Source of the DNA: Rhodospirillales bacterium
GTDB taxonomy: Bacteria; Pseudomonadota; Alphaproteobacteria; ATCC43930; CGMCC-115725
Direction: 5' to 3'
Length of the DNA: 64,000 bases
Assembly: GCA_027315365.1 (NCBI GenBank)
Contig: DAHUYF010000140.1
Coordinates: 1-64,000, forward strand
Numbering within the stretch: position 1 is the first letter of the stretch; the number at the start of each line of letters is the position of its first letter. Made by a program: the position numbers and the translations under genes. The notes beneath the pieces were generated by a model that had not been told where the DNA came from, ran no database searches, and saw only the letters and a program-made list of their open reading frames with translations. Below are positions 1 to 64,000 of the stretch, piece after piece.

Positions 1-1
1 T

Positions 2-199
2 CTCGATCTCGGCCTCGCCGCCGCGCGCAAGGTCGGCACGCCGATGGCGCTGACGGCGCTGGTGCGCGAGACGCTGCAGAGCCTGATCGGCCAGGGCTTC
101 GTCGATCAGGATTTTGCCACGCTGCTGGTGCAGCAGGCCAAGGCCGCGGGCATGCCGCTCGAGCCCGAGAACGTCGCCGTGAGCGACGGCCTGTCGTAA
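2..199 (+). CDS. NAD(P)-dependent oxidoreductase, 3-hydroxyisobutyrate dehydrogenase type (C-terminal fragment)
   Basis: Only the last 65 codons lie in the window; the gene begins upstream. The visible frame reads a helical segment (LDLGLAAARKVGTPMALTAL, then QSLIGQGFVDQDFATLL). This matches the conserved end of the C-terminal all-helical domain of beta-hydroxyacid dehydrogenases, where KDLxLAxxxA...P.PLTA...G.GD.DFSAL is typical. Family members reduce or oxidise small hydroxyacids such as 3-hydroxyisobutyrate, tartronate semialdehyde or glyoxylate with NAD(P). The Rossmann domain and catalytic Lys are outside the window, so the substrate cannot be assigned. The stop codon is TAA, and a small exported protein follows 14 nt later. 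Confidence 0.7.
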   Translation, partial: LDLGLAAARKVGTPMALTALVRETLQSLIGQGFVDQDFATLLVQQAKAAGMPLEPENVAVSDGLS

Positions 200-213
200 G
201 CCGCCCGCCCGGC

Positions 214-483
214 ATGCGCCCCCTCGTCACCGCCCTCATGGCGGCGCTCCTGTTGGCGCCGGGAGCGCCGGCCCTGCACGCGACGGTGTCGGTCTCGATC
301 TACAGGTCGGAGGATCAGGCGCGGCAGCATTGCCCGCGCGACGTCATCGTCTGGCTGGACCTGCAGAACCATGTCTATTACCTCAACGGGCAGCGCAGGT
401 ACGGGCGGGGCAAGAACAGCGCCTTTGCCTGCAAGGGCGAGGCCGACTCCGCCGGCGCGCACAGCTCCCTGAAGGGGCCGTAG
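214..483 (+). CDS. Small secreted protein of unknown function
   Basis: An 89-residue protein with a plausible Sec signal peptide (residues 1-23, hydrophobic core around TALMAALLLAPGAPALHA). The mature part carries HCPRDVIVWLDLQNHVYYLNGQRRYGRGKN-like content and ends with a Cys and an Ala/Gly/Lys-rich tail. The pattern of a Cys-Pro followed by VVWLN...YH..G.RWYG.TK.G is one I recognise from short uncharacterised proteobacterial periplasmic proteins, but no function is known to me. Two Cys residues in the mature part could form a disulfide. It starts 14 nt after the upstream dehydrogenase and lies tail to tail with the following solute-binding protein gene. No clear Shine-Dalgarno sequence precedes the ATG. 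Confidence 0.55.
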   Translation: MRPLVTALMAALLLAPGAPALHATVSVSIYRSEDQARQHCPRDVIVWLDLQNHVYYLNGQRRYGRGKNSAFACKGEADSAGAHSSLKGP

Positions 484-508
484 CGATATCCGGCCGGCGC
501 CGGCGGCG

Positions 509-1711
509 CTACGTCCCCGACAGCACCTCGCCGAAGCGCACCCACTGCTTGCCGTCCCAGCGCATCAGCTGCATCCGCTTGACCGGATAGTAGTCGGTCG
601 GCGAGGTGCTCACGGTGATGCCCGGCAGCAGCATCGGCAGCGCGAGATCGTGCAGATTGGTCGCCTGCTTCAGGATGTTCTCGCGCGACAGGTCGTCGCC
701 GCACTGCTTCAGCACCTGCACCAGGACCATGCCCGAATTGAACGAGTTGACGTAGTTCTGGTCGCTGGCATCGGCATCGGGCATGTATTTCGCCATGAAG
801 GCGCGCCATTGCCGCATGCCGGGATCGTCGTTCCAGCCGGTGTCGGTGGGATCCTTGACATAGGCGGAGGAGACGATGCCGACACCCTTCTCCATCCCGG
901 CCGGCTTCATCACCGAATTCACCCAGATCGCCACGTTGGACAGGAAGAACATCGGCTTCCAGCCGATGTCATAGACCTTGCGGATGGCCTGGGCGGCGAA
1001 TTTCGGCGTCGCGCCGACGATGATGGCGTCGACCGCCGCGGCCTGCAGCGAGACGATCTGCGAATCGATGGTGGGGTCGGTGAACTCGTAGCTTTGCGCG
1101 ACCACGCTGCGCTCGAATCTGTCGCCGAGCACGTCCTTCAGTCCGAGGAAATAATCCTTGCCGAAATCGTCGTTCTGATAGAGCACGCCGATCCTGGCGG
1201 CAGGCTTCTGCTGCAGGATATAGCGGGCGTAGATCCGGCCCTCGGCGCGGAAGGTTCCCTGCACCCCGCCGATCGTCCAGGGGAATTGCCGGTAGTTGCC
1301 CCATTTGCTCGCACCCGAGCCGATGAAGAGCTGCGGGATCTTGTGATCGTTGAGATATTTCTGCACCGCCGTATTGGTCGCGGTGCCGATCGAGCTGAAC
1401 AGGAAGGCGACCCCGTCCTGCTCGACCAGCTTGCGCGTCTGCTCCACCGTCTTGGGCGGGGCGTAGCCGTCATCGAGGCTGATCAGCCTTATCTTGCGTC
1501 CGTTGACGCCGCCCTGCGCGTTGATCATGTCGAAGAAGGCGAGTTCGCCCTTGCCCAGCGTGCCGAAGGCGGTGACCGGGCCGCTATAGGGCATGGTCTG
1601 GCCGATCTTGATCTCGCTCGCGCTCACGCCCGGCGCGTTCTCCGCTGCCGCCGGCCGGCCGGCCGCCGCCAGGACCAGCGCCGCAAACGCGCCGATGGCT
1701 GTCGCCCTCAT
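509..1711 (-). CDS. ABC transporter substrate-binding protein, branched-chain amino acid (Leu/Ile/Val-binding) family
   Basis: A 400-residue periplasmic binding protein of the type I LIVBP fold. The chosen ATG (MRATAIGAF) begins a clean signal peptide ending near AAAE and has a purine-rich GGGAGGCGAGG stretch immediately upstream. A longer frame back to 1804 adds an Arg-rich stretch without signal-peptide character. Typical family blocks are visible: EIKIGQTMPYSGP near the mature start, INAQGGVNGRKI, then GVAFLFSSIGT and YQNDDFGKDYF. Ligands of this family include branched-chain amino acids, amides, aromatic acids and urea, so the substrate is open. No permease or ATPase genes lie next to it, so it is an orphan receptor here. 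The downstream minus-strand gene is absent; it converges on the small secreted protein. Confidence 0.85.
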   Translation of the reverse strand: MRATAIGAFAALVLAAAGRPAAAENAPGVSASEIKIGQTMPYSGPVTAFGTLGKGELAFFDMINAQGGVNGRKIRLISLDDGYAPPKTVEQTRKLVEQDGVAFLFSSIGTATNTAVQKYLNDHKIPQLFIGSGASKWGNYRQFPWTIGGVQGTFRAEGRIYARYILQQKPAARIGVLYQNDDFGKDYFLGLKDVLGDRFERSVVAQSYEFTDPTIDSQIVSLQAAAVDAIIVGATPKFAAQAIRKVYDIGWKPMFFLSNVAIWVNSVMKPAGMEKGVGIVSSAYVKDPTDTGWNDDPGMRQWRAFMAKYMPDADASDQNYVNSFNSGMVLVQVLKQCGDDLSRENILKQATNLHDLALPMLLPGITVSTSPTDYYPVKRMQLMRWDGKQWVRFGEVLSGT

Positions 1712-1816
1712 CCTCGCCTCCCTCACGCTTCTTCGCGCGCAGCATCGCTCGCCTGCGCCTTTCGCAGCGACGGAGACAATGACCGGAGTCGCGCGCCGAG
1801 GCAATCGGCGCGGGCG

Positions 1817-3370
1817 TCATTTGTCGGCGGTCTCCTCCACCGTCGCCGCCTGCTCCTGCGCCGCCTTGTCCTTGGCGTCCTTGTCCTTGGCTGCCCAATC
1901 CCACCAGCCGCCGCCCATGGCGGTGAGGAACTGCACCGTGTCGAGATAGCGCTGCGCCTGGGCGCGAACATAGCCCAACCGCGCCTGCTCGGTGAGGCGC
2001 TGCGCGTCGAGCACCAGCAGCACGCCGACATTGCCGTATTGATAGGTGGTGCGGGTGAGCCGCAGCGAAGTCTCCGCCGATTCGAGGGCGCGGCGCTGCG
2101 CCTCGAGCAGCTCCGCATCATGCGACAGCGCTTCCATGACGTCAGCGACCTGGCCGAAGGAGCTCAGCACCGTCTGCTTGTAATTGGCCAGCGCCCCGTC
2201 GAAGGCATCGACCGCGGCGCGCTTCTGCGCCTCGAGCGTACCGCCATGGAAGACCGGCGCGAGCAGCTGCCCGCCGATGCTCCAGATGCTGTTCTCCGCC
2301 TGGAACAGGGGCGAGACCGACAGCGCCTCCTGGGTGAAGCTGGCGCTGAGGTTGATGTTGGGATAGAGCTGCGCGGTGGCGACGCCGATCGCCGCGCTGG
2401 CCGCATGCAGCTGCGCCTCCGAGGCGAGGATATCGGGCCGCTGCCGCGCCAGGTCGGAGGGCAGGCTGACCGGAAGCTCCTCGGGCAGCGTGAACTCCTC
2501 GATGTCGAAGTCCGGCGGCACCCAGGCGGCGGGCAGCCGGCCCACCAGCACCGACAAGGCGTGGCGCGCGACGCTGACCTGCTGGCGCAGCGGCGGCAGC
2601 AGCGTACGGTCGGCGGCGAGCTGGCTGTTGGCCTGCTCGACGTCGATCTGCGTCGCCTCGCCGGCCTGGAGCTCGCTCTGGACCAGCCGCAGGTTCTCCT
2701 TGTCGTCATTGATGATGGTCTCGACCGCCTTGATCTGCGCCCGCGCCGAGGCGATGGTCAGCGCCTGCGTCGCCGCATTGCCGGTCAAGGTGAGATAGGC
2801 GGCGTCGAGCTCGTAATCCTGATAGTGCGCCGTCGCCTGCTGCTGCTCGATGCGCCGTAGATTGCCGCCGAAGGGATCGAGCGCATAGCTCACGGTCGGA
2901 CCGATGGTGAAGAGGTTGAAGGGCGCGGTCTTTCCCGGCTGGCCGATGAACGCGTTGCTGAACACCTGTCGCTGCGCGCCGGCGGACAGATCGAGTTGCG
3001 GGAAGAGAATCCCTCGCGCCTCGGCCACGACCTCGAGCGACTGCGCCAGGGTGGCGCGGGCGGCGACCAGGGACTGGTTGCCGGCGACCGCCTGCTGGAG
3101 CACGCTGTTGAGCCGCTCGGAATGGAAGAGCTGCCACCAGTCGCCGTTGATCTTCTTGCCGAGGACGAAGCGCTGCTCCTTCTCCTTGGCATCCGGGATC
3201 TCGGTCTTGGGAATGCCGTCTTCGGTATAGCCCTTGGTCTCCGGCCCGTCGGGCGCGGTGAAATCCGGACCCACGGCGCAAGAGGCAAGCAGCGCAACCA
3301 GGCTGGCAGCGGCCATGAGCCGCGCCGGCAGGCGCCCACGGTTCGGCTGCGGCATGAAATCACGCGTCAT
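1817..3370 (-). CDS. Outer-membrane efflux lipoprotein, NodT/OprM (TolC-like) family
   Basis: A 517-residue outer-membrane factor. The N-terminus has a lipoprotein signal with lipobox LLASC (lipidated Cys near residue 31) followed by AVGPDFTAP, the signature start of NodT-type lipoproteins. Two OEP repeats follow, with the GDWWQLFHSERLNSVLQQA and RPDILASEAQLHAASAAIG motifs found in this family. Such proteins trimerise into a trans-periplasmic tunnel for RND or MFS efflux pumps. No membrane fusion protein or pump gene lies beside it, so its inner-membrane partner must be elsewhere or outside the window. The C-terminus is unusually rich in Ala/Lys/Asp. A GGGGGAG ribosome-binding site lies upstream of the ATG, and a Fur-like box sits about 100 nt upstream. 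Confidence 0.9.
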   Translation of the reverse strand: MTRDFMPQPNRGRLPARLMAAASLVALLASCAVGPDFTAPDGPETKGYTEDGIPKTEIPDAKEKEQRFVLGKKINGDWWQLFHSERLNSVLQQAVAGNQSLVAARATLAQSLEVVAEARGILFPQLDLSAGAQRQVFSNAFIGQPGKTAPFNLFTIGPTVSYALDPFGGNLRRIEQQQATAHYQDYELDAAYLTLTGNAATQALTIASARAQIKAVETIINDDKENLRLVQSELQAGEATQIDVEQANSQLAADRTLLPPLRQQVSVARHALSVLVGRLPAAWVPPDFDIEEFTLPEELPVSLPSDLARQRPDILASEAQLHAASAAIGVATAQLYPNINLSASFTQEALSVSPLFQAENSIWSIGGQLLAPVFHGGTLEAQKRAAVDAFDGALANYKQTVLSSFGQVADVMEALSHDAELLEAQRRALESAETSLRLTRTTYQYGNVGVLLVLDAQRLTEQARLGYVRAQAQRYLDTVQFLTAMGGGWWDWAAKDKDAKDKAAQEQAATVEETADK

Positions 3371-3773
3371 CGATTGGACTCCCCCAGATGAATCGGGTGG
3401 CGGCCCGACCAGGGAAGGTCGGCCGCCGCGGCCGGTGCATGCTTAGTGACAGGCAGGCTGGACCGCAAACAGTATCATAATCGTTATCGCTTGTCGCACT
3501 GCGGCAAAGGATCGATCCATCCCCCGCGGCGCGGCCCGGGCGGCCCTCCCGGCTGGTTGCGCAGCGCCGCAGCCCTGCACCGGTGCGGTTGAGAATGCCC
3601 CGCGCCCGCCGGAAAAGCCAGAGGGCGGCGACCGGCCGGCGCACGGCCATGACAAGGCGCCCACGGTGGCCGTTCGTCCGTAGTCTAGTATCCTGAAATC
3701 ATGGAGAAATTGGCTTTACAAATGGACCGCCTGCCAGCACGATTCCCGCCCTTGGCGGATTTCCAGGTCGAGC
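3371..3773. other. Intergenic region between the efflux lipoprotein and fhs (divergent)
   Basis: About 400 nt separating two divergently transcribed genes, so it should hold both promoters. The stretch at 3465-3490 is AT-rich against a GC-rich background and contains the Fur-like palindrome listed separately. Short minus-strand frames here (3443-3664 and 3360-3650) lack signal, domain or codon-pattern support and are not called. I see no RNA gene. Confidence 0.5.
3470..3488. promoter_or_regulatory. Possible Fur-type iron box
   Basis: The 19-nt sequence CAGTATCATAATCGTTATC matches the classical Fur consensus GATAATGATAATCATTATC at 14 of 19 positions, and contains the core palindrome ATAA-TCG-TTAT. 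It lies 100 nt upstream of the efflux lipoprotein start and 285 nt upstream of fhs, in an otherwise very GC-rich region. Many alphaproteobacteria use Irr, RirA or Mur in place of Fur, so the regulator is uncertain. Confidence 0.35.
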
Positions 3774-5486
3774 ATGGATCAGGGCAGCGCTGCGGCGCAA
3801 CAACATCTGCGCCCCAAAAGCGACATCGAAATCGCCCAGGCCGCGACGCTGCGGCCGATCGCCGAGGTGGCGGCCGAGAAGCTCGGCATCCCGGCGCAGG
3901 CGCTCTACGCCTATGGGCCGCACAAGGCGAAGCTGTCGCTCGACTACATCCGCACCCTCGGCGAGCGTCCCGACGGCAAGCTCATCCTGGTCACCGCCAT
4001 CACCCCGACCCCGGCGGGCGAAGGCAAGACCACGACCACGGTCGGGCTGGGCGATGCGCTCAACCATATCGGGCTCAGCGCCGCGATCTGCCTGCGCGAA
4101 CCGAGCCTGGGGCCCTGCTTCGGCGTCAAGGGCGGCGCCGCCGGCGGCGGCTATGCCCAGGTGGTGCCGATGGAGGACATCAATCTGCATTTCACCGGCG
4201 ACTTCCACGCCATCGGCGCCGCCAACAACCTGCTCGCCGCGCTGATCGACAACCACGTCTATTGGGGCAACGAGCTCGGCATCGACACCCGCCGCATCGC
4301 CTGGCGGCGCGCGCTCGACATGAACGACCGGGCGCTCCGCTCGATCGTCTCCTCGCTCGGCGGCGTCGCCAACGGCTACGCGCGCGAGGACGGCTTCGAC
4401 ATCGTCGTCGCCTCGGAGGTGATGGCGATCTTCTGCCTCGCCGGCGACCTCGCCGATCTCCGGCGCCGGCTCGGCAACATCATCGTCGCGCAGTCGCGCG
4501 AGCGGCGCGCCATCCGCGCCGCCGACCTCAAGGCGGCGGGGCCGATGACGGCGCTGCTCAAGGACGCGATCGCGCCCAACCTGGTGCAGACGCTCGAAGG
4601 CAATCCCGCCTTCATCCATGGCGGCCCCTTCGCCAACATCGCCCATGGCTGCAACTCGGTGATCGCCACCCGCGCCGCGCTCAAGCTCGCCGACTACGTC
4701 GTCACCGAGGCGGGATTCGGCGCCGATCTCGGCGCCGAGAAGTTCTTCGACATCAAATGCCGCAAGGCCGGGCTCGCTCCCGCCGCCGCCGTCGTCGTCG
4801 CCACCATCCGCGCGCTCAAGATGCATGGCGGCGTCGCCAAGGACGCGCTGCGGCACGAGAATCTCGCGGCGCTCGAGCAGGGCTTCGCCAATCTGGCGCG
4901 GCACATCGCCAATGTCCGCGGCTTCGGCGTGCCGGTACTGGTGGCCCTCAACCGTTTCAGCGCCGACACCCCCGCCGAGCTGGCGCTGCTCGCCGATCTC
5001 TGCCGGCGCGAGGATGTCGCCGTGGTGCTGGCCGATCACTGGGCCGCCGGCGGTGCCGGCGCGGCCGAGCTGGCACGCCGGGTGGTCGCCACCATCGCGG
5101 CGCAGCCGGCGCGCTTCCGCCCGCTCTATCCCGACGACATGAAGCTCATCGACAAGGTCCGCACGATCGCGCAGCGGCTCTACGGCGCCGCCGACATCGC
5201 CGTCGACCAGAAGGTCGCCGAACGCTTCGCCGAGCTCGAAGCGCAGGGCTTCGGCCATTTCCCGGTCTGCATGGCAAAGACGCAGTACAGCTTCTCGACC
5301 GACGCCAACGCCAAGGGCGCGCCCAGCGGTCACATCGTGCCGATCCGCGAATTGCGGCTCTCCGCCGGGGCGGAGTTCGTCGTGGCGATCTGCGGCGACA
5401 TCATGACCATGCCGGGCCTGCCCAGGATGCCGGCGGCAAACACCATCGATGTCGACGACAGCGGCCGGATCAGCGGGTTGTTCTGA
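3774..5486 (+). CDS. fhs: Formate--tetrahydrofolate ligase (10-formyl-THF synthetase)
   Basis: A 570-residue enzyme that joins formate to tetrahydrofolate using ATP, giving 10-formyl-THF for C1 metabolism. Length and sequence fit the family. The N-terminus carries [14 protein letters not shown]. The nucleotide-binding loop [16 protein letters not shown] is near residue 80, and [15 protein letters not shown] and [19 protein letters not shown] follow. The end reads [15 protein letters not shown], the family's C-terminal signature. The ATG at 3774 has a modest AGGTCGAG ribosome-binding site. It is followed after 62 nt by 5-formyl-THF cyclo-ligase, so the two form a folate C1 unit. Together they could channel formate released from catabolism or C1 oxidation into folate pools. 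Confidence 0.97.
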
Positions 5487-5548
5487 CGCCGGTCTTGGAG
5501 AGGACGGAATGTGCGATAGTCGGCAATAGACCAAGCGATCGCGGACGG

Positions 5549-6142
5549 ATGGAAAGCGACCGGGACATCAAGCTGTGGCGGCGCGAGCAGCGCGCGCGGC
5601 TCATCGCGGCGAGAACGGCGGCGAGCGCGGCGCAGCGGCGGCAATGGGAGGCGGCGATCGAGGCGCGGCTCGCGGCCCTCCTCGCCGCCCTCCCCGGCGG
5701 CATCCTCGGCATCTACTGGCCGTTCAGGGCGGAGCCCGATCCGCGGCCGCTCGCCGAGCGGCTGCACGCCGATGGCCGACGCATCGCGCTGCCCGTGGTG
5801 GTCGACCGCAAGGGGCCGCTCGAATACCGGCTTTGGCAACCCGGCATGGCGATGGAGATCGGCGTCTTCGATCTGCCGGTGCCCAAGGCGCGCGACGTGG
5901 TGCAGCCGGAGATCGTGCTGGCGCCGCTGGTGGGATTCGACGACGCCAATTACCGTCTGGGCTATGGCGGGGGCTATTTCGACCGTACGCTGGCGGCGAT
6001 GGCGCCGGCCCCGGTCGCGATCGGCGTCGGCTTCGAGCTGGCACGGGTGGAGAGCGTCTTCCCGCGCCCGCACGACGTGCCGATGGACGTCATCGTCACC
6101 GAAGCTCGGCTCAGCCGCCGGCCGGCGCCGCTACCGGCCTGA
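5549..6142 (+). CDS. 5-formyltetrahydrofolate cyclo-ligase
   Basis: A 197-residue protein of the 5-FTHF cyclo-ligase family (YgfA/MTHFS). It converts 5-formyl-THF to 5,10-methenyl-THF with ATP, removing an inhibitory folate. The characteristic C-terminal motif GYGGGYFDRTLA is present, preceded by APLVGFDDANYRLG. The N-terminal basic region KLWRREQRARLIAAR fits the substrate-binding helix. The start was placed at the ATG encoding MESDRDIKLWRR because upstream sequence in this frame overlaps fhs and is Arg/Pro-rich noise. In some proteobacteria 6S RNA lies before this gene, but the gap here is only 62 nt and holds none. Confidence 0.93.
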   Translation: MESDRDIKLWRREQRARLIAARTAASAAQRRQWEAAIEARLAALLAALPGGILGIYWPFRAEPDPRPLAERLHADGRRIALPVVVDRKGPLEYRLWQPGMAMEIGVFDLPVPKARDVVQPEIVLAPLVGFDDANYRLGYGGGYFDRTLAAMAPAPVAIGVGFELARVESVFPRPHDVPMDVIVTEARLSRRPAPLPA

Positions 6143-6147
6143 CCCGC

Positions 6148-6276
6148 TCAGTGGCCGCCGTGGTGCCCACCATGGCCCGGCGGCGCCTCGCCGCCGGCGC
6201 CGGGGATCGCGGCGAGGCAGAGCGCGACCAGCACGCTGCCGAGAATGAAGATGACGAGCCCGGTCAGAAAGCTCAT
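6148..6276 (-). CDS. 42-residue membrane miniprotein with a His/Gly-rich tail
   Basis: A very short gene that is easily missed. It encodes one hydrophobic helix (roughly residues 3-25, MSFLTGLVIFILGSVLVALC...) followed by a tail ending GHGGHHGGH. A strong Shine-Dalgarno (GAGGAGGGGCGGCGCC-ATG) precedes the start, and it begins 14 nt after the stop of the upstream alpha/beta hydrolase. Both facts support real translation in the same operon. The four C-terminal His residues could bind a transition metal such as Ni, Cu or Zn, but this is inference from composition. I do not recognise a family. Confidence 0.6.
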   Translation of the reverse strand: MSFLTGLVIFILGSVLVALCLAAIPGAGGEAPPGHGGHHGGH

Positions 6277-6290
6277 GGCGCCGCCCCTCC

Positions 6291-7088
6291 TCAGCGATGG
6301 CTGTCGAGCCAGCCCATCATGATGCGGTTGAAGGTCGCGGGATGCTCGACATTGGGGAAATGCCGCGCATTGGCGATCTCCTCGTAGCGGCCGCCCGGCA
6401 CCAGCGACGCGATCCGGCGGTTGCCGGCGGGCTGCGTGCTCTGATCGTCGGCGCCGCAGATCACCAGCGTCGGCACCTTGACCTGAGGCAGCTTGGCGGT
6501 GAAATCGAAATCGAGGATCGCCGCGGCGCAGCCGAGATATCCGGCGGCGCTGGTGCCGCCGACGGTGGCGTGAAGTTGCTTCCAGCGCGCCGGATTGCGC
6601 GGCTTGAAGCCATCGGTGAACCAGCGCTCCATGGTGCCGTCGGCGAGCGGCGCCACCGAATTCGCCTTGGTCACCGCCGCGATGCGCGGCGCCCAGGCGT
6701 CCTTGGCGCCGGCCATGGTCTGCGGCGCGGTATCGCACCACATCGCCGAGACCAGCCGCTCGCCATGGGCGATGGCGAAGGCCTGGCCGAGCATGCCGCC
6801 GATCGAGAGGCCGATATACTGAATGCGGGCGATGCCGAGGAAATCGAGCGCGGCGGCGACGTCGCCGGCGAGCTCGGCCATGGTGTAGGGGCCGGACACG
6901 GGATCGCTGCCGCCATGGCCGCGCATGTCGAGGCGCAGCACGCGATATCCCTCGGCGAGCAGCGCCGGCAGCTGCTCGGCCCACATGCCGCCGTCGCAGG
7001 CCAGAGAATGAGTGAGGCACACCACCGGCCCGGCTTCCGGCCCGGCGAGATCGTAATAGATGTGACGGCCTTTCAGATCGAACAGCAT
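6291..7088 (-). CDS. Alpha/beta-fold hydrolase, 3-oxoadipate enol-lactonase (PcaD)-like
   Basis: A 265-residue alpha/beta hydrolase. Visible features are LTHSLACDGGMWAEQLPAL (oxyanion strand and cap start), RLDMRGHGGSD, the nucleophile elbow GLSIGGMLGQ (Ser near residue 96), CGADDQSTQPA holding the likely acid Asp, and ANARHFPNVE holding the likely catalytic His. The order and spacing, especially GLSIGGM.GQ.A, resemble 3-oxoadipate enol-lactonases, which hydrolyse the lactone in the protocatechuate/catechol branch of the beta-ketoadipate pathway. No other pca genes are nearby, so the true substrate may differ. It lies 19 nt downstream of a second hydrolase and 14 nt before the His-tailed miniprotein, suggesting a three-gene operon. 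Confidence 0.75.
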   Translation of the reverse strand: MLFDLKGRHIYYDLAGPEAGPVVCLTHSLACDGGMWAEQLPALLAEGYRVLRLDMRGHGGSDPVSGPYTMAELAGDVAAALDFLGIARIQYIGLSIGGMLGQAFAIAHGERLVSAMWCDTAPQTMAGAKDAWAPRIAAVTKANSVAPLADGTMERWFTDGFKPRNPARWKQLHATVGGTSAAGYLGCAAAILDFDFTAKLPQVKVPTLVICGADDQSTQPAGNRRIASLVPGGRYEEIANARHFPNVEHPATFNRIMMGWLDSHR

Positions 7089-7107
7089 GACGGATTCCCT
7101 TTGGTCT

Positions 7108-7878
7108 CTAGGATTTCTTCGCGTCGCGGCGCAGGAACGCCTCGATGCTGGTGGCGAGCGCCACCGGGGTCTCGTTCATCGGGTAATGGCCGGCATTGGC
7201 CATCACCTCGAGCTCGGCATTGGGGTACCAGGCGAGATATGTGGCGCGCATCGCCTCCTCGGAGATTGCCCGGTCGTGGGTGCCGACGATGACTTTGATC
7301 GGCACGGGGTTGCCGACGATCTCGCGGTGGAAATCGGTCTTGGCCCAGGCCTGGAGATATGCCGCGAACGCTTCGACCGTCGCGGTCTCTGCCGAGTAGC
7401 GCGCGATGCGGTCGATCCAGGCCTTGGAGAGCCGGCCGCCGGTGGAGAAGTCGATGATGCCGCGGCGGTTGTCGAGGCTGCGCGCCGCGCCCTCGAACAG
7501 CATCCAACTCTCGGCATCGAACGGCACGCCCGAGGCCGGCACCGGCGCCACCGCGACGATCTTCTCGACGCGCTTGGGCGCGTCCGCCAGCACGCGCTGC
7601 GCCGCCATGCCGCCCATGGAATGCCCGATCAGGCTGAAGCTCTCCCATTCCAGCGCATCGGCCAGCGCCAGCGCGTCGGCGGAGATCTCCTTCATCGAAT
7701 ACTCGCCGCGCTGCTGGCGCGACAGCCCGTAGCCGCGATAGGCGATGAAGGCGTAGGTGAATTCGTCGAGGCTCAGCGCGTCGCGCAGCGGATCGAAGCA
7801 GCTCTCGTCGCCGAACCAGCCGTGCAGCGCCAGCACCCTGTGCGGGCCGTGCCCTACTATCCTATGCCCGATCGTCAT
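7108..7878 (-). CDS. Alpha/beta-fold hydrolase
   Basis: A 256-residue hydrolase with LALHGWFGDESCF (HG oxyanion region), the nucleophile elbow LIGHSMGGMAAQ (Ser near residue 86), VIVGTHDRAI holding a probable acid Asp, and ANAGHYPMNETP holding the catalytic His. The family covers esterases, lactonases, dehalogenases and C-C hydrolases, and no substrate-specific motif is visible. It heads a minus-strand unit with the PcaD-like hydrolase and the miniprotein. The 152-nt gap to the divergent luciferase-like monooxygenase gene probably holds both promoters. Confidence 0.75.
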   Translation of the reverse strand: MTIGHRIVGHGPHRVLALHGWFGDESCFDPLRDALSLDEFTYAFIAYRGYGLSRQQRGEYSMKEISADALALADALEWESFSLIGHSMGGMAAQRVLADAPKRVEKIVAVAPVPASGVPFDAESWMLFEGAARSLDNRRGIIDFSTGGRLSKAWIDRIARYSAETATVEAFAAYLQAWAKTDFHREIVGNPVPIKVIVGTHDRAISEEAMRATYLAWYPNAELEVMANAGHYPMNETPVALATSIEAFLRRDAKKS

Positions 7879-8030
7879 GCGGCACCTCCCGATGGCGCAC
7901 GATAGCGGATAAACGCCGCGAGTCTCCAGCCCTCTCCCGGAAGGTTATTTCGGATGGCCGCGGCCGCGGCCGACGGCTAGACTCGTTGCGAAGAAGCGCG
8001 GGATCGCGCCGCAGCCAGCGAGGAAGCACC

Positions 8031-9047
8031 ATGATGGAGGTCGGCGTCTTCGATCACCTCGACCGCGGCGACGGGCCGGTCGGCGAGCTCTACGAGAACC
8101 GGCTCAAACTGACCGAGGCCTATGACCGGCTCGGCGTCCGCCGCTATCACCTGGCCGAGCACCACGCGACGCCGCTCGGCATGGCGCCGTCGCCTTCCGT
8201 GTTCCTCGCCGCCGTGGCGCAGCGCACGCGCCGGCTGCGCTTCGGTCCGCTGGTCTACACCCTTTCGCTCCACCATCCGCTGCGCATCGCCGAAGAGGTC
8301 GCCATGCTCGACCAGATGAGCGGCGGCCGCTTCGAACTCGGCATCGGCCGCGGCATCTCGCCCCACGAGGTCGCCTATTACGGCGTCGATCCCGCCAAGG
8401 CGCAGGCGATGTATGTCGAGGCGCTGGCCGTCATCCGCAAAGCGCTCACGGCGGAGACGCTGACCTTCGAGGGCGCGTTCTTCCGGTTTCGCGACGTGCC
8501 GATGGAGATGCAGCCGGTGCAGCGGCCGCATCCGCCGCTGTGGTACGGACTGGCGCGGCCCGACGGGCTGCCCTGGGTGGTCGCCAACCGGGTCAACATC
8601 GTCTGCAACGGGCCGCCGGCGCTGGTGCGGCAGGTCACCGACGGCTACCGCCAAGCCTGGGCGGCGGCCGGCCACCGGCCGGACGAGCTGCCGCTGATGG
8701 GCATGACGCGCTCGGTGGTCATCGCCGAGAGCGAGCGCGAGGCGCTGGAGACCGCGCGGCGCGCGCACAAGCGCTGGCACCAGAGCTTCTTCAAGCTGTG
8801 GCAGCGGCATGGCACGCAGCCGCTCAATGCCTTCTATCCCGACAATTTCGACGAGGCGCAGCAGCGGGGATTCGGCGTCGCCGGCACCCCCGGCCAGGTG
8901 CTGGATGCGCTGCAGCGCCAGCTCGACGAAGCGCGCACCAACTATCTCGTCTGCCGTTTCGCCTTCGGCGATATGAGCTTGGCGGAATCGCTGCGCACGG
9001 TCGAGCTGTTCGCCCGCGCGGTGATGCCCGAGCTCAACGCGGCGTAG
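8031..9047 (+). CDS. LLM-class (luciferase-like) flavin-dependent oxidoreductase
   Basis: A 338-residue TIM-barrel flavoprotein of the bacterial luciferase-like family. Members use reduced FMN or F420 to oxygenate or oxidise organic substrates. Visible blocks are EVGVFDHLDRGD near the start, YHLAEHH (near residue 40), LSLHHPLRIAEEVAMLDQMSGGRFELGIGRG, and PHPPLWYGLARPDGLPW. Position 8031 was selected because the sequence before MMEVGVFDH is Arg/Ser-rich and the ATG has a GCGAGGAAG ribosome-binding site. A flavin reductase partner is not encoded nearby. Its 3' end overlaps the convergent methyltransferase by 14 nt. Confidence 0.85.
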   Translation: MMEVGVFDHLDRGDGPVGELYENRLKLTEAYDRLGVRRYHLAEHHATPLGMAPSPSVFLAAVAQRTRRLRFGPLVYTLSLHHPLRIAEEVAMLDQMSGGRFELGIGRGISPHEVAYYGVDPAKAQAMYVEALAVIRKALTAETLTFEGAFFRFRDVPMEMQPVQRPHPPLWYGLARPDGLPWVVANRVNIVCNGPPALVRQVTDGYRQAWAAAGHRPDELPLMGMTRSVVIAESEREALETARRAHKRWHQSFFKLWQRHGTQPLNAFYPDNFDEAQQRGFGVAGTPGQVLDALQRQLDEARTNYLVCRFAFGDMSLAESLRTVELFARAVMPELNAA

Positions 9048-9822
9048 CGGTCTGCGCGCCCGGCCGGGTCGCCAGCAGCGCCTCGGCCTCGACCAGCTCG
9101 GAAACCGCGCCGTTCACCGCATAAGGCGCCACGGCGGCGCGGAGCTCTGCCTCGAATTGCGCGCGCGCCGGGCCCAGCACGTCGGGCGAGGTGGTCGAGG
9201 TCGAGAGCGCGCGGGCCACCAACTCCTCCACGCTCGCCTGCCGGCGATGGCGCTCGGCGAAACGGCGGAGTTGCGAAAAGGGCGAGCGGCGCAGCACGGC
9301 TTCGTGGTCGCGGTGGTCGAGGCGCGGGTCGCGCTCGGCGAAGCGCTCGCGCGCCGCGCGCCAGGCCGGCTGCCAGGCGTTCTCCGGCGCTTGCGGATGG
9401 CGGTCGGCGAAGAGCGCCACGCCGCCCGCGGGCTCGACCAGAGCGTCGAGCGCCGCAAGCGTCCGCTCGCGGTCCATCCAATGGAAGGAGCGGCCCATGG
9501 CGACCAGGGCGAAGCGGCCGAGAGCCGGCCCCAGCGTCTGCGACCCGCCGAGCACGAAGCGCAGCCGTCCGGCCGCGCCTTGCGCCGCTTCGCGGGCCGC
9601 CGCCAGCATGTCGGGCTCGGGATCCATGGCCACCACCTCGGCGGCGAAGGGCGCGAAGGCCAGGGCGAGAAAGCCCGGGCCGCAGCCGAGATCGAGGACG
9701 CGCCCCCGGCCCTCGAGCCTCACCGCCTCGGCGACCGCGGCGACGAGCGGCGGCGGATAGCGCAGCCGGCCGGCGAGGTAGTACGGCACGGTGGAGCGGA
9801 AGCGGCGTTCGCGCGCGGCCAT
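9034..9822 (-). CDS. Class I SAM-dependent methyltransferase
   Basis: A 262-residue protein with the Rossmann methyltransferase motif I VLDLGCGPGFLAL (residues about 43-56), motif II around VVAMDPEPDMLAAA, and a motif-III-like region FALVAMGRSFHWMDRERTL. The phrase RSFHWMDR is common in the Methyltransf_11/UbiE-like branch that methylates small molecules. The C-terminal third is Arg/Glu-rich. Substrate is not predictable. It overlaps the convergent luciferase-like gene by 14 nt at the 3' ends. Confidence 0.8.
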   Translation of the reverse strand: MAARERRFRSTVPYYLAGRLRYPPPLVAAVAEAVRLEGRGRVLDLGCGPGFLALAFAPFAAEVVAMDPEPDMLAAAREAAQGAAGRLRFVLGGSQTLGPALGRFALVAMGRSFHWMDRERTLAALDALVEPAGGVALFADRHPQAPENAWQPAWRAARERFAERDPRLDHRDHEAVLRRSPFSQLRRFAERHRRQASVEELVARALSTSTTSPDVLGPARAQFEAELRAAVAPYAVNGAVSELVEAEALLATRPGAQTATPR

Positions 9823-9953
9823 GCCTGCGATTTAGGCATCTCGGGGCGCGACGGCAATCTGCCTTTTCGCCAGAACCCTCTTTGCGGCCGCCGCCGGTGC
9901 AATAGCCGTGACGCACCGGCCCGCCGGACTCGATGGACCGCGCCTGCCCGGCC

Positions 9954-10796
9954 TCAGAAAAAGTGCCAGGCGGCGCCGATCAGGAAGGTGGTCTGGTGGG
10001 TGGTGCTGTCGGGCTCGTAATAGCCGGCGGCATCGACCGGGCTCGCGCCATAGGCGAAGCTCGAATATTCCAAGGTCGAGGTCAGTTCGAGGCGCTCGGT
10101 GATGCGATAGCCGGCCTTGGCCTGCACCCGCCAGGCCATGTCGCTGCCGAGCGTGAAATTCTCGTTTGAGCCGGTCAGGCCGGCGGTGCTCATATTTGCG
10201 CCGAAGGTCTCGCCCGCCGCACCGGACAGCGACAGCACCCAGCGCGGCGCCGGCGACACCTGGAGCAGCAGACCGACCATCGCGTCCCAGTTGGAGTAAT
10301 CCTCGGTATAGCCGCCGGGGCCGGTGAGATCGCGCGACCAGTAGCGATAGCCGATCTCGGCAAAGGGCGTCAGCATGGCGTAGCGGCCCAGCTCGAAGGC
10401 GCGCCCAAGCTGGGCGTCGCCGCTGAAGATCTGGTCGTTGGTCGTGCCCTGATAGGGCGTGCAGTTATTGTACTGGTCGCACAGCGCGCCATTGTAGTTC
10501 GTCGATCCCAGGCTGGCGCGGCCGTCGAAATGCAGATAGAGGTTGCCGATCGGCGCGTCGGGAAAGGCGAGCATGCCGAAGCTGATGCCGATCGTCGGCA
10601 GCCAGCCCTTCTCGGTGTCGAGGGTGCTGCCGCCCTGGGTCTCGCCGTAATCGAGATAGCTGGCGCCGAAATCGACCGCGATGGCGTTGTCCGCCTTGCG
10701 GATGTCGAGGTTGTCGGCATGCGCGGCCTGCGGCAGCAGGGCGGCACCCGCCGCCGCTACGGCGGCCAGCACGGCAAAGACGAAACGACGCCCCAT
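9954..10796 (-). CDS. Outer-membrane beta-barrel protein of unknown function
   Basis: A 280-residue exported protein: signal peptide MGRRFVFAVLAAVAAAGAALLPQAAHA, then a mature chain rich in alternating aromatic and hydrophobic beta-strand patterns (for example AIAVDFGASYLDYGE, GNLYLHFDGRASL, FAEIGYRYWSRDL), ending in AWHFF. A terminal Phe is the usual C-terminal signal for insertion by the Bam complex. The length suits an 8- to 12-strand barrel. The start was moved to MGRRF because GAGGAGGGGACGGTG, a strong ribosome-binding site, precedes it; the upstream in-frame sequence is not signal-like. One Cys pair (CDQYNNC) could form a loop disulfide. I do not recognise a specific family. Confidence 0.7.
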   Translation of the reverse strand: MGRRFVFAVLAAVAAAGAALLPQAAHADNLDIRKADNAIAVDFGASYLDYGETQGGSTLDTEKGWLPTIGISFGMLAFPDAPIGNLYLHFDGRASLGSTNYNGALCDQYNNCTPYQGTTNDQIFSGDAQLGRAFELGRYAMLTPFAEIGYRYWSRDLTGPGGYTEDYSNWDAMVGLLLQVSPAPRWVLSLSGAAGETFGANMSTAGLTGSNENFTLGSDMAWRVQAKAGYRITERLELTSTLEYSSFAYGASPVDAAGYYEPDSTTHQTTFLIGAAWHFF

Positions 10797-11098
10797 CACC
10801 GTCCCCTCCTCAAACCCCGCGGGCCGAACGCCGGCGCCCGGCTGGTATAGGCGCGCGGCGGGCGTTCCATCCCCGGCCGGGCGGCGCCGGCCGCCAATGG
10901 CAGAAGGCGACGAAAAGCACTGGCTCATGGCGCCAGCCATAGCAGGTTTCGCGCCGCCGGGTAAGCGCCGTGAGGCGAGAGGCCGCGGCGGCGAGAGGTC
11001 GCGGGCCGGGCCCCACGGCGGAGAAAAAGCGCCGCGGCAGGTGTTTGTACGCCGGAATCGGGCGCGCGGCGCGCCTCATCAACGCACGGAGGACATCC
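10797..11098. other. Intergenic region between divergent beta-barrel and stress-protein genes
   Basis: About 300 nt with the divergent promoters of both neighbours. A short inverted repeat (CTGGC...GCCAG, around 10920-10940) is the only structure I see. No convincing small gene or RNA is visible. Confidence 0.4.
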
Positions 11099-11482
11099 AT
11101 GCCCCAGGAGATCGTCATCGGCCTGTTCCGCACTCAGGGCCGGGCCGAGGATGTGAGAAACCGGCTGCTCCAGGGCGGCGTCCCGGCGGAGGACATCGAG
11201 CTGCGCCGGCTTGCCCGGGACGCGGTCCTGCCGCCGCAAGTAGTGCCGCAAAGCGCCTTTTCCTTCACGGACTGGCTGTTCGGCAACGACTTGCCGCAGC
11301 GCTATGGCGTCCATGTGACCAACGGCGAAACCGCGGTCTGCGTGCGCGGGCGCGATGAGCACGAGCGCGAGCTGACACTCGACACCATGCGCATCTTCGC
11401 CCCGCTCGCCATCGAGGTGGTATCGCCGCCGGAGGAGGAAGAGGCGCTGCGGCGGGACCAGGCCCGGGCGGCGGAGCGGTAG
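11099..11482 (+). CDS. Small soluble protein, possibly general-stress (YflT-like) domain
   Basis: A 127-residue protein without signal peptide or membrane segment. It begins MPQEIVIGLFRTQGRAEDVRNRLL..GVPAEDIEL, reminiscent of the YflT/GsiB-type general stress domain in which a beta strand carrying GxF.....A..A...L...G.....I is conserved. A WLFGNDLP segment and a Glu-rich C-terminal tail (PPEEEEALRRDQ) follow. The start at 11099 has an ACGGAGGACATCC ribosome-binding site, better than the upstream Arg-rich frame extension. Family membership is a tentative pattern match. The next gene, TraB-like, starts 72 nt downstream on the same strand. Confidence 0.5.
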   Translation: MPQEIVIGLFRTQGRAEDVRNRLLQGGVPAEDIELRRLARDAVLPPQVVPQSAFSFTDWLFGNDLPQRYGVHVTNGETAVCVRGRDEHERELTLDTMRIFAPLAIEVVSPPEEEEALRRDQARAAER

Positions 11483-11554
11483 CCAGCGCTTTTCCTGCCG
11501 CGCTCGGCCCGAGTGCACTACCATCGGCAAGCCGAGACGAGGCAGGCGGAGTGC

Positions 11555-12457
11555 ATGGCGCGAAGCTTCAGGACGCGGGCCGGGGCGGCAGCACTGGCGC
11601 TCGCCGGGCTGGTGGTGCTCATGGCTGGCCGGGCCGCGGCCGAGCCGGCGCTGTGGGTCGCCACGGGATCCGGCGCCACGGTCTATCTCTTCGGCACCAT
11701 CCATGTGCTGCGCCGGGACGCCGCCTGGGAGGCGCCCGACATCGCCGCGGCACTGGCCGCGAGCCAGGCGCTGTGGCTCGAGATCGCCGATCCCGGCGAC
11801 GCGTCGCAGGCGCAGGCGCTGACCCGGCAGCTCGGTCTCGACCGGCAGCACCCGCTGTCCTCGATGCTGCCGCCGCCGCTGCTCGCGCGGCTCGACGCGG
11901 CGGCGCGCACCGCCGGCCTGCCGGCGGGAGAAAAGACGCTGGAGCCGATGCGTCCATGGCTGGCGGCGGTGGCACTCGAGGACGGGCTGCTGGTCCATGC
12001 CGGCTACGATCCCGCCAGCGGCGTCGAGCCGCAGCTGCTGCGCCAGGCCACGCAAGCGGGCAAGCCTGTCCACGGCTTCGAGAGCATGGCGCAGCAGCTT
12101 CATTTCCTCGCCGACCTCCCGGCCGACCTCCAGCTCCAGATGCTGGAGAACACGCTGCGCGATATCGATCGCGGCACGCGCGAGATCGACGCCCTGGTCG
12201 AGGCCTGGATGCGCGGCGACGAGGCGGCGATCGCCCGGAGCATGATCGACGAGATGCGCAAGCCCTTCCCGACGCTCTATCGCACCCTCTTCGTCACGCG
12301 CAACGAAGCCTGGGCGCAGACCATCGCGCAGATGACCAGAGGCACCGGCGTGACCTTCGTCGCGGTCGGGGCCGCACATCTCGCCGGCCCCGATAGTTTG
12401 CAGCGGGCGTTGCAGCGGCGCGGCATCGCGGTGAAACGTGCGGAGCGAACGAAGTGA
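11555..12457 (+). CDS. TraB/GumN family protein, exported
   Basis: A 300-residue protein with a signal peptide (residues 1-29, ending AGRAAA) and the hallmark TraB/GumN motif YLFGTIHVLR (His50). A second conserved block, FVAVGAAHLAGPDSLQRAL, sits near the C-terminus. The family is related to Tiki metalloproteases, in which the GxxH and later GxxH motifs coordinate metal. Bacterial members sit in the periplasm or outer membrane and are mostly uncharacterised. The start at 11555 (MARSFRTR) was chosen for its GGCGGAG ribosome-binding site. The gene is tail to tail with the di-heme peroxidase 54 nt away. Confidence 0.8.
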   Translation: MARSFRTRAGAAALALAGLVVLMAGRAAAEPALWVATGSGATVYLFGTIHVLRRDAAWEAPDIAAALAASQALWLEIADPGDASQAQALTRQLGLDRQHPLSSMLPPPLLARLDAAARTAGLPAGEKTLEPMRPWLAAVALEDGLLVHAGYDPASGVEPQLLRQATQAGKPVHGFESMAQQLHFLADLPADLQLQMLENTLRDIDRGTREIDALVEAWMRGDEAAIARSMIDEMRKPFPTLYRTLFVTRNEAWAQTIAQMTRGTGVTFVAVGAAHLAGPDSLQRALQRRGIAVKRAERTK

Positions 12458-12511
12458 GGGTGGGTGGGAAGGTCGCCCGCCGGCGACGTCGCCGCGCGTC
12501 GCGCGGGGCGC

Positions 12512-13909
12512 TCAGCGCGCGGCTTTGTCCGCCTGCTGCGACAGAAGGCGCAGCGCGCCGTAATGCGCGTCGTGGAGGTCGGGATTGAACAGCGACCACC
12601 GTTCCGCGGCGCGCAGCGCTTCGGGCACTGTCGAGGCCATCAGCTTGCGCCAGGCCGCGTAATCGGCAGCCGCCTCGTCGAGATGCCCGGCGGCGACGGC
12701 AGCGTCGATTCGGCGCAGATCGAGCACGCGCTCCTTGAGCGCGGCGCGCGCCGTCGCGCGCTCGGTCCGACCGTCGACGACCGTGGCGTCCTTGCGGTCG
12801 GGAAAGGCCTCGGTGAGCTCGCGCAGCTCGCCGCCGACCGTCGCCACCGTCAGCGCCACCACCTCGCGATCGCCTGCCGGGATCGCGGTGGCGAGCAGGC
12901 TGGCGAACTCGCCGATCTCCTTGAGGCGCGGCTCGACGCCGTCGCGCTCGTAGGGCCGCACACCGTCGCCGATGGCAGTGAGATAGGCGACGAGATCCTG
13001 CCGCTCCCGCGGCGCCAGTCCGAGAGCGAAGACGCGATCGAAATGCGCCACCACCTGCGCGTAACTGTCGTAGCGTCCGTCATGGAAATAGGGCGCGTTG
13101 ACGTCGGCGTTGAGCAAGGTCGGCGTCTTGAACTCGCCGCCGCTGCCGACATCGTGCTGGCGATGATCGACGAAGGCCGCCGACGGCAGGTGGCAGGCGG
13201 CGCAGCTCAGCTCGGGACGGCGGGGAAAGGGCTTGCGGAAGAGTTTCTCGCCGCGCCGCTCAGAGGCGCTTGCGCCGGCCGCGAGGGCGCCGCCGGGCGC
13301 CAGCCGCGGGTTCGGCAGGAAGTCGATGTCCTGGATGTAGGCGACCAGCCCGTCGAGAATGGCGGGCGACGGCTCGGGGCCGGCGAACTCGTCGACGATG
13401 ACATTGCGCACGAAATCGCGCAGCGAGGCGAAGCGTCCGTCATGGCCATAGGGCGCGAGCAGGCGGGCGCCGCGCAGGCTGGGCGGGGTCAGCGCGTCGA
13501 GCACGCCGTTGTCGGCCGGCGGGTTGAACACCCCGCCGGTAGTGTCGAAGGTGCCGGGACGCGTCGACAGGCCAGGTATATAGAGCCGCGGATTGCCGGC
13601 GCCGTTGACATGGCAGGCGTTGCAGGCGATGCCGGCGCGGCGCGCCATGCCGCCGAGCAGCGAGGGCGCACTGAACGCCATGTCGCCGAGCCGGACGAGA
13701 TAGGATTTGGCGCCGCCCATCGCCTCGGCGCGGAAGACCTCGCGCGGGCGGTCGAGCGCGTCCTCGTCGAGCTCGCTTCCCGCCGGCAGGACCGTGTCGC
13801 GCCCGCCCACCGGAAACGCGCCCGCCCGCGATGCCGGCAGCGCTGCGAGCAGGGCGGCGGCGACGAGCGCCGCCGGAAGAACGCCACGACGCTGCCGCCC
13901 TCGCCTCAT
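12512..13909 (-). CDS. Di-heme cytochrome c peroxidase family protein (MauG/CcpA-like)
   Basis: A 465-residue periplasmic protein: signal peptide to about residue 30, then two CXXCH heme-attachment sites, CNACH (residues 96-99 region) and CAACH (about 235-240). The sequences around them, TPPSLRGARLLAPYGHDGRFASL and TPTLLNADVNAPYFHDGRYDSYAQVV, are the paired TPxLRN..P.FHDGR repeats of di-heme peroxidases. These enzymes reduce peroxide or perform high-valent heme oxidations. The C-terminal 130 residues extend beyond the classical peroxidase and are Glu/Arg/Ala-rich helices. The start codon overlaps the stop of the imelysin gene (ATGA), so the two are translationally coupled, which argues for a shared role in periplasmic iron or redox handling. 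Confidence 0.88.
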   Translation of the reverse strand: MRRGRQRRGVLPAALVAAALLAALPASRAGAFPVGGRDTVLPAGSELDEDALDRPREVFRAEAMGGAKSYLVRLGDMAFSAPSLLGGMARRAGIACNACHVNGAGNPRLYIPGLSTRPGTFDTTGGVFNPPADNGVLDALTPPSLRGARLLAPYGHDGRFASLRDFVRNVIVDEFAGPEPSPAILDGLVAYIQDIDFLPNPRLAPGGALAAGASASERRGEKLFRKPFPRRPELSCAACHLPSAAFVDHRQHDVGSGGEFKTPTLLNADVNAPYFHDGRYDSYAQVVAHFDRVFALGLAPRERQDLVAYLTAIGDGVRPYERDGVEPRLKEIGEFASLLATAIPAGDREVVALTVATVGGELRELTEAFPDRKDATVVDGRTERATARAALKERVLDLRRIDAAVAAGHLDEAAADYAAWRKLMASTVPEALRAAERWSLFNPDLHDAHYGALRLLSQQADKAAR

Positions 13910-14700
13910 TGGACGAGCATTTCCAGCGTCGGCCGGCGCAAGCCCAGCGCCGCCGCCGCCGCCTGCAGCGTCACCACGAGATCCTCGCTCGCGGCGCGGA
14001 CCCGGTCGGGATCGACCCGCCGGAGATCGCCGACCGTCAGCAGCGTCGACAGCCGCTCGATCTGCGCCTGCGCCTGGCGCGCGAGCGTCGCATCCGCCGT
14101 CGCCAGCGGCGCCGCGAAGATGACGCTGTAGGCCTGCTCCAGCCCGGCGAGATTGTTGACCATGTCGTCCAGCGAGGTGCCGCTCAATCGCGACTCGCCG
14201 CCATCGGCCTTGCTCTCGCCGATCTCGTAGGTCAGCCGGGCGGCGCCGTCGAGCATGCCTTGGCCGGAGAGTCGCATCTGATGCACCTTCAGGTCGAGGT
14301 CGGTGAGATGGAGAACGAGCTTGTCGGCCTCGGGCGCGAGACCATCGGTCGTACCCCTGACGAAGAGCGCGGCCTCGACGGCATGGAATCCGGTGGTGGC
14401 GTTGGGCCAGCCATCGATCTTGTCGTCGAGATCGGAGACGAAACCGCCGGTGAACACCTCCGCGCGCTCCCAGCCCACGCGCGCCTCGATCCAGGCGCGG
14501 CGTGCGCCGGCAAGGTCCTTGGCGGCGATGCGTTCGCGCAGCCCGCGCGCGCCGGCGAGCGCCTCATCCACATTGCCGATGATATAGGCGCGATAGCGCT
14601 CGACCGATTCGTCGATCGTCGCCGCGCGAGCACCGGCAAGCGACGCCGCCAGCAAAATGCCGCCAAGCACGAGACGCCCGGCGCAGACAAAACTCTGCAT
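13906..14700 (-). CDS. Imelysin (M75) family periplasmic protein, EfeO/EfeM-like
   Basis: A 264-residue protein with a signal peptide (residues 1-26) and the imelysin hallmark GFHAVEAALF, giving the HxxE pair at His106 and Glu109. The flanking GWERAEVF and DIDDxIDGWPN-like stretches also match. Imelysin-like proteins are not active peptidases but bind iron in the periplasm, as in EfeO/EfeM of the EfeUOB ferrous-iron system. EfeUOB pairs the M75 protein with a heme peroxidase (EfeB, DyP type); here the partner is a di-heme c-type peroxidase coupled by a 4-nt overlap. No EfeU-type permease is seen. The function in iron capture is inferred from family and context. Confidence 0.85.
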   Translation of the reverse strand: MQSFVCAGRLVLGGILLAASLAGARAATIDESVERYRAYIIGNVDEALAGARGLRERIAAKDLAGARRAWIEARVGWERAEVFTGGFVSDLDDKIDGWPNATTGFHAVEAALFVRGTTDGLAPEADKLVLHLTDLDLKVHQMRLSGQGMLDGAARLTYEIGESKADGGESRLSGTSLDDMVNNLAGLEQAYSVIFAAPLATADATLARQAQAQIERLSTLLTVGDLRRVDPDRVRAASEDLVVTLQAAAAALGLRRPTLEMLVQ

Positions 14701-15053
14701 TTATCCCCTCGACCAGCCAAGTCGGACGAGAACCTACGCTCGCGCCGTTTGCGTTTTTATGACGCCGCCGGCGCGCCTCGCCCCGACGGCATCGCCGCGC
14801 GACAATCCGTCGTCCTGAAAAAAAAGGGTCATCGCCGGCGACTACAGTGCAACCTGCACGCACGACCGGGGGGTTTCTCACGGCGGAGGTCGAAGCCCGG
14901 GGACGAGATGTCGTCCGCCGAACGGGACAGCGTGCGCTCGTCACGGTGCGATATCGCCGCGAGCGGCCACGACGGCTGCGTCGTCGATGGTCCTCGGGCG
15001 CTTCTCACCGATTGTTGCCGATGACAGTCACCAACCATGCGAGGGTAAAGACC
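14701..15053. other. Intergenic region upstream of the phosphoesterase (divergent from imelysin)
   Basis: About 350 nt with an A-run (14818-14826) and moderately lower GC around 14750. No gene, RNA or recognised operator is visible; I looked for Fur-type and Pho-box patterns and found none convincing. Confidence 0.4.
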
Positions 15054-16817
15054 GTGAAAACCAAGCACTCGAGTTCCCGGAGCAGGCTGCTCGCCGCCTT
15101 GGTGGCGGGCACCATGCTCGCCGGCGTCGGCGCCGCCCAGAGTCTCGCGGACGAGACCAGGACGACGACACCGATCCAGCACGTTATCGTCATCTTCGGC
15201 GAGAACGTCAGCTTCGACCACTATTTCGCGACCTATCCCAACGCGCAGAATCCGCGGGGCGAGCCGGGCTTCACCGCCGCCGGCGATACGCCCAGCGTCA
15301 ACGGCCTGTCGGGCGGGCTGCTCACCAACAACCCGAACCTGCGGCAGCCGCTGCGGCTGGACCGCACGGAAGCGTTCACCTGCGACATGGATCACGGCTA
15401 CACCGACGAGCAGAAGGCGTTCGACGGCGGCTTGATGGACCTCTTCGTCCAGGCGACGGGCAGCATCGGCTTCGGCTGCCGTCCCGACGGCTCGTCGGTG
15501 ATGGGCTACTACGACGGCAACACGGTCACGGCGCTGTGGAACTACGCGCAGCGCTTTGCCATGAACGACAACTCCTTCGGCACCGAGTTCGGCCCCTCCA
15601 CTCCGGGCGCGCTCGAGCTGGTGTCGGGACAGACCATCCCCGCCAACCTGCTCACCTTCGCCGGCGGCAAGCTGGCCGGCACGACGGCGACCACCGACAT
15701 CGGCGACATCGATCCCGCCTATGACGATTGCGGCCGGGACCAGGGCGGCACCGCCAATGCCACGACGCTGCAGATGAACGGCACCAACATCGGCAACCTG
15801 CTCAACGCGCGGAATATCAGCTGGGGCTGGTTCGAGGGTGGCTTCACGCCGACCACCCCCTACAACCCGACGACCGGCGCACCGGCGGTCTGCGGCTCGT
15901 CGCATACCTACCCCGCGACCACGCCGAACCCGCCCGCCCAGGACAACAATCCCACCGGGATCGACATCCACAGCACGCCGGTCACCGACTACGTGCCGCA
16001 TCACGAGCCCTTCCAATACTATCCGTCGACGCGCAACCCGCATCATCTGCGGCCGTCGCCCGACACGCCGAGAGAGATCGGCAAGTCGGACCAGGCGAAC
16101 CATCAATACGACACCTCCGACTTCTTCAACGCGCTGGCACATGACAACCTGCCGGCGGTGTCCTATCTCAAGGCGCCCGCCTATCAGGACGCGCATCCCG
16201 GCTATTCCGACCCGCTCGACGAGCAGGCCTTCGTCGTGACCGTAATGAATGCGCTGCAGCGGTCGCCGTTCTGGTCGTCGACCCTCGTCGTCATCAATTA
16301 TGACGATTCCGACGGCTGGTACGACCATGTGCCGGGGCCGATCGTCAACCCGTCGGCGTCCTCGGCCGACTCCTTCACGCCGCTCAATCCGGCGCAGCCG
16401 GTGAACGGGGTGAGCCCGAAGAACGCATTCCCGACCTCGCACGGATCCGGCGCCGGCCAGATCGCCACCTCCGGCGTCTGCGCCACGCCGGGCAGCAGCA
16501 CCGGCGCGTCCGCGATCAATATGCGTTGCGGCTACGGCCCGCGGATACCGTTCATGGTGTTCTCGCCCTACGCGAAGCAGAACTTCGTCGACCACACGCT
16601 CACCGACCAGACGTCGAGCCTGCGCTTCATCGAGGTGAATTGGGGCCTCGACTTCATCGACGGCTCCGAAGCGATCGGCCCGGGCCAACCGCTGGGCTCG
16701 GGCTCGTTCGACCACTTCGCCGGGTCGATCGTGAACATGCTCGATTTCGACGATCCGCCGAACCGCGAGCCGCTGATCCTCGACCCGACGACCGGCACGC
16801 GCATGGGATGGCGGTAG
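15054..16817 (+). CDS. Secreted phosphoesterase / phospholipase C-like protein (PF04185-type)
   Basis: A 587-residue exported protein of the phosphoesterase family that includes bacterial phospholipases C and acid phosphatases. After the signal peptide (hydrophobic core LLAALVAGTMLAGVGAAQSLA) comes the family opener HVIVIFGENVSFDHYFATYPN. Later blocks are TCDMDHGYTDEQKAFDGGLMD, PAVSYLKAPAYQDAHPGYSDPLDEQ, STLVVINYDDSDGWYDHV and RIPFMVFSPYAKQNFVDHT, which hold the expected metal-binding Asp/Glu/His residues. A GTG start is preferred because GAGGG lies 8 nt upstream; an in-frame ATG at 15021 lacks a ribosome-binding site. The next gene is the type II secretin gspD, so this protein is a plausible substrate of that system. 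Confidence 0.8.
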   Translation: MKTKHSSSRSRLLAALVAGTMLAGVGAAQSLADETRTTTPIQHVIVIFGENVSFDHYFATYPNAQNPRGEPGFTAAGDTPSVNGLSGGLLTNNPNLRQPLRLDRTEAFTCDMDHGYTDEQKAFDGGLMDLFVQATGSIGFGCRPDGSSVMGYYDGNTVTALWNYAQRFAMNDNSFGTEFGPSTPGALELVSGQTIPANLLTFAGGKLAGTTATTDIGDIDPAYDDCGRDQGGTANATTLQMNGTNIGNLLNARNISWGWFEGGFTPTTPYNPTTGAPAVCGSSHTYPATTPNPPAQDNNPTGIDIHSTPVTDYVPHHEPFQYYPSTRNPHHLRPSPDTPREIGKSDQANHQYDTSDFFNALAHDNLPAVSYLKAPAYQDAHPGYSDPLDEQAFVVTVMNALQRSPFWSSTLVVINYDDSDGWYDHVPGPIVNPSASSADSFTPLNPAQPVNGVSPKNAFPTSHGSGAGQIATSGVCATPGSSTGASAINMRCGYGPRIPFMVFSPYAKQNFVDHTLTDQTSSLRFIEVNWGLDFIDGSEAIGPGQPLGSGSFDHFAGSIVNMLDFDDPPNREPLILDPTTGTRMGWR

Positions 16818-16941
16818 GCCGCCGGCGACGCCGATCGCAACCGAAGAAACCCCTCTGCCGGCCGCGCGCCGGCAGCGGGCGTTTCGTCGATCCATTGCGG
16901 GAAAGCGACGAGCACGGCACAAACCGACCCGCTCGCGTCGG

Positions 16942-16964
16942 GTGACGATATCGTGTGACGATAT
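16942..16964. repeat. Short direct repeat upstream of gspD
   Basis: Two copies of GTGACGATAT start at 16942 and 16955, a 13-nt period, in an AT-richer stretch about 115 nt before the gspD start. They could be an operator for a regulator binding in tandem, but there is no recognised consensus. Confidence 0.3.
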
Positions 16965-17077
16965 TATGTCGCCGGCGTGAAATTTAATCAGAAAAAGTCG
17001 TTGTTCGCGCGGCCGACGCTCATCATCATCGCCGCTCCGCGCGCCGGTCCCCGCCGATATTTCCGCTTTTCACGCAC

Positions 17078-19420
17078 ATGACACCGAACCCCGTCGCCGC
17101 GATCCCGCCGGCCCGCCGCCGCTGCCGTCGTGCGGCGGCGATCGCCTGGCTGGCGATGCTGGCGACCGGCGTCGTTGCCGCCTGCGGCACGCCCGGCGGC
17201 GGCAATCATCCGACGATGCCGCGAAGCGAAGCGACGGCGATGCCGCCGGCCGCTGCCACGCCGCTGCCGCCTGCATCGCCCCCGCCGGCAACGGCTTTGC
17301 CGCGCGCGGCGACGCCGCTGATCATCCCCGGCAACGGCACGCTGGTCGCGGCGCAGGCCGAGGCGCCGCCCGGCGCCGCGGCAGCGGCGGGCGACGTCAC
17401 GCTCAACTTCGTCGATACCGACGTGCGCGAGGTGCTGCGCGCCGTGCTGGGCGGCGTGCTGCATCTCAATTACGCCATCGACTCCAAGGTGCAGGCGACG
17501 CTCACGCTGCAGACCAGCCGGCCGCTGCAGCGCGATGAGGTGCTGCCGACGCTGCAAGCGGCGCTGCGCGCCAGCGGCCTGGCACTGGTCGAGAATGCCG
17601 GCGTCTATCACGTCATGCCGGTCGAGGACGCGGCGCGCAGTGGCGCGGCTGCCCTCGTCCTCGGCGAGGGAGCGGCGAAGCCGCCGGCCGCGAACACCAG
17701 CTACAACGTGCAGATCTTCCCGCTGAAATACGTCTCCGCCGAGGACATGCGCAAGACGATCGAGCCGCTGCTGCCCAAGGGGGCGATCATGGAGGTGGAT
17801 GCGGCGCGCAATCTGGTGATCCTGTCGGGCGGCAGCCAAGACCTGTCCAGCGCGGTCGATCTGCTGCGCAGCTTCGACGTCGACTGGCTCAAGGGCATGT
17901 CCTTCGGCATCTTTCCGCTGCAGGTCAGCACGCCCGGCGACGTCGCGCGCGAGCTCAACATGATTTTCGGCGCCGGCGGCAGCGTGCCGCTGGCCGGCGT
18001 GCTGCGCTTCGCGCCGCTCGAGCGGATGAATGCCATCCTCGCCGTGTCGCCGCAGCGCGCCTATCTCGACGAGGCGCGCAAATGGGTCGAGCGGCTCGAC
18101 AAGGGCGCCGACGAGGATACGCCGCGCCTCTTCGAGTATCACGTGCAGAACAGCCGCGCCGCCGACGTCGCCAAGGTGCTGTCGCAGCTCTTCTCCACCG
18201 GCTCGGTGCAGACGGTCGAGCCGCAGACGGCACCGGACAAGGCCTTCACCAGCGCCGTGCAGGCCGGGCAGTCGGCGCTGTCGGCATCGGGGAGCGGCGG
18301 CGCGATGCCTGGGCTCTCGGCCTCGCCGCTCGCGCCGGCACCCGGCGGCGCGCCGGCCGCACCGCCGCCGGGTGCCGGCGGATCGGCATCTCCCTCCCCG
18401 TCCACTTCGCCGACGCCTTCGCCGGGTTCCGACAGTCAGAGCCAGCCACGGCCGCAATCGCCGGGGCTGGCTGCGGCGCTGGGCAGCGCGCTGGGCGCCG
18501 CGGGCGGCGGCGAGCCGTTCCGCCTGCCGCAGGTGCGCATCGTCGCCGACGAGAAGAACAACACGCTGGTGATCTTCGCCCGGCCGCGCGAATACCGGAT
18601 GATCGAGGACGCGCTCAAGCGGCTCGACGTGGTGCCGCTGCAGGTGCTGATCGAGGCGACCATCGCCGAGGTGACGCTCAACGACGATCTGAGCTACGGC
18701 ACGCAATGGTTCTTCCACAAGGCCAGCAACACCGCGACCCTCACGCAGGGGACGACGGGCGGGGTGCCGGGACAGGTCTTTCCCGGCTTCAACTACGCCT
18801 TCCTGACCGGCCCCGCCAATGTCGTGCTGAGCGCGCTTGCCGCGGTGACCGACGTCAACGTCGTCTCCGCGCCGCAGCTCCTGGTGCTCGACCATCACGT
18901 CGCAACGCTGCAGGTCGGCGACGAGGTGCCGGTGCCCACGGCGCAGATTCAGAGCACCATCACCACCGGCGCACCGCTGGTCAACACCATCCAGTACGTC
19001 AATACCGGCGTCATCCTCACCGTCTCGCCGCGGGTCAACGTCAACGGCGTCATCACCCTCGACATCTCGCAGCAGGTAAGCAACGTCTCGACCACGGCGG
19101 CCGCCTCCGCCCTCAATGCGCCGACGATCAGCCAGCGGCTGGTCGACACTTCGGTGACTGTGCTCGACGGACAGACGGTGGCGCTGGGCGGCCTCATCAC
19201 CGAGACGCGCACGGTGAGCAATACCGGCGTACCGGTGTTGATGGACCTGCCGTACCTGGGCAGCCTGTTCGGCACCAAGCAGGACCAGAAGGCGCGCACC
19301 GAACTCCTGGTCCTGCTATCGCCGCGCGTGGTGCACGACGCGGCCGAGGCGCGCGCCATCACCGAGGAGCTGCGCAGCCGCCTGCACACCATCGCACCTG
19401 ATATCGGGCGCCGCCCGTGA
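17078..19420 (+). CDS. gspD: Type II secretion system secretin GspD
   Basis: A 780-residue outer-membrane secretin forming the gated channel of the type II system. The N-terminus is a lipoprotein signal with Cys36 after VVAA, so the protein may be lipidated and reach the membrane without a separate pilotin. An N0-type domain (about 75-150) and N-domains follow (for example YNVQIFPLKYVSAEDM, FGIFPLQVSTPGDVAREL). Residues about 400-465 form a long Ala/Pro/Ser/Gly linker. The secretin core then has VLIEATIAEVTLNDDLSYG, QLLVLDHHVATLQVGDEVPVPT and the signature VPVLMDLPYLGSLFG (about 715-730). Its stop overlaps the gspK start by one base (TGATG). Confidence 0.95.
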   Translation: MTPNPVAAIPPARRRCRRAAAIAWLAMLATGVVAACGTPGGGNHPTMPRSEATAMPPAAATPLPPASPPPATALPRAATPLIIPGNGTLVAAQAEAPPGAAAAAGDVTLNFVDTDVREVLRAVLGGVLHLNYAIDSKVQATLTLQTSRPLQRDEVLPTLQAALRASGLALVENAGVYHVMPVEDAARSGAAALVLGEGAAKPPAANTSYNVQIFPLKYVSAEDMRKTIEPLLPKGAIMEVDAARNLVILSGGSQDLSSAVDLLRSFDVDWLKGMSFGIFPLQVSTPGDVARELNMIFGAGGSVPLAGVLRFAPLERMNAILAVSPQRAYLDEARKWVERLDKGADEDTPRLFEYHVQNSRAADVAKVLSQLFSTGSVQTVEPQTAPDKAFTSAVQAGQSALSASGSGGAMPGLSASPLAPAPGGAPAAPPPGAGGSASPSPSTSPTPSPGSDSQSQPRPQSPGLAAALGSALGAAGGGEPFRLPQVRIVADEKNNTLVIFARPREYRMIEDALKRLDVVPLQVLIEATIAEVTLNDDLSYGTQWFFHKASNTATLTQGTTGGVPGQVFPGFNYAFLTGPANVVLSALAAVTDVNVVSAPQLLVLDHHVATLQVGDEVPVPTAQIQSTITTGAPLVNTIQYVNTGVILTVSPRVNVNGVITLDISQQVSNVSTTAAASALNAPTISQRLVDTSVTVLDGQTVALGGLITETRTVSNTGVPVLMDLPYLGSLFGTKQDQKARTELLVLLSPRVVHDAAEARAITEELRSRLHTIAPDIGRRP

Positions 19421-20322
19421 TGGGCCGCGGCGAGCGCGGCTTCGCGCTGCTGCTGGTCATCTGGGTGCTGGCGATCCTCTCGGTGCTGGCGGCCGGGTTC
19501 GCCGCCGGCACGCGCAGCCAGACGCGGCTGGCGCGCAATCTGCTGGATGCCGCCCGCGCCCGCGCGCTGGCCGAGGCAGGGATCGCCCGCGCCGCCTCGG
19601 CGCTGCTGCAGACCGACCCGCGGGCGCGCTGGCGCGCCGACGGCACGCCTTATCCGATGCGGTTCGCCGGCGGCGACATCCGCATCCGCATCGAGGACGA
19701 GGACGGCAAGATCGACCTCAATCTCGGTCCGACGGAGCTGCTGGCGGGGCTGTGTGGCGAGCTCGGCATCGACGACGCCACCTGCGCCGCGCTGGTCGAG
19801 GGCGTGGCCGAGCGCCGCCGCGCCGCGGCGCCGCCCGAGTCTCCCGATCCTCAGGGGCTGCGCATCGGCGGACCGCCGCCGCCGCCGCCCGATCGCCAAG
19901 CGGCCGCCTTCACCACCGTGGAGGAGTTGCGGCAGATCCCGGCGGTCGACGCCGCGACCTTCGCCCGGCTGCGCCCCTTCATCACCGTCTACGGACAGAA
20001 CGCGCGCATCGACCCGGCGGTGGCGCCGCGCGAGGTGCTGCTGGCCATCCCGGGCGTCGACACCGGCGCGGTCGAGCGGCTGCTGGCGACGCGCGGCGGC
20101 GCCGGCTCCGCGCTCGCCGCGCCGCCGACGCTCGCCGGCGCCGATGCCTATATCGCGCCGGGCCAGATGCACGCCGCCACCATCATCGCCGAGGCGCGCA
20201 TCCCGGACGGCGCCGCCTTCACGCGGCGCAGCGTCATCGCGCTCACCGGCCAGCCGCTCGCCCCGGTCCAGGTGCTGGAGTGGCGGCAGGAGCTCGACGC
20301 CGGCGACGCGCCGGCGCGTTAG
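19420..20322 (+). CDS. gspK: Type II secretion minor pseudopilin GspK
   Basis: A 300-residue minor pseudopilin that caps the pseudopilus tip with GspI and GspJ. The prepilin cleavage site is RG-FALLLVIWVLAILSVLAAGF. Position +5 is Leu where other pseudopilins have Glu, as is usual for GspK. The large soluble domain has DEDGKIDLNLGPTELLAGLC, the family's calcium/insert region, and two helix-hairpin-like segments (TTVEELRQIPAVDAATFARL and APREVLLAIPGVDTGAV). The ATG at 19420 overlaps the gspD stop; a GTG one codon earlier is also possible. Gene order D-K on the plus strand, separated from the rest, is uncommon. Confidence 0.92.
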   Translation: MGRGERGFALLLVIWVLAILSVLAAGFAAGTRSQTRLARNLLDAARARALAEAGIARAASALLQTDPRARWRADGTPYPMRFAGGDIRIRIEDEDGKIDLNLGPTELLAGLCGELGIDDATCAALVEGVAERRRAAAPPESPDPQGLRIGGPPPPPPDRQAAAFTTVEELRQIPAVDAATFARLRPFITVYGQNARIDPAVAPREVLLAIPGVDTGAVERLLATRGGAGSALAAPPTLAGADAYIAPGQMHAATIIAEARIPDGAAFTRRSVIALTGQPLAPVQVLEWRQELDAGDAPAR

Positions 20323-20346
20323 CATCGCGCCGCCGCTTGGGCGATC

Positions 20347-20922
20347 TCATCCGCGCGGCGGCGGCGGGCGCTTCGTGCCGGAGCCGGCGGCGCGGTCCCT
20401 GAGCCTCAGCTCGACCTCGCTCGCGCCGTGCTGCAGCGTGATGCGGTCGGGCAGGATCGACAGCAGGGTCCAGCCCTCGACCGCCTGCCCCTCCTTGAGG
20501 CGCGCGATCTCGACGGGATGGCCGTGCTGGATCAGCACCGCCTTGTCGTCGGGAGCGAGGACGATGCCGAGCAGCACGAAGCTGCCGGACTTGCCGAGCA
20601 GATCCTGGCCGACCTCAGGCGGCGGCGGCTGGCGGCTCGCCGAGAAGAGCGGGCGCTGCATCACCTCGGCATAGGCGGCGAGCGCCGGCAGCTTGACGGC
20701 GGCCGGCGGCGCCGGCGGCGCAGCACGCGATGGCGCGGCGGCGGGCGGTGCCGGCGGCATCGCCTCCCCGGCGTCGGCAAGCTCGAGCGCGACGAGCGCG
20801 GCCAGCATGCCGCACAGGAGCGCCGGCAGCAGCACCGTCGCGTGCCGGCCGGTGAGAGCCGAGGCGGCGCCGGCGCCAAATCCGCGAAGAGCAGCGCGCC
20901 GGCCCGCTGCAGCCTGCCTCAT
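20347..20922 (-). CDS. gspC: Type II secretion inner-membrane protein GspC-like
   Basis: A 191-residue protein with one transmembrane helix (about 28-50, TVLLPALLCGMLAALVALEL), a Pro/Ala-rich periplasmic linker and a C-terminal homology-region-like domain (AEVMQRPLFSASRQPPPP, then GSFVLLGIVLAPDDKAVLIQHG and GQAVEGWTLLSILPDRITLQ). This is the GspC layout; GspC links the inner-membrane platform to the secretin N0 domain. It lacks a C-terminal PDZ or coiled-coil module, ending soon after the HR domain in GTKRPPPPRG. It is the last gene of the minus-strand gsp operon, overlapping gspM by ATGA, and converges on gspK 24 nt away. Confidence 0.82.
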   Translation of the reverse strand: MRQAAAGRRAALRGFGAGAASALTGRHATVLLPALLCGMLAALVALELADAGEAMPPAPPAAAPSRAAPPAPPAAVKLPALAAYAEVMQRPLFSASRQPPPPEVGQDLLGKSGSFVLLGIVLAPDDKAVLIQHGHPVEIARLKEGQAVEGWTLLSILPDRITLQHGASEVELRLRDRAAGSGTKRPPPPRG

Positions 20923-21548
20923 CGCGCCACCGCCGACGGCTCGCGCGACGCCACCGCCTCGCGCGCCGGCGGCTTGCCGCCGCGCATATAGCCGTAGACG
21001 TCGAAGCGGACGTCGAGCGGTGGGTCGGGGTTGGCGCGCTCGCGGTGCCGGTCGCCGCCGACATGGGCGCGCAAGTCGACATTGTCGACGAACAGCAGCG
21101 GCGAGGCGGTCTCGATGCCATAGAGCACGCGCTGCGCCGCGGCGGTATCGAGCGTCATCTGCACGCGCAGCGCGATCCGCCGGTATTTCCCCTCCTCCTG
21201 CACCGGCAGCACCTGCGTGCTCTTGAGCTCGCCCTGCGCGGCTTCGACCAGCGCCTTGAGCCGATTCTGGATCTGCGCCGCGACCAGCGCCTCGTTGGTG
21301 CCTTGCAGAAAGCCCTCCGACGCGGCCTGACGCCGGCGCAGCGCCGCGAGCTCGGCGCGCCGCCGCGGCAATTCGGCCGCGACGCGGCGGAAGCGGGCGA
21401 GCGCCGCCGCGTCGTCGGCGATCGACCGGCGCGTCGCCTGATAGTCGTCGAGCAGCGGCTGCAGCGCGGCAAGATGGACGAGCCCGATGGCGCCGAGCAG
21501 GATCAACACGGCAAGCACCCGGGTCGCCGCTGGCGGCAGCGTCCTCAT
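20919..21548 (-). CDS. gspM: Type II secretion protein GspM (subtype b)
   Basis: A 209-residue bitopic membrane protein with a single N-terminal helix (about 10-28, VLAVLILLGAIGLVHLAAL). A coiled-coil-prone region (RRSIADDAAALARFRRVAAELPRRRAELAALRRRQ, residues 40-75) and a ferredoxin-like periplasmic domain (RIALRVQMTLDTAAAQRVLYGIE, SPLLFVDNVDLRAH) follow. This matches the T2SSM_b/PilO-like family that pairs with GspL in the inner-membrane platform. It overlaps gspL by ATGA upstream and gspC by ATGA downstream. Confidence 0.85.
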   Translation of the reverse strand: MRTLPPAATRVLAVLILLGAIGLVHLAALQPLLDDYQATRRSIADDAAALARFRRVAAELPRRRAELAALRRRQAASEGFLQGTNEALVAAQIQNRLKALVEAAQGELKSTQVLPVQEEGKYRRIALRVQMTLDTAAAQRVLYGIETASPLLFVDNVDLRAHVGGDRHRERANPDPPLDVRFDVYGYMRGGKPPAREAVASREPSAVAR

Positions 21549-22726
21549 GGAGCGCCCCGCGGCAGCAGGCGCGCCGCGATGTTGAACTGCTCGCGCTGTA
21601 CCCGCTGGTCCTGCACGACCGGCGAGCGGAAGGCGGCGTTGGCGAAGCGCTGCGACTGATCGACCAGGCCGAGCACGCCCGAGGCCGACGCGGCGTAGCC
21701 GGTCAGGCGCACCTCGCCGCCGGCGATTTCAAGCTCGCTGAGCCAGGTGTCGTCGGGCAGGAGATGGGTGAGGGTGAAGAGAATCTCGGAGGCCGACGGC
21801 GCCTGGCGCTTGCGCGCGTCGAGAAAGCCGCCCTCCTGGATCTCAGCGTCGATCTGCTGCTGCAGCCGCAGGCTCTCCGCCGCCGCCTGCCGGTTCTCGG
21901 CGAGCGCCGCGGCCAGCGCGGCCGCGCCCAGATGCGCCTGCAGCAGCGGGATCAGCAGCGCCGTGCCGGCGAGCAGCGCCGCCAGCAGCCCGAGCCCGGC
22001 CGGCACGACGCGCGGCAGCCGGCCGGCCAGGCGCCGCGTCGCGGCCGGCAGCAGGTTGCCGGAAGGCGGTTCGCTCGCGACCTCGACGCGATCGGGGGCG
22101 AGGCCGAGGCGCCGAGCCGCCGCCATCGCCTCGTCGACCAGACGGCGCGGCACCACCGTCAACTGCACCGCCAGACGCTTCCCCGCCACGTCCCGGCGCA
22201 GCACGCGCTGGCTGCAATAGACCTCGCCGGCCTTGAACGGCGTGCGCCGATCGAGTTCGAAGCCCACGACCTCGGCGAGATTGGCCTCGGCGGCCAATGG
22301 CAGACTGATCTCGGTGCCGAGCGCCGAGTCTGCCGGCAGCGACACCGCGGCCGGACAGCGCCTGAGGCGCGCCGGCAGCGCCGCCAGCGCGGCGCGCGCA
22401 GCCTCCTGCCGCGCCGGATCGAGATCGACCCGCGCCAGCGTCTCCACCCGGCCGCCGCCGCGATGGACGAGTTCGGCGCCGCCCTCGCCCAGCACCAGCA
22501 CCAGCCGCCCGCGCCGGCCGGCCAGTCCCTGGCGCCAGCGCGCCGGCACCAACGCCGCGATCTCGCCGCTCCACCAGCGCCAGGCGGCCAGCAGCGAAGG
22601 CAACAGAGCCGTGGGAGAAAAATGCATCGCGAGCGGACGCTGCCGAAGATGACCGGGCTCAGAATGGCCGATCCGCATGACGGAACGGTGTTGGTTCGAT
22701 GACAGATCGGCGCCGGCAACGGTCAC
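21545..22726 (-). CDS. gspL: Type II secretion protein GspL (PilM/PilN-like)
   Basis: A cytoplasmic actin-like domain followed by a membrane helix and a PilN-type periplasmic domain. Key stretches are GRLVLVLGEGGAELVHRG, SLPLAAEANLAEVVGFELDRRTPFKAGEVY, the helix VPAGLGLLAALLAGTALLIPLL (about residues 255-278) and ASEILFTLTHLLPDDTWLSELEIAGGEVRLTGYA. GspL couples the GspE ATPase to GspM. The start is uncertain. A GTG at 22726 overlaps the gspJ stop as GTGA, exactly like its operon neighbours. ATG codons at 22678 and 22627 (MHFSPTALL) are alternatives with no better ribosome-binding site. Confidence 0.85.
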   Translation of the reverse strand: MTVAGADLSSNQHRSVMRIGHSEPGHLRQRPLAMHFSPTALLPSLLAAWRWWSGEIAALVPARWRQGLAGRRGRLVLVLGEGGAELVHRGGGRVETLARVDLDPARQEAARAALAALPARLRRCPAAVSLPADSALGTEISLPLAAEANLAEVVGFELDRRTPFKAGEVYCSQRVLRRDVAGKRLAVQLTVVPRRLVDEAMAAARRLGLAPDRVEVASEPPSGNLLPAATRRLAGRLPRVVPAGLGLLAALLAGTALLIPLLQAHLGAAALAAALAENRQAAAESLRLQQQIDAEIQEGGFLDARKRQAPSASEILFTLTHLLPDDTWLSELEIAGGEVRLTGYAASASGVLGLVDQSQRFANAAFRSPVVQDQRVQREQFNIAARLLPRGAP

Positions 22727-23355
22727 GGCGCGCGCCAGGGCGGCGGCGCAGCGCGCAGCGCGATGAGCAGCGCCGGCGCCTGTCGGCCATCGGCGAAGCC
22801 GATCCGCAGGCGCATCAGCGCGGGCAGCACGGCCGCATCCTGCCAGCGATCGTGCCAAGCCGGGGCATCGCCCTCGGCGAGCGCGCCGAAATAGGCGAAA
22901 TCGACCGACGACACCCGATCCAGCAGCACCGAGCGCAGCGCGGCGCCCGCCTCGCCGCCGTCGCTGCGCACCAGGCGACCGGTCAACACCAGGCGGCCAC
23001 CGCCGGGGCCGTGCTCGAGGGCGAGGCGCAGCACGTGCCAGCCCCCCGCCGCCAGCGGCGCCGGCGGCGACGCGACGAATTCGACGCTGCCGCCGTCGCC
23101 CGCGAAGGCGACCACCTTGCCGCCGTCGCCGGTGGTCTTTTCGAGCGCCTGCGCATCGGCGATCTCGTTGCGCAGGAAGCCCGAGGCGGCGGCGATCTCG
23201 GCCGACCGATCGAGCCGCGCCGTTCCCGCCTGGGTCGCGCGCATGCCGAAGCGCAACCCGCCGAACAGCGCCACCGACAGCAGCGCGAACAGCGTCACCG
23301 CCACCAGCAGCTCGAGCAGCGTGAAGCCTGCCGAGCGCGCCGCCGGACCGGTCAT
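22723..23355 (-). CDS. gspJ: Type II secretion minor pseudopilin GspJ
   Basis: A 210-residue minor pseudopilin with prepilin site AG-FTLLELLVAVTLFALLSVALFGGL, including the conserved Glu at +5. The soluble domain follows the GspJ pattern: a long helix (RLDRSAEIAAASGFLRNEIADA), beta-rich FVASPP..LAAGGWHVLRLALEHG, and RVSSVDFAYFGAL where GspJ proteins usually have a V..L...YF. segment. It forms the tip complex with GspI and GspK. Its start overlaps gspI (ATGA), and its stop overlaps the preferred gspL start (GTGA). Confidence 0.9.
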   Translation of the reverse strand: MTGPAARSAGFTLLELLVAVTLFALLSVALFGGLRFGMRATQAGTARLDRSAEIAAASGFLRNEIADAQALEKTTGDGGKVVAFAGDGGSVEFVASPPAPLAAGGWHVLRLALEHGPGGGRLVLTGRLVRSDGGEAGAALRSVLLDRVSSVDFAYFGALAEGDAPAWHDRWQDAAVLPALMRLRIGFADGRQAPALLIALRAAPPPWRAP

Positions 23356-23783
23356 TGCGGCGGCCCCAGGCGCAAGGTGCTGAGGGTCAGCGCGCGCCCC
23401 CGCCGCCCTTCCCGCCAGGAAACGGTGGCGCCGATGCGATAGAGCACGAGATACTGGCCCGCCTCGGCGTCGTCTGTCGGCCGATAACGCTCGACCGTGG
23501 CATGAATGCGGAAGGGGCCGTCGACCAGCTCCGCGCTCTCGCCCTCGACCAGCGGCGACACCACGCCCACCGCGTCGAGCGTCGACTCCGCCAGGATCGT
23601 CGCCCGCGTATAGAGTTCGGAGCGCTCGCCGGCGCCGAGGCTCAGGGCGAGGATGCGCAACAGCGCCACCAGCAGCAGCGCCGCGATGGCGAACGCCACC
23701 AGCACCTCGATGAGCGTGAAGCCGCGCTCAGCGTTCGGCAGGGTCGAGGGCGACCCGGCCGGTAAGCCAATCCACCGTGACAT
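23352..23783 (-). CDS. gspI: Type II secretion minor pseudopilin GspI
   Basis: A 143-residue minor pseudopilin: a 21-residue leader, then RG-FTLIEVLVAFAIAALLLVALL with Glu at +5, followed by ERSELYTRATILAESTLDAVG, which fits the GspI A.....A..LAE..L.. helix. The leader is longer than usual because the only usable ATG lies inside the 3' end of gspH, giving a 56-nt overlap. No later ATG, GTG or TTG precedes the prepilin cleavage site. GspI initiates tip assembly with GspJ and GspK. Confidence 0.88.
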   Translation of the reverse strand: MSRWIGLPAGSPSTLPNAERGFTLIEVLVAFAIAALLLVALLRILALSLGAGERSELYTRATILAESTLDAVGVVSPLVEGESAELVDGPFRIHATVERYRPTDDAEAGQYLVLYRIGATVSWREGRRGRALTLSTLRLGPPQ

Positions 23784-24171
23784 CGGTCCGTCTTTCGCCG
23801 CTGAGCAGGGTCAGCCGTCCGCCGGTGGAACTGCCATCGGCAAAGAAGCGGATGGCGCCGCTGGGCGCCGCATGCGCTTCGTCGCCGGCGGCGAGCGCAA
23901 GGCCAAGGCTCGGCGGCAGCGAGCGCGCCTGGCCGCCGCCGGCGCGGAAGCGATGGGCAGCGTCGAGGGTGAAGCTCGCGCTGCGACCGTCGCGGATCGC
24001 GAGGCTGCGCGTCTCCCGCAGCGCCGCCGCCAGTTCGCGGGCGGCGGCGTCGAGCTCGGCTCGCCCCTGGCTGCCGGCGAGCAGCGGCGGCATCACCGCC
24101 ATCACCAGCGCCAGGATCGCCAGCACCACCAGCATCTCCACCAGCGTGAAGCCGGCGCGCGTCGGCGTCAC
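23728..24171 (-). CDS. gspH: Type II secretion minor pseudopilin GspH
   Basis: A 147-residue pseudopilin starting at a GTG that overlaps the gspG stop (GTGA). The short leader VTPTRAG is followed by FTLVEMLVVLAILALVMAVMPPLL with Glu at +5. AARELAAALRETRSLAIRDGRSASFTLDAAHR then follows, the GspH/FimT soluble-domain opening (a long helix, then a beta strand after a R...A...). The alternative upstream ATG lies inside gspG and would add about 39 unrelated residues. GspH joins the tip complex to the GspG shaft. Confidence 0.88.
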   Translation of the reverse strand: MTPTRAGFTLVEMLVVLAILALVMAVMPPLLAGSQGRAELDAAARELAAALRETRSLAIRDGRSASFTLDAAHRFRAGGGQARSLPPSLGLALAAGDEAHAAPSGAIRFFADGSSTGGRLTLLSGERRTDVTVDWLTGRVALDPAER

Positions 24172-24656
24172 CAATTGGCGACGTCCTGGTTCTCGCCGCT
24201 GCCGCCCGGGGCATTGTCGGCACCGAGCGTGTAGAGATCGTACTCGCCATGCTCGCCCGGCGAGCGATAGATGTAGGGGCGGCCCCATGGATCGAGCGGC
24301 GCCTTGCGCTGCTTCAGGTAGGGGCCGCGCCAGAGATCGGCGCCCGGCGGCGCCTCGACCAGCGCCAGCAGGCCTTCCTCCTGCGTCGGGTAGTGCTGCA
24401 TGTCGAGGCGGTAGAGATCGAGCGCATTGCCCAGCGTCTGGATCTCGATACGCGCGGTGTCGGTCTTGGCGCGGCCGAGATATTTCAGGACCTGCGGCGT
24501 CACCAGCGCCACGATCAGACCGAGTATGGCCAGCACCACCAGCAGCTCGACCAGGGTGAAACCCGCCGCCGCGGGGACCGAACGCGGCAAGCTCCTTTTG
24601 TCTGATCGCCGCAACGCGGAACGGGCGGAGAAATTCCTGCGGACCACCAGCACCAC
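24168..24656 (-). CDS. gspG: Type II secretion major pseudopilin GspG
   Basis: A 162-residue major pseudopilin that forms the shaft. The prepilin site AAG-FTLVELLVVLAILGLIVALVTPQVLKYLGRAKTDTAR is followed by QTLGNALDLYRLDMQHYPTQEEGL and DPWGRPYIYRSPGEHGEYDLYTLGAD, which are diagnostic for GspG and include the calcium-binding loop. The leader is 32 residues, longer than typical. Two adjacent GTG codons serve as start, preceded by GGAGGGA. A 12-nt gap separates it from gspF; its stop overlaps gspH. Confidence 0.94.
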   Translation of the reverse strand: MVLVVRRNFSARSALRRSDKRSLPRSVPAAAGFTLVELLVVLAILGLIVALVTPQVLKYLGRAKTDTARIEIQTLGNALDLYRLDMQHYPTQEEGLLALVEAPPGADLWRGPYLKQRKAPLDPWGRPYIYRSPGEHGEYDLYTLGADNAPGGSGENQDVANW

Positions 24657-24668
24657 CTCTTCCCTCCT

Positions 24669-25886
24669 TCAGACGGCAAGCTCGTAGACGCTCAGCACGG
24701 CGGTGAGGATGGAGCCGATGACCAGCGCCACGACGATGCCGAGCAGCACGGTGATCCCCGGCACCAGCAATGCCAGCAGGCGTTCGACGCTGCGGCCGAC
24801 CTCCTCGTCGAAGATCTCCGCCGTCTTGATCAGCATCTCCTCGAGCCGCGCCGTCTCCTCGCCGACACGGATGAGCTGGATGGCGAGCGCCGGCATCGCC
24901 TTGCTGCGCGACAGCGGCTCGGCAAGGCTCTTGCCCTCTTTGAGGCTGTCGGCGACTGCGCCGACCGCCTCGGCGATGACCGCGTTGCGCAGCGTCTCCT
25001 GCGTCACCGCCAGCGCCGGCAGCGGCGAGACGCCGTTCTTGAGCAGCGTCCCCAGCGTCCGGGCAAAGCGCGCGACCTCGGATTTGGCGATGAGGTCGCC
25101 GAGCAGCGGCAGGCGTAGTAGGCGCCGGTCCCAGCGCCGGCGCGCCTCGCGGCCGCGCAGCCGGTGCGCAAACAGCATGCCGGCCAGCGCGAGCGCCAGC
25201 ACCGGCGCCCAGCCATAGCTCTGCAAGAAGTCGCTGACCGCGAGCACCGCGCGGGCGGCAAAGGGCAGCGCCGTTCCGGCATCCTCGAAGAGCGGGCGAA
25301 AGCGCGGGATGACGAAGCCGAACAGCACGCCGACCGATCCCAGACCGGTGGCGAGCACGACCGCGGGATAGATCAGCGCCGAGACGACTTTCTGCCGCGC
25401 CGCCTCGGACTTCTCGAGGAACTCGGCAAGCTGGCGCAAGGTGGCGTCGAGCGAGGCGCCGGCCTCGCCGGCCCGGACCATGCCGACATAGAAGCGCGGG
25501 AACACCGAAGGCTGCGCCGCCAGCGCGTCGGCGAGCGCGGCGCCGCCGCGCACCTTGTCCAACACCGCGCCGAGACAGTCGCGCTCGGCCGCGCGCGCCG
25601 CCATGCCCTGCGCCAGCTCGAGAGCGCGGTCGAGCGACAGGCCGGCATGGAGCAAGGTGGCAAGCTGCTGCGTCACCAGCGGCAGGTTACGCAGCGCCCG
25701 CGCCCGGCCCGGCTTCCATTCCCAGGCGAGCAGCCGCGCCACGCCGCCGCGCGCCGCCTCGGCGCGGATCGGCACATGGCCGAGACGCTGCAGCCGCTCG
25801 ATCACCGCCGCCCTGGTCTCCGCCTCCATCTCGCCGGCGACCGGCTCGCCCGCGGCGGAGACCGCCTCGTAGCGAAAGCGCATCAT
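24669..25886 (-). CDS. gspF: Type II secretion inner-membrane platform protein GspF
   Basis: A 405-residue polytopic protein with two T2SSF domains. The start MMRFRYEAVSAAGEPVAGEMEAE is the classic FxYxAxxxxGxxxxGxxEA opener. LPLVTQQLATLLHAGLSLDRALEL opens domain 1, and VARFARTLGTLLKNGVSPLPALAV opens domain 2. Membrane helices lie near VSALIYPAVVLATGLGSVGVLFGFVIP, APVLALALAGMLFA and LLVPGITVLLGIVVALVIGSILTAVLSVY. The ATG at 25886 overlaps the gspE stop (ATGA). GspF anchors the assembly ATPase to the platform. Confidence 0.95.
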   Translation of the reverse strand: MMRFRYEAVSAAGEPVAGEMEAETRAAVIERLQRLGHVPIRAEAARGGVARLLAWEWKPGRARALRNLPLVTQQLATLLHAGLSLDRALELAQGMAARAAERDCLGAVLDKVRGGAALADALAAQPSVFPRFYVGMVRAGEAGASLDATLRQLAEFLEKSEAARQKVVSALIYPAVVLATGLGSVGVLFGFVIPRFRPLFEDAGTALPFAARAVLAVSDFLQSYGWAPVLALALAGMLFAHRLRGREARRRWDRRLLRLPLLGDLIAKSEVARFARTLGTLLKNGVSPLPALAVTQETLRNAVIAEAVGAVADSLKEGKSLAEPLSRSKAMPALAIQLIRVGEETARLEEMLIKTAEIFDEEVGRSVERLLALLVPGITVLLGIVVALVIGSILTAVLSVYELAV

Positions 25887-27604
25887 CCGCCGACGTCCCG
25901 CGTGACGCGCAGCACCTCCTCGAGCGAGGTGGCGCCGATCAGCGCCTTGCGCAGCCCGTCCTCGTACATCGAGCGCATGCCTTGCGCCGCGCCGGCGCGA
26001 TGGATCTCGCCCGCCTCGGCATGGCGCAGCACCAGCCGGCGGACGGCGTCGCTCATCACCAGCAGCTCCAGCACCGCGATGCGGCCGCGATAGCCGGTGC
26101 CGCGACACGCCTCGCAGCCGCGCGGGCGATGCAGCACGACTTCGCCGCCGGCCTCCGCCAAGCGCAGCTGCGCCACCAGCTCCGGCAGCGCGACATAGGG
26201 CTCGCGGCAAGCCTCGCAGAGCTTGCGCACCAGGCGCTGCGCCAGCACGCCGGTCAGCGTCGAGGTCACGAGGTAGTCCTCGACCCCCATGTCGAGCAGC
26301 CGCGTCACGGTGGCGGCGGCGCTGTTGGTATGCAGCGTCGACAGCACGAGATGGCCGGTCAGCGCCGCCTGGATGCCGATCTGCGCGGTCTCGAGGTCGC
26401 GCATCTCGCCGATCATGACGATGTCGGGATCCTGGCGCAGGATGGAGCGCAGCACATGGGCGAAGGTCAGCCCGATCTGCGGCTTCACCTGGATCTGGTT
26501 GACCCCCTCGAGCTGGTATTCGACGGGATCCTCGACGGTGAAGAGCTTCTTCTCCGGCGCGTTCAGCCGCTGCAGGCAGGTATAGAGCGTCGTCGTCTTG
26601 CCGCTGCCGGTCGGGCCGGTGACCAGCAGGATGCCCTGCGGCTGGTCGAGCACGGCGAGGAAGGGCGCCACGGACTCATCGAGGAAACCCAGGCCGGCGA
26701 GATCGGCCACCAGGCTGGCGCGGTCGAGGATGCGCATCACCACGCTTTCGCCGTGCAGCGTCGGAGCGGTCGAGACGCGCAGGTCGAACTCGCGGCCCTG
26801 CACCGCGATGCGGATGCGGCCGTCCTGCGGCAGGCGGCGCTCGGCGATGTTGAGCCGCGCCATGATCTTGATGCGCGAGATGATCGCCGGCTTGTGGCGC
26901 TGCGGCGGCGCCGGCATCTCCCGCAGGATGCCGTCGACGCGGTAGCGGATGGCCAGACGGTTCTGGAACGGCTCGATATGGATGTCGGAGGCGCGGCTCT
27001 CGACCGCGCGGGCGATGAGATGATTGACCAGCCGGATGACCGGGCCCTCGCTGGCGAGGTCGCGCAGCCGGTCGACATCCTCGGTCAGCTCCTCGTCGCC
27101 GACCAGCTCCGCCTCGGCGCGGTCGACGATGGTGCCGAGCGCACTCTGCTCGGCCTCGTAGAGCCGGGCATGGGCGGCCTCGATCTCCGAGGGCACCGCC
27201 ACGCGCCGCAGCACCGTGCGGCCGCTCGCCATCGCCACCGCGCGCTCGGCGAAGAGGTCGAGCGGATCGACCATGGCGAGCGCCAGCCCGTCGGGCGTAT
27301 CGGCGAGCGGCAGCACCCCGGCCTGCTTCAGGAATTTCCGGCTGATGCGGTCGTCGAGCACCGGCGCGTCGGGGAACTCGGCGGGGACGACGACGGCAAG
27401 GCCGAGCTCGCCCGCCAGCGCCTCGGCGACGTCGCGCTCGCCGGTGAGCCCGAGCTTGATCAGCAGCGATTCGAGCCGCTCCTCACTGCTCGCCTGCAAG
27501 CGCAGGATGCGATCGAGCGCCGCCGCTTCGAGCTTTCCCGCCTCGATCAGCCGAGCGGCCAACGACCGCTCGAACGGCTTGCGATCGACTTCATTCCCCA
27601 GCAT
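25883..27604 (-). CDS. gspE: Type II secretion ATPase GspE
   Basis: A 573-residue hexameric assembly ATPase. It has an N1E-type domain (GLTGERDVAEALAGELGLAVV) and N2E/PAS-like region with ASDIHIEPFQNRLAIRYRVDGILREM. Walker A GPTGSGKTTTLY is near residue 328, followed by the Asp box LFTVEDPVEYQLEGVNQIQV, Walker B region ILRQDPDIVMIGEMRD (about 395) and the His box GHLVLSTLHTNSA. The zinc-binding tetracysteine motif is present as CEAC (about 463) and CEAC (about 498), typical of GspE rather than PilT. It is first in the minus-strand gsp operon. The 71-nt gap to ureG carries no visible terminator. Confidence 0.96.
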   Translation of the reverse strand: MLGNEVDRKPFERSLAARLIEAGKLEAAALDRILRLQASSEERLESLLIKLGLTGERDVAEALAGELGLAVVVPAEFPDAPVLDDRISRKFLKQAGVLPLADTPDGLALAMVDPLDLFAERAVAMASGRTVLRRVAVPSEIEAAHARLYEAEQSALGTIVDRAEAELVGDEELTEDVDRLRDLASEGPVIRLVNHLIARAVESRASDIHIEPFQNRLAIRYRVDGILREMPAPPQRHKPAIISRIKIMARLNIAERRLPQDGRIRIAVQGREFDLRVSTAPTLHGESVVMRILDRASLVADLAGLGFLDESVAPFLAVLDQPQGILLVTGPTGSGKTTTLYTCLQRLNAPEKKLFTVEDPVEYQLEGVNQIQVKPQIGLTFAHVLRSILRQDPDIVMIGEMRDLETAQIGIQAALTGHLVLSTLHTNSAAATVTRLLDMGVEDYLVTSTLTGVLAQRLVRKLCEACREPYVALPELVAQLRLAEAGGEVVLHRPRGCEACRGTGYRGRIAVLELLVMSDAVRRLVLRHAEAGEIHRAGAAQGMRSMYEDGLRKALIGATSLEEVLRVTRDVGG

Positions 27605-27675
27605 GACGCGGGGGACGCTAGCACGCGAGTTTGAAGCTTATGTGACGCCCGGGCAGCCCGGCCGGCGGAAGAAAC

Positions 27676-28301
<626 letters not shown>

Positions 28302-28305
<4 letters not shown>

Positions 28306-28985
28306 GAGCGGAAGAGCCTCGTATATTGGGTTTCGTGTCGCATCGAGCACCAGTCGATGAGCGGTGCGGCAGTGCCGATCTCGTCGAGCGGCGAGGCCGG
28401 CACACTCGCCGCCGTTGCCGCGACCACTCCTTCGAGCGCGGCGATCACCGCCTGCCCGTCGGTCTGGCCCAGCGGGATGAGCCGCTGGCCGGCGGAGACC
28501 AGAGATCCCGAGAAGGCGTGGAGATAGGCCGTCAGCGTCGCGGCGAGCGGCACGCCCTGCGCCGCCGCGGCGACACCCACCGCGACTGGCAACGACGCCT
28601 CGCCGCGATGGCGTAGCGCCAGCGCGTCGAGCAGCGGGTGCGGCCAGGCGGCGCGGGTGGCGGTGAGGAAGGCGGCGCCCTGCTGGCGGCTTTCCAGCGC
28701 GGTCTCGGCGCTGCCGCGCCAAGCGAAGGCGAGCGTCGCCACCTCGTCGAGCACCGCGCCGTCGCCCGCCTCGGCGGCGCGCCACGCCGCGGCGAGCAGC
28801 GCGCCGTCGCTCCTGCCGGCGCCGGCGCCGACCGCGGCCGCGACCCAGTCGCGCAGGCCGTCGCGGTCGCGCACCAGCCCCGCCTCGACCGCATATTCGA
28901 GCCCGTGGCTGTAGCTGAAGGCGCCGAGCGGATAGCTCGGCGACAGCCAGGTCATCAGGCGATAGAGCGCGGCCTCAGTGGTCAT
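28302..28985 (-). CDS. ureF: Urease accessory protein UreF
   Basis: A 227-residue helical protein that acts as the GTPase-regulating part of the urease activation complex. Family signatures are [29 protein letters not shown] near the start, SRQQGAAFL in the middle and [21 protein letters not shown] near the end. The start was set at [11 protein letters not shown] because the upstream frame overlaps ureE and is Ser/Pro/Arg-rich. It overlaps ureE by 11 nt and ureG by 4 nt. Confidence 0.94.
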
Positions 28986-29439
28986 GATGACGATGGCCGC
29001 CGGGTGCCGGCTCGTAGGCGCCGGGCTCCGGGGAAAAGGGCGCGTCCAGCCGGCGCAATCGGGCGCCGAGGCCCTCGAGCATGGCGGCGATGACATGGTC
29101 GTCGCGGATGAGCAGGCGGCCGTGCTCGATTTGCGCCGGCAGATGGCGGTTGCCGATATGCCAGGCGAGCCGCGCCAGCCGCTCCGGGCTCGCCGCCGTC
29201 ACCTCGATCAGCGGCTCCGGCGCCGCCTTCACCGCCAGCCAGGTGCCGTCTGACAGCGCCAGCCCGTCGCCCTCGGCCAGCAGCCCGGCGCGCGGCAGGT
29301 CGAGCAGGAAGGCCTCGCCCGCGTCGCTCTGAAGCCGCAGCCGGCGGCGATGGCGGTCGTCATAGCCCAAGGTCACGGTACCGCGCGCCGCCTCGCCCGG
29401 CCACCGCCCCGCCGGTTCGACGCGTTCGGCTCTAAGCAT
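28975..29439 (-). CDS. ureE: Urease nickel metallochaperone UreE
   Basis: A 154-residue nickel chaperone. The N-terminal beta domain contains RGTVTLGYDDRHRRRLRL and DAGEAFLLDLPRAGLLAEGDGLAL, the second being a UreE signature. The C-terminal domain has LAWHIGNRHLPAQIE, in which the conserved NRH His binds nickel at the dimer interface. The chain ends in GGHRHHDH, a short His-rich tail for extra metal. It is separated from ureC by 81 nt holding a hairpin, and overlaps ureF by 11 nt. Confidence 0.94.
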   Translation of the reverse strand: MLRAERVEPAGRWPGEAARGTVTLGYDDRHRRRLRLQSDAGEAFLLDLPRAGLLAEGDGLALSDGTWLAVKAAPEPLIEVTAASPERLARLAWHIGNRHLPAQIEHGRLLIRDDHVIAAMLEGLGARLRRLDAPFSPEPGAYEPAPGGHRHHDH

Positions 29440-29451
29440 GGGCGGTCCGGA

Positions 29452-29485
29452 TTTTCCCTCTCCCCCATCGGAGGAGAGGGGAAAA
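29452..29485. repeat. Hairpin between ureC and ureE
   Basis: TTTT-CCCTCTCC, a 9-nt loop, then GGAGAGGG-GAAAA, an imperfect inverted repeat with one bulged base. It is not followed by a T-run on the minus strand, so a full rho-independent terminator is unlikely. The CCCTCTCC/GGAGAGGG form resembles short intergenic palindromes common in GC-rich alphaproteobacteria. It may stabilise the ureDABC message or reduce read-through into the accessory genes. Confidence 0.5.
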
Positions 29486-29520
29486 AAGAAGAAGGTCGGC
29501 GCGGCGCTGTGCCATCGTGC

Positions 29521-31233
<1,713 letters not shown>

Positions 31234-31236
31234 GGT

Positions 31237-31548
31237 TCAGCCTCCCAGCGCGCCGTTGATCGCGGCATTGAAGCCGTGGACGATGCGCGCGCCGCCATAG
31301 GCGACGAGCCGCACGCCGCGCGTCTGTCCGGGCTCGAAGCGCACCGCCGTACCGGCGGGAATGTCGAGGCGGAATCCGCGCGCCTTGGCGCGGTCGAAAG
31401 CGAGCGCGGCGTTGGTCTCGAAGAAATGAAAATGCGAACCGACCTGGATCGGACGGTCGCCGGTATTGGCGACCTCGATCTCGACCGTCGGGCGGCCGGC
31501 GTTGAGTTCGATCTCGCCGCTCGCGGTGATGATTTCGCCGGGGATCAT
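31237..31548 (-). CDS. ureB: Urease beta subunit UreB
   Basis: A 103-residue subunit with the family start [19 protein letters not shown] and the block [46 protein letters not shown] follows. It packs against UreA and UreC in the (abc)3 trimer. It lies between ureA (12-nt gap) and ureC (3-nt gap). Confidence 0.97.
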
Positions 31549-31560
31549 GGGCTTGCCTCC

Positions 31561-31863
31561 TCAGCGGATCGGCTGATGCACGGTGACGAGCTTGGTGCCG
31601 TCGGGAAACGTCGCCTCGACCTGGATCTCGTGGATCATCTCGGCCACCCCCTCCATCACCTGTCCGCGTGTCACCACCGCGGCGCCGTCGCGCATCAGCT
31701 CGGCCACCGAGCGGCCGTCGCGCGCGCCCTCGACGACGTAATCGGTGATCAGCGCCACCGCCTCGGGATGGTTGAGCTTGACCCCGCGCTCGAGCCGCCG
31801 GCGCGCCACCGCCGCCGCCATGGCGACCAACAGCTTGTCCTTCTCGCGTGGCGTCAGGTTCAT
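31561..31863 (-). CDS. ureA: Urease gamma subunit UreA
   Basis: A 100-residue subunit, the standard length. It opens [39 protein letters not shown], the typical UreA helix pair, then has [31 protein letters not shown], which ends the family. It starts 15 nt after the ureD stop. Confidence 0.97.
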
Positions 31864-31878
31864 GTTCCCTCCCCTCCC

Positions 31879-32739
31879 TCAGCTGTGCCAGAGCCGCGGC
31901 AGCGCCGCCGGCAGTCCGGCCGCCGCCTGGCGCAGACCCGCGACATAGCGCGTGAGCGCGCGGCGCACCATCTCCGGCCGAGGGGCCAGGAAGCGCGCCA
32001 GCAGCACGCCATTGACCAGCGTCGCCGCCCCGTCCCCCGCCTCGGCGAGATCGCGCGCCGGCATCAGCAGCGCCGCCGCATCCTCGCCGACATAGACCGC
32101 CGTGGCCAGCGCGAGCGCGCCGCCGAAGCCCGCGGCGGAAGCGAGCCTTGCCCCGACATCGCCGTCGAGCCGCAGCGCGTCCGCCCAGACGAGCTTACCG
32201 CCGAGGCTGAGCCGCCAGCTCTCGTGCAGCAGCCCACGGATGAAGCGCTCGCCGCGCGCGGCGCGTCCGAACACCACGGTCTCGGCGGCGAGCAGCCGAG
32301 CGCCCGGCGCCAGATCGGCGGCGATACGGCGCACCAGCCGGGCGCCGTCGAACAGGATCGTCTCCTGCGGCAGCCATTCAAGCCACGCGCCTTCGCCGGC
32401 GGCGAGGCTCACCGTCACGGTGGCGTCGGGCCCGAGCGAGCGATAGACCTTCTCCGCCGCCGCGGTGGCGACCACCGCCCGCGCGCCCTCCTCGAGCGTC
32501 ACCGACAGGGCGAGACGGTCGCCGCCGGCGAGCCCGCCCGAGGTGGTGAGCAACGCCGCCACCGGCAGATCGCCGGGCTCCGGCAGGGGAAAGAGCACGC
32601 GGCAGGGCGTGCGCTGGTAGAGACGCAACAGGCCGCGCCGGCCGAAGACGATCTCGGCCGCGCCGTCGCCGCGCTGCAACCGGGGCTGCGGGGCGGGTGA
32701 TAATTCCGGCGCCTCATACCGTGAGGTAGCGACGGACAT
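31879..32739 (-). CDS. ureD: Urease accessory protein UreD (UreH)
   Basis: A 286-residue scaffold that carries nickel through its internal tunnel to apo-urease in complex with UreF and UreG. Family motifs visible are GLLRLYQRTPCRVLFPLP, LLTTSGGLAGGDRLALSV (the TSGGL-GGD signature), AAAEKVYRS and EWLPQETILFDGARL. The ATG at 32739 lies inside the 3' end of urtE, a 26-nt overlap. This ties transporter and urease genes into one transcription unit. An upstream frame extension is antisense-like and was not used. Confidence 0.92.
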   Translation of the reverse strand: MSVATSRYEAPELSPAPQPRLQRGDGAAEIVFGRRGLLRLYQRTPCRVLFPLPEPGDLPVAALLTTSGGLAGGDRLALSVTLEEGARAVVATAAAEKVYRSLGPDATVTVSLAAGEGAWLEWLPQETILFDGARLVRRIAADLAPGARLLAAETVVFGRAARGERFIRGLLHESWRLSLGGKLVWADALRLDGDVGARLASAAGFGGALALATAVYVGEDAAALLMPARDLAEAGDGAATLVNGVLLARFLAPRPEMVRRALTRYVAGLRQAAAGLPAALPRLWHS

Positions 32740-33415
32740 CGCTTTCCACCATGTCGTGGGCGTCGCCGGACAATACCACCTCTCCGCGCTCCATGACGAC
32801 ATAGCGATGGGCCAGCGCACGGGCGAACTCGAAATACTGCTCGACCAGCAGGATGGCCATGTCGCCGCGCGCGGCAAGGTCGCGAATGACCCGCTCGATC
32901 TCCTTGATGATCGAGGGCTGGATGCCCTCGGTGGGCTCGTCGAGGATGAGTAGCCGCGGTCCCGTGACCAGCGCCCGGGCGATGGCGAGCTGCTGCTGCT
33001 GCCCGCCCGAGAGGTCGCCGCCGCGCCGGCGCAACATGTCGCGCAGCACCGGGAAGAGCGAGAATATCTCGTCGGGCAGCCGCCGCTTCTGCCGCGGCAG
33101 CGGCGCGAGCCCGGTCTCGAGATTCTCCTGTACGGTGAGGCGCGGGAAGATCTCGCGGCCCTGCGGCACCAGTGCCACGCCGCGACGCGCGCGCTCGTCG
33201 GGCCTGAGCCCGGTGATGTCCTGGCCTTCCCAGGTGATGCGCCCGGCGCGGATCGGCTGCAGCCCGATGATGGCGCGCATCAGGCTGGTCTTGCCGACGC
33301 CGTTGCGGCCGAGCACGCAAGTCACCGAGCCCTTCTCGGCGACGACGTTGACCCGCCGCAGGATGTGGCTCGCACCGTAATAGAGGTCGATGTTCTCCGC
33401 TGCCAGCATGCTCAA
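32714..33415 (-). CDS. urtE: Urea ABC transporter ATP-binding protein UrtE
   Basis: A 233-residue ATPase of the LivF-like type. It shows Walker A GRNGVGKTSLMRAI near residue 40, the signature LSGGQQQQLAIARAL (about 137), Walker B LLILDEPTEGIQPSI and the switch His in ILLVEQYFEFA. The GIQPSII phrase and position beside urtABCD identify it as UrtE rather than a generic LivF. It powers high-affinity urea import with UrtD. The start overlaps the urtD stop by ATGA, and its end contains the ureD start. Confidence 0.93.
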   Translation of the reverse strand: MSMLAAENIDLYYGASHILRRVNVVAEKGSVTCVLGRNGVGKTSLMRAIIGLQPIRAGRITWEGQDITGLRPDERARRGVALVPQGREIFPRLTVQENLETGLAPLPRQKRRLPDEIFSLFPVLRDMLRRRGGDLSGGQQQQLAIARALVTGPRLLILDEPTEGIQPSIIKEIERVIRDLAARGDMAILLVEQYFEFARALAHRYVVMERGEVVLSGDAHDMVESDVRRYLTV

Positions 33416-34167
33416 CGCCCCAGATACACTTCGATCACCGCCGGCTGGCTCTGCACATGGTCGATCGAGCCGTCGGCCAGCACCGAGCCCTCATGCAGCA
33501 CCGTGACGCGCGCATTGAGGCTGCGCACGAACTCCATGTCGTGCTCGACGACGATCACGGTGCGCGAGCCCGCCAGCGACAGCACCAGCTCGGCGGTCGC
33601 CTCGGTCTCGCGATCGGTCATGCCGGCTACCGGTTCGTCGAGCAGCAACAGGCGCTGATCCTGAATCAGCAGCATGCCGATCTCGAGCCATTGCTTCTGG
33701 CCGTGGCTGAGAGCGCCGGCCGCGACGCGCTCGCGGCCGGCGAGCCCGATCATGCGGATGGTCTCGGCAATCTCTTCCCGCTGCCGGCCCGACAGCGCCG
33801 CGCCCAGCGTGCGCAGGATGCCGCGCGGGCATTTCTGCGCCAGCTCCAGATTCTCGAAGACGCTGAGGTTCTGGAACACCGTCGGCTTCTGGAACTTGCG
33901 GCCGATGCCGAGATTGGCGATCGCCGCCTCGTCGAGCCGGGTCAGATCGGTGCCGCCGTCGAACAGCACGGTGCCGGAATCGGGCCGGGTCTTGCCGGTT
34001 ATGACGTCCATCATCGTCGTCTTGCCGGCGCCGTTGGGACCGATGACCGAGCGGATCTCGCCGCGTTCGACCAGCAGCGACAGATTGTTGAGCGCCCTGA
34101 AACCGTCGAAGCTGACGGTGACGCCGTCGAGATAGAGCAACGCATCGGCATAGGCAGCGTCGGTCAT
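33412..34167 (-). CDS. urtD: Urea ABC transporter ATP-binding protein UrtD
   Basis: A 251-residue ATPase of the LivG-like type: Walker A GPNGAGKTTMMDVITGKTRPDSG, IANLGIGRKFQKPTVFQNLSVFENLELA, a variant signature LSHGQKQWLEIGMLL, Walker B LLLLDEPVAGMT and switch His in VVEHDMEFVR. The LSHGQKQWLEIGM and VAGMTDRET phrases are typical of UrtD. The start MTDAAYADALLYLDG overlaps the urtC stop by ATGA; the upstream frame is an Ala/Arg-rich shadow. Confidence 0.93.
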   Translation of the reverse strand: MTDAAYADALLYLDGVTVSFDGFRALNNLSLLVERGEIRSVIGPNGAGKTTMMDVITGKTRPDSGTVLFDGGTDLTRLDEAAIANLGIGRKFQKPTVFQNLSVFENLELAQKCPRGILRTLGAALSGRQREEIAETIRMIGLAGRERVAAGALSHGQKQWLEIGMLLIQDQRLLLLDEPVAGMTDRETEATAELVLSLAGSRTVIVVEHDMEFVRSLNARVTVLHEGSVLADGSIDHVQSQPAVIEVYLGR

Positions 34168-35294
34168 GGCGCTCCCTCCTCGCCCGGCACCGGCGCCGGC
34201 GGCGGCGGCCTCGGCCGCAAGCGGAGCTTGCCGGCAAGGCCGAGGATGCCCTGCGGGAAGGCGAGCGTCACCAGGATGAAGAGCGCGCCGAGCACGAAGA
34301 GCCAAGCCTCCGGCATCGATCCCGTGAGCCAGGTCTTCGCGAAATTGACCACCACCGCGCCGATCAGCGCGCCGAGCAGCGTGCCGCGGCCGCCGACGGC
34401 GACCCAGATCGCGATCTCGATCGAGTTGCCGGGCGAGAATTCGCTGGGGTTGATGATGCCGACCTGCGGCACGTAGAGGGCGCCGGCGATGCCGGCCAGC
34501 ACGGCCGAGGCGGTGAAGGTGAAGAGCTTGGCATAATCGACGGAGTAGCCGAGGAAGCGCACCCGGCTCTCGGCGTCGCGCAGCGCCAGCAGCAGCCGGC
34601 CGAGCTTGGAGCGAGTGATGAAGCGGCAGGCGAGGTAGCCCAGGCCCAGCGCGATCACCGACGCGACATAGAGTCCGCGCCGCGTCGCCGGCGCATGCAG
34701 GTCGAAGCCCAGCACGTCCTTGAAGTCGGTGAGGCCGTTATTGCCGCCGAAGCCCATGTCGTTGCGGAAGAAGGCGAGCCACAGCGCATAGGTCAGCGCC
34801 TGGGTGATGATCGAGAGATAGACCCCCGTGACGCGCGAGCGAAAGGCGAACCAGCCGAAGACGAAGGCGAGGACTCCCGGCACCAGCACCACCATGACCA
34901 TGGCAAAGGCGAAATGGTCGAAGCCGTACCAGTACCAGGGCAGCTGCTTCCAATTCAGGAACACCATGAAGTCGGGCAGGATCGGATCGCGATAGACGCC
35001 GCGGGTGCCAATCTGGCGCATCAGATACATGCCCATGGCGTAGCCGCCCAGCGCAAAGAAGGCGCCGTGGCCGAGGCTGAGGATGCCGGCATAGCCCCAG
35101 ACGAGATCGAGGGCGAGCGCCAGCAGCGCGTAGCAGGCGTATTTCCCGAGCAGCGGCACCAGATAGTCCGGGAGCTGCAGCGCCGAACTCGCCGGCAGCG
35201 CGTTGAGCAGCGGCACGCCGATGGCGAGCACGGCGCCGACGGCGAGGAACCAGAGCCAACCGCGCGGCGTGAACATTGTGTCGGTGCGGCGCAC
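34164..35294 (-). CDS. urtC: Urea ABC transporter permease UrtC
   Basis: A 376-residue LivM-type permease with about ten membrane helices. Recognisable UrtC blocks are KYACYALLALALDLVWGYAGILSLGHGAFFALGGYAMGMYLM, DPILPDFMVFLNWKQLPWYWYGF, GVYLSIITQALTYALWLAFFRNDMGFGGNNGLTDFK and GIINPSEFSPGNSIEIAIWVAVGGRGTL. The NNGLTDFK and WKQLPW stretches distinguish it from leucine permeases. The C-terminus is Pro-rich. It follows urtB by 3 nt and overlaps urtD by 4 nt. Confidence 0.95.
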   Translation of the reverse strand: MRRTDTMFTPRGWLWFLAVGAVLAIGVPLLNALPASSALQLPDYLVPLLGKYACYALLALALDLVWGYAGILSLGHGAFFALGGYAMGMYLMRQIGTRGVYRDPILPDFMVFLNWKQLPWYWYGFDHFAFAMVMVVLVPGVLAFVFGWFAFRSRVTGVYLSIITQALTYALWLAFFRNDMGFGGNNGLTDFKDVLGFDLHAPATRRGLYVASVIALGLGYLACRFITRSKLGRLLLALRDAESRVRFLGYSVDYAKLFTFTASAVLAGIAGALYVPQVGIINPSEFSPGNSIEIAIWVAVGGRGTLLGALIGAVVVNFAKTWLTGSMPEAWLFVLGALFILVTLAFPQGILGLAGKLRLRPRPPPPAPVPGEEGAP

Positions 35295-35297
35295 GGC

Positions 35298-36911
35298 TCA
35301 GCTCTCCGCCGCCCGGCCCTTCAACGCGAACAAGCCGCGCGGCCGCTTCTGGATGAAGAGGATGATCGCCACCAGCACCACCACCTTGCCGAGGACCGCG
35401 CCGGCCACCGGCTCCAGCAGCTTGTTGACGATACCGAGGGTCATGGCGCCGGCCAGCGTGCCGAACAGCGAGCCGACGCCGCCGAACACCACCACCATGA
35501 AGCTGTCGACGATGTAGATGGTGCCGAGATTGGGACTGACATTGCCGATCTGCGAGAGCGCCACCCCGGCCATGCCGGCGATGCCGGAGCCCAGGCCGAA
35601 GGTAAGCGCATCGACCGCCGCGGTGCGGATGCCCATCGCCGCCGACATCTCGCGGTTCTGCGTCACCGCCCGCATATGCAGGCCGAAGGTGGTGCGGCGC
35701 AGCACCAGCGCCAGGACGCCGAGCACGACAAAGCAGAAAACCAGGATGGCGATGCGATTCCAAGTGATGGTGGCGCCACCGATGAGCTCGAAGCCGCCGG
35801 TCATCCAGGAGGGGTTCGACACCTCCTTGTTGGGCGCGCCGAAGATGGTGCGCACCAGCTGCTGCAGCATCAGGCTCACCCCCCAGGTGGCGAGCAGGGT
35901 CTCGAGCGACCGGCCGTAGAGAAAGCGGATGATGCCGCGCTCGAGCGCCACGCCGATCGCGCCGGTGACCAGGAAGGCGGCGGGCACGGCGGCGACGAGG
36001 TAGGCGTCGAACCATTGCGGCGGCAGGAAGGCGCGGAAGAGCTGCTGCACCACGAAGGTGGTGTAGGCGCCGAGCATGATCATCTCGCCATGCGCCATGT
36101 TGATGACGCCCATCACGCCGAAGGTGATGGCGAGCCCGATGGCGGCGAGCAGCAGGATGCTGCCGAGGCTGATCCCCTCGAAGAAGGTGACGGCGACGCC
36201 GATCAGCCGCAGCCGGCCATTGATCGAGCCGAGCGCGGTGTCGATGGCATGCTTGATCTCGGGATCGTCGGACGCGTCGCGCTGGTCGATGAGCAGGCTG
36301 CGGATCTGCGGATCGGTCGAAGATGCCAGCGTATTGACCGCGGCGAGGCGCTGCTCCCTGGTGCCGGCGCGCAGCCGGGCGGCGGCGAGCGCCAGCCCCA
36401 GCGCCGCCTTGACCTGCGGATCGTGCTCGGCGGCATAGGCCTTCTGCAGCGCGTCGTTGCGCTCGGCCAGCGGATGCTTCAGCGCCTCCTGCGCCGCCGC
36501 CAGGCGGTCTTGGGGACGGCCGCCGACCAACGTCAGGCTGCCCAGCGCCGCGTCGATCTCGCTGCGCATCCGGTTGTTGACGCGCACCTTGTCGATGGCG
36601 TCGTCGGTCGCCTCGCCGAGGGCGGCACGGTCAACGGGATCGTAGAGCTTGTACTTGTCGTCATCGGGTTCGGCGACGACCAGCTTGTGGTCGGTGGTGG
36701 TGTAGAGCGCGCCGTCCTCGAGCGCCTTGAGCACGGGAACCGCCCGGCCGTCGCCGAGCGCACCCAGCGCGCGGATGGCGGCGATCTTGCTGTCGAAATC
36801 GTCGGAAGCGAGCTGGCCGACCAGATCTTTCAGGTCGGCGGCGCGCGCCGCTCCGGACAGCGGCGCCAGCGCCAGCAGCGCCAGCAGAAGCACATGAAGG
36901 AAACGCGTCAT
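35298..36911 (-). CDS. urtB: Urea ABC transporter permease UrtB
   Basis: A 537-residue LivH-type permease with the extended N-terminus typical of UrtB. It has a signal peptide (MTRFLHVLLLALLALAPLSGAARA) and a roughly 200-residue periplasmic helical-repeat region with ASDDFDSKIAAIRALGALGDGRAVPVL and ASSTDPQIRSLLIDQRDASDDPEIK. The membrane domain follows, with ITFGVMGVINMAHGEMIMLGAYTTFVVQ, WGVSLMLQQLVRTIFGAPNKEVSNPSWM and RAVTQNREMSAAMGIRT. The start was set at MTRFLH to give the signal peptide. Its ribosome-binding GGGGGA lies in the loop of a small hairpin. Confidence 0.95.
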   Translation of the reverse strand: MTRFLHVLLLALLALAPLSGAARAADLKDLVGQLASDDFDSKIAAIRALGALGDGRAVPVLKALEDGALYTTTDHKLVVAEPDDDKYKLYDPVDRAALGEATDDAIDKVRVNNRMRSEIDAALGSLTLVGGRPQDRLAAAQEALKHPLAERNDALQKAYAAEHDPQVKAALGLALAAARLRAGTREQRLAAVNTLASSTDPQIRSLLIDQRDASDDPEIKHAIDTALGSINGRLRLIGVAVTFFEGISLGSILLLAAIGLAITFGVMGVINMAHGEMIMLGAYTTFVVQQLFRAFLPPQWFDAYLVAAVPAAFLVTGAIGVALERGIIRFLYGRSLETLLATWGVSLMLQQLVRTIFGAPNKEVSNPSWMTGGFELIGGATITWNRIAILVFCFVVLGVLALVLRRTTFGLHMRAVTQNREMSAAMGIRTAAVDALTFGLGSGIAGMAGVALSQIGNVSPNLGTIYIVDSFMVVVFGGVGSLFGTLAGAMTLGIVNKLLEPVAGAVLGKVVVLVAIILFIQKRPRGLFALKGRAAES

Positions 36912-36916
36912 GAGGA

Positions 36917-36973
36917 CCAATCCCCCGAGATTGGTCGGCCGGGCGCGACGATCGGGGTGGCCGCGCCCGGCCG
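36917..36973. repeat. Two hairpins between urtA and urtB
   Basis: A 12-bp stem (CGGCCGGGCGCG at 36936-36947 pairing with CGCGCCCGGCCG at 36962-36973) lies just after the urtA stop. A second 6-bp hairpin (CCAATC at 36917, GATTGG at 36929) holds the urtB ribosome-binding region in its loop. No T-run follows. Such structures after a binding-protein gene often protect its 3' end so that receptor is made in excess of permease. Confidence 0.55.
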
Positions 36974-36981
36974 TCTTCACC

Positions 36982-38274
36982 CTAGTTTACGAGAGACTTG
37001 TACTTGGGCTCGGTACAATTCCCGCAAACCCAGGGGAAGGTCCAATCGGCAACCTTGCCCTTGTCCTCGGGCAGGTATGGGCTCCAGGCATCGGCCTTGA
37101 TCGTATTCTTGGTCTGCCAGACGACCTCGAACTGACCGTTGGGCTGGATCTCGCCGATCATCACCGGCTTCGACAGGTGATGGTTGGTGTTCATCACCGC
37201 GGTGAAGCCCGAGGGCGTCTTCACCTTCTGCCCGTACATCGCCTGGCGCACGGCGTTGACGTCGGTGGTGCCGGCCTGCTCCACCGCCTGCGTCCACATC
37301 TTGAAGCCGATATATGTCGCTTCCATCGGGTCGTTGGTGACGCGCTTGTCGTTCTTGATGAAGGCGTGCCACTGCTTGATGAAGGCGGTGTTGGTCGGGT
37401 TCTTCACCGACTCGAAGTAGTTCCAGGCGGCGAGATGGCCGACCAGGTTCTTGGTGTCGATGCCGGAAAGCTCCTCCTCGCCCACCGAGAAGGCGACCAC
37501 CGGAATGTCGGAGGCCTTGATGCCCTGATTGGCGAGCTCCTTGTAGAACGGCACGTTGGCGTCGCCGTTGATGGTCGAAACCACCGCCGTCTTCTTCCCG
37601 GCCGAGGCGAACTTCTTGATCGCCGCCACCTCGGTCTGCCAGTCGGAGAAGCCGAACGGCGTGTAGTTGATCATGATGTCGCTGGCGGCCACGCCCTTCG
37701 ACTTCAGGAACGCCTCGAGGATCTTGTTGGTGGTGCGGGGATAGACGTAATCGGTGCCTTCGAGCACCCAGCGCTTCACGTCGCCGCCTTCCTTGCTCAT
37801 GAGATATTCGACGGCGGGGATCGCCTGCTGATTGGGCGCGGCGCCGGTATAGAAGACGTTGTTGGAGCTCTCCTCGCCCTCGTACTGGACGGGATAGAAC
37901 AGCAGGCCGTTCAGCTCCTCGAATACCGGCAGCACCGATTTGCGCGACACCGAGGTCCAGCAGCCGAACACCACCGCGACCTTGTCCTTCTGCAGCAGCT
38001 CGCGCGCCTTCTCGGCGAAGAGCGGCCAGTTGGACGCGGGATCGACCACCACCGCCTCGACCTTCTTGCCCAGCAGGCCGCCATGCTTGTTGATGTCGTC
38101 CACCATCATCAGCACGGTGTCCTTGAGCGTCGTCTCGCTGATCGCCATCGTGCCGGAGAGCGAATGCAGCACGCCGACCTTGATCGTGTCCTGCGCCTGC
38201 GCCGGCACCAGCGCCGCCGACGCGGCCAAGCTGCCGGCCACCGCCAGCGCCTTCACAATGTTCCGCGATGTCAT
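36982..38274 (-). CDS. urtA: Urea ABC transporter substrate-binding protein UrtA
   Basis: A 430-residue periplasmic receptor of the FmdD/UrtA group. The signal peptide ends PAQAQD, then TIKVGVLHSLSGTMAISETTLKDTVLMMVDDINKHGG, FGCWTSVSRKSVLPVFEELNGLLFYPVQYEGEESSNNVFYTGAAPNQQAIPA and GTDYVYPRTTNKILEAFLKSKGV. These blocks, especially CWTSxSRKxVLPVFE and FYPVQYEGxExSxNVxYTGA, are specific to the urea/short-amide receptors. The start MTSRNIVKAL has a GGGGAAGG ribosome-binding site. A sigma-54-type promoter element lies about 60 nt upstream, consistent with nitrogen control. Confidence 0.95.
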   Translation of the reverse strand: MTSRNIVKALAVAGSLAASAALVPAQAQDTIKVGVLHSLSGTMAISETTLKDTVLMMVDDINKHGGLLGKKVEAVVVDPASNWPLFAEKARELLQKDKVAVVFGCWTSVSRKSVLPVFEELNGLLFYPVQYEGEESSNNVFYTGAAPNQQAIPAVEYLMSKEGGDVKRWVLEGTDYVYPRTTNKILEAFLKSKGVAASDIMINYTPFGFSDWQTEVAAIKKFASAGKKTAVVSTINGDANVPFYKELANQGIKASDIPVVAFSVGEEELSGIDTKNLVGHLAAWNYFESVKNPTNTAFIKQWHAFIKNDKRVTNDPMEATYIGFKMWTQAVEQAGTTDVNAVRQAMYGQKVKTPSGFTAVMNTNHHLSKPVMIGEIQPNGQFEVVWQTKNTIKADAWSPYLPEDKGKVADWTFPWVCGNCTEPKYKSLVN

Positions 38275-38332
38275 AGGGCCTTCCCCTTCTCCTGATTGGC
38301 ATGACAACAGCCATGCCCCCTCGAACATCAAT

Positions 38333-38348
38333 GGCAAGAACCGGGCCA
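38333..38348 (-). promoter_or_regulatory. Sigma-54 (RpoN) promoter element for urtA
   Basis: Read on the minus strand the site is TGGCCC-GGTTC-TTGCC, against the consensus TGGCAC-N5-TTGCW. The invariant GG (-24) and GC (-12) are present with exact spacing. Transcription would start about 12 nt further on, leaving a leader of roughly 45-50 nt to the urtA ATG. Confidence 0.55.
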
Positions 38349-38568
38349 CGACCGAACTTGCCAGCGGTTTCAAGGGCTTCGACGGCGTCGGGAAGGTCGG
38401 CGCTGAAGGCGGTCCGGCGAATTGGCGGACCGAATGATTAGTTTTTCAGCACCCGGCCCATAAATTAATCTTGCGCGGCCCTGATCAATTCGAAATCACA
38501 TCGCACAGATATTGATCACACCTCCTATTGCTCCGCCGCTTCGCCCCGCGAAACAGCGAGCTCTTCCC

Positions 38569-38584
38569 TGGCATATAGCTTGCA
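38569..38584 (+). promoter_or_regulatory. Sigma-54 (RpoN) promoter element for the porin gene
   Basis: TGGCAT-ATAGC-TTGCA matches the -24/-12 consensus TGGCAC-N5-TTGCW at all but one specified base, with exact spacing. It faces the porin gene, whose ATG is about 320 nt downstream, implying a long leader. Confidence 0.6.
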
Positions 38585-38913
38585 CTTAGTCTTTCGCAGG
38601 CACCGGTGGTGTTGGTGCGCGGTTTCCGTTCGAGACACCCTCGGAGGGCCGCTGCGCCGAACCAGGGACAGAGGGGGAGAGAGTGCCGAAGCGTCGGAGC
38701 CGCTCCGCAGGGGGACGACATCGCGATCATCGCGCTCGCCGAACGGGTGCCAGGTCGGGCCGCAAGGGCGACGCCGCTTGCCCGCCGACCATGGCTCTCC
38801 CGCGTTCAGCGGTCACCACCCATGGACGATATCTCCTCGACGAGGTTCTTTACGGCGCCGGTGTTGCGCGACCGATAGTGGACGACGAACAATCAACGAA
38901 GAGAGAGAGGAAA

Positions 38914-40125
38914 ATGAAAGCTTGTAGCAATGCCAATACCGTCCGCGTCCTCCTGGCGCTGGGCCTTGGCGTCGGTGCGAGCCTGCCGGCACGCGCCGAC
39001 GAGCCGGCGGCACCCGCTCCGGCGGCACCCGCCGCGCCGACGTCCAACGCGATGACGAGCCCGGCGATGACGGGGCCGCTCGCCGCCAATCCCAACCCGT
39101 TCAAATTCGATGCCGGGCCGCTCGGGCCGGTCTACGTGACCGGCATCCTCAGCGGCCTCGGCATGGCGCAGAGCAACCCGACGGCGGCCGACAAGACCGA
39201 TCGCTTCGATATCAGCAACGGCCAGGTCGTCCTGCAGAACACGACCGGCCTCGTGCAGTTCTATGCGCAGGCCGGCGCCTACTCGATCCCGGCGCTCGGC
39301 ACGGCCTATGTCCCGGCCAGCAGAGCCAACAATCTCTTGTACGGACCGTTGCCCGAGGGCTATCTCAAGCTGGCGCCGAGCGACAGCTTCTCGATCCAGG
39401 CCGGGAAACTGCCGACGCTGATCGGCGCGGAATACACCTTCACCTTCGAGAACATGAACATCGAACGCGGGCTCTTGTGGAACCAGGAGCCGGCGATCAG
39501 CGACGGCGTGCAAGGCAACTACACGGTCGGACCGCTCGCCTTCTCCGTCTCGCTCAACGACGGATACTACTCCGGCGACTACAACTGGCTGACCGGCTCG
39601 GTCACCTGGACGATCGACGGCAGCAATACCCTCAGCGTGGTCGGCGGCGGCAATTTTGGGCAAACCGGCACGTCGACCTACGCCACCCCGGTGGCGCAGA
39701 ACAACGGCTCGATCTTGAACGTCATCTACACCTACAACGCGGCGCCGTGGACGATCACGCCCTACTTCCAGTACACCAACGTGCCGAAAGACCCGACCCT
39801 CGGCTGGACGCGTGACGCACAGACCTATGGCGGCGCGGTGCTCGCGAGCTACGCCTTCACCGACACCTTCAGCCTCGCCGGCCGGGCGGAGGTCATCGGC
39901 TCGAGCGGGAGCGCAACGGACGGCGCGCCCAATCTCATCTACGGGCCGGGCAGTTCGGCCTGGTCGCTGACGCTGACGCCGACCTACCAGAAAAGCCTCT
40001 TCTTCCTGCGCGGCGAGGTGTCCTATGTCGGCGCCAACGGCACCAGCGGGAACCTCGCCTTCGGCCACAGCGGCAACGCCACCAGCCAGGGCCGGGTGCT
40101 GGCCGAAACCGGCATCGTGTTCTAG
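38914..40125 (+). CDS. Outer-membrane porin-like beta-barrel, putative urea/amide channel
   Basis: A 403-residue protein with a signal peptide ending PARADE, an Ala/Pro linker, then a beta-barrel. Typical stretches are GLVQFYAQAGAYSIPALGTAY, DSFSIQAGKLPTLIGAEYTFTFENMNIERGLLWNQEP, GPLAFSVSLNDGYYSGDYNWLTGSV and a terminal strand ending ETGIVF (C-terminal Phe). The GKLPTLIGAEY...N.ERGLLWNQEP pattern matches the putative beta-barrel porin-2 (OmpL-like) group. The ATG has a GAGAGAGAGG ribosome-binding site. Its divergent position from urtABCDE and its own sigma-54 element suggest it admits urea or amides, as FmdC-type porins are proposed to do; this is inference. A strong terminator follows. Confidence 0.8.
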   Translation: MKACSNANTVRVLLALGLGVGASLPARADEPAAPAPAAPAAPTSNAMTSPAMTGPLAANPNPFKFDAGPLGPVYVTGILSGLGMAQSNPTAADKTDRFDISNGQVVLQNTTGLVQFYAQAGAYSIPALGTAYVPASRANNLLYGPLPEGYLKLAPSDSFSIQAGKLPTLIGAEYTFTFENMNIERGLLWNQEPAISDGVQGNYTVGPLAFSVSLNDGYYSGDYNWLTGSVTWTIDGSNTLSVVGGGNFGQTGTSTYATPVAQNNGSILNVIYTYNAAPWTITPYFQYTNVPKDPTLGWTRDAQTYGGAVLASYAFTDTFSLAGRAEVIGSSGSATDGAPNLIYGPGSSAWSLTLTPTYQKSLFFLRGEVSYVGANGTSGNLAFGHSGNATSQGRVLAETGIVF

Positions 40126-40165
40126 CGTCTACGCCATCCGGCCGTTCTACACGGCATCACCGAGG

Positions 40166-40191
40166 AAGGGGCCGGCCAAGCCGGCCCCTTT
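40166..40191 (+). terminator. Rho-independent terminator after the porin gene
   Basis: A perfect 11-bp GC-rich stem (AAGGGGCCGGC / GCCGGCCCCTT) with a CAA loop followed by T residues, 40 nt after the porin stop. The palindrome could also end minus-strand read-through from the convergent gene. Confidence 0.85.
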
Positions 40192-40215
40192 CTGCTGTCT
40201 GCCGCGGCACAGCCT

Positions 40216-41439
40216 TCAGCTCCGCTGGCTCCAGCCGGGCACCGGGAAGATCGGCGTCGTCTCGGCATTGGCTTCCGGCAGCACCACCGTCGGCTTGCCG
40301 CCGCGGATCTGCAGCACCGCCATGCCGGTATCGACGTTCTGGCCCTTCTCGTTGAAGCGGATCGGACCGCCGACCATGACGCGCTTGGCGATATCGGTGG
40401 CGCGCAGCGCCTCGATCAGCGCCTCGGGCCGGCTCGAGCCGGCGCGCTTGTAGGCATCGGCGGCGATCATCACCGCCTCGAAGGAGAAGCCGATGTTGAG
40501 ATCGAAGGACTGGTCGGGAAACTCCTTGTAGAAGGCGGTCTCCAGCACCTTGGTCAGGTCCTGCCTGGGGTCCATCCAGGCGTTGATGGAGAAATTGTAG
40601 TCGGCGTATTTGCCGAGCACCTTGACGAACTGGCGCTCATAGAAGCCGGGCGCGCCGGGGCTGATCACGCCCATCGGCTCGTAGCGCTGCTTCACCATCT
40701 CGCGGATCATCAGGATGCCGTCATTGAGGCGGGTGACGGCGAGGTGCAGATCGGCCTTCGCCGCCTTGGCCTGCGCCACTTCGACGGAGAGATCCCTCGC
40801 CTGCGGGTCGTAGCTTATCGTGTCGACGATGTGGAACGGCAGCCCGGCCTTGGGCAGCAGCGCGTTCAACCCCTTTTGGAAACCCTGGCCGAAGGTGTCG
40901 TTGATGATCATCAGCACGGCGGTCTTGGGCGCAGTATGCGTCGCAGTAAAGAGCTCGCCCATGCGCCTGAGGCTGCCGGAGCCCAGCATGATGCTGGTCG
41001 GAAAGTTGCGGAAGACGAATTTGTAGCCCTGCTCGGTGATGGCGGGATCGGCGCCGATATTGATGACGAAGGGCACGCCGTGCTGCTCGCAGACCTGCGC
41101 CGCCGCCGCCGTCTGGCCGCTGTCGAAGGCGCCGCTGACGATCTGGGCACCGTCGCGGATCAGCCGCTCCGCCTGGGTGCGCGCGACCTCCGGCTTCGAC
41201 TCCGTGTCGGCATTGATCAGCTCGACCTCGACCCCCATGTCGCGCACTACTTTGACCGCGACGTCGAAACCGCGCTGGCAGCCCTGGCCGATCAGCGCCT
41301 GGAAGCCCGAACGCGGCAGCAGCACGCCGATCTTGAGCGGCGGCAGCGCCGCCCGCGCCCGGCCGCCATGGCCGGAAATCGCCAGTGCGCCGGCGGCAGC
41401 GCCGAGCGCGAAATCGCGCCGGCTGATGATCTTTTTCAT
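40216..41439 (-). CDS. ABC transporter substrate-binding protein (Liv family), Tat-exported
   Basis: A 407-residue binding protein. The N-terminus MKKIISRRDFALGAAAGALAISG has the twin-arginine motif SRRDFA, so it is likely exported folded. The body follows the LIVBP fold: LPPLKIGVLLPRSGFQALIGQG, AQIVSGAFDSGQTAAAAQVCEQHGVPFVINIGADPAIT, ISPGAPGFYERQFVKVLGKYADYNFS. No permease or ATPase gene is adjacent. It is encoded just downstream of the ligase-dehydrogenase-hydrolase operon but separated from it by two palindromes. It may therefore bind the substrate of that catabolic cluster and work with a Liv-type permease encoded elsewhere. A GGGAGGGAAG ribosome-binding site precedes the ATG. Confidence 0.85.
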   Translation of the reverse strand: MKKIISRRDFALGAAAGALAISGHGGRARAALPPLKIGVLLPRSGFQALIGQGCQRGFDVAVKVVRDMGVEVELINADTESKPEVARTQAERLIRDGAQIVSGAFDSGQTAAAAQVCEQHGVPFVINIGADPAITEQGYKFVFRNFPTSIMLGSGSLRRMGELFTATHTAPKTAVLMIINDTFGQGFQKGLNALLPKAGLPFHIVDTISYDPQARDLSVEVAQAKAAKADLHLAVTRLNDGILMIREMVKQRYEPMGVISPGAPGFYERQFVKVLGKYADYNFSINAWMDPRQDLTKVLETAFYKEFPDQSFDLNIGFSFEAVMIAADAYKRAGSSRPEALIEALRATDIAKRVMVGGPIRFNEKGQNVDTGMAVLQIRGGKPTVVLPEANAETTPIFPVPGWSQRS

Positions 41440-41493
41440 GCTTCCCTCCCTCGGTGCGGCAGAGCCCCATCGCAGATCTCGACCTAGCAGCCT

Positions 41494-41540
41494 GTTGCGG
41501 TTTCGACGCTTGATCCCCGATCACGTGTCGAAGCCGCAAC
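41494..41540. repeat. Imperfect inverted repeat (about 16-nt arms)
   Basis: GTTGCGGTTTCGACGC (41494-41509) pairs with GTGTCGAAGCCGCAAC (41525-41540) across a 15-nt loop, with only G-T type mismatches. It sits between the Tat-exported binding-protein gene and the palindrome at the ligase 3' end. Confidence 0.75.
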
Positions 41541-41555
41541 GCAATCCTTTGAGTT

Positions 41556-41612
41556 TGCCAGTGTTCCGACACTGACGCTTGAGAATCAAGCGTCAGTGTC
41601 GGAACACTGGCA
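41556..41612. repeat. Long perfect nested palindrome at the 3' end of the acyl-CoA ligase gene
   Basis: Two 27-nt arms (41556-41582 and 41586-41612) are exact reverse complements around a 3-nt loop (GAA). Each arm contains its own smaller palindrome (CAGTGT-TCCG-ACACTG in the left arm), so the DNA or RNA could fold as one long hairpin or two small ones. The ligase stop codon lies inside the right arm, so its last residues are encoded by the palindrome. No T-run follows on either strand. It may be a terminator-like or mobile palindromic element. Confidence 0.85.
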
Positions 41613-43107
41613 CGGGACCGCCGGACGGCGCCCGCGTCGCCGCCAGCTCGCGCCGCAGCACGTAGCGCAGCACCTTGCCGATGGCGTTCTTGGGCAGGAC
41701 CTCGGCGAACACGACCTCGCGGGGATGCTTGAAGCGCGCGATGCGGTCCTGGAACAGCGCCAGCACCTCCGGCGCGGCGAGCGCGGCATCGCGGCGCACG
41801 ACGATCGCCACCGGTACCTCGCCCCAGCGCGGGTCGGGCCGCGCCACCACCGCCGCCTCGGCGATGCGGGGATCGGCGAGCAGGATCGCCTCCACCTCGG
41901 CGGGATAGATGTTCTCGCCGCCGGAGATGATCACGTCGTTCTTGCGCTCGTCGATCCAGTAGTCGCCGCGCGGGTCGACATGGCCGACATCGCCGGTATG
42001 GAACCAGCCGCCGGCGAGCGCGGCGGCGCTGGCCTCGGGATTGCGCCAATAGCCCGCCATCACATTGGGGCCGCGGATCAGGATCTCGCCGCGCTCGCCG
42101 CGCGCGACATCCCGCCCCTCGGCGTCGACGACGCGCGCCTCGCAGTGCAGTCCCGGCTTGCCGCAGGATCCCGGCGAAACCAAGGCATCGCCCGCCGTCT
42201 GATAGATCGCGACCGGCGCGGTCTCAGTCGAGCCATAGACCTGGATCACCGGCACGCCGCGCGCATGGATCGCCGCGATCAGCGGCTGCGGCACGATGGC
42301 GGAGCCGGTGGTGATCGCGCGCAGGCAGGAAAGATCGGTCTCGAGCCACAGCGGGTGCTCGATCAGCGCCGCGAGCTGCGTCGGCACCAGCACGGCGAGG
42401 CTCGGCCGTGCCGCGGCGATCGCCGCGAGCGTAGCCGCCGGCTCGAAGCGGCGGTGGAGCGTCACCCGCGCCCCGGCATGGAGCGCCGGCAGCGTCTGGA
42501 TGTTGAGGCCGCCGACATGGAACATCGGCAGCGTCGTCAGTACATGATCGGCACTGGTGAGATCGTGCATCAGCGTGCTGTTGACCGCGTTCCAGAAGAG
42601 CGCGCTCTGGGTCAGGACCGCGCCCTTCGGCCGCCCGGTGGTGCCGGAGGTGTAGACCACCAGCACCGGCGCCTCGTAGCTCGAGGCAGGATCGGCGTCG
42701 CGCTCGGGCGCCGCCGGCAGCGCGGCGGCAAGGTCGGTCAGGGCCAGCGCGCGCGCCGCGCCCGACCGCGCCGCGTGCTCGGCGAAATCCTCCTCATAGA
42801 GCAGCAGCGCCGGCTCGGCGTCGGCGAGAATGATCCTATGCTCCGGCACGGCAAGCCGCCAGTTGAGCGGCACCAGGATCGCGCCGAGGCGGGCGCAGGC
42901 GAAGAGCAGGACGAGGAAAAGCGGGCTGTTGTAGCCGAGATGCGCGACGCGGTCGCCGTTTCCGACGCCAAGCTCGGCCAGCGCGCCGGCCATGCGCCGC
43001 ATCTGCCGGTCGAGCGCAGCCCAGGAATGATCGGTGTCCTCGAACCGGATCGCCACCCCGTCAGGCGCGATGTCGGCGCGACGCTCGAGCCAGGAAGAGA
43101 GATCCAT
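41593..43107 (-). CDS. Class I adenylate-forming acyl-CoA ligase
   Basis: A 504-residue AMP-forming ligase that activates a carboxylic acid to its CoA thioester. All core motifs are present: VYTSGTTGRPKGAVLT (phosphate-binding loop, about residue 150), VYGSTETAPVAIY, GGWFHTGDVGHVDPRGDYWIDERKNDVIISGGENIYPAEVE (hinge region) and PKNAIGKVLRY with the catalytic Lys near the C-terminus. The acyl-pocket residues do not let me name the acid. The final residues (about VPVFRH) come from a palindromic element overlapping the gene end, which may have replaced the original C-terminus. It follows the acyl-CoA dehydrogenase by 9 nt in an operon. Confidence 0.92.
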   Translation of the reverse strand: MDLSSWLERRADIAPDGVAIRFEDTDHSWAALDRQMRRMAGALAELGVGNGDRVAHLGYNSPLFLVLLFACARLGAILVPLNWRLAVPEHRIILADAEPALLLYEEDFAEHAARSGAARALALTDLAAALPAAPERDADPASSYEAPVLVVYTSGTTGRPKGAVLTQSALFWNAVNSTLMHDLTSADHVLTTLPMFHVGGLNIQTLPALHAGARVTLHRRFEPAATLAAIAAARPSLAVLVPTQLAALIEHPLWLETDLSCLRAITTGSAIVPQPLIAAIHARGVPVIQVYGSTETAPVAIYQTAGDALVSPGSCGKPGLHCEARVVDAEGRDVARGERGEILIRGPNVMAGYWRNPEASAAALAGGWFHTGDVGHVDPRGDYWIDERKNDVIISGGENIYPAEVEAILLADPRIAEAAVVARPDPRWGEVPVAIVVRRDAALAAPEVLALFQDRIARFKHPREVVFAEVLPKNAIGKVLRYVLRRELAATRAPSGGPVPVFRH

Positions 43108-43116
43108 CGACCCCGC

Positions 43117-44319
43117 TCAGTCGTCGGTTTCGCCGGGCTCGTAGAGCGCCTCGCGCCCGAGCCGGTCGAGACACAGCTCCGCCGTCCAGGGCAGCATGAG
43201 CGAGCCGCAGCGGCTGTCGCGATAGAGCCGCTCCAGCGGCAGCGAGCGCAGCATCGCCTGACCGCCGCAGGTGCGGATGGCCAGCCGGCACAGCTCGTTG
43301 GCGTTCTCCATGATGGTGTACTGCGCGGCGTAGGCGCGCAGCCGCTCCTCCTTGGCGGGATCGATCCGCGCCTCGGCGATCACGCTCTCGAACAGCGCCC
43401 GCGTCTGCTGCAGCCGCACGAACATCTCGGCAACCGCGATCTGCTTGGTCGGATACATCCGCCGCTTCACCGGCATGCCGGGCACCTCGCCGCGCAGATA
43501 GCGCACGGTGAAGTCATAGGCCGCCCGGGCGATGCCCATATAGGTCGGCGCCAAGGTCAGGAACATGTGGGGCCAGCGCGACGCCGCCTGAAAATAGAGG
43601 CCGGGCGGCATCAGCTCCGCCGTCTCCGGCACCAGCACGTCCTTGAGCAGCAGCGTGCGCGACACCGTCCCACGCATCCCGAGCGGGTCCCAATCGCCGA
43701 CGACGCTGACGCCCTCGGCCTTGGCGGGCACCGCGAGATAGAGCGTGTCGCGCTGCGACAGCGTCGGCTTCTCCTCGGTGCAGAGCACGCCGTAGTAATC
43801 CGCGGCGCCCGACAGCGAGGCGAAAATCTTCTTGCCGTTGAGCAGGTAGCCGCCCTCGACGCGGCGCGCGACGGTGCCGAACGGCGCCTTGCCGGCAGCC
43901 GCGGCGCCGCCCTCGGAGAACGGCTGGGCGTAGATCGCGCCGTCGGCGACGACGCGGCGATAATGCTCGGCGCGATGCCGCTCGTGCCGCTCGCGCTGCG
44001 CGGCGCTCATCTCGAGATCGTCCGCCAGCGCGCCGGTCCACAGCGTCGAGCAGACATGCATGTTGAAGGTGAGCGCGGTCGAGCCGCAATACCGCCCGAG
44101 CTCGGCCGAGACTAGGCAGTATGTGGCGAAATCGGCGCCGAGGCCGCCATGACGCTCGGGCACGCACAGGGCGGTGAGCCCCGCCTCGCGCAGATCGGCG
44201 TAGTTCTCGAAGGGGAAGCTCGCCTCGCGGTCGTATTTGTCGGCACGCGGCGCGAAGCGCTCGCGCCCAAGCCTGCCGGCCAGCGCCATCAGCGCCGCCT
44301 GCTTCTCGGTAAGGGTCAT
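43117..44319 (-). CDS. Acyl-CoA dehydrogenase family protein
   Basis: A 400-residue FAD enzyme that would introduce a 2,3-double bond in an acyl-CoA. Family features are FPFENYADLREAGLTALCVPERHGGLGAD, AQPFSEGG (FAD and substrate contact), GGYLLNGKKIFASLSGAADYYGVL and GMRGTVSRTLLLKDVLVPE. The C-terminus differs from the usual RxxxxxYEGT form, reading LERLYRDSRCGSLMLPWTAELCLDRLG, so the catalytic Glu and electron acceptor should be checked. This PWT-type ending marks a subfamily found in aromatic- and heteroaromatic-compound catabolism. It overlaps the alpha/beta hydrolase upstream by ATGA and precedes the ligase. Confidence 0.88.
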   Translation of the reverse strand: MTLTEKQAALMALAGRLGRERFAPRADKYDREASFPFENYADLREAGLTALCVPERHGGLGADFATYCLVSAELGRYCGSTALTFNMHVCSTLWTGALADDLEMSAAQRERHERHRAEHYRRVVADGAIYAQPFSEGGAAAAGKAPFGTVARRVEGGYLLNGKKIFASLSGAADYYGVLCTEEKPTLSQRDTLYLAVPAKAEGVSVVGDWDPLGMRGTVSRTLLLKDVLVPETAELMPPGLYFQAASRWPHMFLTLAPTYMGIARAAYDFTVRYLRGEVPGMPVKRRMYPTKQIAVAEMFVRLQQTRALFESVIAEARIDPAKEERLRAYAAQYTIMENANELCRLAIRTCGGQAMLRSLPLERLYRDSRCGSLMLPWTAELCLDRLGREALYEPGETDD

Positions 44320-45125
44320 CGCGGCACCTCGCGCAGGAAGCCCAGCACGGCATCGTTGAAGCGCTGCGGCTGCTCGAGATTGGCGAGGTGGCCGGCATCG
44401 GCGATGACGCTGAGCCGCGCCCCGGCGATGCGGCGCGCCATGGCGCGGGCAATATCGGGCGGCGTCAGCCGGTCGTCGGCACCGACCACGATATGCGTCG
44501 GCACGCGGATGCGCTCGAGATCGGGGGTGCGCTCGTAGAGGAAGGACGCCTCGATGGTCTTCAGATAGGAGGCGGGATGCAGCGCCGCCATGCTCTCGAC
44601 CAGGCGGTCGAAGGCGCCGGGCACCGCGCGCGGGCCGACCAGCGAGCGCGCGATCTCGGGGGCGATGTCGGCCGGCGTCTTACCGGCGCGCAGCGGCTCC
44701 TGGCGCAGCCGGATGAATTCGCGCCGCTTTTCCGCCGGCATCTGCGCCAGCCCCGGCTGGGTGTCGCACAAGGTGAGCGAGGCCACCCGCCCGGGATGGC
44801 GGTCGTGGAAGTCCATGGCGACGCGGCCGCCCATGGAAAGGCCGCAGAGATGCGCGCGCTCGGCGCCGAAATGATCGAGCACGCGCAGGAGATCGCCGCT
44901 GAAATCGGCGAAGTCGAGCGGCCCGTCATCATCGTCGCTGCCGCCATAGCCGCGGGCGTCCCAGGCAACGGCGGTGAAATCCGCGGCGAAGACCGGGAGC
45001 TGGTCGCGCCAATTGCCGCGATTGCCGCCGATGCCATGCAGGAAGACGAGCAGCGGTCCGCGCCCGTCGACATCGACCGCGATGCGCGGGCGCGGCTCGA
45101 TCCGGATGGTGCGATGAGCCGCCAA
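44316..45125 (-). CDS. Alpha/beta-fold hydrolase, possibly N-formylmaleamate deformylase-like
   Basis: A 269-residue hydrolase: LLVFLHGIGGNRGNWRDQLPVFA, AWDARGYGGSDDDDGPLDFADF, the nucleophile elbow CGLSMGGRVAMDF (Ser near residue 97), VVGADDRLTPP (acid) and ADAGHLANLEQP (His). A TTG start is used because no ATG or GTG precedes the first strand; GAGAGGCGG upstream is an adequate ribosome-binding site. It opens the minus-strand operon and is divergent from the NicX-like dioxygenase by 54 nt. In nicotinate breakdown the NicX product is deformylated by NicD, an alpha/beta hydrolase. That pairing makes a NicD-like role attractive but unproven. Confidence 0.75.
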   Translation of the reverse strand: MAAHRTIRIEPRPRIAVDVDGRGPLLVFLHGIGGNRGNWRDQLPVFAADFTAVAWDARGYGGSDDDDGPLDFADFSGDLLRVLDHFGAERAHLCGLSMGGRVAMDFHDRHPGRVASLTLCDTQPGLAQMPAEKRREFIRLRQEPLRAGKTPADIAPEIARSLVGPRAVPGAFDRLVESMAALHPASYLKTIEASFLYERTPDLERIRVPTHIVVGADDRLTPPDIARAMARRIAGARLSVIADAGHLANLEQPQRFNDAVLGFLREVPR

Positions 45126-45179
45126 ATTGACCGCCTCTCTCCTGCCGTGTCAGCATACTGAAAAGCCCGGGAGGCAACA

Positions 45180-46226
45180 ATGTCGACGGCCCCGATCGAA
45201 GCGACTTGGATCCAGTGCTTCCGCCGCGCTTTTGCGCTCAGCGGCATCGGCGAGGGTACCGTGGTCGCCATCCTGTCGGAGACGCGGTCGCGCGCGGTCA
45301 ATGTGAAGCTCGCCGAACTCGCCCTCCTGGAGATCGGCGCGCGGGCGTTCCACGTCACCATGCCGACGCCGCCGCAGGCCGAGCCGGTGCCGGTCCGCTC
45401 GACCGGCGCCTCGCAGGCGCTGCAGCGCAATCCGGCGGCGCTCCGCGCCCTCTGCGCGTGCGACATTATCATCGACTGCACCGTCGAGGGGCTGCTGCAC
45501 GCCCCGGAAACGCCCGAGCTGCTCGCCGCCGGCGCGCGCATCTTCATGATCAGTAACGAGCATCCGGAGATCCTGGAGCGGCTGATGCCGGATCCGCTGC
45601 TGCAGCCGCGCGTCGCCGCGGCGCTCGAGCTGCTGCGCCAGGCGCGCCAGATGCGGGTGACGTCGGACGCCGGGACCGATCTGCGCATCGACGTCGCCGG
45701 CGCGCCGGTGCGCGGCAACGCGGGATATCTCGACCCGGCCTCGAAGGTGGCGTATTGGCCGGGCGGCCTGTGCCTGTGCTTTCCCAAGGCAGGAACGGTG
45801 AACGGCACACTGGTCATGGCGCCGGGCGACGTCAACCTCACCTTCAAGCGCTACCTCGAGAGCCCGATCCGGCTTACCGTGGCGCAGGATTACGTCACCG
45901 CCATCGAGGGCGACGGGCTCGATGCCGCCCTGATGCGCAGCTATATCGGGGCGTGGGGCGAGCGCGACGCCTATGCCGTCTCGCATGTCGGCTGGGGCAT
46001 GAACCCGCGCGCCCGCTGGGACGCGCTGGCGATGTACGACAAGGCCGACATCAACGGCACCGAGCTCAGGGCGTTTGCCGGCAACTTCCTCTACTCCACC
46101 GGCGCCAACGAGACCGCCGGCCGCTTTACCCGCGGGCATTTCGACCTGCCGTTCAGGAACTGCACCATCGCGCTCGACAACCGTATCGTGGTCGAGCGCG
46201 GCCGACTGCTGCCGCCGCTGGCCTGA
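45180..46226 (+). CDS. NicX-like metal-dependent dioxygenase (2,5-dihydroxypyridine 5,6-dioxygenase family; M29-like fold)
   Basis: A 348-residue protein of the aminopeptidase-T-like fold that includes 2,5-dihydroxypyridine dioxygenase. Ligand motifs in place are SHVGWGMNPRARWDALAMYD (His269) and TRGHFDLPF (His320, Asp322). These correspond to the HxxxxxN...HxD triad I recall for Pseudomonas NicX/Hpo, where the ligands are near residues 265, 318 and 320. The ATG has GGGAGG 5 nt upstream. Generic databases often label this family leucyl aminopeptidase; the lack of peptide-processing context and the presence of acyl-CoA enzymes favour ring cleavage. It is divergent from an alpha/beta hydrolase, acyl-CoA dehydrogenase and ligase operon, suggesting a heteroaromatic catabolic set. 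Confidence 0.75.
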   Translation: MSTAPIEATWIQCFRRAFALSGIGEGTVVAILSETRSRAVNVKLAELALLEIGARAFHVTMPTPPQAEPVPVRSTGASQALQRNPAALRALCACDIIIDCTVEGLLHAPETPELLAAGARIFMISNEHPEILERLMPDPLLQPRVAAALELLRQARQMRVTSDAGTDLRIDVAGAPVRGNAGYLDPASKVAYWPGGLCLCFPKAGTVNGTLVMAPGDVNLTFKRYLESPIRLTVAQDYVTAIEGDGLDAALMRSYIGAWGERDAYAVSHVGWGMNPRARWDALAMYDKADINGTELRAFAGNFLYSTGANETAGRFTRGHFDLPFRNCTIALDNRIVVERGRLLPPLA

Positions 46227-46241
46227 CCGTCCGACACGCGG

Positions 46242-46259
46242 GGCCGGCTGACGCCGGCC
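46242..46259 (+). terminator. Hairpin after the NicX-like gene
   Basis: GGCCGGC-TGAC-GCCGGCC, a 7-bp perfect stem with a 4-nt loop, 15 nt after the stop. No T-run follows, so it is at best a weak or factor-assisted terminator. Confidence 0.4.
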
Positions 46260-46405
46260 GCGAGTCGCGTCGCCGCTCGTTGCGCCATCGCATTCACGGC
46301 GACGGCCGCACGCCAAGCGCACCATGCAACCCCCTTCGCCAACACAATTATCAATTGCGAACCTGAGGCAGGGCAGGTAATTCTTTTTGTCGATCACAAG
46401 GGGCA

Positions 46406-46419
46406 TTGATTTAGATCAA
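46406..46419. promoter_or_regulatory. CRP/FNR-family (FNR/Anr/FixK-type) binding site
   Basis: TTGAT-TTAG-ATCAA is a perfect match to the FNR/Anr/FixK consensus TTGAT-N4-ATCAA. Its centre at 46412.5 lies 41.5 nt from a predicted start at 46454, the class II activator geometry. It lies 95 nt upstream of the cytochrome-porin ATG, predicting induction at low oxygen. Confidence 0.8.
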
Positions 46420-46441
46420 GCAGAGACGGCCCCAGGGAGGT

Positions 46442-46447
46442 TATGAA
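46442..46447 (+). promoter_or_regulatory. Predicted -10 element for the cytochrome-porin operon
   Basis: TATGAA resembles TATAAT and sits exactly where the -10 hexamer belongs if the upstream FNR-type box is centred at -41.5 (start near 46454). This leaves a leader of about 60 nt. The ATG inside this hexamer is therefore unlikely to be a start codon. Confidence 0.5.
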
Positions 46448-46513
46448 GGCGGCTAGGACATTGCGGCGCCGCTTCGCGAAGGTGGTGTTACGAGATTAGG
46501 AGGAGTGGGGGTT

Positions 46514-47914
46514 ATGGACTCGATCTTGTCTTGGCGGGCGGCCAAAGCGGTCGCCGTGGCGCTCGCAACCCTGGCCGCGGCCTTGGCCGCCTCCTCGCCG
46601 GCATCGGCGACGCCGGGCTTCGCCCGGCAGACCGGCCTTGCCTGCGAAGCCTGCCACACCGTCTTCCCAGAGCTGACGCCCTTCGGCCGGCTGTTCAAGC
46701 TGAATGGCTATGTCTTCAGCAACGTCAAGCAGCTGCAGGACATCAACGAGAAGGACCAGAGCACGCTCGCCATGAACGAGATCGCGCCCATCGGGCTGCA
46801 GCTCCAGGCCTCGTTCACGTCGATCGGCCATTCCGTGCCGGACAACGGCACGGGAGTAAACGATCTGGCGCAAAAGAACTCGGTCGAATTTCCGCAGGCG
46901 CTCAGCCTCTTCTATACCGGCAAGATTTCCGACAATCTCGGCGCCTTCCTGCAGGTGACGTGGAATCCCACCTCCAACTCCATCGGCATCGACAATTCCG
47001 ATCTGCGCTTCGCGGATCACGCCTCGGTCCCGGCAATCGGCGCCAGCGACTTCATCTACGGCGTCACCCTCAACAACAACCCGACCTCGCAGGACGTGTG
47101 GAACAGCTCGCCCGCTTGGACCTATCCCTACATCCTCTCCAATATCATGGTGTCGCGGATTGCCTCGGCCCTGATCGACGGCCAGCTTGCCCAATCCTCG
47201 GCCGGCCTCGGCGGCTACGTCTGGGCCTACAACCACCTCTATCTTGAGTTCAGCGGCTATCACTCGGCGGTCACGGGGTTCAGCAACCACTACACCAGCG
47301 GTCCGGAGCTCGACAGCACCTACAGCGGCACCCGAATCGACGGCCTCGCACCCTATTGGCGCGCCGCCTGGGAACAGGATTGGAGCCGCAACTCGCTGAT
47401 GTTCGGCACCTACGGCATGCAGGCCAACACCCATACCCAAGGCATCGGCTTCCAGGGACCGACCAACTCCTTCACCGACGTCGCCATCGACTCCCAGTAC
47501 CAGTATATCGGCGACAACAACATCTTGTCGGCCTATGCCACATGGATCCATGAGGACCGCACCTTCAACGCGGTTACGACCAGCAATCCGAGCAATACGC
47601 TCAACACGGTTCGCGTCACCGGCAGCTACTTCTACGACCGCAAGATCGGCGGCTCGCTGCAGTACTTCTCGACCACCGGCAGCAGCGACGCCCTGCTCTA
47701 CGGGGCCGGGACGGTCACCGGCAGCGCCAATGGCAGTCCGGACACGCAAGGCATCATCGCCGAGCTCGATTATCTGCCGTGGCTCAACACCAAGCTCGGT
47801 GTACAATACACCGCCTATACCAAGTTCAACGGCGCGTCGACCAATTACGATGGCAGCGGCCGCAACGCATCCGACAACAATACGCTCTACGTCTTCGTCT
47901 GGACCGCCTTCTAA
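46514..47914 (+). CDS. Fused monoheme cytochrome c / outer-membrane porin, Cyc2-like architecture
   Basis: A 466-residue protein with a signal peptide (residues 1-32), one heme site CEACH (44-48) in FARQTGLACEACHTVFPELTPFGRLFKLNGY, and then about 400 residues of beta-barrel ending in VWTAF. This CxxCHxxxPxLxxFGxxFKxNGY pattern fused to a barrel is the layout of Cyc2, the outer-membrane iron oxidase of acidophilic and neutrophilic iron oxidisers, and of the wider fused cytochrome-porin family. The barrel portion here is rich in Asn/Tyr/Ser loops. It would carry electrons across the outer membrane through a single heme. The start has AGGAGGAG 10 nt upstream. A di-heme c4-type cytochrome follows 16 nt later. 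Fe(II) as the donor is only a hypothesis. Confidence 0.8.
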   Translation: MDSILSWRAAKAVAVALATLAAALAASSPASATPGFARQTGLACEACHTVFPELTPFGRLFKLNGYVFSNVKQLQDINEKDQSTLAMNEIAPIGLQLQASFTSIGHSVPDNGTGVNDLAQKNSVEFPQALSLFYTGKISDNLGAFLQVTWNPTSNSIGIDNSDLRFADHASVPAIGASDFIYGVTLNNNPTSQDVWNSSPAWTYPYILSNIMVSRIASALIDGQLAQSSAGLGGYVWAYNHLYLEFSGYHSAVTGFSNHYTSGPELDSTYSGTRIDGLAPYWRAAWEQDWSRNSLMFGTYGMQANTHTQGIGFQGPTNSFTDVAIDSQYQYIGDNNILSAYATWIHEDRTFNAVTTSNPSNTLNTVRVTGSYFYDRKIGGSLQYFSTTGSSDALLYGAGTVTGSANGSPDTQGIIAELDYLPWLNTKLGVQYTAYTKFNGASTNYDGSGRNASDNNTLYVFVWTAF

Positions 47915-47930
47915 GAAGGACGACGCACCC

Positions 47931-48539
47931 GTGAACGCACATGCATCGGCTCTGGCCATCGCTTGCCTCCTCCTCGCCGCCCCCGCCGCCGCCGCGGCGG
48001 AGGCCACCGGCGCCGCGCCCGACCTCGTCCAGCGCGAGTGCTCGACCTGTCACGGCCTGCACGGCATCAGCACGGCGCCGACCTTCCCCAACCTCGCCGC
48101 CCAGCCCGCAGCCTATCTCGAGGCGCAGCTCAAGGCGTTCCGCGACCATTCGCGCGCCGATCCGCATGCCCAGGCCTTCATGTGGGGCATGGCGGCACAG
48201 CTCACCGACGCCAAGATCAAGGAGATCGCCGAGTATTTCTCCAAGCAGCCGCCCGCGCCCGGCACCTCGGCCGATCCCGCCGAAGTTGCCGCCGGCCGGC
48301 AGATCTTCGAGAACGGCATCGACGCGCAGGGCGTGCCCGCCTGCATGGCCTGCCATGGTGACAAGGCGCAGGGCAACGAGGTGTTTCCGCGCCTCGCCGG
48401 CCAGCATCGCGGCTATATCGAGAAGCAGCTCGAGGCCTTCGCGTCGAACCTGCGCGAGAACGAGATCATGCATCAGAACGCGACCAAGCTGACCGCGCGG
48501 CAGATCAGCGATGTCGCGGCGTTCCTGAGCTCGATGTAG
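47931..48539 (+). CDS. Di-heme cytochrome c4-type protein
   Basis: A 202-residue periplasmic protein: signal peptide to about residue 23, then two similar cytochrome domains with CSTCH (37-41) and CMACH (about 136-140). PTFPNLAAQPAAYLEAQLKAFRDHSR in the first domain and EVFPRLAGQHRGYIEKQLEAFASNLREN in the second are the paired P.LAGQ...Y...QL..F..G.R repeats of cytochrome c4. Distal Met ligands are likely MWGMAAQLTD and MHQNATKLT. A GTG start is used; no in-frame ATG precedes the signal peptide. In Acidithiobacillus the Cyc2 electron acceptor chain includes a c4-type cytochrome, so this is the probable periplasmic partner of the upstream cytochrome-porin. Confidence 0.88.
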   Translation: MNAHASALAIACLLLAAPAAAAAEATGAAPDLVQRECSTCHGLHGISTAPTFPNLAAQPAAYLEAQLKAFRDHSRADPHAQAFMWGMAAQLTDAKIKEIAEYFSKQPPAPGTSADPAEVAAGRQIFENGIDAQGVPACMACHGDKAQGNEVFPRLAGQHRGYIEKQLEAFASNLRENEIMHQNATKLTARQISDVAAFLSSM

Positions 48540-48595
48540 CTGGCTCAGGGCGCCGCGGCTGGCGTCGCGGCGGGAAACATGGTTCAGTCGCCGGC

Positions 48596-48928
48596 ATGAG
48601 ATACGTCCTCGCCGCGCTCTGCTGCCTCGTCGCGCTGGCGTCCAGGGCGCAGGCGGCGGGCGCTTGCGACCCATGGCTGCGCAAGACGGTGCGCGCCACC
48701 GGCGCCTATCTGCCCGCGGAAGAAGCCTACTCCCGGCCCTTCGTCTTCGCCCTGAACCTCGATTGCAACGGCAAACAGGAACGCGTCACGGTGCAGCGGC
48801 CGACCGGCAACCTGCCGGTGTGCCAGAGCGGCCGGCCGGTCGAGGTGGTCGGCAAGCTGACCTGGAGCAAATCGCTCTTCGACAGCCATTACGAGATCAA
48901 CGACCCCGCCCAGGTCACTTGCCGCTGA
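48596..48928 (+). CDS. Small secreted protein with four mature cysteines
   Basis: A 110-residue protein: signal peptide (residues 1-20), then a compact mature domain with Cys24, Cys57, Cys76 and Cys109, enough for two disulfides. It alternates beta-like stretches (RPFVFALNLDCNGKQERVTVQRP, VEVVGKLTWSKSLFDSHYEI) suggestive of a small beta-barrel or OB-like fold. No heme motif is present. It lies 56 nt after the di-heme cytochrome on the same strand and may belong to the same message. I do not recognise its family. Confidence 0.55.
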   Translation: MRYVLAALCCLVALASRAQAAGACDPWLRKTVRATGAYLPAEEAYSRPFVFALNLDCNGKQERVTVQRPTGNLPVCQSGRPVEVVGKLTWSKSLFDSHYEINDPAQVTCR

Positions 48929-48962
48929 GCGCGGGACCGCGGCCGGCACCCGCCCTCCGGCC

Positions 48963-48976
48963 TTGATCCAGATCAA
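48963..48976. promoter_or_regulatory. Second perfect CRP/FNR-family binding site
   Basis: TTGAT-CCAG-ATCAA again matches the FNR/Anr/FixK consensus exactly. It lies 62 nt upstream of the DUF1127-DUF6455 gene and 35 nt after the small secreted protein stop. A -10 hexamer at the class II distance is not obvious here. Confidence 0.75.
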
Positions 48977-49037
48977 TGCCCGCGCCGCCTATTGATCGGA
49001 CGATCGATCCGACCGATGGAAGACGGAGGGTTCGCCC

Positions 49038-49562
49038 ATGACCGAGACCCTGAACTGGCCGCGCAAGGCGCGCGCCTCCATGGCCCGGTTGCCGGATTGG
49101 ATCCGGCTCGCGCTCCAAGGCTGGCGCGAGCACGGCCGGCTGCGCCGTGAACTGGAGGGGCTGCGCCAGAACGACGAGCTGGAGCGCACGCTGGCCGATA
49201 CCGGGCTCTCCCAGAGCGACGTGCCGCGGCTGATGCACGCGCATCCGCGCACGCCGCAGCAGCTCGCCGACATGATGCGGCGGCTGGGCATCAGGCGCGG
49301 CCAGCTGCCGCACGACGCGCAAACTGCCGGGCGCCTGCGGGCGATCGAATGGCGGTGCGGCGACTGCGCCACCTGGCGCCAATGCCGGGCCTGGCTTGCC
49401 TCCGGCGAGGCGACCGAGGAGTACCGCGCGTTCTGTCCCAATGCCGCGGCATTCGACGAGCTGCGCCGGGCGGAGGCCGCCGTCGCGGACGAGACGCTCC
49501 CGGAATCGTCCGGCGTCGTCGCCGAGTTCCCGCCCGTTCGAGGCCAGGCCCGCGGGCGTTAG
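49038..49562 (+). CDS. DUF1127-like / DUF6455-like small protein with a Cys cluster
   Basis: A 174-residue cytoplasmic protein. The first part (GWREHGRLRRELEGL....LADTGLSQSDV, residues 28-62) follows the DUF1127 pattern, an Arg-rich helix pair ending in an L.D.GLSR.D motif often found in small stress proteins. The second part has WRCGDCATWRQCRAWL and YRAFCPNAAAFDEL, giving Cys107, Cys110, Cys116 and Cys133, the DUF6455 layout. The four Cys could bind a metal or Fe-S centre. It has its own perfect FNR-type box upstream, implying expression at low oxygen. Molecular function is unknown. Confidence 0.7.
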   Translation: MTETLNWPRKARASMARLPDWIRLALQGWREHGRLRRELEGLRQNDELERTLADTGLSQSDVPRLMHAHPRTPQQLADMMRRLGIRRGQLPHDAQTAGRLRAIEWRCGDCATWRQCRAWLASGEATEEYRAFCPNAAAFDELRRAEAAVADETLPESSGVVAEFPPVRGQARGR

Positions 49563-49725
49563 GAGCCGCGCCTGCGCGGAGCCCGTTTTTCCGGCGTCGG
49601 GAGATTCGTCCAGCCGCCAGCGACGACGCTTCGCGTCGCGCCTTGACCCCTGCTCCGCGCGCGGCCCATGCTCGCGCCGAACGACCGGCCGACGATGATC
49701 GCCGCGGTTGCCGAGGCGCGCGGGC

Positions 49726-50664
49726 ATGGAGAAAGACATTCTGCCGAGACTGGAGCGGCGCCTGGGAAGGCTGCACGCGCGACAGCGGCTCGGCATGGAG
49801 AGCGATCATGAAGCGCGCATCTTCGGCCAGGGCCTCAACTTCTTTCACATCGAGAACTGGTACTCGCTTCATGCGCTCATCCGCACCGCGCTGAAGCTGA
49901 GCGGGCTCTATCGCCGCGGGCGCCGCAATGCCGAGCGCCCCGTCATCCGCCACCACGAGGCAAGGTTCGCGAACCTGCCGCCGCGGTTCGACGGCCTCAC
50001 CATCCTTCACCTCAGCGACCTGCATGTCGACATGAACGAGGTCGCCATGCGGCGTGTGGCGGAGCTCGTCGACGGCCTCGGCTACGACCTCTGCGTCCTC
50101 ACCGGCGATTATCGCGGCGCGACATACGGGGATTTCGAGGCGACGCTGGACGGCATCGCGCGCCTGCGCACGCGGCTGCGCGGACCGGTCTATGGCGTGC
50201 TCGGGAACCACGACACGATCCGGCTGATCCCCGGCATTGAGGCCATGGGGATCCGCATGCTGCTGAACGAGTGCGAGCCGATCACGCGCGGCGACCAGCG
50301 CATTCACCTGGCCGGAATCGACGATGCGCATTACTTCAGGGTCGACAACATCGAGAAGGCCGGCTCGGAGATACCGGAGGGCGAATTCTCGATCCTGCTG
50401 TCGCATACGCCGGAAATCTATCGCCAGGCCGCTCACGCCGGTTTCGATCTGCTGCTGAGCGGGCACACCCACGGTGGACAGATCTGTCTGCCGGGATCGA
50501 TCCCGATCACGCTCGACTCGGTGCTGCCTCGGCGCATGGGAGCGGGCGCCTGGCGCTATCACCGGATGGTCGGCTACACCTCGGTGGGCGCTGGATCGAG
50601 CATCGTCCCGGTTCGCCTCAACTGTCCGCCGGAGATAACCCTGCACCATCTCCGGCGCGGTTGA
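49726..50664 (+). CDS. Calcineurin-like metallophosphoesterase
   Basis: A 312-residue binuclear metallophosphoesterase. Motifs in order are ILHLSDLHVD (about residue 98), LTGDYRG (about 126), GVLGNHDTIR (about 161), LLSHTPEIY (about 225) and LLSGHTHGGQICLPG (about 246), which supply the full set of Asp/Asn/His ligands. The GHTHGGQI..PG pattern is typical of the YaeI-like branch, which includes lipid phosphodiesterases. A long basic N-terminal region (residues 1-80) has no signal peptide. The ATG at 49726 is preferred over a TTG 18 nt earlier. It is tail to tail with a CDP-archaeol-synthase-like gene, 4 nt apart. Confidence 0.88.
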   Translation: MEKDILPRLERRLGRLHARQRLGMESDHEARIFGQGLNFFHIENWYSLHALIRTALKLSGLYRRGRRNAERPVIRHHEARFANLPPRFDGLTILHLSDLHVDMNEVAMRRVAELVDGLGYDLCVLTGDYRGATYGDFEATLDGIARLRTRLRGPVYGVLGNHDTIRLIPGIEAMGIRMLLNECEPITRGDQRIHLAGIDDAHYFRVDNIEKAGSEIPEGEFSILLSHTPEIYRQAAHAGFDLLLSGHTHGGQICLPGSIPITLDSVLPRRMGAGAWRYHRMVGYTSVGAGSSIVPVRLNCPPEITLHHLRRG

Positions 50665-50668
50665 TCGG

Positions 50669-51157
50669 TCAGTAGGGCTCGTCGCGCAGGTGCATCCGAT
50701 AGAGAATTCGCGACAGAACGATCTCGCCGATGAAAAAGGCGGCGACCGCCAGCACGATGTCCGGCGCCGTCAAGGACAGCGCTTGGCGGCAGGCCAGCAG
50801 CGGCAGCAGCGATTCCGGCAGCTGGTCGAGCCCGACCGCCCGACTGCTCGGCGCGAGCGCGAGGCGGCGCTTGACGAAGCTGGAGCAGAGATCCCCCGCC
50901 ATCGCCGCCGCCGCCGCGACGGCGCCCGTCGCGGGATCGAGCCCGAGCAGCGGCGCGCCCGCGGCGGTGACGAGGACCGAAACCAGCACGCCGCGCACCG
51001 TCTTCGAGGACCCCAAGAGCGGCCGCCGATCGAAGAACCGGAGGCCGCCATCGAGCGGCGCGGCGAGACGTTGGCCGAGCACCTTCTTGGCGACGACCGG
51101 CGCGCCATTGGCCAGGGTCAGCAGGACGAGCGAGCGCAGGATCGACAGGACATGCAT
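50669..51157 (-). CDS. CDP-archaeol synthase (CarS/DUF46)-like membrane protein
   Basis: A 162-residue membrane protein with several hydrophobic segments. The sequence NGAPVVAKKVLG, LDGGLRFFDRRPLLGSSKTVRGVL, GDLCSSFVKRRLALAPSSRA and LDQLPESLLPLL reproduces the CarS/DUF46 motif set: N.AP.......LD.G.....R..LG..KT.RG, then GD...SF.KRR......S....LDQ. Archaeal CarS transfers CMP from CTP to archaetidic acid in ether-lipid synthesis and is related to CdsA. In bacteria the likely role is phospholipid or polyprenyl head-group activation. The neighbouring phosphoesterase may also act on lipids. Confidence 0.75.
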   Translation of the reverse strand: MHVLSILRSLVLLTLANGAPVVAKKVLGQRLAAPLDGGLRFFDRRPLLGSSKTVRGVLVSVLVTAAGAPLLGLDPATGAVAAAAAMAGDLCSSFVKRRLALAPSSRAVGLDQLPESLLPLLACRQALSLTAPDIVLAVAAFFIGEIVLSRILYRMHLRDEPY

Positions 51158-51204
51158 CGCCGCAGCTTATATCGGGCTGCGGCGAGCGTCATCCCGGTCG
51201 CCGG

Positions 51205-51906
51205 CTAGACTCCGAGATGGCGGTGCAGCGCCTCGGGCCGGCTGCGCACCGCGTGCGCCGACATCTCCTCGACGATGTGGCCGTTGTTGATGATGTAGAT
51301 GCGGGAGGCGAGGCTCATCGCGGCGGAGACGTTCTGCTCCACCACCACGATCGTCTGGCCCGCCTCGGCGAGCGCGCGGCAGGTGGCGAGCAGGTCGCGC
51401 ACGATGATCGGCGCCAGCCCCTCGAACGGCTCGTCGAGCAGCACGATCTTGGGCTCGCGGACCAGTGCCCGCGCGATCGCCAGCATCTGCTGCTCGCCGC
51501 CGGATAGATCGGTGCCGCGGCTGCGACGGCGCTCCCGGAGACGCGGAAACATCGACCAGATCCGCTCCAGCGGCCAGCGCGACGTCGCGGTGAGACCGGC
51601 GAGCACCAGATTTTCCTCGACGCTGAGGCTGCCGAAGATGCGCCGTTCCTCCGGCACCAGTTGCAGCCCGAGCGCGGCGATGGCATGCGGCGGCAGGGTC
51701 TCGATCGGCGTGCCGTCGAGCACGATCCGCCCCGACCGCGGGCGCACCACGCCCATCAGGCTCTTCAGCGTCGTGCTCTTGCCGGCGCCGTTGCGGCCGA
51801 GCAGCGCCACCACCTCGTTCTTCCCCACGCGCAGCGACACGTCGAACAGGATGTGGCTGTCGCCGTAGTAGCTGTTGATGCCCTCGACCTCGAGCAGCGC
51901 GCTCAT
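51205..51906 (-). CDS. Branched-chain amino acid type ABC transporter ATP-binding protein (LivF-like)
   Basis: A 233-residue ATPase with Walker A GRNGAGKSTTLKSLMG, VPEERRIFGSLSVEENLVLA, signature LSGGEQQMLAIARAL, Walker B IVLLDEPFEGLAPI and switch His-equivalent VVVEQNVSAAM. The Q/N pattern EQN at the switch is common in LivF. Its start overlaps the upstream permease-ATPase fusion by ATGA, completing a four-gene Liv-type operon (binding protein, permease H, fused M-G, F). Confidence 0.9.
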   Translation of the reverse strand: MSALLEVEGINSYYGDSHILFDVSLRVGKNEVVALLGRNGAGKSTTLKSLMGVVRPRSGRIVLDGTPIETLPPHAIAALGLQLVPEERRIFGSLSVEENLVLAGLTATSRWPLERIWSMFPRLRERRRSRGTDLSGGEQQMLAIARALVREPKIVLLDEPFEGLAPIIVRDLLATCRALAEAGQTIVVVEQNVSAAMSLASRIYIINNGHIVEEMSAHAVRSRPEALHRHLGV

Positions 51907-53726
51907 GCCGCCGCGACCCCGCCCAGATAGGCTTCCTGCACGAGGCCGTTGCGCTGGATCTCCGCCGGCGTTCCCTCGGCGAGCAGCGTGCCCTCATGCA
52001 GCACGGTGATGCGCTCCGCCAGCTCGAATATCGCATCCATGTCGTGATCGACCACCACCAGCGTGCGGCCGCGGCGGATGTTCTTAAGCAGCTGCACGGT
52101 TTCCACCCGCTCCTGCGGACTCATGCCGGCAAGCGGTTCGTCGAGCAGCAGCAGCGACGGCGAGGAGGCCAGCGCCAATGCGATCTCCAGCCGCCGCTTC
52201 TCGCCATAGGCGAGTTCGGCCACCGGCAGGTCGGCGCGCGCGGCGAGACCGACGAGCGCGAGCGTGCTCTCGACCTGGGTCTCGAGCCCGGGCACCCGGT
52301 CCATGCGTCGCAGCAGGTCGAGCGAGAAGATGCCGCGCCGCTCGGCGAGCGCGGCGATGACCACGTTCTGCCGCAGCGTCAGGCGGCTGAAGAGCTGGTT
52401 GACCTGGTAGCTCTTGGTCAGCCCGAGCTGGCACACCGCGGCGACGTCCATGCCGGTGATGTCGCGGCCCTGGAAGATGATCCGCCCGGACGACGGCGGC
52501 ATCTCGCAGGTAAGCATCTTGAAGAAGGTGCTCTTGCCGGCGCCGTTGGGACCGATGATGCCGCGCAGCTCGCCGGGCTCTACAGCAAAGTTGATATTGC
52601 GGTTGGCAATCAGCCCGCCGAACGACTTGGTCAGTCCGCGCGCCTCCAGCACCGGGCCCGAGAACGACGTGTCCTGACGGCGGCGCGACGGCCCGACGCT
52701 GGCCAGCGACGGCGCCGCCGGCGCAGGCGCCGCTTCGGACGCGGCGCGACGCGAGCGCGTGACGAGGCGGGCGATGATATCCTGCAGCCCGCCGATCAGG
52801 CCGCGGCGCAGGAAGCAGACCAGTAGGACGAACACCACGCCGAGCACCAGCTTCCAGGCGGCGCCGAGCCCTACCACCTCCTGCAGGAAGTCGCGCAGAT
52901 AGAGCCACACCACGGCGCCGACCAGCGGCCCAAAGAGCGTGCCGATGCCGCCGATCGCGGTCTGCATCACGAGCTGACCGGAGGTGTCGAAGGTGAAGGC
53001 ATCGGGCGGCATGAAGCCTTGCAGGACGCCGAGGAGCCCGCCGGCGAGCCCGGCATAGGCGGCGGCGATGACGAAGGCGGTGAGCTTGTAGAGGCCAACC
53101 GCATGGCCGACCGCCTGCGCGCGCAGCGGGTTGTCGCGGATCGCGCTGAAGATGGCGCCGACCGGCGAGCGCACGATGCGCAGCGCGATCGCGAGGCCGA
53201 TGAAGTAGCACACCGCCAGAAAGCCGTACATCGACCAGCCGTTGGTGACGTGGTAGGTGAAGCTGCCGAAGGTGAAGCTCGGCGTCGGCACGCCGGGCAG
53301 GCCGTTCTCGCCGCCGGTCCAGGCCGAAAGCGGCGAATTCTCGATGAAGAAGAAGGTTTCGGCGATCGCCACGGTGATCATCGCGAAGTAGATGCCGGTG
53401 CGCCGGAGCGCGATCACCCCCACCAGGACGCCGGCGACGGCCGCGCCCACCATGCCGACGAGCAGCGCCAGCAGCACGTTCGACATGAGATTGTTGGTCA
53501 GCAGATAGGCTGCGATGAAGCCGCCGGTGCCGTAGAAGGCCGACTGGCCGAAAGAGAGCAGGCCGGTATAGCCGAAGACGATGTCGAAGCCGATGCCGAA
53601 GAGGCCCCAGACCAGGATCTGGTTGATCGTGCCGGGTGAGAAGCCGAAATAAGGCAGCACGAAGGGCACAGCGACGAGACCGAGCGCGGTCAACCCCTCG
53701 ACCAGCAGCGGACGGCGAGCCAGCAT
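51903..53726 (-). CDS. Fused branched-chain amino acid type ABC permease and ATPase (LivM-LivG)
   Basis: A 607-residue fusion. Residues 1-310 are a LivM-type permease (VWGLFGIGFDIVFGYTGLLSFGQSAFYGTGGFIAAYLL, IYFAMITVAIAETFFFIENSPLSAWTGGENGLPGVP). A charged Ala/Arg/Ser linker (about 315-350) leads to a LivG-type ATPase with Walker A GPNGAGKSTFFKMLT (about 392), signature ELAYGEKRRLEIALAL (about 507), Walker B LLLLDEPLAGMSPQ and VVDHDMDAIF. Fusing the permease and its ATPase fixes 1:1 stoichiometry. It starts 13 nt after the LivH-type gene. Confidence 0.9.
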   Translation of the reverse strand: MLARRPLLVEGLTALGLVAVPFVLPYFGFSPGTINQILVWGLFGIGFDIVFGYTGLLSFGQSAFYGTGGFIAAYLLTNNLMSNVLLALLVGMVGAAVAGVLVGVIALRRTGIYFAMITVAIAETFFFIENSPLSAWTGGENGLPGVPTPSFTFGSFTYHVTNGWSMYGFLAVCYFIGLAIALRIVRSPVGAIFSAIRDNPLRAQAVGHAVGLYKLTAFVIAAAYAGLAGGLLGVLQGFMPPDAFTFDTSGQLVMQTAIGGIGTLFGPLVGAVVWLYLRDFLQEVVGLGAAWKLVLGVVFVLLVCFLRRGLIGGLQDIIARLVTRSRRAASEAAPAPAAPSLASVGPSRRRQDTSFSGPVLEARGLTKSFGGLIANRNINFAVEPGELRGIIGPNGAGKSTFFKMLTCEMPPSSGRIIFQGRDITGMDVAAVCQLGLTKSYQVNQLFSRLTLRQNVVIAALAERRGIFSLDLLRRMDRVPGLETQVESTLALVGLAARADLPVAELAYGEKRRLEIALALASSPSLLLLDEPLAGMSPQERVETVQLLKNIRRGRTLVVVDHDMDAIFELAERITVLHEGTLLAEGTPAEIQRNGLVQEAYLGGVAAA

Positions 53727-53739
53727 CAGCGCGACCCGC

Positions 53740-54615
53740 TCACGCGCGGCCTCGCAGGCCGAGCAGCCCCTCCGGCCGCAGCAGCAGCACCAGCGTCATC
53801 ACCACGAACAGCATGACCTCCGAATAGCTTGGATCCACCATCGAGGTGAGGCTGAGGATTTCGCCGGCGATCAGCCCGCCGAGGATCGCCCCCGGGAACG
53901 AGCCCACGCCGCCGATGACGACGACGACGAAGGTCTGCACCAGGATGCCGTCGCCCATGTCGGGAGTCAGCGACACCACCGGCGCGTTGACGATCCCGGC
54001 GAAGCCCGCCGCCATGGCACCGATGCCGAACACCAGCATGAACACACGGTAGATGTTGATGCCAAGCATGTCGACCATGCCGGAATCCTCGATCCCCGCC
54101 CGCACCATCATGCCGAGCCGGGTGCGGTAAAGAACGACATAAAGCACCGCCAGCGCCGCCGCCGCAATCGCCAGCACGACGATGCGGTAGGTCGGATAGA
54201 TCATAAAGCCCAGCGACGTCACGCCGGCGGCCCAGGACGGCGCCGGGACGGTCAGCGACAGGCTGCCGAAGGCAAGGCGCACCAGCTCGACGATGACGAT
54301 GCCGATGCCGAAGGTGACCAGCAGCTGGTCCTCCGGCGGCCGGTTGTAGAAGTGGCGGACGACCACCAGCTCGACGAGGCCGCCGACCACCACCAGGAAC
54401 AGCGCGCCGGCGATCACGGCAATGGCGTAGGAGCCGGTGGCCTGGAAGGCGACGTAGCCGGCATAGCCGCCGAGCATGAACATCGCGCCATGGGCGAGGT
54501 TCAGCACGCCGAGCGTGCCGTAGATAATGGTCAGCCCCGCGCTGATCAGCGCCAGCAGCGCGCCCAGCGCCAGCCCGTTGAAGAGCTGTGAGACGAAATT
54601 CGACCAGGTGATCAC
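53740..54615 (-). CDS. Branched-chain amino acid type ABC transporter permease (LivH-like)
   Basis: A 291-residue polytopic permease: LGALLALISAGLTIIYGTLGVLNLAHGAMFMLGGYAGYVA is the classical LivH opening. DQLLVTFGIGIVIVELVRLAFG, YRTRLGMMVRAGIEDSGMVDMLGINIYRVFMLVFGIGAMAAGFAGI and GDGILVQTFVVVVIGGVGSFPGAILGGLIAGEI follow. A GTG start is used. The substrate is unknown because Liv systems also carry amides, aromatic acids and choline-like compounds. A stem-loop separates it from the binding-protein gene upstream. Confidence 0.92.
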   Translation of the reverse strand: MITWSNFVSQLFNGLALGALLALISAGLTIIYGTLGVLNLAHGAMFMLGGYAGYVAFQATGSYAIAVIAGALFLVVVGGLVELVVVRHFYNRPPEDQLLVTFGIGIVIVELVRLAFGSLSLTVPAPSWAAGVTSLGFMIYPTYRIVVLAIAAAALAVLYVVLYRTRLGMMVRAGIEDSGMVDMLGINIYRVFMLVFGIGAMAAGFAGIVNAPVVSLTPDMGDGILVQTFVVVVIGGVGSFPGAILGGLIAGEILSLTSMVDPSYSEVMLFVVMTLVLLLRPEGLLGLRGRA

Positions 54616-54637
54616 GGGGCGGCTGCCCGGCCCGGAA

Positions 54638-54662
54638 GGCCGGCGGGGACAGCCCGCCGGCC
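54638..54662. repeat. Hairpin between binding-protein and LivH-type permease genes
   Basis: GGCCGGCGGG, a 5-nt loop, then CCCGCCGGCC, a perfect 10-bp GC stem just after the binding-protein gene. There is no T-run, so partial termination or 3'-end protection that favours receptor over permease is more likely than full termination. Confidence 0.6.
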
Positions 54663-54718
54663 AAGAGGCGACAACCGGTCAACCATCGCGCGCCTCTCGG
54701 CCGGCGGCGGCACCATCG

Positions 54719-56053
54719 TCAGGTGGACTCGCCGAGCTGGCATCCGAAGGCGTCAGGCTTCTGCATCAGCGGCAGCCCCGGGTCCACTTCGAGGACCTCC
54801 CAGAAATCCTCCTTGTTCTTCATGTCGCCCGGCTTCTTTCCACGAACGATGGTCACCGGCCGCACCAGCTGGTGATCGGCTCCCCGCCAATACACCTCGC
54901 CGACGATCGAATTGATCTTCCGGCCGGCCTCATAGGACTTGATGACCTCCGGCGGATAGAAGGTGCCGGCATTTTCCACCGCCTCGGCCCACAGGGCGAA
55001 TTCCATGTAGGCGTTCTCCGCGCCCCATTCCGGACGGTAGCCATATTTCTTCTGGAATTCCTCGACGAACATCTTCGCCAGCGGAAACTTATCCTCCAGG
55101 GTCCACCAGAAATCGGTGGCCGCGTAGACGCCCTGCGTGATCTCCGGGCCGACCTCCTTGGCGAGGAAGGGCGTCTGGTAGGGGATCACGAGCTTCATCT
55201 TGTCGAGCAGGCCGAATTGCTTGGCTTGCTGGGTCGACAGCACCGCGTCGTGGCCCCAGTTCACGTTGATCAGAAATTCCGCGCCGGAATTGGCGATATT
55301 GGTCAGATAGGAGCTGTAATCCGGGGCGCCCAGCGGCGAGACCTGATCGGTCACCGTCGTCCAGCCGCCATTCGCCGTCAGATAGTCGCCCACCGACTTC
55401 GTCACGGTGTGACCATAGGTGTAGTCCGGCGTCATGAAGGCGGCTTTGCGATTCTTGCCGAAATTCTTGAGCAGGACCGGGCCGATCGCGGCGGCGGCCG
55501 TCTGGCCGTAGAAGCACTGGCGGAAGCCGTAGCGGACGCAATCCTTGCCAGTGGTGTCGTTCGAGCCGGAGATGCCGGCGACGTAGAGCACCTTTTCGCG
55601 CTGCGCCAAGTGGTTCAGCGCGACCGCCACCGCGCTCGAGGTCGAGCCGGTCATCAGGACGGCCTTGTTCTCGCTGATGAAGCGCTGCTGCTCCTGCACC
55701 GCGGTGTTCGGCTTGGCTTCCGAATCGGCGACGCCGTACTTGACCTGCTTGCCGAGCACGCCCTTCGTCGTCTTGGGGGAGATTTTTTTGATCAGCGGAT
55801 TGCCGCTGTTGATGTGCTCGACCGCGAGCATGTAGCCCTTGAGCTCGTCCTCGCCCTGGGCGGCGTAGGTTCCCGTGCGCGGCACGGTGATGCCGATGAA
55901 CACGCTGTCACCGGACGACCCCGCCGGCCAGGTGCCGAGCGGCGGATAGGATTCGGCGGCGCGAGCCACGCGCGGCAGCGCCGCGGCGGCAAGCAGCCCG
56001 CCGGCGGTCTTCAGGACGGTGCGACGCGACGACTTGATGGTGCGCGAAGTCAT
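54719..56053 (-). CDS. ABC transporter substrate-binding protein (Liv family), Tat-exported
   Basis: A 444-residue receptor. The start MTSRTIKSSRRTVLKTAGGLLAAAALPRVARAA carries a twin-arginine signal (SRRTVLK) and has GGGAGGAATC upstream. The body follows the LIVBP fold: DSVFIGITVPRTGTYAAQGEDELKGYMLAVEHINSGNP, MTGSTSSAVAVALNHLAQREKVLYVAGISGSNDTTGK, FMTPDYTYGHTVTKSVGDYL and GVYAATDFWWTLEDKFPLAKMF. The ligand pocket does not reveal the substrate. It heads the Liv-type operon and is divergent from the LuxR-type response regulator, so the two-component pair next door may control it. Confidence 0.9.
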   Translation of the reverse strand: MTSRTIKSSRRTVLKTAGGLLAAAALPRVARAAESYPPLGTWPAGSSGDSVFIGITVPRTGTYAAQGEDELKGYMLAVEHINSGNPLIKKISPKTTKGVLGKQVKYGVADSEAKPNTAVQEQQRFISENKAVLMTGSTSSAVAVALNHLAQREKVLYVAGISGSNDTTGKDCVRYGFRQCFYGQTAAAAIGPVLLKNFGKNRKAAFMTPDYTYGHTVTKSVGDYLTANGGWTTVTDQVSPLGAPDYSSYLTNIANSGAEFLINVNWGHDAVLSTQQAKQFGLLDKMKLVIPYQTPFLAKEVGPEITQGVYAATDFWWTLEDKFPLAKMFVEEFQKKYGYRPEWGAENAYMEFALWAEAVENAGTFYPPEVIKSYEAGRKINSIVGEVYWRGADHQLVRPVTIVRGKKPGDMKNKEDFWEVLEVDPGLPLMQKPDAFGCQLGEST

Positions 56054-56302
56054 GATTCCTCCCTTTGCCGACGGAGCGATTCTTAACGACGTGCCGGACG
56101 GCACGCCCATCGACCCTTGGCCGACCTCGCTCCGATTCGCGGAACAGCCCGGCACGAAGCGCGAGCGTCCTGGGCGGAGGGTAGAGAAGGCGCCGGGGCC
56201 GAGGTATTAGACTTTCGTCTAAGCCCGCAGGCGCTAGGCAGCGGGCGGGCAGAGCCCCTATCATGCCCGAGGCTGTTTCGCGTGACGCTTCAAGGGAGAA
56301 GG

Positions 56303-57001
56303 ATGGCGCCCGTCCGCCTCGTCATCGCCGACGACCATCCGCTGTTTCGCGACGCACTGCGCCTCGCGGTCGCGCAAGCCGTGGCCGATGCCGAGACCGC
56401 CGAGGCGGATTCCTTCGACAGCCTCTGCGCCCGGCTCAAGGCGGCTCCCGATGTGGATCTGGTGCTGCTCGACCTCAACATGCCGGGGATGCGCGGTTTT
56501 TCCGGTCTCCTCTACCTGCGCGCCGAGTTCGCCGCGGTGCCGGTGGTGGTGATCTCGGCCAATGAGAAAGCCAGCGTGATGCGCCGCGCGCTCGACCTCG
56601 GCGCGGTGGGATACATTCCGAAATCGGCGGCGGCGGGCGAGATCCGCAGCGCGCTGCGCGCTCTGCTGGCGGGCGAGACGTGGCTGCCGGCGGCGCTCCC
56701 CCCGCGCGGTCCCGGCAGCGACGGCGATGCCGCCTTGGCGGCGCTGCTCAACCGCCTCACGCCGCAGCAGAGCCGCGTCTTGATGCTGCTGAGCGACGGT
56801 CTCCTCAACAAGCAGATCGCGCATGCGATGCAAGTGTCGGAGGCCACTGTCAAGGCGCACGTCTCCGCCATCCTGCAAAAGCTCGGCGTCGACAACCGCA
56901 CCCAGGCGGTGATCGTCGCGCGCCGCCTGGCCGGCGAAGTGGGCGAGCCTGAGGCGGAGCCTCCCCCCTCCCCCGCCAGCGGACGCCCCGCGGCCGAATA
57001 G
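56303..57001 (+). CDS. Response regulator, NarL/LuxR family (CrbR-like)
   Basis: A 232-residue two-component regulator. The receiver domain starts MAPVRLVIADDHPLFRDAL (acidic pair Asp10-Asp11) with phospho-acceptor Asp57 in LVLLDLNMPGMRG and Lys near residue 109 in GYIPKSAA. The C-terminal helix-turn-helix reads LTPQQSRVLMLLSDGLLNKQIAHAMQVSEATVKAHVSAILQKLGVDNRTQAV. The start has AAGGGAGAAGG upstream. It converges on the SSF-domain histidine kinase 10 nt away. In gamma- and betaproteobacteria the CrbS-CrbR pair of this makeup switches on acetyl-CoA synthetase and related carbon-use genes. Confidence 0.88.
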   Translation: MAPVRLVIADDHPLFRDALRLAVAQAVADAETAEADSFDSLCARLKAAPDVDLVLLDLNMPGMRGFSGLLYLRAEFAAVPVVVISANEKASVMRRALDLGAVGYIPKSAAAGEIRSALRALLAGETWLPAALPPRGPGSDGDAALAALLNRLTPQQSRVLMLLSDGLLNKQIAHAMQVSEATVKAHVSAILQKLGVDNRTQAVIVARRLAGEVGEPEAEPPPSPASGRPAAE

Positions 57002-57011
57002 GCAACGGGCC

Positions 57012-60000
57012 CTATTCCGCCGCCTGCCGGGCGGCGATGATGCGCGTCGCCAGCGCCCGCAGCGCCGCCGGTTTGATCGGCTTGTTGAGCACGTGAAGCC
57101 CCTGCGCCAGCGCAGCCGCCTTGACCGCCTGCGAGCGGTCGGCGGTGATCAGTACCGCCGGAATCTCGGCGCCGAACCGCCGGCGCAGCGCGTCGACGCA
57201 GCGCAACCCGTCGGCCTCGGCGTCGAGGTGATAGTCGACGATCATCAGGTCCAGGCCGCCGGCCTCTTTCGCCGCGACCGCGAGCGCCGCGGCGAGCCCG
57301 GTTGCCGCCAGGACCCGACAGCCCCATCCCTCGAGCAGCGTCCTCATCCCGTCCAGCACGCTGGGCTCGTTGTCGATGCACAGCATGACGGCACGATCGA
57401 GCGCCGGAAGCGCGGGGATCGGGATCGCCCGCTTCTGCCGCGCCGGCGCGGCGCCGAAGCCGCGCGGCAACAGCACGGTGAAGGCGGTGCCGCGGCCGGG
57501 GGCGGAGTGGAATCCCACGGGATGGTCCAGCACCCGCGCCATGCGGTCGACGATCGACAGGCCGAGGCCCAGCCCCTGCTCCGCGCCGGGCGGCACGGCA
57601 AAGCGCTGGAACTCGCGGAACACCAGCGGCTGTTGATCGGCGGGAATGCCGCTGCCGGTATCATGCACCTCGATCATGACCTGCGCGCCGCGTCGCCGCG
57701 CGCCCATGAGAATCTTTCCCGCCGGCGTATAGCGGACCGCGTTCGACAGAAGATTTTGCAGAATGCGGCGCAGCAGTCGCCGGTCGCTGTTGACGGCAAG
57801 TCCGGTAGGTACGATGCGCAGGTCGAGCCCCTTGCGCTCGGCGAGCGGCGCGAACTCGACCCGCAGCGCCTCGAACAGGTCGCCGAGCGCCATGTCCTGG
57901 CGCTCGGGCAGCAGCCTGCCGGCGTCCAGCCGCGAGATGTCGAGCAGCGCGCCCAGGATCTCCTCCACGGCGCCCAGCGACGTGTCGAGCTTGCGCACCA
58001 GGACGCGATCCGCGTCATCGCCGGTCCGCGCCCGCGCCTGCTGCTCCAGCAGACTGGAGACGTAGAGCCGGGCCGCGTTCAGCGGCTGCAGCAGGTCGTG
58101 GCTGGCGGCGGCGAGAAAACGCGTCTTGCCGAGATTGGCCTCCTCGGCGGCGACCTTGGCCCGGCTCAGTTCGACATTGAGCGATGTGAGCTCGGCCGTG
58201 CGTTCGCGCACACGCTGCTCCAGCGATTCATTGGCCGCCGCCAGCTGGGTCGCCGTCTGGACGTGCTCGGTGACCTCGGAATAGCTGGTGGCGAAACCGC
58301 CGCCGGGCATGGGATTGGCGCGGACCTCGAAGACGGCGCCGTTCGGCCGCCGCCACTGAAACGCGCCGCCGCGGGCGCCGACGAAGAGCTCGAGCCGCTC
58401 GGCAATGACCTTCTCGACGTCGCCCGGACCATATTCCCCGCGCTCGGCCTTGAAACGCACGATCTCCTCCAGCGTCACACCGACCCGCAGCAGACCCGGC
58501 GGCATGTCCAGCAGATCGCGGAACTGGCGGTTCCAGCAGGCAAGCCTGAGCTCGCGGTCGAACACGCTGATGCCCTGGCGCACGTTCTCGAGAGTCGATT
58601 GCAGGAGGTCGCGGTTGTACTGGATCGCGGTCGTGGCGTCGTCGAGGAGCTGCATCGCGTCCTCGATGCCGAGATTGCGCCGCTCCAGCGCGAGCGCCAT
58701 GACGAGGCGCGCCGACGGGGCGCCGATCGCGCTCGCCAGCAGATGCTCGGCGCGGCGCACGAGCTGGAAGTCGGCCTCGACGTCATCCGACCCGTCGCCG
58801 TCGCCGAGTGCGCCGAATTCGGCGAAGCTCCGCTGCGCGCGCTCGGCGCCCAGATACCGCGCGACCAGCGAGGCGAGCTCGGAGACGCGGATCGAGCCGC
58901 TCCAGGTCCGCGCCGTGAACTGGCCCTGCGCCGCGTCCGCGTCGATGAAGGCGTTGGCCTGGATGCGCTCGATCACCCGCGACGTCGTCAGGCAGGACAC
59001 GGTCACGAAACATCCGATATTGGCCAGCAGGCTCCAGAAAACGCCGTGGGTGAGCGGATCGAAGCGCAGCCCGAACAATTGCTCCGGCCGCAGCAGGGCG
59101 ATGCCGAAAGGCCCGTTCTGCAGCAGCGACAGCGGCGCCCAGCCCGAATCCGCCAGCGAGGGCAGCAGCAGCGTATAGGCGCAGACCAGGAATCCGACGA
59201 CGATGCCGGCCAGCGCGCCCTTGACGTTGGCGCCGTGCCAGACCAGGCCGCCGACCAGCGGCGGGGCGAACTGGGCGATGACGGCAAAGCTCAAGAGACC
59301 GATCGAGGCGAGCGCAAGGGAATCGCCGATCAGCAGGTACGAACAATATCCCAGCAGCATGATCGCCACGATCGCGGCGCGGCGGATGCGCAGGACGAGC
59401 TTGCCCATGTCGCCACGCCCGGCCAGGCCGAGCTGCCGCCCGTGCAGCACCATCGGCATCACGAGATCGTTGCTGATCATGTTGCTGACCGCCACCGACG
59501 CGACGATGACCATCCCGGTCGCGGCGGAGAGCCCGCCGACGAAGGCAAGCAGCGTCAAAATCTCCTGATGCGCCGAGACCGGCAGCGCCAGCACGAACAT
59601 GTCGCCGTCGACGCCGCTCGGGAAGCGGCTCAGCCCGGCGATCGCGATCGGAACGACAAAGACGTTGATCGCGATCAGGTAGAGCGGAAAGAGCCAAGCA
59701 GCCCGATAGAGGTCGCGCTGATCGGTGTTTTCGACCACGATGACGTGGAACTGCCGCGGCAGGCACAGCACCGCGGCCAGCGCCAGCGTAGTCATGGTCA
59801 CCCAGGTCGCCCCGTCCACGCCGCCGAGGAAGACGCGGCCGAGCGCGGGGTCGGAAGCGACGCGCGCCGCAAGATCGCCGAAGCCGTCGAACATGCCCCA
59901 GGTGACGAAGCCGCCCACTGCGAGGAAGGCGAGGAGCTTGACCATGGATTCGAAGGCGATCGCCAGGATCATGCCTTCGTTGTGCTCGGTAGCGTCGATG

Positions 60001-60554
60001 TGCCGGGTGCCGAACAGGATGGCGAAGAGCGACAGCAGCAGCGCCACCGCCAGCGCCGTGTAGGCCGAGGCCGGCTCGCTCGGGGACGACGACATCGTGA
60101 CCGCGGGGTAGCTCAGCAGCACGGTGAAGCTGGTGGACACCGCTTTGAGTTGCAGCGCGATATAGGGCAGCGTGCCGAAGGCGGCGATCACCGTGACCGC
60201 GGCGGCGAGCATCTGGCTTTTGCCGTAGCGCGCCGCGATGAAGTCGGCGATCGAGGTGATGTTGTGGCTTTTCGAAATGCGGATGACGCGGCGCAGCAGC
60301 GGCCAGCCCAGCGCGAACATCAGGATCGGGCCGAGATAGATCGGCAAGAAGTCGTAGCCGGTCTTTGCCGCAAGCCCGACGCTGCCGTAGAAGGTCCAGG
60401 AGGTGCAGTAGACGGCGAGCGAGAGCGCGTAGATCACCGGCTTCGCCTTCGGCCGCCCGCGCGCCTTGGCCAGCCGGTCGCCGATAAAGGCGAGCGCGAA
60501 CAGCAGCCCGACATAGCCGAGCGACAACGCCAGAACGGCCCAGCCGCGAATCAT
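57012..60554 (-). CDS. Hybrid histidine kinase with sodium:solute symporter domain (CrbS/MxtR-like)
   Basis: A 1180-residue sensor. Residues 1-500 are an SSF/PutP-type membrane domain with about 12-13 helices (for example KAKPVIYALSLAVYCTSWTFYGSVGLAAKTGYDFLPIYLGP and FLVCAYTLLLPSLADSG). A PAS-like domain follows (about 640-770: SVFDRELRLACWNRQFRDLLDMPPGLL), then a coiled coil. The dimerisation domain with phospho-His is in AAASHDLLQPLNAARL (about 821). The ATPase domain has NLLSNAVRYT (about 936), DTGSGIPADQQ and GLGLGLSIVDRMA. A receiver with Asp in LMIVDYHLDAEADG (about 1104) ends the protein. This layout matches CrbS/MxtR/ErcS sensors. A 1606-residue frame on the opposite strand is a GC-skew shadow. 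Confidence 0.93.
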   Translation of the reverse strand: MIRGWAVLALSLGYVGLLFALAFIGDRLAKARGRPKAKPVIYALSLAVYCTSWTFYGSVGLAAKTGYDFLPIYLGPILMFALGWPLLRRVIRISKSHNITSIADFIAARYGKSQMLAAAVTVIAAFGTLPYIALQLKAVSTSFTVLLSYPAVTMSSSPSEPASAYTALAVALLLSLFAILFGTRHIDATEHNEGMILAIAFESMVKLLAFLAVGGFVTWGMFDGFGDLAARVASDPALGRVFLGGVDGATWVTMTTLALAAVLCLPRQFHVIVVENTDQRDLYRAAWLFPLYLIAINVFVVPIAIAGLSRFPSGVDGDMFVLALPVSAHQEILTLLAFVGGLSAATGMVIVASVAVSNMISNDLVMPMVLHGRQLGLAGRGDMGKLVLRIRRAAIVAIMLLGYCSYLLIGDSLALASIGLLSFAVIAQFAPPLVGGLVWHGANVKGALAGIVVGFLVCAYTLLLPSLADSGWAPLSLLQNGPFGIALLRPEQLFGLRFDPLTHGVFWSLLANIGCFVTVSCLTTSRVIERIQANAFIDADAAQGQFTARTWSGSIRVSELASLVARYLGAERAQRSFAEFGALGDGDGSDDVEADFQLVRRAEHLLASAIGAPSARLVMALALERRNLGIEDAMQLLDDATTAIQYNRDLLQSTLENVRQGISVFDRELRLACWNRQFRDLLDMPPGLLRVGVTLEEIVRFKAERGEYGPGDVEKVIAERLELFVGARGGAFQWRRPNGAVFEVRANPMPGGGFATSYSEVTEHVQTATQLAAANESLEQRVRERTAELTSLNVELSRAKVAAEEANLGKTRFLAAASHDLLQPLNAARLYVSSLLEQQARARTGDDADRVLVRKLDTSLGAVEEILGALLDISRLDAGRLLPERQDMALGDLFEALRVEFAPLAERKGLDLRIVPTGLAVNSDRRLLRRILQNLLSNAVRYTPAGKILMGARRRGAQVMIEVHDTGSGIPADQQPLVFREFQRFAVPPGAEQGLGLGLSIVDRMARVLDHPVGFHSAPGRGTAFTVLLPRGFGAAPARQKRAIPIPALPALDRAVMLCIDNEPSVLDGMRTLLEGWGCRVLAATGLAAALAVAAKEAGGLDLMIVDYHLDAEADGLRCVDALRRRFGAEIPAVLITADRSQAVKAAALAQGLHVLNKPIKPAALRALATRIIAARQAAE

Positions 60555-60710
60555 GACGCCCCCGTCTGCCCGAGCGTTTCCGCCGCCGATGATGCAGGAT
60601 GGGAGCGGTCTTCGTCCAGGATCACCCTGGCCGAGGACAGGTCGCCTTTCCGGCCGAAGCTCTATGAAAACAGCTTCCGACCGAGGATCCCGGCGCCCAC
60701 GGCCCCCGCC

Positions 60711-61721
60711 TCAGTCGCCGTCGCTTTTCCGCACCGCCTCGCCCGGTGGGCGCAGCAGGTCGACATGCCGCAGCTGGCCGACGAGGCGGCGCAGCACGTC
60801 CTTGCGGTAGGCTGCCACGTCGACGCCGGTGAAATCGTAGAAACCACGGCCGCTGCGCAGCCCGATACGACCCTCGCGCATGTTGCGGTCGACGATCTCC
60901 GGCGCGGCGAAGCGTTCGTCGCCCGTCGCCTCGGCGAGATAGCGGCTGGCGTAGTAGAGGATGTCGCCGCCGCCGTAATCGATGAACTCCAGCAGCCCCA
61001 TGGCGGCATAGCGGAAGCCGATGCCGTAGCGCGTCGCCTTGTCGATGTCCTCGGCGGTGGCGAGCCCCTCCTCGACCAGCCGCGCCGCCTCGTTCATCGC
61101 CAGCGCCTGGATGCGCGGCACGATGTAGCCGGGCGCGGCGGCGCAGACCACCGGCACCTTGCCGATGCCTTCGAGCAGCGCCTTGAGCCGCGCGAGCACC
61201 GCGGGATCGGTGCGCCGGCCCGGGCTCAGCTCGACCAGCGGAATGATATAGGCCGGGTTGAGCCAATGGGCGTTGAGAAAGCGCTCCGGCGCCGGGACAA
61301 GCTCGGCCAGCGCGTCGACGAGCAAGGTGGAGGTGGTCGAGGCGAGTACGGCATCGGCGCGCAGGTGCGGCGCGGCAAAGGCGAAGGCTTCGCGCTTCCA
61401 TTCCAGCACCTCGGGCACGCCCTCGAAGACGTAATCGGCGCCGGCCAGCGCCGCCGCCGCGGCATCGCGGCCGGCGAAGCCGATGCGGCCGAGGATCGCC
61501 GGCATCTCGGTAGCGGGAAAGGCGCCGATCTCGGCCAGCGCCGCGAGCGACGCCTCGATCTCGCCCAGCGCCTCGCGCTCCAGCCGGCGCAGCGCCTCGT
61601 CGGTCCGCGGCTTGATGTCGACCAGCGCGACGCGATGGCCGGCATAGGCGAAGACCTGCGCGATGCCGCGGCCCATCCGCCCGGCGCCAAGCGCGGCGAT
61701 CGCAGGCGGCGGCGCGCTCAC
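60711..61721 (-). CDS. 3-hydroxyacyl-CoA dehydrogenase family protein
   Basis: A 336-residue NAD-dependent dehydrogenase. The Rossmann loop AALGAGRMGRGIAQVFAYAGHRVALVDIKPR is at the start, then DYVFEGVPEVLEWKREAFAF, LASTTSTLLVDALAELVPAPERFLNAHWLNPAYIIPLVELSPG (catalytic His in AHWLNP) and GKVPVVCAAAPGYIVPRIQALAMNEAARLVEEGLATAEDID. GIGFRYAAMGLLEFIDYGGGDIL resembles 3-hydroxybutyryl-CoA or L-carnitine dehydrogenases and lambda-crystallin-like members. The GTG start overlaps the stop of the opine-dehydrogenase-like gene (GTGA), so the two are coupled. Whether the substrate is a CoA ester or a free hydroxyacid is open. Confidence 0.88.
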   Translation of the reverse strand: MSAPPPAIAALGAGRMGRGIAQVFAYAGHRVALVDIKPRTDEALRRLEREALGEIEASLAALAEIGAFPATEMPAILGRIGFAGRDAAAAALAGADYVFEGVPEVLEWKREAFAFAAPHLRADAVLASTTSTLLVDALAELVPAPERFLNAHWLNPAYIIPLVELSPGRRTDPAVLARLKALLEGIGKVPVVCAAAPGYIVPRIQALAMNEAARLVEEGLATAEDIDKATRYGIGFRYAAMGLLEFIDYGGGDILYYASRYLAEATGDERFAAPEIVDRNMREGRIGLRSGRGFYDFTGVDVAAYRKDVLRRLVGQLRHVDLLRPPGEAVRKSDGD

Positions 61722-62797
61722 GCGATGCCCTCGCCCAGCAGCCGGCGCATGCCGGAGCGGTCGAGCCGGTCGAGGCCGAGCGCCGGCAGCGTGCGCGGAC
61801 CTCGGGCGAAATCCTCGCCGCAGATGGCCGAGCCGATGGCGAGCAGCCCGCGCGCCACCGGGCAGGGCACGCCCGCCCAATCGGCCAGCGAGACGAGAAA
61901 AGCGAGGCCGTAGGCCACGTCCTCGCGCATGTAGCGGTGCCGCGTCAGCTCCAGGCGCTCGCGCCAGTCGCCGCTGCCGACGAGCTTGTCATGGGCGAGA
62001 TTGCCGTACATCCAGCGATCGCTCTCATAGTGATCGGCGAGCGGGAAATGCGGCGGACCGTAGCCCAGCGCCTCGCGCAGCGCCATGCGCTCGCCGTCGA
62101 GCGCGGTGGTGACGCGGCGGATGGCGGGCTGGGTCCCCTCGTTGTGGATGTCCCAATGCGGAAAATGCTCGATCGGCCCGGCATTCATGACAATCAGCGG
62201 CGGATGGATGACCGGCCCGGCGTTCATCAGCGCCGCGCTCAGCGCGTCCTCGACGGGCTCGACGGCAGGATAGGCCTCCCGGATCACCGGCAGGGCCGCG
62301 GCCGCGAGCCGCGCGGGAAAAACTCCGGTCGGCAGCCGGCTGGCGCGGGTAGTGACGGCGACCTCGCCGGCACCGTGCTTGCGCGTCAGATAAGGCAGCG
62401 TGCCGGTCTCGGCGAAGGCGACCTCCGCCCGCGACCCGGCCTCGCGCAGCCCCCGCGCCATGACGTAGCTGCCGAAGCTCCCGGGCGGCAGGAACACGAC
62501 CTGCCCGTCGCTGAGATGCGCGGCCATTGCCCACGCCAGATCGAGCTGGCCGAAGGCCGGAAGCGGCGCGACGATCAGCTCGGCGCCGGCCAGCGCCTGC
62601 GCCAGCGAGGCCGTCGCCAGGCCGAGCCGGACCTCGCGACGGCCGCGATGGTCGCTGAGCAGGAGGGTGCCGGTCTCCAGCACCGGCGCAAAGGCGGCGG
62701 CGGCGCGGCGCCACAGCCGCACCTCGTGGCCCTGCTCCGCGAGATCGGCCGCCGCGGCATAGCTGCCGTTTCCCCCACCCAATACCGCGATGCGCAT
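61718..62797 (-). CDS. NAD(P)-dependent opine/octopine dehydrogenase-like protein
   Basis: A 359-residue dehydrogenase of the octopine/nopaline dehydrogenase fold. The N-terminal Rossmann domain begins MRIAVLGGGNGSYAAAADLAEQGHEVRLWRR; the C-terminal helical domain has NAGPVIHPPLIVMNAGPIEHFPHWDIHNEGTQPAIRRV, where family members place the catalytic His-Asp area. Opine dehydrogenases reductively join an amino acid and a 2-oxo acid. The coupled hydroxyacyl-CoA dehydrogenase suggests a catabolic role, perhaps opening an opine- or carnitine-like compound, but the chemistry is unproven. Confidence 0.82.
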   Translation of the reverse strand: MRIAVLGGGNGSYAAAADLAEQGHEVRLWRRAAAAFAPVLETGTLLLSDHRGRREVRLGLATASLAQALAGAELIVAPLPAFGQLDLAWAMAAHLSDGQVVFLPPGSFGSYVMARGLREAGSRAEVAFAETGTLPYLTRKHGAGEVAVTTRASRLPTGVFPARLAAAALPVIREAYPAVEPVEDALSAALMNAGPVIHPPLIVMNAGPIEHFPHWDIHNEGTQPAIRRVTTALDGERMALREALGYGPPHFPLADHYESDRWMYGNLAHDKLVGSGDWRERLELTRHRYMREDVAYGLAFLVSLADWAGVPCPVARGLLAIGSAICGEDFARGPRTLPALGLDRLDRSGMRRLLGEGIA

Positions 62798-62966
62798 CCC
62801 GTCTCGCCTGCCGTGCCGACGCCAGCGGCGGCGATTATGCCGCCCATGCCCGCGATAGACAAACCATGGTCCGCCGCGGCACCGCCGTCGTGGCATGCAG
62901 CGAGCGAACTCGATAAGCTGCGCGCCGCATGTCGCCCCCGAGGCGAGGCGGCCGAGAGAAGGAGGA

Positions 62967-63449
62967 ATGATGCGGCACCGAATGGCGGTTGTCCTGATCG
63001 CAGGGGCGCTCTGGGCGCTGGCGGCATCGGGCGCGGCTCCTGCCCAGGCGGAGGACAAGGCGGCGCTCATCAAGCAGCGTCAGGGGCTGATGAAGCAGCA
63101 GGCAGCCGATCTGAAGGCGATCCAGAACTATGTCTCCGGCGGCACCGACCAGGACACGGCGATTGCCAAGGTGACGGAAATGATGACCCTGCCGCCGCAA
63201 ATCGTCGCTCTCTTCCCGCCGGGGACCAGCACGGCCGAGTTCCCCGGGGCAACCCACGCAAAGCCCGATATCTGGCAGCAATGGGACCGCTTCAGGGACG
63301 TGCCGAGCGTGCTGCTGCGCGCCGAGCAGCGCCTCGCCGAGGCTATCAAGAACGGCAGCAAGCAGGATGTGCTGGACCAGGTCGACGCGGTCGGCCGTAG
63401 CGGCTGCGGCGCCTGCCACACTTACTTCCGCGCGCCCCTCGATGACTAG
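62967..63449 (+). CDS. Cytochrome c'
   Basis: A 160-residue periplasmic protein with a signal peptide (residues 1-28) and a single C-terminal heme site CGACH (147-151) followed by only nine residues, the classic cytochrome c' layout. The mature chain is a four-helix bundle in sequence character (KAALIKQRQGLMKQQAADLKAIQNYVSGG, QWDRFRDVPSVLLRAEQRLAEAIKNG). These proteins bind nitric oxide or carbon monoxide at a five-coordinate heme and protect against nitrosative stress. Two adjacent ATG codons follow GGAGGA. No FNR-type box is visible in front of it. Confidence 0.9.
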   Translation: MMRHRMAVVLIAGALWALAASGAAPAQAEDKAALIKQRQGLMKQQAADLKAIQNYVSGGTDQDTAIAKVTEMMTLPPQIVALFPPGTSTAEFPGATHAKPDIWQQWDRFRDVPSVLLRAEQRLAEAIKNGSKQDVLDQVDAVGRSGCGACHTYFRAPLDD

Positions 63450-63478
63450 GCGCGACGCGCCGCGCTCTTGGACACCGC

Positions 63479-63507
63479 TTGAGTTCGACATAGGGAGCTT
63501 CTTTAAT
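63479..63507 (+). promoter_or_regulatory. Possible sigma-70 promoter for the ABC exporter
   Basis: TTGAGT (63479-63484), a 17-nt spacer and TTTAAT (63502-63507) approximate the -35/-10 consensus with ideal spacing in an AT-richer gap. It lies about 70 nt before the transporter start. Confidence 0.4.
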
Positions 63508-63579
63508 CAGTCTGGTGTAACGTAGTTGCATCGCCGGGCATGGGTCTGGTGCGCCGCCAAGTGCTGGGGGGTGATCGCC

Positions 63580-64000
63580 GTGGAAGTGAAACGAGGCATC
63601 TGGCGCGAAGGCTGGCGCCTCGCGAGGCCCTACTGGTCCTCCGAGGACAAGGCATGGGCCTGGGGCCTGCTGGCGGCGGTGATCGTACTCAACTTCCTGG
63701 CGGTGGCGATCATCGTTCTCCTCAATAAATGGCGGAAGGACGTTTTCGACGCGCTGCAGCACTACGATCAGGCGGAATTCCTCTGGCAGATCGGCGTCTA
63801 CGCCGTGCTGTCGGTGCTGTCGATCACCTTTCTCGTCTATCAGACCTATCTCGGCCAGATGCTGCAGATCCGCTGGCGGCGCTGGCTCACAAGGCGATAC
63901 CTGAACGCCTGGCTCGACGAGCGCGCCTATTATCGGCTGCAGGTCAGCGACGCCGGCACCGACAACCCGGACCAGCGCATCGCCGACGACCTCGATCGCT
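63580..64000 (+). CDS. ABC transporter, fused permease-ATPase of the SbmA/BacA/YddA type (N-terminal part)
   Basis: About 140 residues are in the window; the gene continues beyond 64000. The frame reads REGWRLARPYWSSEDKAWAWGLLAAVIVLNFLAVAIIVLLNKWRKDVFDALQHYDQAEF, then LTRRYLNAWLDERAYYRLQ and DNPDQRIADDLD. LNxWxxxxFDALQxxD and DNPDQRIxxD are diagnostic of the ABC_membrane_2 group that includes YddA, BacA-related and peroxisomal fatty-acid transporters. A GTG at 63580 with GGGGG 8 nt upstream is the best start. Substrates of this group include peptides, vitamins or fatty acids. Confidence 0.82.
   Translation, partial: MEVKRGIWREGWRLARPYWSSEDKAWAWGLLAAVIVLNFLAVAIIVLLNKWRKDVFDALQHYDQAEFLWQIGVYAVLSVLSITFLVYQTYLGQMLQIRWRRWLTRRYLNAWLDERAYYRLQVSDAGTDNPDQRIADDLDR

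Follow-up and report, generated by a model that had tools for sequence, protein, structure and literature searches.

A Cyc2-Cyc1-type gene pair behind a putative FNR operator in a Rhodospirillales bacterium: a candidate low-oxygen route for electron uptake

We analyzed a window of 64,000 nucleotides (the whole stretch, positions 1 to 64,000 of contig DAHUYF010000140.1 from a Rhodospirillales bacterium), in which 2 plus-strand genes follow a putative FNR-type operator. The first, a cyc2-like gene at 46514..47914 (stop included), encodes a 466-aa protein in which a monoheme cytochrome appears fused to a 16-strand porin; its best start is the ATG at 46514, with GGAGGAG ahead, and its 466 codons run to 47911, before a stop at 47912-47914. 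A putative signal peptide (residues 1-32, 46514..46609, plus strand), judged by eye from a hydrophobic stretch and the ASA/TPGF junction, leads into a cytochrome domain (46607..46711, plus strand) with ATPGFARQT, the CEACH heme site, PEL, and GRxFKxxGY, which occupy invariant and nearly invariant alignment columns. CEACH, within ATPGFARQTGLACEACHTVFPELTPFG, is the single CXXCH of the protein. The predicted barrel covers mature residues 61-434 (46790..47911, plus strand) and ends in a C-terminal Phe.

The second gene (47931..48539 with its stop, plus strand) starts with a GTG, 16 nt past the cyc2-like stop, and its 202 codons (47931-48536) encode a c4-type di-heme, Cyc1-like cytochrome with 2 CXXCH motifs. 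Results showed 2 Cytochrom_C stretches in this protein (Pfam PF00034, E 1.1e-20), in keeping with a Cyc1 or cytochrome c4, in which some 180-200 aa hold 2 mono-heme c domains in tandem. Its best solved relative was 1H1O, matched over the full length (E 4.7e-46, 160 bits, the next c4 reaching 97 bits), which we take to be the Acidithiobacillus Cyc1. The N-terminus looks signal-like by eye. The genes next to the pair include neither a rusticyanin nor an oxidase. We could also discard an artefact or pseudogene as the origin of the cyc2-like ORF, considering that the frame is open and that a 77% identical copy with a c4 neighbor is found in a congener.

Cyc2 proteins are recognized by an AXPXFAR[QK][TY] motif, one CXXCH with a PXL four residues downstream, at least 365 aa, and a 16-strand porin barrel (Keffer 2021, PMC8406198). 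The cyc2-like protein contains ATPGFARQT, separated from the CXXCH by three residues as in relatives of other types, followed by CEACHTVFPEL, and its 466 aa, 16 strands, and porin matches (including OprP and OprO) agree with the remaining marks. In the AlphaFold2 model (pLDDT 89.9, pTM 0.89) the barrel begins at mature residue 61 and has 16 strands, as counted by hand from the listed elements. Foldseek with the barrel model returned AlgE as top match (E 1.5e-8) and general porins after it, while VIA-align gave Z 22.4 against OmpC (rmsd 3.1 over 294 residues) and Z 21.3 against OprP (rmsd 3.6 over 316 residues), OprP being a porin that also served as a basis for the model of the Cyc2 authors. 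Neither Pfam nor NCBIfam yielded a model that could be used for the fused protein (the one match, Cytochrom_C_2, had E 0.18 and was below its cut-off), and a sequence search for solved relatives found none, the profile of alignment A1 reaching E 0.038 at best. A conduit of the MtrCAB, PioAB, or MtoAB type, made of a separate decaheme cytochrome and a 26-strand barrel, was rejected, as here there is one fused heme motif and 16 strands.

Taken with the tree described below, we consider it highly probable that the protein belongs to the Cyc2 family and that the 2 genes are a Cyc2-Cyc1-type pair. The initial annotation had read the layout from the bare sequence (CEACH, a barrel-like part ending in Phe, a 16-nt gap, a di-heme c4 cytochrome) and had proposed a Cyc2-like protein with a c4 partner; sequence, Pfam, and AlphaFold2 confirmed this layout and its coordinates, motifs, barrel model, and tree agreed on the Cyc2 type, and the partner proved to be of the Cyc1 kind.

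One position of the barrel departs from the family. In the first barrel strand, the near-invariant Met64 is replaced by Gln in the cyc2-like protein (M64Q), and therefore function cannot be transferred to it simply. Met64 was present in 72 of the 74 rows of alignment A2 (73 of 80 loci from one relatives listing) but in 115 of 139 rows of the wide set, where presumed zetaproteobacterial Cluster 1-type rows mostly have Val and all 5 Cluster 3-like rows have Arg. These Val and Arg rows led us to reject Met64 as a heme ligand general to the family.

At least 591 relatives of the cyc2-like protein were found. For the tree, 140 loci with a relative were considered, of which 127 fitted the motif pattern and 13 did not; its 139 rows represent the 127, 12 of the 13 non-fitting loci (L136 being a partial that the pattern missed), and the window, L074 having been dropped for its short frame. 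The named chromosomal Cyc2 of A. ferrooxidans, Mariprofundus, or Leptospirillum are outside this tree, and plasmid CP084173 (labelled Acidithiobacillus) was rejected as a reference, its Cyc2 being the same as that of Acidiphilium pACRY03. Results showed the protein nested in a 43-row clade (SH-aLRT 97) within a 96-row proteobacterial block (88) that also holds the Cyc2 of a cyc2-cup-coxBACD-ctaAB-rus-like operon. As this block is shared with a rus-operon Cyc2, the sequence most likely belongs to Cluster 2. The suggestion of an undescribed branch in the initial annotation was not upheld, as the protein lies inside a crowded block; a published network, in the excerpted text of PMC10654088, likewise links Acidithiobacillus Cyc2 with Hyphomicrobiales, Burkholderiales, Rhodanobacteraceae, and Acidiphilium.

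The pair resembles the Cyc2-Cyc1 of the rus operons of Acidithiobacillus, Acidihalobacter, and Acidiferrobacter (Cluster 2) in its motifs and in sharing a broad clade with a rus-operon Cyc2, and its c4 partner is matched best by what is presumably the Cyc1 of that operon; unlike the rus operon, it has no adjoining rusticyanin, cup, or cox genes. A search for rusticyanin in 13 out-of-class genomes gave none above the cut-off. In another class, 369 genomes were searched: one exceeded the cut-off but lacked a Cyc2, and genome G706, with a match below the cut-off, has a rus-type operon with a Cyc2. The Cluster 1 protein of Mariprofundus ferrooxydans PV-1 shares the single heme, the predicted 16 strands, and the AXPXFAR[QK][TY] motif, whereas presumed zetaproteobacterial rows are separated from the clade of the window by long, starred branches in a tree that does not include PV-1 itself.

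We also looked at the neighbors of the cyc2 genes. In the clade of the window, 35 of the 36 loci that could be tested have a c4 homologue as the next gene downstream, against 19/36 in the sister clade and 1/36 among the other loci. These 108 loci are the 127 less L069, L141, L174, L175, L165, and L164 and 13 with too short a flank, assigned to clade lists typed by hand from the 139-row tree; neighbors and control regions come from a simple home-made gene caller that sometimes takes the wrong strand. The single match among the other loci is L074, which is absent from the tree. Among three other genomes of the genus, only 1 has the gene, and it is this one that carries the 77% identical Cyc2. 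A cultivated soil isolate, Caballeronia sp. SBC1, also has the pair. As to the host, an alphaproteobacterial origin is likely: the assembly gave no 16S match, but tblastn of a neighboring AMP-binding protein against plasmids had rhizobial best hits at about 50%, which supports it weakly.

Upstream of the pair, at 46406..46419, stands the putative FNR/FnrL-type operator TTGATTTAGATCAA, a perfect TTGATN4ATCAA palindrome. A candidate -10, TATGAA (46442..46447, plus strand), begins 22 bp past the box; it matches TATAAT at 4/6 positions as the best of 16 offsets, and since the scan selects the best position it counts for little. A sigma-70 scan found no promoter for the cyc2-like gene, which fits an activator-dependent promoter and proves nothing. 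Allowing at most 1 mismatch, the window contains 4 boxes against 0.34 expected from shuffles, one of them a second exact box (48963..48976) ahead of the DUF6455 gene at 49038, which probably forms a unit of its own. The 4.97-Mb genome has 28 exact boxes, about 1 per 177 kb, and none of the reversed control pattern; at this density chance is unlikely to have placed an exact box within the 100 bp or so ahead of the cyc2-like gene. Among relatives, 10 of 119 have the exact box upstream, as compared with one of the 396 control regions (Fisher p 2.8e-6), and the loose form TTGAN6TCAA in 27/119 against 6/396 (p 1.8e-13), an enrichment ahead of cyc2 genes that spans several lineages. The 119 are the 127 less the duplicates L069, L141, L174, and L175, the rus-operon copy L165, and L052, L083, and L110, whose upstream DNA was too short; the window was excluded.

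The host encodes an FNR-like regulator with Cx2Cx7C and a fourth Cys, whose FnrL match (180 bits) falls below the NCBIfam cut-off of 300 bits. With a TTGATN4ATCAA operator in the promoter and a putative Fe-S FNR-type regulator in the genome, the pair is a predicted member of an FNR regulon. Exact boxes of this genome also precede hemN (above its curated cut-off), a hydrogenase maturation protease, and a norCB-like pair that was called from its general families and the order of its genes, without a match to any NorB model of NCBIfam. At hemN, TATGAA likewise lies 22 bp past the exact box. Low-oxygen control of the pair, as the initial annotation had supposed, is thus likely. This FNR box differs from the RegB/RegA control of the A. 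ferrooxidans genes (excerpted text of PMC5506826). PioABC of Rhodopseudomonas palustris is an alphaproteobacterial Fe(II)-oxidation line that the title of Bose and Newman (2011) places under FixK, a CRP/FNR-family regulator; it is a decaheme cytochrome in a 26-strand barrel, unlike the fused monoheme protein.

Our preferred explanation, to which we give a probability of about 0.55, is that the pair is a low-oxygen-induced Cyc2-Cyc1-type electron-uptake line, probably fed by dissolved Fe(II). Both proteins would be exported, and upon a drop in oxygen the FnrL-like Fe-S regulator would bind the box and turn on their genes. The donor, either dissolved Fe(II) or another one-electron donor of this sort, would enter the pore and reduce the plug heme, from which the c4 cytochrome could receive the electron and deliver it to the cbb3 oxidase, when oxygen is low, or else to the branch of NirK and the NorCB-like pair. 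Part of the energy may feed CO2 fixation through the host RuBisCO. On the host side, ccoN (cbb3 oxidase), CbbX, and NirK are above their curated cut-offs, the RuBisCO large subunit is above its subfamily cut-off, and there is a NiFe hydrogenase domain. Electrons probably flow inwards. Fe(II) is also the probable main donor, and a 16-strand pore with one heme on its periplasmic side is better suited to dissolved Fe(II) than to a mineral or a cathode (argument of PMC8406198).

The main rival, which we find rather unlikely, reverses the flow and makes the pair an anaerobic terminal reductase, for which H2 or organics would supply the electrons and (chelated) Fe(III) outside the cell would receive them by way of c4 and Cyc2. 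Its model is the Cyc2B-Cyc1B cluster of A. ferrooxidans, a separate, stand-alone pair of a fused cytochrome-porin and a Cyc1-type protein that is expressed without oxygen, at raised levels when cells grow anaerobically with Fe(III) on H2 or sulfur, and assigned to anaerobic Fe(III) reduction (Norris 2018, as cited in excerpts of PMC7735108 and PMC10715153). Cyc2B-Cyc1B comes from an acidophile, these excerpts contain no mention of an FNR box for it, and the likeness is one of description. Outward flow would also agree with the likely anaerobic control of the pair and with the exact box ahead of the host hydrogenase maturation protease. On the contrary, a pore with one heme would not be expected to make contact with a mineral, and the terminal oxidases and nitrite reductase of the host are better acceptors. 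At neutral pH, moreover, a c4/Cyc2 chain at about +0.2 V (208 mV for Cyc2PV-1) lies too high in potential to reduce Fe(III) oxides.

It is also unlikely, though conceivable, that the box is real and serves something else, or that the pair escapes oxygen control. The 77% identical Cyc2 of the congener has neither the exact nor the TTGAN6TCAA box in the 420 nt before the mature start, 92 of the 119 relatives lack even the loose form, and several exact boxes of the genome fall inside genes or ahead of genes without an obvious tie to oxygen. Against this, the palindrome is perfect and about 100 bp before the start, with the -10-like TATGAA at the box-to--10 distance usual in class II activation, no divergent gene starts near 46406-46419, and boxes are enriched before cyc2 genes in several lineages.

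Quite improbable, finally, is that iron is incidental and that the pair oxidizes a different small donor, be it Mn(II), Cu(I), a phenolic compound, or an organic shuttle in its reduced form. In favor of this, M64Q hints at a changed heme site, and carriers include Trinickia and Paraburkholderia, genera not known as iron oxidizers. The family is large and mostly uncharacterized beyond iron oxidizers, and the Cyc2 authors allow additional functions, but all three Cyc2 with biochemical evidence by 2021, one per cluster, oxidize Fe(II).

The Cyc2-Cyc1 kind is already known, and the new part of this work is the regulatory (FNR) link. Returning to low-oxygen electron uptake, it bears on the standing question of whether, and under which conditions, Cyc2 carriers not known to oxidize iron do so. 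A low-oxygen operator that recurs ahead of some cyc2 genes, here in a host equipped with NirK, a cbb3 oxidase, a norCB-like pair, and the large subunit of RuBisCO, gives a handle on iron oxidation that would take place only when oxygen is scarce. It is also relevant to iron oxidation coupled to nitrite or NO, for which few defined outer-membrane entry points are known. A bolder version, which we regard as doubtful, is that of a horizontally acquired two-gene, hypoxia-switched Cyc2-Cyc1 cassette running Fe(II) oxidation on nitrite/NO or trace oxygen in CO2-fixing alphaproteobacteria, with the heme site altered in this genus (Met64 to Gln). If true, FNR control would mark a low-oxygen branch of Cyc2 users that are not now counted as iron oxidizers.

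The cyc2-like ORF (46514-47911, plus strand) encodes a product of 466 residues that begins, as judged by eye, with a signal-peptide-like stretch, followed by ATPGFARQTGLACEACHTVFPELTPFGRLFKLNGY and about 400 further residues, the last of which is Phe. The c4-type gene (47931-48539, plus strand) begins 16 nt past the cyc2-like stop and encodes 202 residues with two CXXCH motifs and two Cytochrom_C stretches. The initial annotation had proposed a cytochrome plus barrel-like layout with a c4 cytochrome after 16 nt, and direct reading of the sequence (one heme site, Phe end, 202-residue neighbour) bore this out. As Pfam and NCBIfam searches returned no usable model for the 466-residue protein, the family was assigned using published defining features of Cyc2, which are, in the excerpted text of PMC8406198, AXPXFAR[Q/K][T/Y], a single CXXCH, PXL four residues on and a length >365 residues; the window protein has all of them.

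The mature protein was modelled with AlphaFold2 using 73 relatives (mean pLDDT 89.9, pTM 0.89). The model places helices within the first 31 residues, then two short strands and 16 strands spanning residues 61-433 (counted by hand from the listed elements). Foldseek against solved structures matched porins (best E 1.5e-8, TM-score 0.44), and VIA-align superposed OmpC (Z 22.4, rmsd 3.1, 294 residues) and OprP (Z 21.3, rmsd 3.6, 316 residues); the authors of the Cyc2 study built their own model on OprP and OprO (PMC8406198, in excerpt). The suspected barrel is thus predicted to be a 16-strand, porin-like one. In its first strand, mature residue 64 (window 46799-46801) is in register with conserved polar residues 62, 66, 68 and 70; it is Met in 72 of the 74 rows of the modelling alignment and Gln in the window protein and one further row. 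In a wider 139-row set it is Met in 115 rows and Gln in the window protein, in that of the congener (one other genome of the host genus) and in the relative at locus L085. As a guess, this position may lie near the heme in Cluster 2 proteins. At residue 55, only the window protein and the congener have Met among the 139 rows, the others having mostly Leu, Ile or a gap.

Relatives are common: among 61 genomes close to the host, 16 (host counted) carry one, as do 89 of 398 sampled across the phylum, many of these matching the N-terminal part only. Named genomes gave at least 591 matching stretches, of which the best 80 were retained. In a 139-row tree built by a quick method with SH-aLRT support, the window protein groups with the congener's Cyc2 (support 100). 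Both belong to a clade of 43 rows (97) drawn from Alpha-, Beta- and Gammaproteobacteria, itself within a 96-row block (88). This placement upholds the proposed Cyc2 kinship, as the block includes the Cyc2 heading a cyc2-cup-coxBACD-ctaAB-rus-like operon, identified by how its genes are ordered and sized together with a rusticyanin match scoring below the curated cut-off; between its cyc2 and cup, we saw no cyc1. Two further Cyc2 types, FARQT and FARKY, which many of the sampled members of one family (f59) carry, lie far from the window protein. Because of these two types and the excerpted PMC7029218, we read this family as Zetaproteobacteria and its types as Clusters 1 and 3. Together, the block and the distant types make the window protein most likely a Cluster 2 Cyc2. 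Fourteen further Cyc2 copies found in the host's family are placed in a different clade (98), and a constraint uniting 12 host-family rows, window and congener included, was rejected in a 62-row tree (AU p 0.00067, tested after the split was already visible). On this result, the host genus either acquired the pair by transfer or retains an old paralogue; the split fits a 2025 paper on the history of Cyc2 (PMC12442345, in excerpt), which finds that it has often been transferred between lineages.

Of 108 loci with enough flank to judge (13 others had too little), 55 have a c4 homologue as the next gene after cyc2: 35/36 in the window's clade, 19/36 in the sister clade and 1/36 in the rest. The closest solved structure to the 202-residue protein is 1H1O (160 bits, E 4.7e-46; next c4 97 bits), which we take to be the A. 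ferrooxidans Cyc1 that partners Cyc2 in the rus operon. The congener also has the pair, its c4 truncated by the contig end; a Caballeronia plasmid carries it with a HiPIP gene nearby, and on an Ideonella plasmid it is surrounded by unrelated genes. In Acetobacteraceae, a mono- or di-heme cytochrome was noted earlier as often adjacent to cyc2 (PMC10715153, in excerpt). Five loci of the host's family (L013, L019, L021, L022, L023) have a gene for a mono-heme cytochrome immediately upstream of cyc2, in either divergent or codirectional orientation; in all except L022, an exact FNR box (TTGATN4ATCAA) stands between or ahead of the two genes. Bacteroidetes bins (L111, L112, L106, L114, L128) show a different neighbourhood around the same barrel, with a mono-heme gene downstream, large frames of about 680-830 aa upstream and, in L111 and L112, a five-CXXCH gene nearby. 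The plasmid loci of Acidiphilium cryptum pACRY03 (L028) and of CP084173, labelled Acidithiobacillus ferrooxidans (L141), do not differ in their trimmed Cyc2 rows and share most of the surrounding genes: either the plasmid was transferred recently, or the CP084173 record comes from a mixed culture.

Before the cyc2-like gene lies a perfect FNR-type palindrome, TTGATTTAGATCAA (46406-46419). The whole genome has 28 exact sites and none of the reversed control. Genes adjoining exact boxes include hemN, which scores above its curated cut-off, a norCB-like pair made up of a cytochrome c and a COX1-family subunit (no match to any NCBIfam model for NorB), and genes for a hydrogenase maturation protease and a molybdopterin oxidoreductase; much of this set is of the kind expected for an FNR regulon. 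Other boxes precede genes with no obvious oxygen tie (transport-binding proteins, DUF3775), and several fall within genes as called by a simple gene caller. Two of the 28 are in the window, the second (48963-48976) being 2.5 kb downstream, ahead of a DUF6455 gene (49038-49562). TATGAA follows the cyc2 box by 22 bp and that of hemN at the same spacing, weak evidence from a best-position scan. HTH_Crp_2 matched at 11 genomic places; among eight loci read, the regulator frame was clear in two. One of these two regulators, at the host locus L222, has Cx2Cx7C plus a fourth cysteine; its FnrL match scores 180 bits, below the model's 300-bit cut-off.

Exact boxes precede cyc2 in 10/119 relatives vs 1/396 control regions (p 2.8e-6), and the loose form TTGAN6TCAA in 27/119 vs 6/396 (p 1.8e-13), both p values being overstated as the rows are related. 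The exact ones are spread over several lineages, among them the host's family, a further alphaproteobacterial bin (L091, two boxes), a Rhodanobacteraceae (L135) and a genome presumed to be zetaproteobacterial (L054, box 312 bp upstream). The congener's cyc2 has no FNR box upstream, and in 92/119 relatives the loose form is absent as well.

We think that the pair is an electron-uptake line, in which Fe(II) would enter the pore and reduce the plug heme, the c4 would take the electron onward from Cyc2, and the line would be produced at low oxygen. Its anatomy and operator rest on sequence and model; how it responds to oxygen, which donor and acceptor it uses and which way the electrons run are what we infer. 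The chief rival is outward flow, with the pair passing electrons to Fe(III), as suggested by the Cyc1B/Cyc2B pair of A. ferrooxidans, which also stands alone and becomes more abundant when the organism reduces Fe(III) anaerobically (PMC7735108, in excerpt); at neutral pH, we consider inward flow more likely. The host assembly encodes a RuBisCO large subunit, with CbbX and a LysR regulator beside it, as well as a NiFe hydrogenase, ccoN and NirK, so that the acceptor could be oxygen at low tension or nitrite/NO, and the electrons may aid carbon fixation. Besides ccoN, there are four COX1-family matches, one norB-like and one partial. NirK is the C-terminal part of a single 657-aa frame (host locus L246:4654-6624, contig C133) that also includes cytochrome c (99-193) and cupredoxin (264-338) domains; with its three parts fused, the protein could have an electron supply built in.

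Cyc2 relatives with adjacent cytochrome partners are already known in proteobacteria beyond the classic iron oxidizers (PMC10654088 and PMC10715153, in excerpt). We found no report of FNR or FixK control of cyc2 in the excerpts that we read of open-access papers, a search that took in few subscription journals. The alphaproteobacterial Pio genes are, going by the title of a 2011 paper by Bose and Newman, under FixK, so this type of control has a precedent in a different conduit. Hence the Cyc2 pair itself is of a familiar type, and the regulatory twist is the testable part.
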